23,345 nt of DNA from a virus. How positions within the stretch are numbered: the first letter of the stretch is position 1; each line of letters starts with the position of its first letter. The notes beneath the pieces were generated by a model, which saw only the letters and a program-made list of their open reading frames with translations, was not told where the DNA came from and did no database searches. The position numbers and the translations under genes are program-made. This document shows positions 1-23,345 of the stretch, one piece after another. The stretch spans positions 1 to 23,345 of IMG/VR virus record IMGVR_UViG_3300006929_000128. The stretch is one strand, 5' to 3'.

Positions 1-1
1 G

Positions 2-145
2 AATAAGTTTGAATTGAGTATCGGTATAAGAACTATACTACCTGAAGATTCAACTGAGAACGATCCACCATATTATATATCACCGATAGAAGAAGAACCG
101 ATTGACTCAACTTGGATACTACCAGATTCACTAAGGAGAAATTAA
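2..145 (+). CDS. 3' end of an unidentified protein (5' truncated by window edge)
   Basis: An open frame runs in from the left edge and stops at TAA 143-145, giving the last 47 residues of a protein. The visible start has an alternating pattern (FELSIGIRTIL) that could be a final membrane beta-strand. It is followed by a Pro/Glu/Asp-rich tail with no recognisable domain. The stop overlaps the next start codon by one base (TAATG), so the two genes are probably translationally coupled. No function can be assigned from the fragment. It could encode an envelope protein like its neighbour, but that is only suggested by one strand-like segment. Confidence 0.6.
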   Translation, partial: NKFELSIGIRTILPEDSTENDPPYYISPIEEEPIDSTWILPDSLRRN

Positions 146-720
146 TGAATAGTTTATTATCAGGACTAATATTGTTCTCAAGTTTTGCTATGAGAACACC
201 AAATGATGAATCAATCACGAAAGATGATTATGAATTATCACTTGGTTTTAAATCTAAGACTATCTATCTCAAACGAGATTGGGAACGTGAGTTAGGACAA
301 AACTATATTGATGATGAGATGTGGTTTACTTGGACACCAAGTATTTTTTATATCAAACCTCAATATGTAAACAAAACTTCTCGTGATTTAAAATATACCA
401 AGCTAGACGCTAGATATAAAAAGGATTGGTTTAGTATTGGTTATACGGGATTTTATTCTGAAGATAAACTAGAACAAGGAACTTCTATTGGTGTTTCTAA
501 TAAGAAACAAATCAATTCTCATTTTGAATTGATAACCAAACTTGACGCATATTATTTCAGAGATGATGTTCTTGAAGTAGATAGGTTTGATAAAGAGGCT
601 AATGTTTCATTGAATTGGAAACTGACTAAAAAAATAATACTTAATAATATTGTAGATTACAATGATGTTAAGGGAAAACAATTTTATAAATTTAAGGTCG
701 GTTTTGAGTATTCTTTATAG
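145..720 (+). CDS. Putative exported small outer-membrane beta-barrel-like protein
   Basis: The product is 191 aa and I do not recognise its family. I chose ATG 145 over an upstream in-frame ATG at 112 because AAGGAG (133-138) sits at good distance and the upstream gene ends there. The N-terminus MNSLLSGLILFSSFAM looks like a short signal peptide. The rest is a series of amphipathic strands with alternating aromatic or hydrophobic residues (for example WFTWTPSIFYIKPQY, FSIGYTGFY, FELITKLDAYYF, VSLNWKL). The C-terminus KFKVGFEYSL alternates F-V-F-Y-L, resembling the terminal beta-signal read by the BAM machinery, though ending in Leu rather than Phe. About eight strands could be drawn. I infer a phage-encoded envelope protein, possibly for surface remodelling or superinfection exclusion. 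A secreted soluble beta-protein is the alternative. Confidence 0.6.
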   Translation: MNSLLSGLILFSSFAMRTPNDESITKDDYELSLGFKSKTIYLKRDWERELGQNYIDDEMWFTWTPSIFYIKPQYVNKTSRDLKYTKLDARYKKDWFSIGYTGFYSEDKLEQGTSIGVSNKKQINSHFELITKLDAYYFRDDVLEVDRFDKEANVSLNWKLTKKIILNNIVDYNDVKGKQFYKFKVGFEYSL

Positions 721-747
721 TTATTTAGTAAATAGCTGGAGAACTTA

Positions 748-903
748 ATGGAACTTTCTGAGATTAAAAATAAGTTGGAACAATCCTACAATGAACAAGA
801 TTGGAACATTGTTGAGGAAGTAATAGATTCTTTATCTTATCACGTAGAGATAAATGATTATGGTGATGATGAATGGGCAAATCCTGAAGAGGATGAGATA
901 TAA
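748..903 (+). CDS. Small acidic hypothetical protein, 51 aa
   Basis: A 51-codon frame begins at ATG 748 with GGAG (738-741) six bases upstream and ends at TAA 901-903. The product is acidic: its last third is dominated by Asp and Glu (GDDEWANPEEDEI). The N-terminal part (LSEIKNKLEQSYNEQDWNIVEEVIDSL) is predicted by eye to form two helices. No family is recognised. It lies between the beta-barrel gene and the tmRNA, with only four bases before the tmRNA 5' end, so the tmRNA is probably processed from a transcript that also carries this gene. Small acidic phage proteins often act as inhibitors or DNA mimics, but nothing here shows that. Confidence 0.6.
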   Translation: MELSEIKNKLEQSYNEQDWNIVEEVIDSLSYHVEINDYGDDEWANPEEDEI

Positions 904-907
904 ATAT

Positions 908-1328
908 GGGGCTGACATTGGTTTCGACAGATGTTATTTGACAATAAAGTGCAACAGAGTATGAGTAGACTCTTAAATAAGACTCACCAAACTCAAATGG
1001 CGATACTTCGCTACAAGGGTTGGAAATCGATTGGCACTTAGCCAATTCTGAAATGGGATTTGACAATTTCGTTGAACCTGTTTCTGATTCTCAACCATCT
1101 TACGCAAACGCATAAGATACTGAGTTACTTGGTACTCGGTCATAAAATAAACCAAGATGATCAAGTCTTTAGTTAGAGGGAAGTTAGACATTAAAGAAAC
1201 TACCAGTTTTCAAGACCTGTATATAACTTGACAAAGGTTGTGGATGACTAAAATTTGGAATCCAACTAAGTTGTGAATGACTTTATCGAGAAAACATTTG
1301 GACGCGGGTTCGATTCCCGCCAGCTCCA
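908..1328 (+). ncRNA. ssrA: Transfer-messenger RNA (tmRNA, ssrA), phage-encoded
   Basis: tmRNA rescues stalled ribosomes by acting first as an alanyl-tRNA and then as an mRNA for a degradation tag. The acceptor stem is GGGGCTG (908-914) pairing with CAGCTCC (1321-1327), with discriminator A1328. The 5' end reads GGTTTCGAC after the acceptor, and the T-arm is GCGGG-TTCGATT-CCCGC (1304-1320). ATGTT near the 5' end can pair with AACAT near 1292 as helix 2. Pseudoknot PK1: AGAGT/ACTCT with TGAGT/ACTCA (about 956-986). PK2: ACTGAGT (1119-1125)/ACTCGGT (1134-1140) with CTTGGT (1128-1133)/ACCAAG (1151-1156). A hairpin ATCTTA/TAAGAT encloses the tag stop. At about 421 nt it is longer than the 363-nt E. 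coli RNA. The encoded end is ACAA, not ACCA, so CCA must be added after transcription. Confidence 0.95.
999..1115 (+). other. tmRNA tag reading frame (stop TAA 1113-1115; start uncertain)
   Basis: The frame ending TAC GCA AAC GCA TAA encodes ...SYANA and aligns by position with the E. coli tag end YALAA-stop. Its stop lies in the hairpin ATCTTA/TAAGAT (1098-1119), as in helix 5 of other tmRNAs. The resume codon is not certain. GGC at 999 lies 12 nt after PK1, the E. coli spacing, with A at -4, and gives a 38-aa tag. GCC at 1041, just after the hairpin ATTGGC/GCCAAT, gives a 24-aa tag starting ANSEMGF and ending QPSYANA. Other frames after PK1 end in non-degron-like tails. A tag this long is unusual but Mycoplasma tags of similar length are known. 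Confidence 0.6.
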
Positions 1329-1357
1329 CAAAAAATGAGGTTTTAAGTAAACAATAT

Positions 1358-1366
1358 GATATTTAT
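1358..1366 (+). promoter_or_regulatory. Candidate late-promoter-like element (one mismatch)
   Basis: GATATTTAT matches eight of nine positions of the TATATTTAT element seen before the late units downstream. It sits 28 nt before the preferred start (1395) of the 3D-domain gene, a spacing close to that of the 6505 copy. It also overlaps the in-frame ATG at 1356, which argues against that ATG as a start. By-eye match only. Confidence 0.3.
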
Positions 1367-1394
1367 AGATAAGAAAAATAACGAGGATATGATT

Positions 1395-1937
1395 ATGATG
1401 AAGAACCTAAGAGAGTTATTAGTATTAGGTTTTGCAATGATAGTTATAGCGAACGGATTTATTTGGAAAGAAATGTTTCGTTCATATAAAGACAAAATAA
1501 TGAGTGAGTCTTTGAAAAGAACAAAAGAACTTACTCTTAGAAATGAGAAATTAGAATCTCTCATTTCAGAACATAAGCTTGAAGGAATGGATGTAACTGT
1601 AACAATGTATCATCCAGTAGCTCGTCAGACTGATTCTACACCGAACATTCTCGCGGATGGAACGCGTATCAGAGTACATAAGGCTAGTGAGTACCGATTT
1701 ATAGCGGTGAGTAGAAATCTTTTGAAGAGATGGGGTGGATGGTTAGATTACGGTGACTTCATATACCTAAGAGGCACAGATGATAAAGATGGTATGTATC
1801 AAGTTAGGGATTCTATGAATGCGAGATTTGTAAATCGTATTGATATATTGGAATCTCCCGGTACTAAACCATACAAGTTTACTAGCGCTCAAATCGTAAA
1901 GACAACTAACTTTGTTGCTGGAATTGAAAATAATTAA
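1395..1937 (+). CDS. Membrane-anchored 3D / double-psi beta-barrel domain protein, likely cell-wall acting
   Basis: The product is 180 aa. ATG 1395 is chosen because GAGG (1383-1386) is eight bases upstream; in-frame ATGs at 1356 and 1389 have no useful ribosome site. Residues 3-24 are a membrane anchor (LRELLVLGFAMIVIANGF). A basic and acidic coiled-coil-like stretch follows to about residue 60, then a compact domain. The domain begins VTVTMYHPVARQTD, continues IAVSRNLLKRWGGWLDYGD and YQVRDSMN, and ends RIDILESP. This order resembles the 3D/RlpA-type double-psi beta-barrel, whose signature is Thr-x-Tyr near the start and a late Asp followed by R-x-D. That fold occurs in lytic transglycosylases and in peptidoglycan-binding proteins. 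Here Asp of VRDS and Asp of RID are the candidate active residues. I infer a periplasmic wall-acting protein; catalysis is unproven. Confidence 0.65.
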   Translation: MMKNLRELLVLGFAMIVIANGFIWKEMFRSYKDKIMSESLKRTKELTLRNEKLESLISEHKLEGMDVTVTMYHPVARQTDSTPNILADGTRIRVHKASEYRFIAVSRNLLKRWGGWLDYGDFIYLRGTDDKDGMYQVRDSMNARFVNRIDILESPGTKPYKFTSAQIVKTTNFVAGIENN

Positions 1938-1945
1938 AAAAGTGC

Positions 1946-1984
1946 TTGACAATCCTCAAAAAATGTCGTATATTATAGTATAAT
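1946..1984 (+). promoter_or_regulatory. Sigma70-like promoter upstream of the methyltransferase cassette
   Basis: TTGACA (1946-1951) is a perfect -35 box. Seventeen bases later is TATATT (1969-1974), a fair -10 box. A perfect TATAAT also lies at 1979-1984 but at a 27-base spacing that is too long for the same -35. With the first -10, transcription would begin near 1981, giving a leader of about 25 nt to the TTG start at 2006. This is the clearest host-type promoter in the window and suggests early or middle expression of the cassette, in contrast to the late structural operon. Confidence 0.7.
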
Positions 1985-2005
1985 AAATTGATAGGTTACA
2001 ACACA

Positions 2006-3526
2006 TTGAGTAAAAACAAACCGTTTTACGAAAAATCCGATATTACAAATCCAAAGAATACAATTAATATCACATATGGAGAACTTTTGCAAAAGAGTTC
2101 TGATGAAGTTGATACGTGGATTGATGAATTACGTGATTATGTAATTACCAATTGGGACAAGGGACAACCACCTGTTATTGGTCAAAACGAAGAAGACATT
2201 ATTAAGAAGTGGAATAAACTTCACGAAGTGAACGTAAATGATTTCTACACAAAGAAGACTGGTGTTATACGAAACTTTAACAAGTTGGCTAGTGGTGTGA
2301 ATCAATTCTTTCCCACGATGTTAAAGACAAAGATTTCTACGGGCGTTAGTAGTGATAACGCTCATTCCATATATGATATGTTTAGTGATGATAATCTTAG
2401 AGATAAGTTTTCCAAGGCCATGAAACGTGGGTTATACAAAGATAGTATGTATAGTTTTGGTAAGACATTGAAACGAAAAGATGTGGGTGATGTAGAGGAT
2501 TACATTAATAAAATAAACAACGATAAAGATTTCGGTCTCACTATTATTCAACAGAAAAATAAACATCAAGTAAGTGAAAATGGAACGTGGTTAAGTTTTA
2601 CTGGTACTCAAGTACAAGAATTATTAGATAAAAATATATTAACTAAAGATAATATCAGAACATTAGATGGTGTAGAGTTAGATGATACTATAGTTTTAAA
2701 GAATGGTCAAACAAGATATTATCACTATCATTGTAGACAATACAATCGTAATCAAAGAATCTTTCCAACGGCATTACAAATCTTTAGATTGGGTTTGGGA
2801 CAGCCGGCGGTTAACTTTCCAGCATTAACTGCAAGATTTCTATATGAACATTTTACAGAACATATCAAGGGTGATGTAATAGTGTATGACCCGTCAGCTG
2901 GTTGGGGTGGAAGAATATTAGGAGCCATGTGTACTAATAGAACATTACACTATATAGGTACTGATCCCAATCCTGATAATGTTGGAAGATATGAGAACGT
3001 AGCTGAGTTCTATAATACTCATTGTAACCAAGATAATCGATTTTGGGGTGATAGAGAAAAGAACACGTATAGCGTATTTACGAACGGTAGTGAAGAGATA
3101 TATAACAATTCCGAATTTCGTAAATACGAAGGTCAAGTCGATTTCGTCTTTACTTCACCACCTTACTTTAACCGAGAACAATACTCTCAAGATGATAACC
3201 AATCGTTTAAGAAATTTTCGGCGTACGAAGATTGGCGTGATAACTTTCTTAGACCGACCTTGACAACGGCGTACAAGATGTTAAAGGATGACCGATATAT
3301 CGCTTGGAACATTGCCGACATCAAGGTAGGTTCTAATAAACCTCTAATTCCATTAGAACAAGATAGTATTGATGTTATTGAATCATTAGGTGGTAAGTAC
3401 ATCACAACTTACAAAATGTTAATGACACGAATGGTTGGACTTAAACCAACACAAGGAAAGAATTCTGTGAAACATGATGGTAGTTATTTTAAATTTGAAC
3501 CAATATTAATATTCAAGAAAGGATAA
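2006..3526 (+). CDS. DNA methyltransferase (amino-group type, motif I before TSPPY)
   Basis: The product is about 506 aa from TTG 2006, which has AGGT (1993-1996) nine bases upstream; TTG 1988 is also in frame but would lie almost at the transcription start. Residues 1-280 match nothing I recognise and may hold a target-recognition or partner domain. The catalytic half has the AdoMet-binding motif VYDPSAGWGGR (about 293-303), an acidic motif II (GTDPNPDN, about 319-326) and motif IV FTSPPY (382-387), the signature of enzymes that methylate N6 of adenine or N4 of cytosine. The order I then IV differs from the second methyltransferase at 4492. It probably protects phage DNA from host restriction or regulates packaging or transcription. 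Specificity cannot be read from sequence. It heads an apparent operon with genes 3529, 3714 and 4492. Confidence 0.85.
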   Translation: MSKNKPFYEKSDITNPKNTINITYGELLQKSSDEVDTWIDELRDYVITNWDKGQPPVIGQNEEDIIKKWNKLHEVNVNDFYTKKTGVIRNFNKLASGVNQFFPTMLKTKISTGVSSDNAHSIYDMFSDDNLRDKFSKAMKRGLYKDSMYSFGKTLKRKDVGDVEDYINKINNDKDFGLTIIQQKNKHQVSENGTWLSFTGTQVQELLDKNILTKDNIRTLDGVELDDTIVLKNGQTRYYHYHCRQYNRNQRIFPTALQIFRLGLGQPAVNFPALTARFLYEHFTEHIKGDVIVYDPSAGWGGRILGAMCTNRTLHYIGTDPNPDNVGRYENVAEFYNTHCNQDNRFWGDREKNTYSVFTNGSEEIYNNSEFRKYEGQVDFVFTSPPYFNREQYSQDDNQSFKKFSAYEDWRDNFLRPTLTTAYKMLKDDRYIAWNIADIKVGSNKPLIPLEQDSIDVIESLGGKYITTYKMLMTRMVGLKPTQGKNSVKHDGSYFKFEPILIFKKG

Positions 3527-3528
3527 AT

Positions 3529-3717
3529 ATGTCAAAAGATAAAGAGATAAAAGTTGGAGATTGGGCTCTACCAAGAATAAGTGGTCTTGTAGAACGAGGA
3601 GATCCACCATATCAAGTTAAAGAAATTACTGATGAGGGTAAGTATATTATAGTACAGACGATTGGTACTTACAAACATCAATTAGAATTACCAAAGGAGA
3701 AATTAAATAGGTTATGA
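3529..3717 (+). CDS. Small hypothetical protein, 62 aa
   Basis: A 62-aa frame starts at ATG 3529, two bases after the methyltransferase stop, with AAGGA just upstream. It overlaps the HD-domain gene by four bases (ATGA at 3714-3717), so it is co-translated with both. The sequence MSKDKEIKVGDWALPR, then QVKEITDEGKYIIVQTIG and HQLELPKEKLNRL, looks like a small beta-rich barrel (SH3-like: short strands V-G-D-W, K-Y-I-I-V-Q, H-Q-L-E-L). I recognise no family. Its position suggests an accessory subunit for one of the neighbouring enzymes, which is inference from context only. Confidence 0.7.
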   Translation: MSKDKEIKVGDWALPRISGLVERGDPPYQVKEITDEGKYIIVQTIGTYKHQLELPKEKLNRL

Positions 3718-4502
3718 AAAATCTAACTGAACAACAACTAATAGACAATTATCAAAAATTGATTGATATTGTTGAAGATACGTTTGAGGGTGAACGAAAA
3801 GAAAATCTTTTAAAGATGTACAAGTTCTTTGAAGATAGAATCATAGTAGCACCAGCAAGTGGTAAACCAAATTATCATTATTGTTTTGCAGGTGGTTATG
3901 TAGAACACGTATTACATATTGTGGACACGGCAAAAAAGTTGATGAAGGTGTATGAATCAATCGGAGCAGTAATAGATTTTACTGAAGAGGAATTGGTGTT
4001 TTGTGCTTTACATCACGACTTAGGTAAAGTTGGTGATTTAGAGAATGAATATTATTTACCACAAGAAGATGATTGGAGACGAAAGAAATTAAATGAATGG
4101 TTCACTCATAATCCTGAGATGCAATACATGGGTGTTACAGATAGGGCTATATGGTTACTACAACATTTTGATGTAAAGATTTCACAATTAGAATTCTTAT
4201 CTATTAAAGTTTCTGATGGTATGTATGATGATGCAAATGTTCAGTATTTAAAAACATTTAAACCAGAAAATAGTTTTCATTCAAGTCTACCATACTTGAT
4301 ACATTGGGCTGACCACATGGCCACGAGAGCAGAATATACCGAGTGGAAATATGGTGAAACTAAATCAAAAGAAAATGTTCAGAAGGCTGTGAGTAATATT
4401 AAAGATGCTGTATCTAAAGAAGTAAAGAAGATTGAAACAACACCTGCTGAGAAAAAAGAAAACGCAAAGGATTTATTTGACGAGTTATTTGGTGAAAAAT
4501 AA
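3714..4502 (+). CDS. HD-domain phosphohydrolase
   Basis: The product is 262 aa. The HD superfamily metal-binding residues appear in order: H65 in GGYVEHVLHI, H101-D102 in CALHHDLGKVGD, and D200 in LIHWADHMATRAEY. These would coordinate divalent metal for cleaving a phosphomonoester or phosphodiester bond, typically in a nucleotide. The C-terminal 50 residues are charged and helical, ending AKDLFDELFGEK. The start overlaps the previous gene by four bases, and the end overlaps the next methyltransferase by 11 bases if that begins at GTG 4492. Placement between two DNA methyltransferases suggests a role in nucleotide pool handling for DNA modification, or in removing a signalling nucleotide used by host defence. 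The substrate cannot be told from sequence. Confidence 0.85.
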   Translation: MKNLTEQQLIDNYQKLIDIVEDTFEGERKENLLKMYKFFEDRIIVAPASGKPNYHYCFAGGYVEHVLHIVDTAKKLMKVYESIGAVIDFTEEELVFCALHHDLGKVGDLENEYYLPQEDDWRRKKLNEWFTHNPEMQYMGVTDRAIWLLQHFDVKISQLEFLSIKVSDGMYDDANVQYLKTFKPENSFHSSLPYLIHWADHMATRAEYTEWKYGETKSKENVQKAVSNIKDAVSKEVKKIETTPAEKKENAKDLFDELFGEK

Positions 4503-5145
4503 AATCTTTAACGAGGATTGTTTAGACACAATAAAAAGAGATTTACAATATGACTATTGTTTTTTCTCACCACCCGATTATGATGAATTAGGAATTACAC
4601 CTATAAAGGATGATGAAAAATATTTTGGATGGATGAGAGACATATATTCTAATTTAAATCCACGTAAAAATGTTGTGACAATTGTCGTTAGTAATCGTAG
4701 ATATAATAGAAGAACTATTCCAAAACATGAATATGTAACTTCAATAATGAAAGATTTAGGTTATGATTTATTGAATGAAAAGATTTGGGAGAAGTCAAAA
4801 GAAATAAATATGTATCGTTATAATTACGCATTTGTTTTGTGTTATGGTAAAAAGAATTTTAAATCAAAAAATACAAAACAATTTAAATACGATATTTGGT
4901 TTCATCCATTTGAATCGTATAGAGGGTATAGTTATAATTTTTCTAAAGATATGGTATCACGATGTATAGAAAATTATACAGAAGTAGGTGATGTAGTTTA
5001 CGATCCTTTCATTGGTGTTGGTACTACTGCATTAGCATGTTTAGATACCGAAAGAAATTATTTAGGTTCTGAGATTGATTCGGAAGTTTATGAACTTTGT
5101 ATGAATCGAATAGAACAAGAACAAAGGAGTACAAAATGGTTTTAG
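4492..5145 (+). CDS. DNA methyltransferase, beta-type order (motif IV then motif I)
   Basis: The product is 217 aa from GTG 4492 (MKNKIFNEDCLDTI); the in-frame ATG at 4432 would add an unconserved, oppositely framed stretch inside the HD gene. Motif IV is near the N-terminus, FFSPPDYDELG (residues 24-34). The AdoMet motif is near the C-terminus, VVYDPFIGVGTTALA (168-182), followed by an acidic loop GSEID. This circular order matches the N6-adenine/N4-cytosine enzymes of the beta class. Oddly, the catalytic tetrapeptide is SPPD with Tyr one residue later, where an aromatic residue normally follows directly after the prolines. It is a short enzyme without an obvious target-recognition domain, so it may be solitary with low specificity, or may depend on a partner. 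It closes the cassette and overlaps the next gene by ten bases. Confidence 0.85.
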   Translation: MKNKIFNEDCLDTIKRDLQYDYCFFSPPDYDELGITPIKDDEKYFGWMRDIYSNLNPRKNVVTIVVSNRRYNRRTIPKHEYVTSIMKDLGYDLLNEKIWEKSKEINMYRYNYAFVLCYGKKNFKSKNTKQFKYDIWFHPFESYRGYSYNFSKDMVSRCIENYTEVGDVVYDPFIGVGTTALACLDTERNYLGSEIDSEVYELCMNRIEQEQRSTKWF

Positions 5146-5396
5146 ATATATTATTTGGAATCGCAATAATATCAACGTTAACACTTGGTTATACAACTTG
5201 GAATCAATTCCAAAAAGTAGAACGATTAGAATCTTGGATTGAGAATTATTCTGCAAGAATAGTACAAACAAAAAATGTACTTGATGAATTAGATTCAGAG
5301 GGTAAGTTCGAATCCGATGATGAAATCGGAGTTGTATTTCAAGGAATACAAGAAGCGATAAATGATTTAACAACAATAACAGAAAAGGAAATATAA
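5136..5396 (+). CDS. Small single-pass membrane protein, 86 aa
   Basis: ATG 5136 is preferred over the in-frame ATG at 5097 because AAAGGAG (5123-5129) lies six bases upstream, and because it gives a proper membrane N-terminus. Residues 2-21 (VLDILFGIAIISTLTLGYTT) are hydrophobic and should span the membrane. They are followed by a long amphipathic helix (NQFQKVERLESWIENYSARI) of coiled-coil character and an acidic tail. The family is not recognised. The gene overlaps the end of the second methyltransferase by ten bases and abuts the sigma factor start directly, so it is part of one transcript. A membrane-tethered coiled-coil protein of this size could be a spanin-like or exclusion factor, but nothing specific supports either. 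Confidence 0.75.
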   Translation: MVLDILFGIAIISTLTLGYTTWNQFQKVERLESWIENYSARIVQTKNVLDELDSEGKFESDDEIGVVFQGIQEAINDLTTITEKEI

Positions 5397-6107
5397 ATGC
5401 CTCGTAAAGCAAAAAAGAAACAATACTTTACTCAAATCACAGAGAACGCTATTATTCGTCATAATAAAGAAACTCGTCCACATATGAGGGAGAGAATTTA
5501 CAATGACCATATTCGATTTGCATTTGAAAAACTTGCTGAAAACATTATTCATACATTTAAGTTTTATTACTTTGATGTTCCAAGTGAGGATGTGAAGCAT
5601 GAGGTGGTTAGCTTCCTTTATATGAACATGCATAAGTTCGCTGAGGGTAAGGGTAAGGCGTTTTCTTATTTTAGTATTGTTGCAAAGAATTACTTAATCC
5701 TACATAACAATAATAACTACAAACGAATGAAACAACATGATGACTATTCTGTTACTGATTATAAAAGAAATCCGATAACTGAGATGAAATCAAAAGATAG
5801 GAATGAAATGAATGTTGAATACATTGAAGTTTTGGCAGACTATTGGAAAAATAATTTAACAACCGTATTTAAACGAAAGAAAGATTTAGATGTTGCGAAT
5901 GCAGTTATTGAGTTGATTGATATGAAAGATAGGATTGATAATTTTAATAAAAAGGCCTTGTATATTTTAATTCGTGAAATGACGGGCTCCAATACACAAC
6001 ACATTACTCGTGTTATTAATGTGATGAAAAAACATCACACGTCTCTCAAGAAAAACTTTGAATTTAGTGGTTCAATAGACACTAAATTTACAGGAAGTTT
6101 TCTATAA
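5397..6107 (+). CDS. 55: Late-transcription sigma factor, T4 gp55-like
   Basis: The product is 236 aa (T4 gp55 is 185 aa). The region from about residue 33 to 105 carries a reduced sigma region 2: RIYNDHIRFAFEKLAENI, then a Phe/Tyr-rich segment, DVKHEVVSFLYMNMHKF, and the strongly diagnostic KGKAFSYFSIVAKNYLI. This pattern is shared by phage late sigma factors, which replace host sigma on RNA polymerase and recognise a short AT-rich -10 element, acting with the sliding clamp. The N-terminus is basic (MPRKAKKKQ). The start follows the previous stop with no gap. The gene is the last of its transcript, ending at a two-way terminator, and lies directly before the structural operon it should switch on. 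The C-terminal third (about residues 160-236) is less conserved and could bind a co-activator. Confidence 0.85.
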   Translation: MPRKAKKKQYFTQITENAIIRHNKETRPHMRERIYNDHIRFAFEKLAENIIHTFKFYYFDVPSEDVKHEVVSFLYMNMHKFAEGKGKAFSYFSIVAKNYLILHNNNNYKRMKQHDDYSVTDYKRNPITEMKSKDRNEMNVEYIEVLADYWKNNLTTVFKRKKDLDVANAVIELIDMKDRIDNFNKKALYILIREMTGSNTQHITRVINVMKKHHTSLKKNFEFSGSIDTKFTGSFL

Positions 6108-6109
6108 CA

Positions 6110-6143
6110 AAAAAGGGGAAATCAATTAAGACTTCCCCTTTTT
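6110..6143. terminator. Bidirectional intrinsic terminator between convergent genes
   Basis: A 14-bp stem (6110-6123 with 6130-6143, one A-C mismatch) encloses the loop AATTAA. The arms are AAAAAGGGG... and ...CCCCTTTTT, so a run of five T follows the GC core on either strand. It lies between the sigma factor stop (6107) and the stop of the minus-strand gene (6163), and serves both. Confidence 0.85.
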
Positions 6144-6162
6144 ATCTTTTATCCGATTAGTA

Positions 6163-6384
6163 CTACTTACGGAATAAACCCACCAACACCAACAATGCGA
6201 CGAGCCCTGCGAACCCAGAATCGCCGAACTTGTTTATGATAGATGTCAGGTTACCGATAACATTTACACCAAAGATTCCACTTCCAAAGATTACTTCAGA
6301 AACAGCACCGATGGTAACAAAGGAAAGTAGAAGATGAGCTACATCATCTACCCAACCCTTGACGAGTGTTATGACTTCCTTCAT
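6163..6384 (-). CDS. Two-helix membrane peptide, holin-like (73 aa)
   Basis: This is the only gene on the minus strand. The start is ATG 6384-6382 with GGGAG about nine bases upstream. The sequence has two hydrophobic segments: VDDVAHLLLSFVTIGAVSEV plus the following FGSGIFGV, and SGFAGLVALLVLVGLFRK at the C-terminus, which ends in a positive charge. Gly-rich turns lie between them. Size, two membrane helices and short charged ends match small phage holins, which open the inner membrane at lysis, though no family is certain and a virion membrane protein or small channel is also possible. It is transcribed toward the terminator it shares with the sigma factor. A minus-strand copy of TATAAATATA (6482-6473) and a leader hairpin lie upstream. 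Confidence 0.7.
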   Translation of the reverse strand: MKEVITLVKGWVDDVAHLLLSFVTIGAVSEVIFGSGIFGVNVIGNLTSIINKFGDSGFAGLVALLVLVGLFRK

Positions 6385-6413
6385 TGGTTAATCTCCCGTT
6401 AGTTATTGTCATA

Positions 6414-6433
6414 TGTCGGTTATTTTTCCGACA
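6414..6433 (-). promoter_or_regulatory. Leader hairpin of the minus-strand holin-like gene
   Basis: TGTCGG (6414-6419) and CCGACA (6428-6433) form a perfect 6-bp stem around an eight-base AT loop. An outer partial inverted repeat (GTTATTGTC at 6402-6410 against GACAATAATAAC at 6430-6441) offers an alternative pairing. If transcription starts at the minus-strand TATAAATATA, this lies in the 5' leader about 30 nt before the start codon. It could control translation timing, or be an operator in the divergent region. Confidence 0.45.
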
Positions 6434-6472
6434 ATAATAACTATTGTATATATTTCTTAAACGATTTCAGTA

Positions 6473-6482
6473 TATATTTATA
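6473..6482. promoter_or_regulatory. Candidate late promoter element in the divergent gap (T4 late consensus on minus strand)
   Basis: The + strand reads TATATTTATA. Its complement is TATAAATATA, which contains the exact T4 late -10 consensus TATAAATA pointing toward the minus-strand gene, with about 80 nt of leader. The + strand reading is the same 9-mer found before other late units. Confidence 0.45.
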
Positions 6483-6504
6483 TACTACTATTTTTTGGGT
6501 TGCC

Positions 6505-6513
6505 TATATTTAT
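6505..6513 (+). promoter_or_regulatory. Candidate late promoter element before the structural operon
   Basis: TATATTTAT lies 24 nt before ATG 6538, with a possible ribosome site ATAGG (6526-6530) between them. The same 9-mer is found in the gaps at 17091 and 20359. It is a good candidate -10 element for the gp55-like sigma factor encoded just upstream, though it differs from the T4 consensus TATAAATA. Confidence 0.45.
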
Positions 6514-6537
6514 TAATGTAATAATATAGGTAATCTT

Positions 6538-6918
6538 ATGGCAATAGATTTCGAAGTATTCGAGGGAAAAACCCTTTCAGATGTATTCAAGGACATCTAC
6601 GATAATTCCAAACGAAATAAAGAACAATTAGAAGTCTTGATGAAAGAAGTAGTTCAGTTTATTAAAGATGGTGATACAGCTGTGCAAATCATTCCTATGT
6701 TGAAAGAGTATTTAGAAATCAATGTAAAGAATGATGAACAACTTGTTAAGTTGGCTACAGTTGTTCAAAGAATTGCAACTGCAAATAGTAAGGGTGATTC
6801 TGCAGAAGAGTTCGGATTATCTGATAAAGAAAAAGAACAGTTATTAAGAGATATAGAAGACGTTGCCAAGGGAACACAAGACATAACAGATAATATCACA
6901 ATACCGAAAGAAAATTAA
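6538..6918 (+). CDS. Helical hypothetical protein, first gene of the structural operon
   Basis: The product is 126 aa, acidic and almost entirely helical by eye, with heptad-like stretches (VFKDIYDNSKRNKEQLEVLM; LSDKEKEQLLRDIEDVAKG). No catalytic motif is present and the family is not recognised. The start has ATAGG eight bases upstream. The stop abuts the next start (TAA then ATG 6919), so it is co-expressed with the hub-like gene. Position suggests a tail or baseplate assembly factor or a small structural subunit; this is context only. Confidence 0.75.
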   Translation: MAIDFEVFEGKTLSDVFKDIYDNSKRNKEQLEVLMKEVVQFIKDGDTAVQIIPMLKEYLEINVKNDEQLVKLATVVQRIATANSKGDSAEEFGLSDKEKEQLLRDIEDVAKGTQDITDNITIPKEN

Positions 6919-8178
6919 ATGGCGTTTATTAATAGGAAAGATGACAATATACTTCCTTCCAAAAAAATTATTTTTACTGCGTCACAGCTTAGAGATTATT
7001 TAAAACAAGTAGAACAAGATATTAAGTTTTACGAGTTAGAAATGGCTGAAGTTGTTGAGGTTCATTTGGATGAAAATAAATCTTCATTTCCAAAAACGTC
7101 TGAAGGAAACCCAAACTATGCTTATATGGGTGGAATCTTAGCAAGATTTATAACAAGTGAACATGGAAAGCCAGTTGATTACTTAGAAGATTGTAAACCA
7201 TTAAATCCTAATATTATGACCTATCCTCTTGTTGGTGAAATTGTTTATCTTACACAACTTCCAGGCACGATAGGTAATAAAAGTAGATTTTACTTTAGTC
7301 CATTTAATATTACTGGAAGTCCTTCTCGAAATTTAAAACCAAACATTAGTATTCTAAATAAAAGAAATCCTGAAAGGGTTTATCGAAGATATAAATCAGA
7401 AGACGAACATAAAGTAGTTGTCAATACCGATAGTGGTGATGACTTTCTTACTGGTTATTATCATCAACCAAAATCATATCCAAGATTAAGACCTGAAGAG
7501 GGTGATGTAATCATTGAGGGAAGATTTGGAAACACCATAAGATTGGGTGGTGATAAGGAAATGGAAGAAGAAGGAATTACCGAATCATCTAAAATAACTT
7601 TACATACAGGTTTAAAACAAGACTTTGTAAATAAAGGTGGTAAAGTACGTCCACAAAAAGAAAACTTTTTAAGAGATACATCTTCCACGATATCTATTGG
7701 GACTATGAATAAACAAAATATTTCTTTAGCATTTACACCTCAAGTAGATAATTTTGTTAAATTTCCTATGTCTGAAATATTTATTAACAGTAATCAAATT
7801 ATGTTAAATACAAAAGGAGCTGGAAATATTGGACTATTAAGTAGTGGTAATATTTCAATCGGCTCTCTTGGTCAAACCGTAATAGAATCACCTGCAAACG
7901 GAGCTATAAAAGTTGGTGGAGATGACGCTTCAGAACCAGGTGTACTTGGTAAAGAATTAAAAAAGGTACTTGATATACTTTTAAAGGCTGAGATTCAAAA
8001 GAATACTGCAACCATTGGTAAAAATACAGCAGAGATTTTAGTTAAATCAAATGCTGGAGATATACCAGGAGCAACTAAATTAACTAAAGAGAACATAAAG
8101 TTACAAGAACTAAATACGGAAATGACTGGAATGATAGCTAGTGGCCCATATTTAAGTAAAATTGTAAAAGTAAAATAA
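6919..8178 (+). CDS. 5: Baseplate hub, gp5-like without lysozyme domain
   Basis: The product is 419 aa. Residues about 40-130 look like the OB-fold of T4 gp5-type hub proteins, with AEVVEVHL, YPLVGEIVYLTQLPG and FYFSPFNI as strands. RPEEGDVIIEGRFGNTIRLGG (191-211) is a typical hub/spike strand motif. Residues 270-345 are regular short beta-strands rich in Gly, Ser and Ile (NIGLLSSGNISIGSLGQ), consistent with a spike. The last 70 residues are helical. T4 gp5 is 575 aa with a lysozyme domain between OB-fold and spike. Here that space holds no lysozyme-like catalytic region, so wall digestion would need another protein. The gene sits before gp25 and gp6, as expected of a baseplate block. Assignment rests on fold-like motifs and position, so the symbol is tentative. 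Confidence 0.6.
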   Translation: MAFINRKDDNILPSKKIIFTASQLRDYLKQVEQDIKFYELEMAEVVEVHLDENKSSFPKTSEGNPNYAYMGGILARFITSEHGKPVDYLEDCKPLNPNIMTYPLVGEIVYLTQLPGTIGNKSRFYFSPFNITGSPSRNLKPNISILNKRNPERVYRRYKSEDEHKVVVNTDSGDDFLTGYYHQPKSYPRLRPEEGDVIIEGRFGNTIRLGGDKEMEEEGITESSKITLHTGLKQDFVNKGGKVRPQKENFLRDTSSTISIGTMNKQNISLAFTPQVDNFVKFPMSEIFINSNQIMLNTKGAGNIGLLSSGNISIGSLGQTVIESPANGAIKVGGDDASEPGVLGKELKKVLDILLKAEIQKNTATIGKNTAEILVKSNAGDIPGATKLTKENIKLQELNTEMTGMIASGPYLSKIVKVK

Positions 8179-8189
8179 TAGGAGTTATT

Positions 8190-8690
8190 ATGACTAAAAA
8201 GGGACTCGTAAAAATAATACGAGAAGTAGTTAAACTAGAAGTAAAAAAAGAAGTAAGTAAGATACTTATTAGTGAACAACGCACTTCAGCGGTATCTTCA
8301 AAAAAATCTAAACCTATTGTTAGAAAAAAACCTGTAAAGAAAGAAGTACAGTATACATCTAACACAGCACTAAACGACATTTTAAATGAAACCGTTGGTG
8401 GTATTGAGGGTAATAGAACTTCTGAATTTGATGAGTATCCAACAATGGGTGGTGGAGCATTCGATTCAACACGAGCAGCTGAATTGTTAGGATACGGAGA
8501 TACTACGGGAGCTGGTAATGATAAAGAACTACAACGACAAGTTGGTGCAGTTCAAACTATGAAAGATGCTGGTGTAACTACAGATCAAGTTCCTGAAACT
8601 GTAATAAATGCTTTAACAAAAGATTATTCAGCTGTTATGAAGGCAATAGACCAGAAAAAAGGAAAAAATGGCGAATCATTTCGTCCATAG
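8190..8690 (+). CDS. Hypothetical phage structural-operon protein, 166 aa
   Basis: ATG 8190 has AGGAG seven bases upstream. The N-terminus is a strongly charged helix (IIREVVKLEVKKEVSKILISE), followed by a basic linker (SSKKSKPIVRKKPVKK) and a low-complexity middle (YPTMGGGAFDSTRAAELLGYGD). The C-terminal third is helical and ends KKGKNGESFRP. I do not recognise a family. The gene lies between the hub-like gene and gp25, so it probably belongs to the baseplate or to hub assembly. The basic linker could bind nucleic acid or tether a partner. No signal peptide or membrane segment. Confidence 0.75.
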   Translation: MTKKGLVKIIREVVKLEVKKEVSKILISEQRTSAVSSKKSKPIVRKKPVKKEVQYTSNTALNDILNETVGGIEGNRTSEFDEYPTMGGGAFDSTRAAELLGYGDTTGAGNDKELQRQVGAVQTMKDAGVTTDQVPETVINALTKDYSAVMKAIDQKKGKNGESFRP

Positions 8691-8699
8691 GAATAAATA

Positions 8700-9119
8700 A
8701 TGGCGTCAATACGAGAATTAAATGAAAACGATGATGTATTTGTTGGAATTACACTTCCACTTAAACCTGGAAGAACTGGTCATTTTCAACAATCTAAAAC
8801 TCTAAGAGAACAGGCATATAGTAATTTAAAAAATCTTATATTGACTGCCAAAGGTGAACGTTTAGGACAACCAACTTTTGGTTGTGATATTCAAACTCTA
8901 ATTTTTGAACCTATCATAGAAACTTCGGCTGATACTATTGAGGAGTCAGTTAGAGATGCGGTAAGTAATTGGTTACCATACATAACAATTCAAAATGTGT
9001 TTGTTACTTTTGAAGGTCAAGATAATAACAGAATAAGATTACAAATTGAGTATTCGGTAACCATCGATGAACCAGATTCACTCGACACAATAACATTTAA
9101 TTTTAATGTAGGAATATAA
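8700..9119 (+). CDS. 25: Baseplate wedge protein gp25-like
   Basis: The product is 139 aa, close to T4 gp25 (132 aa). The family hallmark is LKNLILTAKGERLGQPTFGCDI (residues 43-64), followed by LIFEPI, a helix ETSADTIEESVRDAVSNWLPY and then ITIQNVFV. It ends with beta strands (RLQIEYSVTI, DTITFNFNVGI). This is the GPW/gp25 fold that nucleates sheath assembly and joins the baseplate wedge to gp6. A ribosome site AGGAAT precedes ATG 8700. The stop is one base before the next start at 9121, giving the conserved gp25-gp6 gene pair. Together the pair is among the firmest evidence that the phage has a contractile tail. Confidence 0.9.
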   Translation: MASIRELNENDDVFVGITLPLKPGRTGHFQQSKTLREQAYSNLKNLILTAKGERLGQPTFGCDIQTLIFEPIIETSADTIEESVRDAVSNWLPYITIQNVFVTFEGQDNNRIRLQIEYSVTIDEPDSLDTITFNFNVGI

Positions 9120-9120
9120 G

Positions 9121-11079
9121 ATGCCAGATTATGGGACAAATAAAAAATCAATTTCTAAAGAAGTACGATACGTTGGTAGAGACTTTACTGCAATAAGACA
9201 GAATCTTATTGAGTTCGCTAAATCATATTTTCCAAACTCATACAATGACTTTAATGAAGCATCACCAGGTATGATGTTTATTGAAATGGCAGCTTATGTG
9301 GGTGATGTGTTGAATTATTATGTGGACAATCAATTTAGAGAATCTCTATTACATGCGGCAGAAGAAAAGAAAAATATTTATAAAATCGCACAATCACTTG
9401 GATATAAACCAAAAGTATCTCATCCATCAACTGCTGTTTGTGAATTCCGAGTAGAGGTTCCAGCAACCACCGATGATAATATTAATTACAAACCAGATTT
9501 AAATTATGCTCCAATCATAGATGGTAATAGTTTATTTGGTGCATCTAATGGTTCTGAATTCAGATTAATGGACGATGTAAATTTTGCAGCATCCTCTTCC
9601 CTTGATAGAACAGCTGTTCAAATTTCTAAACTGGCTGATAACGTACCAACTTATTACATTCTTACAAAATCAGGACTTGTAGAGTCTGGTAAAAGAACTT
9701 CCGAAACTTTTACATTTGGAAGTGCAGAAAAATTTAATACCATAGTTTTAAGTAATTCTAAAACTGTTGAAATTATATCTGTTACAGATTCAGATGGAAA
9801 TAAGTGGTACGAAGTTCCTTTCTTGGCACAAGATACTGTTTTTGAATCAGTATCAAACTCTTCAGATAATGATCCTGAGTTATCAACTTTTTCAAATGAC
9901 ACACCGTATTTGTTAAAGTTGATTAAGTCTTCTCGTAGATTTACTACATATGTTCGTAGTGATGGAAAAACAGAATTAAGATTTGGTGCAGGTATTAGTA
10001 ATAATCCAGATGAAGAAATTATTCCAAATCCAGATAACGTTGGTAGTTCACTTGCAACAGGTTTATCTAAACTTGATGAATCATTTGATCCAAGTAACTT
10101 TTTAAAGACACGTGCATTTGGTCTATCACCAAGTAATACTACTTTGACTGTGATTTATACTCATGGTGGTTCAGTTGACGAAAATGTTTTAAGTGGTGAA
10201 ATAAATGCAAAACGAGTTGTTAATTTTACACTTAATGAAACTGGTTTAGATTTATCTGAAGTAAACGCTACGAAGAATAGTTTAGCGATTACTAACTTAG
10301 AACCTGCTAGTGGTGGTTCTGATGGTGAGACCGATACAGAGATTAAAGAGAATGCATTAGCATATTTTAACTCACAAAATAGGGCTGTAACAAAAGAAGA
10401 TTATATTACGAGAGTGTACTCACTACCACAGAAGTTTGGAAATATAGCAAAGGCATATATAGTTCAAGATGAATCTATTTCAAATCGACAAGTTGTATCG
10501 GAAGATGGTCAGAGTACCACAACTGCAGTTTCTAAAATACCTAATCCGTTAGCTATGAATTTATATATGTTAGGTTATGATAGAAATCAAAATTTAGTTA
10601 GACTTAATAAGGCAGTAAAAGAAAATGTAAAAACTTATTTGTCACAATATAGATTGATGACTGACGCAATAAACATCCGTGATGGATATATGATTAATAT
10701 TGGAGTGAAGTTTGCAATAATCACACAACGTGGTTTTAATAAAAATGAAGTTTTATTTAATTGTGTAGAGACAATCAAAAACCACTTTGACATTAAGAAG
10801 TGGCAGTTTAATCAACCAATTATCACGAGTGATATTGCATATAAGATTTCATTAGTGGATGGTGTTGCGAGTGTTGTTCCACCAATAAATGATAATCCAC
10901 AAAAACAATTAGTATTGATAGAAAATAAATATAAATATTCAGAAGGATATTCAGGTTATGTGTATGACTTACAATCAGCAACCAAAGATGGTATTATTTA
11001 CCCATCATTAGATCCAAGTATATTTGAAGTTAAATTTCCAAACTCAGATATTGAGGGTAGAGTAGTAGGAGACATTTAA
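9121..11079 (+). CDS. 6: Baseplate wedge protein gp6-like (baseplate J family)
   Basis: The product is 652 aa, against 660 for T4 gp6. The N-terminal family region has FTAIRQNLIEFAKSYFP, then DFNEASPGMMFIEMAAYVGD and VLNYYVDNQFRESLL, all typical of baseplate J/gp6 proteins. The middle contains beta-rich segments, and about residue 400 has ASGGSDGETDTEIKENALAY followed by NRAVTKEDYITRV, another family hallmark. gp6 dimers form the inner ring of the baseplate that dilates on contraction. It follows gp25 directly and overlaps the next start by one base (TAATG), with AGGAG serving the downstream gene inside its end. Confidence 0.9.
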   Translation: MPDYGTNKKSISKEVRYVGRDFTAIRQNLIEFAKSYFPNSYNDFNEASPGMMFIEMAAYVGDVLNYYVDNQFRESLLHAAEEKKNIYKIAQSLGYKPKVSHPSTAVCEFRVEVPATTDDNINYKPDLNYAPIIDGNSLFGASNGSEFRLMDDVNFAASSSLDRTAVQISKLADNVPTYYILTKSGLVESGKRTSETFTFGSAEKFNTIVLSNSKTVEIISVTDSDGNKWYEVPFLAQDTVFESVSNSSDNDPELSTFSNDTPYLLKLIKSSRRFTTYVRSDGKTELRFGAGISNNPDEEIIPNPDNVGSSLATGLSKLDESFDPSNFLKTRAFGLSPSNTTLTVIYTHGGSVDENVLSGEINAKRVVNFTLNETGLDLSEVNATKNSLAITNLEPASGGSDGETDTEIKENALAYFNSQNRAVTKEDYITRVYSLPQKFGNIAKAYIVQDESISNRQVVSEDGQSTTTAVSKIPNPLAMNLYMLGYDRNQNLVRLNKAVKENVKTYLSQYRLMTDAINIRDGYMINIGVKFAIITQRGFNKNEVLFNCVETIKNHFDIKKWQFNQPIITSDIAYKISLVDGVASVVPPINDNPQKQLVLIENKYKYSEGYSGYVYDLQSATKDGIIYPSLDPSIFEVKFPNSDIEGRVVGDI

Positions 11080-12275
11080 TGTTTTATTTTGAATATCCAT
11101 TAGTAGATGCAACACTATATGAGGCGACACCGAGTTCTTCGATAAATACAGGTCTCGATGAAATATTAGAAGTACGAAAAGATATGAATGATAGCGGTAC
11201 TCAAATTGATGTATCAAGAATTTTAATTAAATTTAGTTACAATTATATTTCTTCGTCTGTACAAGATGGTACTATACCAAGTACTGCAAAGTATTATTTA
11301 AATCTATATGACGCAGCATCTACTGAGTTGGCAGTAGAACAAGAATTATACACTTACATTGTCAGTCAGAGTTGGGATGGTGGTACTGGTTACTATAGTA
11401 GAGATCCTATTAGAAGTGATGGTGCAAGTTGGAAGTATCGTGATAATGACACCACTAAATCTGAATGGGTAAGTGGTAGCACGACTCAAGGTGGTACTTG
11501 GTTTACTTCAAGTATAGGTGGAACTGATTCAGAATACAATGTGAGTGCATCACAAACTTTATATTATGAGACTCAAGATATTAGAATGGATATTACTGAT
11601 TTGGTAAAGTCTCATATCTATTCAAGTTCTGCATATCCTAATAATGGATTCATTGTTAAGAGACAAAATTTACCCACATCTGGAGGTGCAGTAAGTATAT
11701 TTGATCCTTCATTATCAAGTGGTTCTGCAGAGGGGGACACAACTTTTTATGGTAATCTAAAGTTTTTCTCAAGAGAAACTAATACAATCTATTCACCAAA
11801 ATTAGAAGTAGAGTGGGATGATTCAAGTTTCTCGACTGGATCAAGTTGGTTGGCACCAATTTCATCATCAGAATTAGAAAACTTGACAGTTTATTTTAAA
11901 AATTTAAGAGATGAATATAGAGAGAAGTCTAAGGCTAGAATTAGATTTGTTGGACGTGAATTATATCCTGAAAGAGGATTTTCATCAACACCTGCAGCAC
12001 TTACTGTTAAACATTTACCAAGTGGTAGTGGAGCTATGGGACATGGAACTTATTACTCTGTTAAAGATGCACACACTAATGAAACAGTAATACCATTTAG
12101 TACTGGTTCACTTGTTAGTTGTGATGGTTCTGGTAATTATTTTAATGTTTGGTTTGATGGGTTCCAACCCGAAAGACACTATAGATTTTTAATTCAAGTC
12201 ATAAGTGGTAGTGGTGCTGACCAACAAAAACTGATATATGATGATGGATATGAATTTAAAGTTGTGAGGTCGTAA
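11079..12275 (+). CDS. Tail/baseplate structural protein, beta-rich, family uncertain
   Basis: The product is 398 aa and is translationally coupled to gp6 (TAATG). The N-terminal 270 residues look like a DNRLRE-type beta-sandwich: sequential strands with phrases such as SRILIKFSY, AKYYLNLYDA, YIVSQSWDGGTGYY, RMDITDLVKSHI, GFIVKR and SPKLEVEWDD. Residues about 275-398 form a second domain beginning SELENLTVYFKNLRDEYREKSKARIRF, with RFVGRELYPERGF and ending IYDDGYEFKVV. Position after gp6 suggests a gp7/gp8-type peripheral wedge or tail attachment protein. I cannot choose between these from sequence. It stops by overlapping the next start by one base. Confidence 0.7.
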   Translation: MFYFEYPLVDATLYEATPSSSINTGLDEILEVRKDMNDSGTQIDVSRILIKFSYNYISSSVQDGTIPSTAKYYLNLYDAASTELAVEQELYTYIVSQSWDGGTGYYSRDPIRSDGASWKYRDNDTTKSEWVSGSTTQGGTWFTSSIGGTDSEYNVSASQTLYYETQDIRMDITDLVKSHIYSSSAYPNNGFIVKRQNLPTSGGAVSIFDPSLSSGSAEGDTTFYGNLKFFSRETNTIYSPKLEVEWDDSSFSTGSSWLAPISSSELENLTVYFKNLRDEYREKSKARIRFVGRELYPERGFSSTPAALTVKHLPSGSGAMGHGTYYSVKDAHTNETVIPFSTGSLVSCDGSGNYFNVWFDGFQPERHYRFLIQVISGSGADQQKLIYDDGYEFKVVRS

Positions 12276-12694
12276 TGGCTACTAATTATTTGAGTGCATC
12301 ACTTTTGTCTGACACATATGGGACTATGTTGACAGCAGACGACAGAGAAAACGAACGACAGATATTATATGCTTTTGAAAATGCAAGAGTTAGTGGTTCA
12401 CAAATAACTCCTGAAAATCTATTACGAGATGATAATGGATTACTACTGAGTTTTTCTGATTCGGAAAACAATGCAACAGAATATTACTGGCAACTTAAAA
12501 GAATACCTAACACAAAACCAAAAATAGTATCGGGAAATATTAATTCTATACTAAAAGAAAAAAGGGTATTTTCAGAATTTCAAAAAAGTGAACCAACTCC
12601 TGAACCATCAACATTATCTGATTTAGAAAAAACATTACAAGAAAAAATAAAATTATACGAAGAGTTAATAGCAGACGCACAAGGGGAAGATTAA
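12275..12694 (+). CDS. Hypothetical baseplate-operon protein, 139 aa
   Basis: ATG 12275 overlaps the previous stop and is preceded by GAGGT. The N-terminal half (SASLLSDTYGTMLTADDREN) and the middle (FENARVSGSQITPENLLRDD, EYYWQLKRIP) look globular. The C-terminal 45 residues are a Pro-rich hinge (EPTPEPS) followed by a helix (DLEKTLQEKIKLYEELIADA). No family is recognised. Sandwiched between two tail structural genes in a closed operon, it is likely a small wedge or connector component. Confidence 0.75.
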   Translation: MATNYLSASLLSDTYGTMLTADDRENERQILYAFENARVSGSQITPENLLRDDNGLLLSFSDSENNATEYYWQLKRIPNTKPKIVSGNINSILKEKRVFSEFQKSEPTPEPSTLSDLEKTLQEKIKLYEELIADAQGED

Positions 12695-12695
12695 A

Positions 12696-15600
12696 ATGCC
12701 TGACGTAAAGGGATTATCAGACGGAGATAAATCGTTATTAAAATCATCACAAACAACTAAAAGTAATTTTGGTAAAGGTGCTGATTATGCGAGAATATAC
12801 GTATATGATTACAAAGATGAATCATTAGTAACCACTTTTGATGCACCCTCTTCCGCGTTTCGTTTTGAAGGTAGTTCTATAGATATAAACATCGGTCAAC
12901 ATTTACGAAGTAATGGTATTACTGACGGTGAGTATCGTGTGGTTTATTATTTTTACAGAGCATTGGCTGGTAGTGATGGGACTATTACAGAACGAGGTAT
13001 TACATATCCAAACAAATATTTTCTTTCAAGTATATCTAAGGATAGAACTGAAGTAGAAATAAGACCAAGTTCAGCAATTAATTTATTTGGATATCAAAAT
13101 GGATTAGGTGCAGTAAATGGATTTAAATTATTTCAAAATGTTCCTAATGTAAATGCTCAATGGACGTTTTCAAATCCAGATCAAAATGAAGGTCAAATCT
13201 TATCTTTAGCAATCGCAGATAATGAACCTGGATTTACAAAAGATATGACAAATGGAACGATAACCATTCCTAAAGTTTACGAAGTAGAGGAAGTTATTCT
13301 ACCACCAGAATTAACTGCAGATCCTAATTTTGATAAAGACTTAATTTCATATTCGGAAAACCCTACAGATATCCCACCAGTTGAGCAAGGTGGAGCTCCA
13401 CCTCAACCAGCATCTCCATACCTACATAGTGACGGAAAAAAATATATTTGGACAAGATTTAATGAACCATTGTCAAGTGAAAAAGGTACTTCAGAGTATA
13501 GTAATCCTAATATTGTAGCACCATTTTATGGATGGAAAGAAGATGAAACATATGTTTCTTCAACAAAGACAATACGTACAAAAAGGGATTTTGTTGCCAC
13601 TATAAGAAAGGTATTGGGTAAAACTCAATTACTACTGAGTAAAGATTGGCAACAAGGTAAAGAAGAAATTGAAAGTGAATCTACTGGTGAATTTCCTAAA
13701 GTAACAAACTCATGGTCTTCAAAAGTTTCATATAAAAATGGATACATAACATATTCAGAAAATAGAGTTGACGATTTAACCACCTATTTGATGGTTGAGG
13801 ATGAGGCATACTTAATCACAAATGAGTTTACAGATTCTCAAGGATTTATTGGAATAAAACTCTATGAACCATTATCAGATAATATTGAAGATTCTTCTTT
13901 AGGTTATTTTGTAAATGAAGTTTTAGAATCAGTTGAAGATAATATAAAATTAGTTCCGTTCGATAGAAATTTAGATTTAGAAAATTCTACATTTTTACGA
14001 TTACCCAATTTGGGTTCTACTGATTCACCTATAGAATTTAGAGGGACTAATTTTAAAAACTATAATACTTTAGTCGGAAGTAATACTGATGTAATACAAG
14101 ATATTGAAGATAAATTAGTCTCTGGTAGTTTGTTAGATGTTAAGGTAAATGTCGATTATCAAAAGAGAACTACTGAATTACAAGATTACAATGACAATGG
14201 ATTTGGTAATTTTATTAACTTTAGTTCTGCTAAAGAAAGATTGAAAAATTTTAAATATAAGTTAGGACTTATAGAATTTTACACTATGAGTCAAAGTCAG
14301 TTTACTAATGTTTCAAGTTCAACCGAAAAACAAGAGTTTTATGAAACTAAAATTGACCAAGTAAAAAATAGTTTTGACCACTATGAAAGTTTTCTTTATA
14401 ATGAATCTTCATCATATGTATCAAGTTCTGCAGGTCAATTCCATGACACAAGTTGGCCAAAAGAAAATAGTACAAGTCCTTATACATTAGTACCATCAAC
14501 TGGTTCTGTAGCCGTTACGTGGTATGATAATATGATTGAAAGTGCATCCTTGTATGATACGATGAATGATAATAGGTTAGTAAATAATTTGCCAGGTCAT
14601 ATAAAGTTTGATGGAGAGGGTAATACCTTTATAGAGTTTGTTGATATGATAGGTCAACAATTTGATGAAACGTGGTTATACTTAAAACATTTTACTGACA
14701 TCAATGATAGACAGGCTAAGTTTTCAGAAGGAATTTCTAAAGATATTGTAAAACACGTAGCAAAGGCATCTGGTTTAGAAGTTGTTAATGGAAATGATTT
14801 ATTAAATCTTTCAGAATATTTGTTAGGTAAAAACATAGATGATGGTTCACAAACTTATGAAAAGGCACAAGAAGAAGTAACAGAAGAAATATGGAAACGA
14901 ATACTTGCTAACTTACCTTACTTACAAAGAACAAAAGGTACGACTCGTGCTCTAAAGGGATTATTAAATTGTTATGGTATTCCGAGCACTATATTACGTG
15001 TGAGGGAATTTGGTGGGCCAGATTACAACGATAGAGTCAGTACGGATTTACAACGAAGGTTCACATATGCATTAGATTTCAAAGGTAGTCAGTATATAGA
15101 ACATCAATGGACTACCGATAATTTAAGCGGAAAAGTACCAGAAACAATTGAGTTTAGATTTAGAACACCAAAAAGACAGAACCAAACTATAATACAAAAA
15201 GGAAATGAATGGGCAATATCACTTCTCGATGGTGGTGTTACTAATAAAGGAAAGTTGAAGTTTCAATTAAGTGGTTCGAGTGATAAATTTTTTATAACAT
15301 CATCAACACAACAATTCTATAATGATGAGATGTGGAGTGTGATGTTAACAAGACGAAGTGCGAGTGGTGCTGATTTATCTGATGATAATGTATCACGTGA
15401 TGTTACTTATGAATTAGTTACAAAACAATATGATGCTACAAGATTGAAAATAAATTATGAAACAAGTTCAAGTTTTTCAACGAGTTCTATAGATTTAAAT
15501 GGTGCGTTTACTTCTAGCACAGCTGTATACATTGGTGGAAAAGGAACTACATTTGATGGGAATAACTTTAGTGGTTCAATCATGGAATATAGATTGTGGA

Positions 15601-17045
15601 CTGAACCTCTATCACAAAGTAAGTTTGATAATCATGTTAAAACATCAAAGGCTTATAATGGAAACACTACATCTTCTCACGCAGATAATTTAGTTTACAG
15701 ACTTACATTTGATGATAATGTAGATTTAAGTGGTTCGGCAGGAGTTAGGTTTGTAAGTAATAGTGTGGATAATACAACTTATCCAGCAAGAACAGGTTCA
15801 CAAAATTCATTTACAGATAATTTTTATCGTAGTATTAGTGAAGTTGAAGAAATGACAATTCCTAATATTGGAGCAATTAGAAGAAACTCAAATAAAATAC
15901 GAATTGAAGATAGTTTTTTAACTGGTTCATTATCACCTAATACTACTTTACAAGAGTCGTCTTTTGATTTTGCACCAGTAGATAGTAATAAACTTGGTGT
16001 TTATTTTTCACCAACCGATATTGTAGATAAGGATATTATTTATAGTTTGGCTGATGTAAATTATGATGATTACATTGGTGATCCAAGAGACCAATTTGAA
16101 CAAGATTATCGTGGATTAAAAGATATACAAGAATCATATTGGAAAAAGTATCCTAAGTCAAATAACTTTTGGGATTATTTAAGAATATTGAAGTATTACG
16201 ATAGTGGTATATTTAAGCAAATTAAATCACTATTGCCAGCTAGAGCAAAAACTACTCTTGGTGTATTAGTTGAACCAAATATATTAAATCGTAGTAAAGA
16301 AGTACTTGGTCAAATACCTACTTTTGAAAGTAATTATTATGAAAATGCTGGACAATATGATCAAGGTGTATTAGCAACAAGAATCATAAGTGGTTCTGAT
16401 GATAACTTCCTTACAATTGTGGGTGAGTTTCCATATTATGAGGGAGAAAGTAATATAGCACGTTGGATACCTAAGTCGGGTTCTATTGGAACACTTGCAA
16501 TGCCTTCACGATATAGTCTAAACGTTACTCAAAGTAATGAGTGGGGAACTAATTATGTTGACGCATCGATTACTGATGGTGATATTAAATTTGAAGAAGT
16601 AGTTAATCCTGTTATTACGGCATCAAGATTATCAGAACACAATTTTGAATATAGATACTATTTTGATAGTGCATTTTCTGCCAGCTTACATCCAACCTTT
16701 GGAGTAAATCCAATACACATTGGTGCTCTGAGTGGTTCAGCATCTACATATCAACGCTTTAGGCTTGGTCATAGAGCATTTATAGGACATTATAGTCACT
16801 CACTTGTACCTTCTGAAATTCAATCAGTAGCGTATGATTCAACTTTGTTTAGGTCATTCTATCAAGCCACATCACATGGTGCTGATAAAAACGATCCTAA
16901 CTATCCTGCAGTAGAGATAACACTTACAAATCCAACAAGACTTGTTACGGTAGAACCAGGTGAATCACGTTTGGTAGACGATACCAAGGCAAATCCAAGA
17001 ACTACTGACTTTTATAAAGACGGTAAAACAGGAGAAAATGGTTAA
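12696..17045 (+). CDS. Giant baseplate/tail protein (gp7-like position) with LamG-like domain
   Basis: The product is 1449 aa, longer than T4 gp7 (1032 aa), with AGGGGAAG upstream of ATG 12696. Residues about 25-110 are beta-rich (ARIYVYDYKDESLVTTFDAP, DGEYRVVYYFYRAL). Around 735-775 is a helical segment YLQRTKGTTRALKGLLNCYG followed by STILRVREFGG, which resembles the P2 gpI-type motif of baseplate proteins. Residues about 785-985 form a LamG/concanavalin-like sandwich (ETIEFRFRTPKRQNQTIIQK, AVYIGGK, GSIMEYRLWTEPLS, LVYRLTFDDNV), a fold that often binds sugars. Residues 1148-1200 (FWDYLRILKYYDSGIFKQIK, SLLPARAKTTLGVLVEPNIL) are a second helix-strand module. By position it is probably the large wedge protein, possibly with an added surface-binding domain. 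The symbol is left blank because homology to gp7 is not certain. Confidence 0.7.
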   Translation: MPDVKGLSDGDKSLLKSSQTTKSNFGKGADYARIYVYDYKDESLVTTFDAPSSAFRFEGSSIDINIGQHLRSNGITDGEYRVVYYFYRALAGSDGTITERGITYPNKYFLSSISKDRTEVEIRPSSAINLFGYQNGLGAVNGFKLFQNVPNVNAQWTFSNPDQNEGQILSLAIADNEPGFTKDMTNGTITIPKVYEVEEVILPPELTADPNFDKDLISYSENPTDIPPVEQGGAPPQPASPYLHSDGKKYIWTRFNEPLSSEKGTSEYSNPNIVAPFYGWKEDETYVSSTKTIRTKRDFVATIRKVLGKTQLLLSKDWQQGKEEIESESTGEFPKVTNSWSSKVSYKNGYITYSENRVDDLTTYLMVEDEAYLITNEFTDSQGFIGIKLYEPLSDNIEDSSLGYFVNEVLESVEDNIKLVPFDRNLDLENSTFLRLPNLGSTDSPIEFRGTNFKNYNTLVGSNTDVIQDIEDKLVSGSLLDVKVNVDYQKRTTELQDYNDNGFGNFINFSSAKERLKNFKYKLGLIEFYTMSQSQFTNVSSSTEKQEFYETKIDQVKNSFDHYESFLYNESSSYVSSSAGQFHDTSWPKENSTSPYTLVPSTGSVAVTWYDNMIESASLYDTMNDNRLVNNLPGHIKFDGEGNTFIEFVDMIGQQFDETWLYLKHFTDINDRQAKFSEGISKDIVKHVAKASGLEVVNGNDLLNLSEYLLGKNIDDGSQTYEKAQEEVTEEIWKRILANLPYLQRTKGTTRALKGLLNCYGIPSTILRVREFGGPDYNDRVSTDLQRRFTYALDFKGSQYIEHQWTTDNLSGKVPETIEFRFRTPKRQNQTIIQKGNEWAISLLDGGVTNKGKLKFQLSGSSDKFFITSSTQQFYNDEMWSVMLTRRSASGADLSDDNVSRDVTYELVTKQYDATRLKINYETSSSFSTSSIDLNGAFTSSTAVYIGGKGTTFDGNNFSGSIMEYRLWTEPLSQSKFDNHVKTSKAYNGNTTSSHADNLVYRLTFDDNVDLSGSAGVRFVSNSVDNTTYPARTGSQNSFTDNFYRSISEVEEMTIPNIGAIRRNSNKIRIEDSFLTGSLSPNTTLQESSFDFAPVDSNKLGVYFSPTDIVDKDIIYSLADVNYDDYIGDPRDQFEQDYRGLKDIQESYWKKYPKSNNFWDYLRILKYYDSGIFKQIKSLLPARAKTTLGVLVEPNILNRSKEVLGQIPTFESNYYENAGQYDQGVLATRIISGSDDNFLTIVGEFPYYEGESNIARWIPKSGSIGTLAMPSRYSLNVTQSNEWGTNYVDASITDGDIKFEEVVNPVITASRLSEHNFEYRYYFDSAFSASLHPTFGVNPIHIGALSGSASTYQRFRLGHRAFIGHYSHSLVPSEIQSVAYDSTLFRSFYQATSHGADKNDPNYPAVEITLTNPTRLVTVEPGESRLVDDTKANPRTTDFYKDGKTGENG

Positions 17046-17056
17046 TGAGATTAACC
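17040..17056 (+). other. Perfect 7-bp hairpin at the end of the giant tail gene
   Basis: GGTTAAT (17040-17046) and ATTAACC (17050-17056) pair around a GAG loop, and the stem includes the stop codon. It is AT-rich and is followed by A-rich rather than T-rich sequence, so it is a poor intrinsic terminator. It may protect a 3' end or weakly attenuate read-through into the next unit. Confidence 0.4.
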
Positions 17057-17090
17057 TAAAAGAAAATTTAGATTAAAATTTAACAAAACA

Positions 17091-17099
17091 TATATTTAT
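17091..17099 (+). promoter_or_regulatory. Candidate late promoter element before the tail-fibre-type genes
   Basis: TATATTTAT lies in the 100-bp gap after the giant tail gene, 46 nt before ATG 17146, which has TAGGAGAT as ribosome site. The same 9-mer occurs at 6473, 6505 and 20359. Confidence 0.45.
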
Positions 17100-17145
17100 G
17101 TATGAGGAAAATTATCGTTTCTCATCTATCAATAGGAGATAAAAT

Positions 17146-17769
17146 ATGGGATTTTTAGACAACACGAGCATCACAGTAGATGCTATTTTGACAAAAAAAG
17201 GTCGTGAGTTACTTGCACGAGGTGATGGTTCATTTAACATCACTAAATTTGCACTTTCAGATGACGAAGTAGATTACAATCTATGGGACACTGCACATCC
17301 TAATGGTTCAAATTACTATGGGGCAGTTATTGAAAATACTCCAATATTAGAGGCATTTACTGACCAAAATCAAGTTATGAGATACAAATTAATAACGTTG
17401 AATAAAAACACCAAGAGGATGCCAATATTGAATCTCTCCGCACAAAATACAGATTTAACTTTCGGAGGGCCTGAAATTCCTATCATTGCTCAAAGTACTA
17501 ACTCCAATGACGATACTTATACTTTTGAGTTGAATGATACAGATGTTGCATTCATGAAGAATGTTGTGAATGGGGAAGTATCATTCAGTTCTACTGAGCA
17601 ATCAAAACAGGAAAATGAAAGAACTGCAGTTGTTTCAACAAGTGGTGAAGTTCGTTTAGAAGCACGACAATTACGTACGGCTAAATCAGCAAGATTGACT
17701 GTTACTGGTAATCAAACTGGTGTAACTAAGTCTATAACTATAACAACTTTAGCAGACCCCAACGCATAA
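17146..17769 (+). CDS. Phage virion structural protein with Ig-like C-terminal domain
   Basis: The product is 207 aa. The N-terminal region, MGFLDNTSITVDAILTKKG, RELLARGDGSFNITKFALSD and DEVDYNLWDT, resembles a short structural protein I associate with marine T4-like phages. The middle is beta-rich (YKLITLNKNTKRMPILNL). The C-terminal 70 residues have alternating strands (NGEVSFSSTEQ, EVRLEAR, SARLTVTGNQTG, KSITITTLA) consistent with a bacterial Ig-like fold, a common decoration that binds glycans or stabilises the virion. It starts a new unit, with its own candidate late element and strong ribosome site, and lies 16 bases before the next gene. It is probably a tail-tip or neck component, which is inference. 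Confidence 0.7.
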   Translation: MGFLDNTSITVDAILTKKGRELLARGDGSFNITKFALSDDEVDYNLWDTAHPNGSNYYGAVIENTPILEAFTDQNQVMRYKLITLNKNTKRMPILNLSAQNTDLTFGGPEIPIIAQSTNSNDDTYTFELNDTDVAFMKNVVNGEVSFSSTEQSKQENERTAVVSTSGEVRLEARQLRTAKSARLTVTGNQTGVTKSITITTLADPNA

Positions 17770-17785
17770 TATAAGGAATTAAAAA

Positions 17786-18808
17786 ATGGCAGACGCATAT
17801 AAAGATTTTACTATAGACACGGATGTAGTCTCAGATAGAACTACGGTATCAAGTGGATTATTTAGTGGTGGAGCTGGAAGTCTTACAACTTTCTATTCCG
17901 CATCTACTCAAGGTGCAAGTTCAGCATCTTACTTAAATGTATTTGATAAGGCACAGACAGATTCGACAAGAGAGGTACAATTTGCAGTAGGATACGCACA
18001 TCATGGTGGAAGTGGTTCAATAGGAAACACAACTAAAACAAATGCTGGTAACAGAGAAACTGCTGGAATGTATAGACAATTTGTTAATGTTCTTTTACCT
18101 CCAAACCAAGATAAATTTCAATTTACAAGTTACACTTCTGCTTCTGATGATATATTTTTTGTAGTCATGAATAGGGCTCGTATGAGAGAGAAGATGGATC
18201 CAGGTAATTGGGAACTTCATCTCGGAAGTACTTTCCCTCTCGTTAAACTAATTGATGATAGTGGAGCAACCACAACACCTACGGTGAATCAAGCAGGACG
18301 TGTTTTTAATATTGTGAGTGGTTCAATCCAAAGTGGAACGGCAGATACATTTCTTACAGCAGCCGCTGGAGGTTCCGTTGGTAATTTCTATCCTGATTTA
18401 GGAATTATAATTATGGATGCATCTTATATACAATCAAAAGCTTTAGTTACTACTACAAAGAGTACAAATACTTTTGATGATACTCCATCTGAATTCTTTA
18501 AACAAATGAATGGTGCTGGTGGATATTTTGCAGCACGTAGAGAAGAAGAAGTAACTTCAACGATGTATTTCTGTAGAGCGAATAACAAAGAATTTAACTT
18601 TAGTAACAATCCAACATTTGCAACTAAATCTGGTGATACTGAGGGTGTGTTTACACAAACTACATTTGAGGGAGATCCTAAAACTTTTGTAACTCAAGTT
18701 GGATTATACAATGATAATAGTGAATTATTGGCAATTGCTAAGTTAAGTAAACCTGTTCTAAAATCATTCTCAAGGGAGGCTGTAATTAAGGTCAAGCTTG
18801 ATTTCTAA
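17786..18808 (+). CDS. Tail or fibre structural protein with shared C-terminal module
   Basis: The product is 340 aa, with AAGGA upstream of ATG 17786. It has Gly/Ser-rich, beta-type sequence throughout (TVSSGLFSGGAGSLTTFYSA, DKFQFTSYTSASDDIFFVVM, IFNIVSGSIQ-like phrases). The C-terminal 40 residues, FVTQVGLYNDNSELLAIAKL followed by SKPVLKSFSREAVIKVKLDF, match the end of the next gene's product (YVTQVGLYDEQNRLLAHAKL). This shared end module is probably an interaction or trimerisation element rather than a receptor-binding tip. No enzyme motif is visible. It lies in a three-gene unit with the genes at 17146 and 18821. Exact role (fibre, collar or baseplate spike) cannot be settled. Confidence 0.7.
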   Translation: MADAYKDFTIDTDVVSDRTTVSSGLFSGGAGSLTTFYSASTQGASSASYLNVFDKAQTDSTREVQFAVGYAHHGGSGSIGNTTKTNAGNRETAGMYRQFVNVLLPPNQDKFQFTSYTSASDDIFFVVMNRARMREKMDPGNWELHLGSTFPLVKLIDDSGATTTPTVNQAGRVFNIVSGSIQSGTADTFLTAAAGGSVGNFYPDLGIIIMDASYIQSKALVTTTKSTNTFDDTPSEFFKQMNGAGGYFAARREEEVTSTMYFCRANNKEFNFSNNPTFATKSGDTEGVFTQTTFEGDPKTFVTQVGLYNDNSELLAIAKLSKPVLKSFSREAVIKVKLDF

Positions 18809-18820
18809 TAGGGGATACTA

Positions 18821-20347
18821 ATGTATAAATTGATAGACCCCCAAAATATATCCAAGAGGTCTTTTACAACTAATAAAAAGTTTACTGTCACTAACAACGA
18901 TAGTGCCAGTTTTGGTAATTTTGCTATTAGGGCTATAAGTAGCTCACATCATAATTATGCAACCTCATCGGATACGGTTACTCACATTGTATCTGGTTCA
19001 ATTTCGAGTAGTTATTACGCACTTCCAACTTATAGTGTTATTAGAAAATTATACTATGAGGATATTCACAGAAGATTTAATACTAAGAAACTCCAAAAAA
19101 CTGAATTATCTACTACTGCTAATGTATTTAGTATACCAAGAAATCTAATAGGAGAGAGAATAAAACCAGGTAGTGTTAAATTATCTGATACTTCATTAGG
19201 ACAAACTTTTGACATTAGAGATGATGAAGACGGCAATTTATATGACTATGGAAATTTTTCTGGTAGTTATGCGGCATATAAATCAAGTTCATTTGATAGG
19301 TCTCAAGGAATAAACGTTAGTGGTAGTGGTAGTCAAATTGGTAACGTGTTTTACGAACATGGTATAATGACCATAACCGATACTGGTTCTTATAGAGATG
19401 TTGGGTTCGGTTCAGCTTATACATTAGACTTTCAGGCAACTCAAAAACATTATGAATATGAATATGTTTGTTCTGTTGGCCAATATGAATTTAATTCCAC
19501 AATGAACATAAGTGCAACTAAAGATAGAAGTGGTAGTATTTCTATTACTGCTGGGCCTGAAACTGTAATTACTGATATAACAGGAAAACCCATTTTAGAT
19601 GATGGTAGAAAACAAGTAATATATAGTACATCACCTTATAGTAAGTTACCTCCTGGTTCTGCACCAAAAGGAGAAATAATTTCTAATGGTGGATTTGACC
19701 AAGTTGTTTCTACTAATGGTACTTCAGTTTTAGGAGATTGGAGTACTGATGGTACAGCGACACTCTTTACTTCTTCTAATGCTGAACTAATATTATCGGC
19801 AAGTGCTGGTAATTGGCCAGCTCATGTTGCTCGAGCATCACAAGAAATAAGTGTTAAAAAAGGAAAAGATTATTTAATAACTGGTAAATATAGACCAGGA
19901 ACAAGCTTAGCAAATGGTGGTTATGGACAAGTCTATATAGGAGATGATGAATATTTTTCAGGTAACTATAGGGCCATAAGTAGTCAATTGAGAACTACTA
20001 CTTCAGAACTTACAAGTTCTTGGCAACTTCCATTTCGTGCAACTTCTGATACTCATTATGTTTTACTTTCTATGTTTAGGAATGCACAAAACGATGATGT
20101 TATATGGGATTCTGTTTCATTAAAAGAGTGGCACGGATTTGAAAGTGGAATTGGTGATTATCAATCATCATATCAGGCCACCGATACATATGAAAATTTT
20201 GTAACACACTCGGAGTTCAGACCATATGTTACACAAGTAGGGTTATATGATGAACAAAACAGGTTACTCGCACATGCCAAACTCGGCAAGCCAATTAAAC
20301 TTGATGACCAATACGATACATCTTTTGTCGTTAGGTTTGATGTTTAA
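18821..20347 (+). CDS. Tail or fibre structural protein with inserted carbohydrate-binding-like domain
   Basis: The product is 508 aa from ATG 18821, preceded by AGGGGA. Residues 1-270 are Ser/Tyr/Gly-rich beta sequence. Residues about 283-437 look like a separate jelly-roll of the CBM4/9 kind: it opens EIISNGGFDQ and GDWSTDGTA, includes RASQEISVKKGKDYLITGKY and a stretch of aromatic strands, and closes DVIWDSVSLKEW. Such domains bind polysaccharide. After it, WHGFESGIGDYQSSYQ resumes the tail protein, and the C-terminus (YVTQVGLYDEQNRLLAHAKL, then GKPIKLDD) matches that of the previous gene. The insertion between two parts of a tail protein suggests a host-glycan recognition module. The gene ends the unit; a gap with a hairpin and another candidate late element follows. 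Confidence 0.7.
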   Translation: MYKLIDPQNISKRSFTTNKKFTVTNNDSASFGNFAIRAISSSHHNYATSSDTVTHIVSGSISSSYYALPTYSVIRKLYYEDIHRRFNTKKLQKTELSTTANVFSIPRNLIGERIKPGSVKLSDTSLGQTFDIRDDEDGNLYDYGNFSGSYAAYKSSSFDRSQGINVSGSGSQIGNVFYEHGIMTITDTGSYRDVGFGSAYTLDFQATQKHYEYEYVCSVGQYEFNSTMNISATKDRSGSISITAGPETVITDITGKPILDDGRKQVIYSTSPYSKLPPGSAPKGEIISNGGFDQVVSTNGTSVLGDWSTDGTATLFTSSNAELILSASAGNWPAHVARASQEISVKKGKDYLITGKYRPGTSLANGGYGQVYIGDDEYFSGNYRAISSQLRTTTSELTSSWQLPFRATSDTHYVLLSMFRNAQNDDVIWDSVSLKEWHGFESGIGDYQSSYQATDTYENFVTHSEFRPYVTQVGLYDEQNRLLAHAKLGKPIKLDDQYDTSFVVRFDV

Positions 20348-20358
20348 CAAATATATAT

Positions 20359-20367
20359 TATATTTAT
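20359..20367 (+). promoter_or_regulatory. Candidate late promoter element before the T9SS-type surface protein
   Basis: TATATTTAT, the same 9-mer as at 6473, 6505 and 17091, lies 69 nt before ATG 20437 in the only gap between the tail genes and this gene. It suggests separate, late expression of the surface protein. Confidence 0.45.
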
Positions 20368-20387
20368 AGTATGTAAATAAAGTCTAT

Positions 20388-20405
20388 ACCTTTTAATCTA
20401 AAGGT
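20388..20405 (+). promoter_or_regulatory. Leader hairpin before the T9SS-type protein
   Basis: ACCTTT (20388-20393) and AAAGGT (20400-20405) form a perfect 6-bp stem around TAATCT. No T-run follows, so it is not a good terminator. If the upstream element is a promoter, the hairpin is in the 5' leader, about 30 nt before the start codon. Confidence 0.4.
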
Positions 20406-20436
20406 TACATTAATTAGTAAATATTTGGGGAAATGG

Positions 20437-23244
20437 ATGCGCAAGTTTCTATTAAGTCTCATGATAATGGTGATGAGTTTATCATATGCTCAAACACCAA
20501 TCATTAGACTTTTACAATCAAGAACATATGATACACCAATGTTTTGGTGGAGAGATACCTTAACTCATAAGTTAAGAGGATATTTAGCTGACGATACTAC
20601 TGGTATGTCAACTGCTAATGCTGCCTCTGGTGTTGCTTATAAAAATAATAACTTTGATGCTTGGAGAGATTCAGTAATGACTATTGCCGTTACACTTGAT
20701 GATAAAGGAGCAAGTGTTACTGCATTTCGTTTAGATTTAGTGTTTGATAATGATTTAATAACTTGGGGACACGACTCAACACGTGTAGAGAAAGGTGCAT
20801 ATATTAATGGATGGACTGAGGGAGATAGTGCAGCTGGTGCACATTATTCGTATGAAGTAGTTCGTTATGCAGATGTTGGGTATACTGATTCACTAGCTGC
20901 AGCTGGTAGTGAGAAATCTGTAAGTGCAGCTAGATACGATTGGTTAAGAATTACAATGGTATCACATAACGGAAACGTTAAGACATTTGGTAATGGAAAT
21001 AATACCCAAACAGAATTGTTAAAATTACATTTTAAAATAAATGATGTTGTTGATAATTTTTCACCACAATCATTTAGAGTGGCTACTAACTATGAGGGTA
21101 GTACAGGATATTATACTTATTTAACTAATGGTAATTATGCTTCTAATTATAAAGTTTATATAGATGGAAATGTTGGTACACAAACAGATGGTGTTGGTAA
21201 TGCTCGTGGTGATATTACATTACATCCAAAACTTTTAGATGTTGAGGGTTACTTTAGATACGTACAAGGTAAAGGTAGAGCCGTTGGTTCGGCCTTTACA
21301 ACCGCAACCGAGAATACATATCCATATTGGAAAGTCAAGTTTGAATTATGGGAAAGAGCAGCTGGTAAATCTAATTGGTATAACATACAAAGTATTGCAA
21401 ATGACGCAAGTAAAACTGACGAAGACTTGAGTGATGATGTTATAGGTGGTGCTGGTACATATTATTATGATAAAAAGTCAACCACTGCACTTCAGACAAC
21501 TACGGGTAATGGATTCTTAGGTATAAGTTATTACGATTCAACTTATACTGATGACAAGGGTTACTTCAATATTCAGTTACCAAGAAACAATGATTATCGT
21601 ATATCATTCTGGCCACCTGATGATGATGACGATATAGAGAATCATAACCAAACTAAATTTGATAGAGAGGCCATTACTAATATAAATGATGCAGTTATGT
21701 CATTTAATTTCCAATCAGGTAAACATCACAATTATAATAGTGGTGCTGGAAGAATTGATACGTTAAATTCTATTGAATACTTTATCGGTGATGTTGATGG
21801 TGATGACAAGTTCTTTTTAAATGACACATATATTTTATGGAGTTATGTATCGGGTATTATGAGTCAATACGCACACCATAGTTATGATGTTGTTGCAGAC
21901 TCACTACAAGATTGGTCTTCGATTGACAATTTTAATGGCACTAATACAACATATAATTACTATCAGACTTTGATGGCTGGTGATACAAGAAAACAAAAAT
22001 ATGAGTTCACGGTATTTTGGGATAAGAATTTTAATCAGTCACAGGCTCTTACATATGGTGAGATTGAAACAATAAACCCACTTATGAATGATATCGTAAC
22101 TGGCCAAGACACTTTATATATTAGTTTAGTGGGTAATAATCCTGATGGGGATGCGGATTCCTCACGTTATCTGTATGATGATCCTGTAGATTTCACACTT
22201 GACAGTATAGCTTACTTTTTCACTGGTGATATAAACACTACGGGTACAAAAGTTAAGGCTACTATGTCTAATGCAAATACATCTGATCCAGGTTCAGGTA
22301 TTGCTAACGCTAATAGTTCTGGTTATCAAACATTAAATGGTTCGACATTTTATCGTTGGGCAGGTGGTAGTGCACCAGGTGAACATTCTAATAAAATTTA
22401 TGATCCTAATGTACCAGGTAGTTTATCGAAATTAACATCTGACATAGGTGAGTATAATGTTAAACTTTCATTACCAAGTGATTCTACTGTTAGAGTTCAG
22501 TCTGGTAATCAGATAGAAGTTCCTCTAACTGTTACACCTAATGAGGGTGTTACTATAGCAGCCTTTGAATTTGAAATAGAATTTAAACCTGAAGATTTGA
22601 CATTTATAGATGTAAAAACTGATGTGTTACCAGGGCCGTGGATGACATATGTAAATGTAGGTGAAGTTGTTGATGGGTGGCAAAGAGTTTCTTTTGGTGG
22701 TATGGATTACTCACCAAGTAACGCACCAGAAAGATATTTAATTAACAAAGAGGTAGTTGGGTTGAAATTATTATTTTCTGCTGATTTCCCACCTGGTGAG
22801 TGGACAGATGCACCGATAAGATTTGTCGGTAAATATGCTGCAGCATCACCAGCTGGTAGAGACTTGACAATGAAACGTGATGATGGTTTGGTTCGTGTAT
22901 GGAACAAGTATTGGTTGTTCGGTGGTAAAAAACCTGAGAACGAGGAAATAACTTATAACTTTCCAAACCCATTTACAGAGAATACAAAGTTTCAGTTTTA
23001 TCTTTCTGAACCACAAAATGTTAAACTTTATATTTTAAATTCTATCGGTCAGAGAGTTGGAACACTATTAAATGAACACGTGTTGTCAGGAATACATTAT
23101 TTTGATTTTACAAACGAACCAAGCATTTGGATACCTGAACAAAGTGTATATGAATCACATCAAAAATTAGAACCAGGTGTTTATATATTTGTTTTACAAA
23201 CAGATAAAAGAATCAAAACATCTAAATTTACGGTGGTAAAATAA
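20437..23244 (+). CDS. Large secreted protein with cohesin/dockerin-like modules and T9SS sorting domain
   Basis: The product is 935 aa. ATG 20437 has GGGGAAA upstream and gives a classical signal peptide, MRKFLLSLMIMVMSLSYA, with cleavage before QTP. Residues about 55-235 form a cohesin-like beta-sandwich (TAFRLDLVFDNDLITW). Residues 405-475 contain a dockerin-like pair: AITNINDAVMSFNFQSG, then IGDVDGDDKFFLNDTYILWS, whose D-x-D-x-D loop should bind calcium. Residues about 677-822 form a second cohesin-like domain (IAAFEFEIEFKPEDLTFIDV). From about 838 is a type A T9SS sorting domain: YNFPNPFTENTKFQFYLSEP, VKLYILNSIGQRVGTLL, PGVYIFVLQTDKR and TSKFTVVK, with an extra 15 or so residues before PGVY. 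The family carries Sec- then T9SS-exported proteins to the cell surface. It overlaps the next start by one base. A host-surface role such as receptor masking is inferred. Confidence 0.8.
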   Translation: MRKFLLSLMIMVMSLSYAQTPIIRLLQSRTYDTPMFWWRDTLTHKLRGYLADDTTGMSTANAASGVAYKNNNFDAWRDSVMTIAVTLDDKGASVTAFRLDLVFDNDLITWGHDSTRVEKGAYINGWTEGDSAAGAHYSYEVVRYADVGYTDSLAAAGSEKSVSAARYDWLRITMVSHNGNVKTFGNGNNTQTELLKLHFKINDVVDNFSPQSFRVATNYEGSTGYYTYLTNGNYASNYKVYIDGNVGTQTDGVGNARGDITLHPKLLDVEGYFRYVQGKGRAVGSAFTTATENTYPYWKVKFELWERAAGKSNWYNIQSIANDASKTDEDLSDDVIGGAGTYYYDKKSTTALQTTTGNGFLGISYYDSTYTDDKGYFNIQLPRNNDYRISFWPPDDDDDIENHNQTKFDREAITNINDAVMSFNFQSGKHHNYNSGAGRIDTLNSIEYFIGDVDGDDKFFLNDTYILWSYVSGIMSQYAHHSYDVVADSLQDWSSIDNFNGTNTTYNYYQTLMAGDTRKQKYEFTVFWDKNFNQSQALTYGEIETINPLMNDIVTGQDTLYISLVGNNPDGDADSSRYLYDDPVDFTLDSIAYFFTGDINTTGTKVKATMSNANTSDPGSGIANANSSGYQTLNGSTFYRWAGGSAPGEHSNKIYDPNVPGSLSKLTSDIGEYNVKLSLPSDSTVRVQSGNQIEVPLTVTPNEGVTIAAFEFEIEFKPEDLTFIDVKTDVLPGPWMTYVNVGEVVDGWQRVSFGGMDYSPSNAPERYLINKEVVGLKLLFSADFPPGEWTDAPIRFVGKYAAASPAGRDLTMKRDDGLVRVWNKYWLFGGKKPENEEITYNFPNPFTENTKFQFYLSEPQNVKLYILNSIGQRVGTLLNEHVLSGIHYFDFTNEPSIWIPEQSVYESHQKLEPGVYIFVLQTDKRIKTSKFTVVK

Positions 23245-23345
23245 TGGATGAATGGCAATTCTTTTTAGTAATAGCATTGATGTTACCAGCATTATATTAT
23301 ACGATGAAATTTATCGTGTGGTTTTCTGAAAGAGTAGAAAGAAAA
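23244..23345 (+). CDS. 5' part of a membrane protein, coupled to the T9SS-type gene (truncated by window edge)
   Basis: ATG 23244 overlaps the previous stop by one base (TAATG), and the frame stays open to the window end (34 residues seen). The visible start, MDEWQFFLVIALMLPALYYT followed by MKFIVWFSERVERK, is a hydrophobic membrane segment with an aromatic flank and a positively charged exit. Function cannot be assigned from this fragment. Translational coupling suggests the two proteins work together or are needed in fixed proportion. Confidence 0.6.
   Translation, partial: MDEWQFFLVIALMLPALYYTMKFIVWFSERVERK

Follow-up and report, generated by a model that had tools for sequence, protein, structure and literature searches.

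Phages that encode cargo for the type IX secretion system (T9SS) have been reported before, namely, Cryophage (PMC7468147) and the crAss-like phages (PMC6949934). As described in the portions of these two papers on which we draw, Cryophage and crAss-like cluster 2 resemble the locus presented here in carrying genes whose products bear type A T9SS sorting domains and are presumed to use the host system; their cargos, however, are enzymes, a PA14 protein, and BACON-domain proteins, and those portions mention no phage-encoded shuttle. Superinfection exclusion as a role for such cargo was already suggested by the Cryophage authors (PMC7468147, same portion). Known hosts use a single, shared PorV to collect type A cargo at the translocon (PMC12618676), and a shuttle gene located directly 3′ of its cargo gene is typical of type B cargo and PorP/SprF (PMC12618676). 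Parts of a host-surface secretion system are likewise present in pelagimyophages and Melnitz, which are marine and T4-like, but the genes concerned are curli genes, of type VIII rather than type IX secretion, and the hosts are SAR11 and OM43 (PMC7029224, PMC9004378). The cultured Flavobacterium phage immuto (MW353176) has a related baseplate gene (40% identity), a protein combining a cohesin with a T9SS C-terminal sorting domain (CTD) (QQO91933.1; TIGR04183, 47 bits), and, in the same cassette, an exported protein that is homologous (28%) (immuto35A_13 to _19); it differs in that its exported proteins are several, short, and located near replication genes, and in that a PorV-family gene was looked for and none was found.

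The DNA analyzed here, called the window below, is the whole of a linear IMG/VR record that is 23,345 bases long. Compared with Cryophage and crAss-like phages, as far as the cited portions describe them, the phage group represented by the window has a conserved cohesin/dockerin-type cargo that is always followed by a PorV-family gene. The arrangement is analogous to that of type B cargo and PorP-SprF pairs, in which a cargo gene for an adhesin-like protein immediately precedes a dedicated outer membrane shuttle gene (PMC12618676, PMC9143113), but the phage cargo has a type A CTD (TIGR04183) and the phage shuttle is of the PorV family. The features on which the following account relies are listed below.

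8700 to 9119, plus strand: baseplate wedge gp25 (PF04965, E 5e-15; phrog_261, E 2e-27)
9121 to 11079, plus strand: baseplate wedge gp6-like protein (the annotated immuto baseplate wedge protein is 40% identical over 98%)
17786 to 18808, plus strand: first tail-fiber-like gene, upstream of the cargo gene and transcribed in its direction (synteny in nearly all relatives)
18821 to 20347, plus strand: second tail-fiber-like gene, adjoining the cargo gene on its 5′ side (synteny in nearly all relatives)
20437 to 23244, plus strand: cargo gene, encoding a predicted exported protein of 935 aa with a T9SS type A sorting domain (frame, TIGR04183, relatives, family alignment)
20437 to 20490, plus strand: predicted signal peptide, aa 1 to 18, with Q19 as the probable new N terminus under the Q-rule (Q column in 30 of 30 members with an N terminus)
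20650 to 21261, plus strand: N-terminal beta-rich region, aa 72 to 275 (model pLDDT mostly 60 to 87, with weaker patches)
21787 to 21858, plus strand: dockerin-like calcium-binding loop, aa 451 to 474, GDVDGDDKFFLNDTYILWSYVSGI (EF-loop spacing; motif level only)
22444 to 22905, plus strand: cohesin domain, aa 670 to 823 (PF00963 in 29 of 31 members; structural match to type I cohesins)
22960 to 23235, plus strand: T9SS type A CTD, aa 842 to 933 (TIGR04183; seven beta-strands in the model)
23244 to 23345, plus strand: 35-codon membrane-peptide frame, overlapping the cargo stop (TAATG) and truncated by the window end
12912 to 13772 of contig L002, a near-identical relative: PorV-family gene

The 935-aa frame is present as originally predicted, opening with ATG at 20437 and with its stop ending at 23244 (a TTG lying 12 nt further upstream is an alternative start, for a product of 939 aa), and every C-terminal motif quoted in that prediction was found in it. 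Its claimed position directly after tail genes and in the same base composition also held: the gene follows T4-like baseplate and tail genes (gp25, gp6, and two tail-fiber-like genes), and GC content is about 0.33 to 0.37 on either side, with no break in composition relative to the tail genes. The order of baseplate genes, two fiber-like genes, and cargo gene is found in the great majority of contigs with sufficient upstream DNA. Matches to the T4 late promoter TATAAATA numbered 7 against 5.1 expected, giving no signal.

Several other features were noted in the upstream region and in relatives. Two DNA methyltransferase-like genes (1988 to 3526, N6_N4_Mtase, E 6e-8; 4432 to 5145, recognized by eye) flank an HD-domain-like gene, and a 73-aa membrane-peptide frame (6163 to 6384) lies on the minus strand in otherwise plus-strand surroundings, where GC skew falls to near zero. 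Some relatives have a ferredoxin-like gene with 4Fe-4S motifs within the tail block (L004:1197-1496, L006:393-695, L119, and L124), and one contig (L233:12959-13300) carries a phage-encoded tmRNA gene with the tag GTQANLTYAYA.

Scans of IMG/VR identified the cargo family in 81 further contigs, all of them fragments. At 95% nucleotide identity, the 48 complete cargo genes among these and that of the window fall into 34 clusters; the family alignment comprises 31 members, 30 of which retain the N terminus. Compared with five relatives, the whole gene has a dN/dS of 0.13 to 0.25 and the CTD one of about 0.1 to 0.2, showing that the cargo gene is under purifying selection. As a query, the cargo had no match in the phage collection, and no PHROGs family matched it. 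Across 396 Flavobacteriales genomes, the sole strong match was a small contig of MAG NAT55 (NZWA01000008.1; L201:1-8398) that is itself this phage block, so that the MAG holds phage DNA, either through binning or from an infected cell. The cargo gene thus belongs to the phage DNA of an uncultured T4-like phage group.

The N-terminal signal peptide that had been predicted for the cargo is supported by a basic and hydrophobic leader at residues 1 to 18, ending ...SLSYA|Q, which was called by eye from charge and hydropathy and is followed by glutamine at position +1 in 30/30 members. Such counts for the Q-rule were taken from alignment columns only, as a pattern count also fires on the fiber proteins.

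The C terminus likewise bore out the prediction of a type A T9SS sorting domain. When the whole window protein was scanned, residues 842 to 933 matched TIGR04183 at 22.2 bits (E 1e-4), slightly short of the curated cutoff of 23, and in the genome search the same stretch reached 27.8 bits (E 4e-8), above it. The match is not random, since all 31 aligned members have it (best E 1.1e-9); the type B model TIGR04131, which the original prediction had proposed searching alongside, is absent from the NCBIfam families matched across the 31 members. The phage CTD contains an insertion of about 20 aa, and its TIGR04183 score lies near the cutoff in single-protein scans. Its model has seven strands (pLDDT mostly 70 to 84), the number stated for type A CTDs (PMC12618676), although the list of structural matches was occupied by the cohesin domain. 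A profile built from the phage CTDs matched many cellular cargo-like proteins in Flavobacteriales, some of them short, exported, and bearing an ordinary CTD at the C-terminal end, and its top PDB match, a weak one (E 0.012), was 8glj_D, the CTD of a substrate solved in the T9SS translocon complex. Secretion of the cargo by the T9SS is a well-supported expectation.

Between leader and CTD, the best-defined module is the cohesin domain. PF00963 was matched by 29 of the 31 members (E up to 0.01), with the window protein below the Pfam cutoff (18.9 versus 24.1 bits), and the cohesin model superposed on type I cohesins with a Z score of 15.7 (2.2 Å over 140 residues). The full-length cargo was modeled poorly (mean pLDDT 57.7), and only this match and the CTD strand count were taken from the model; the Foldseek list was uninformative for the other parts of the cargo. 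The dockerin-like loop, GDVDGDD....LND, is nearly invariant, and its acidic positions are fully so, with D452, D454, D456, and D463 at exact EF-loop spacing in 31/31 members. A dockerin has two EF-hand-like repeats; here one loop is perfect and invariant and the second repeat is doubtful, and the Pfam dockerin model (PF00404) had no match at E 0.01 among the 31 members. In immuto, the run of exported genes (L177:10527-16409; immuto35A_13 to _19) encodes a C-type lectin with a dockerin-like loop, a cohesin-like protein, the cohesin-CTD protein, and further small exported families, and possibly represents the marine cargo in separate pieces.

The original prediction also pointed to an FCB-type, T9SS-bearing host. 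The evidence agrees and narrows the probable host to Bacteroidota, as the Q-rule has been reported as Bacteroidetes-only within the FCB group (PMC5837995), glutamine follows the leader in all 30 cargos, and Q25 is invariant in the PorV-family protein described below. A Bacteroidota host for the cargo-bearing phages is also suggested by immuto, a cultured relative with a cohesin-CTD protein that grows on Flavobacterium, and, weakly, by the binning of such a phage contig with a Flavobacteriales MAG. In Microcystis phage Mel-JY01, which has a gp6 with 48% identity, TIGR04183 had no match.

What the original prediction missed, because it lies beyond the window end, is a PorV-family gene. Judging from the near-identical L002, it is expected at 23348, 3 bases past the end of the window. 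A PorV/PorQ-family gene directly follows the cargo in 47/47 contigs in which the cargo gene is complete and the sequence continues for at least 300 nt (gaps of −4 to 495 nt), although these contigs share ancestry; the small membrane-peptide frame, also seen in L003, L106, L113, and L161, often sits between the two. A search (A6) of 20 fragmentary contigs yielded nothing, a result that carries little information because those with the cargo break off inside it. All 30 aligned members of the phage protein family matched the PorV_fam model NF033709, whose cutoff of 90 bits was exceeded by L002 and L004 (104 and 108.5 bits), with several single members below it. Against the equivalog models for PorV (NF033710, cutoff 250) and PorQ (NF033711, cutoff 220), L002 and L004 scored 60 to 73 bits and did not reach the cutoffs. 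The single sequence match of the phage profile in the PDB was Flavobacterium johnsoniae PorV (E 2.9e-15), and the AlphaFold model (pLDDT 86.7), an outer membrane barrel of the FadL-like fold, had PorV (8gl6_F) as its best fold match (Z 30.6, 3.4 Å over 262 residues). Despite these likenesses, the phage protein differs from the PorV of F. johnsoniae and Porphyromonas gingivalis in being about 290 rather than about 390 aa long, in clustering separately from the cellular PorV and PorQ proteins sampled (in a quick tree with some long branches and weak deep placement), and in that its gene adjoins its presumed cargo. No match to it was found in the phage collection, and the genome scan returned only the binned phage contig and one Hymenobacter PorV. 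As it misses the equivalog cutoffs and groups separately in the tree, the phage barrel is not PorV itself but a PorV-like protein from a branch specific to phages, and may have a different job. Separately, a contig in a Flavobacteriales MAG (L298:1-8400) carries several PorV-like paralogues beside CTD-bearing cargo genes; its gene mix looks un-Flavobacteriales, and it may be foreign.

Taken together, we consider it reasonably likely that the phage cargo passes through Sec and the host T9SS to the cell surface, that the phage PorV-family shuttle collects and places it, and that the surface is thereby altered late in infection. Both cargo and PorV-like barrel would leave the cytoplasm through Sec, the CTD would direct the cargo through the host SprA translocon, and the phage protein, which we infer binds the cargo CTD, would take the cargo from SprA and hand it over for anchoring or release. 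The exposed part would consist of the cohesin module, the dockerin-like loop, and the large beta-rich N terminus, and might act as an adhesive or scaffold-forming surface protein on a cell whose surface is changed late in infection; late expression of the cargo is presumed, and a surface function, most likely a changed or adhesive cell surface, is speculative. The original prediction had proposed that the cargo blocks superinfection, masks the receptor, or holds released virions; the results do not discriminate among exclusion, masking, clumping, and support of lysis. A dedicated phage PorV would be unusual, since type A cargo in hosts shares one. Perhaps the phage would need its own because the host supply becomes limiting late in infection or because the CTD is unusual in its insertion.

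The alternative that survives best, although we think it unlikely, is that the cargo is carried by the host PorV, that the phage barrel is a general FadL-type porin or a BamG-like barrel, and that adjacency merely reflects inheritance of the operon as a block. FadL (Z 27.2) and BamG-type barrels (Z 23.5) also match the model, though more weakly than PorV, the BamG model matches 1/30 members, and the PorV equivalog cutoffs are missed; moreover, immuto has a CTD protein and no PorV, so that a phage PorV is not always needed. However, PorV is the best match both by sequence and by fold, the family model is matched throughout the alignment, and adjacency to the cargo persists down to 27% PorV identity while other surrounding genes come and go.

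Beyond the PorV-family gene lie, in order, genes for a membrane protein with a coiled coil, a lipoprotein, a barrel-like protein predicted to be exported, a further exported protein, and a protein that weakly resembles Rz/LysB, and the cassette runs on into a PAP2 phosphatase; this order is nearly constant among relatives. Three relatives without the cargo (L323, L324, and L325) also lack PorV and three exported families, so that the cassette looks gained or lost as a unit, and at the same site after the fiber genes they have a different exported-protein set (L323:1-9329, L324:10600-13181, and L325:12700-18750). That set includes repeated barrel-like proteins with the motif ...FFKYSTAY.GF...YYWERP.Y..., a lipoprotein, and a Q-rule protein. 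We regard the slot after the fiber genes as an exchangeable envelope-cassette site. Two exported proteins and the downstream barrel appeared CsgG/CsgF-like by eye; PDB and Pfam profile searches gave no support, and we do not call them curli genes.

Given its contents, the cassette could instead be mainly a lysis or envelope disruption module, with the cargo, barrel, lipoprotein, and Rz/LysB-like protein acting jointly on the outer membrane as infection ends. The Rz/LysB-like protein and the PAP2 phosphatase that continue the cassette fit such a role, and one in lysis has been suggested for phage curli pores (PMC9004378), but an export-tagged 900-residue protein of the cohesin/dockerin type is unexpected for a lysis protein and the CsgG resemblance was unconfirmed by profile searches, making this explanation quite improbable. 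Still less probable is that the cargo is a virion part, such as a tail accessory, that is put in place after release or, its leader notwithstanding, is assembled in the cytoplasm: it does follow tail-fiber-like genes in nearly all relatives, but the conserved leader with its +1 glutamine, the type A sorting domain in every member, and the adjoining shuttle-like gene are at odds with a virion role. Finally, the joining of a host gene to phage DNA by misassembly can be dismissed, in keeping with the original call of a phage gene, because the 81 other viral contigs carry the family in the same gene order and the sole strong match in the Flavobacteriales genomes is itself a phage contig.

We therefore return to secretion by the host T9SS with a phage-encoded shuttle as the preferred reading. 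A more ambitious version, which we offer tentatively and hold to be somewhat less probable, is that the type A cargo and its dedicated PorV-type shuttle constitute a complete add-on for the host T9SS, whereas hosts are known to pair a cargo with a shuttle of its own only for type B cargo and PorP/SprF. Late in infection, the add-on would redirect the translocon so that a layer based on cohesin and dockerin forms on the infected cell. A search of the open-licence literature turned up no T9SS shuttle encoded by a phage.

Previously, phage T9SS cargo was known in the form of scattered, variable genes; here it is conserved in a block after the tail-fiber genes of a widespread phage group and is accompanied by an apparent component of the T9SS machinery. 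If our reading is true, the T9SS shuttle described here would be the first found to be encoded by a phage, type A cargo may have dedicated shuttles, and how and why phages rebuild the Bacteroidota cell surface before lysis would become testable.
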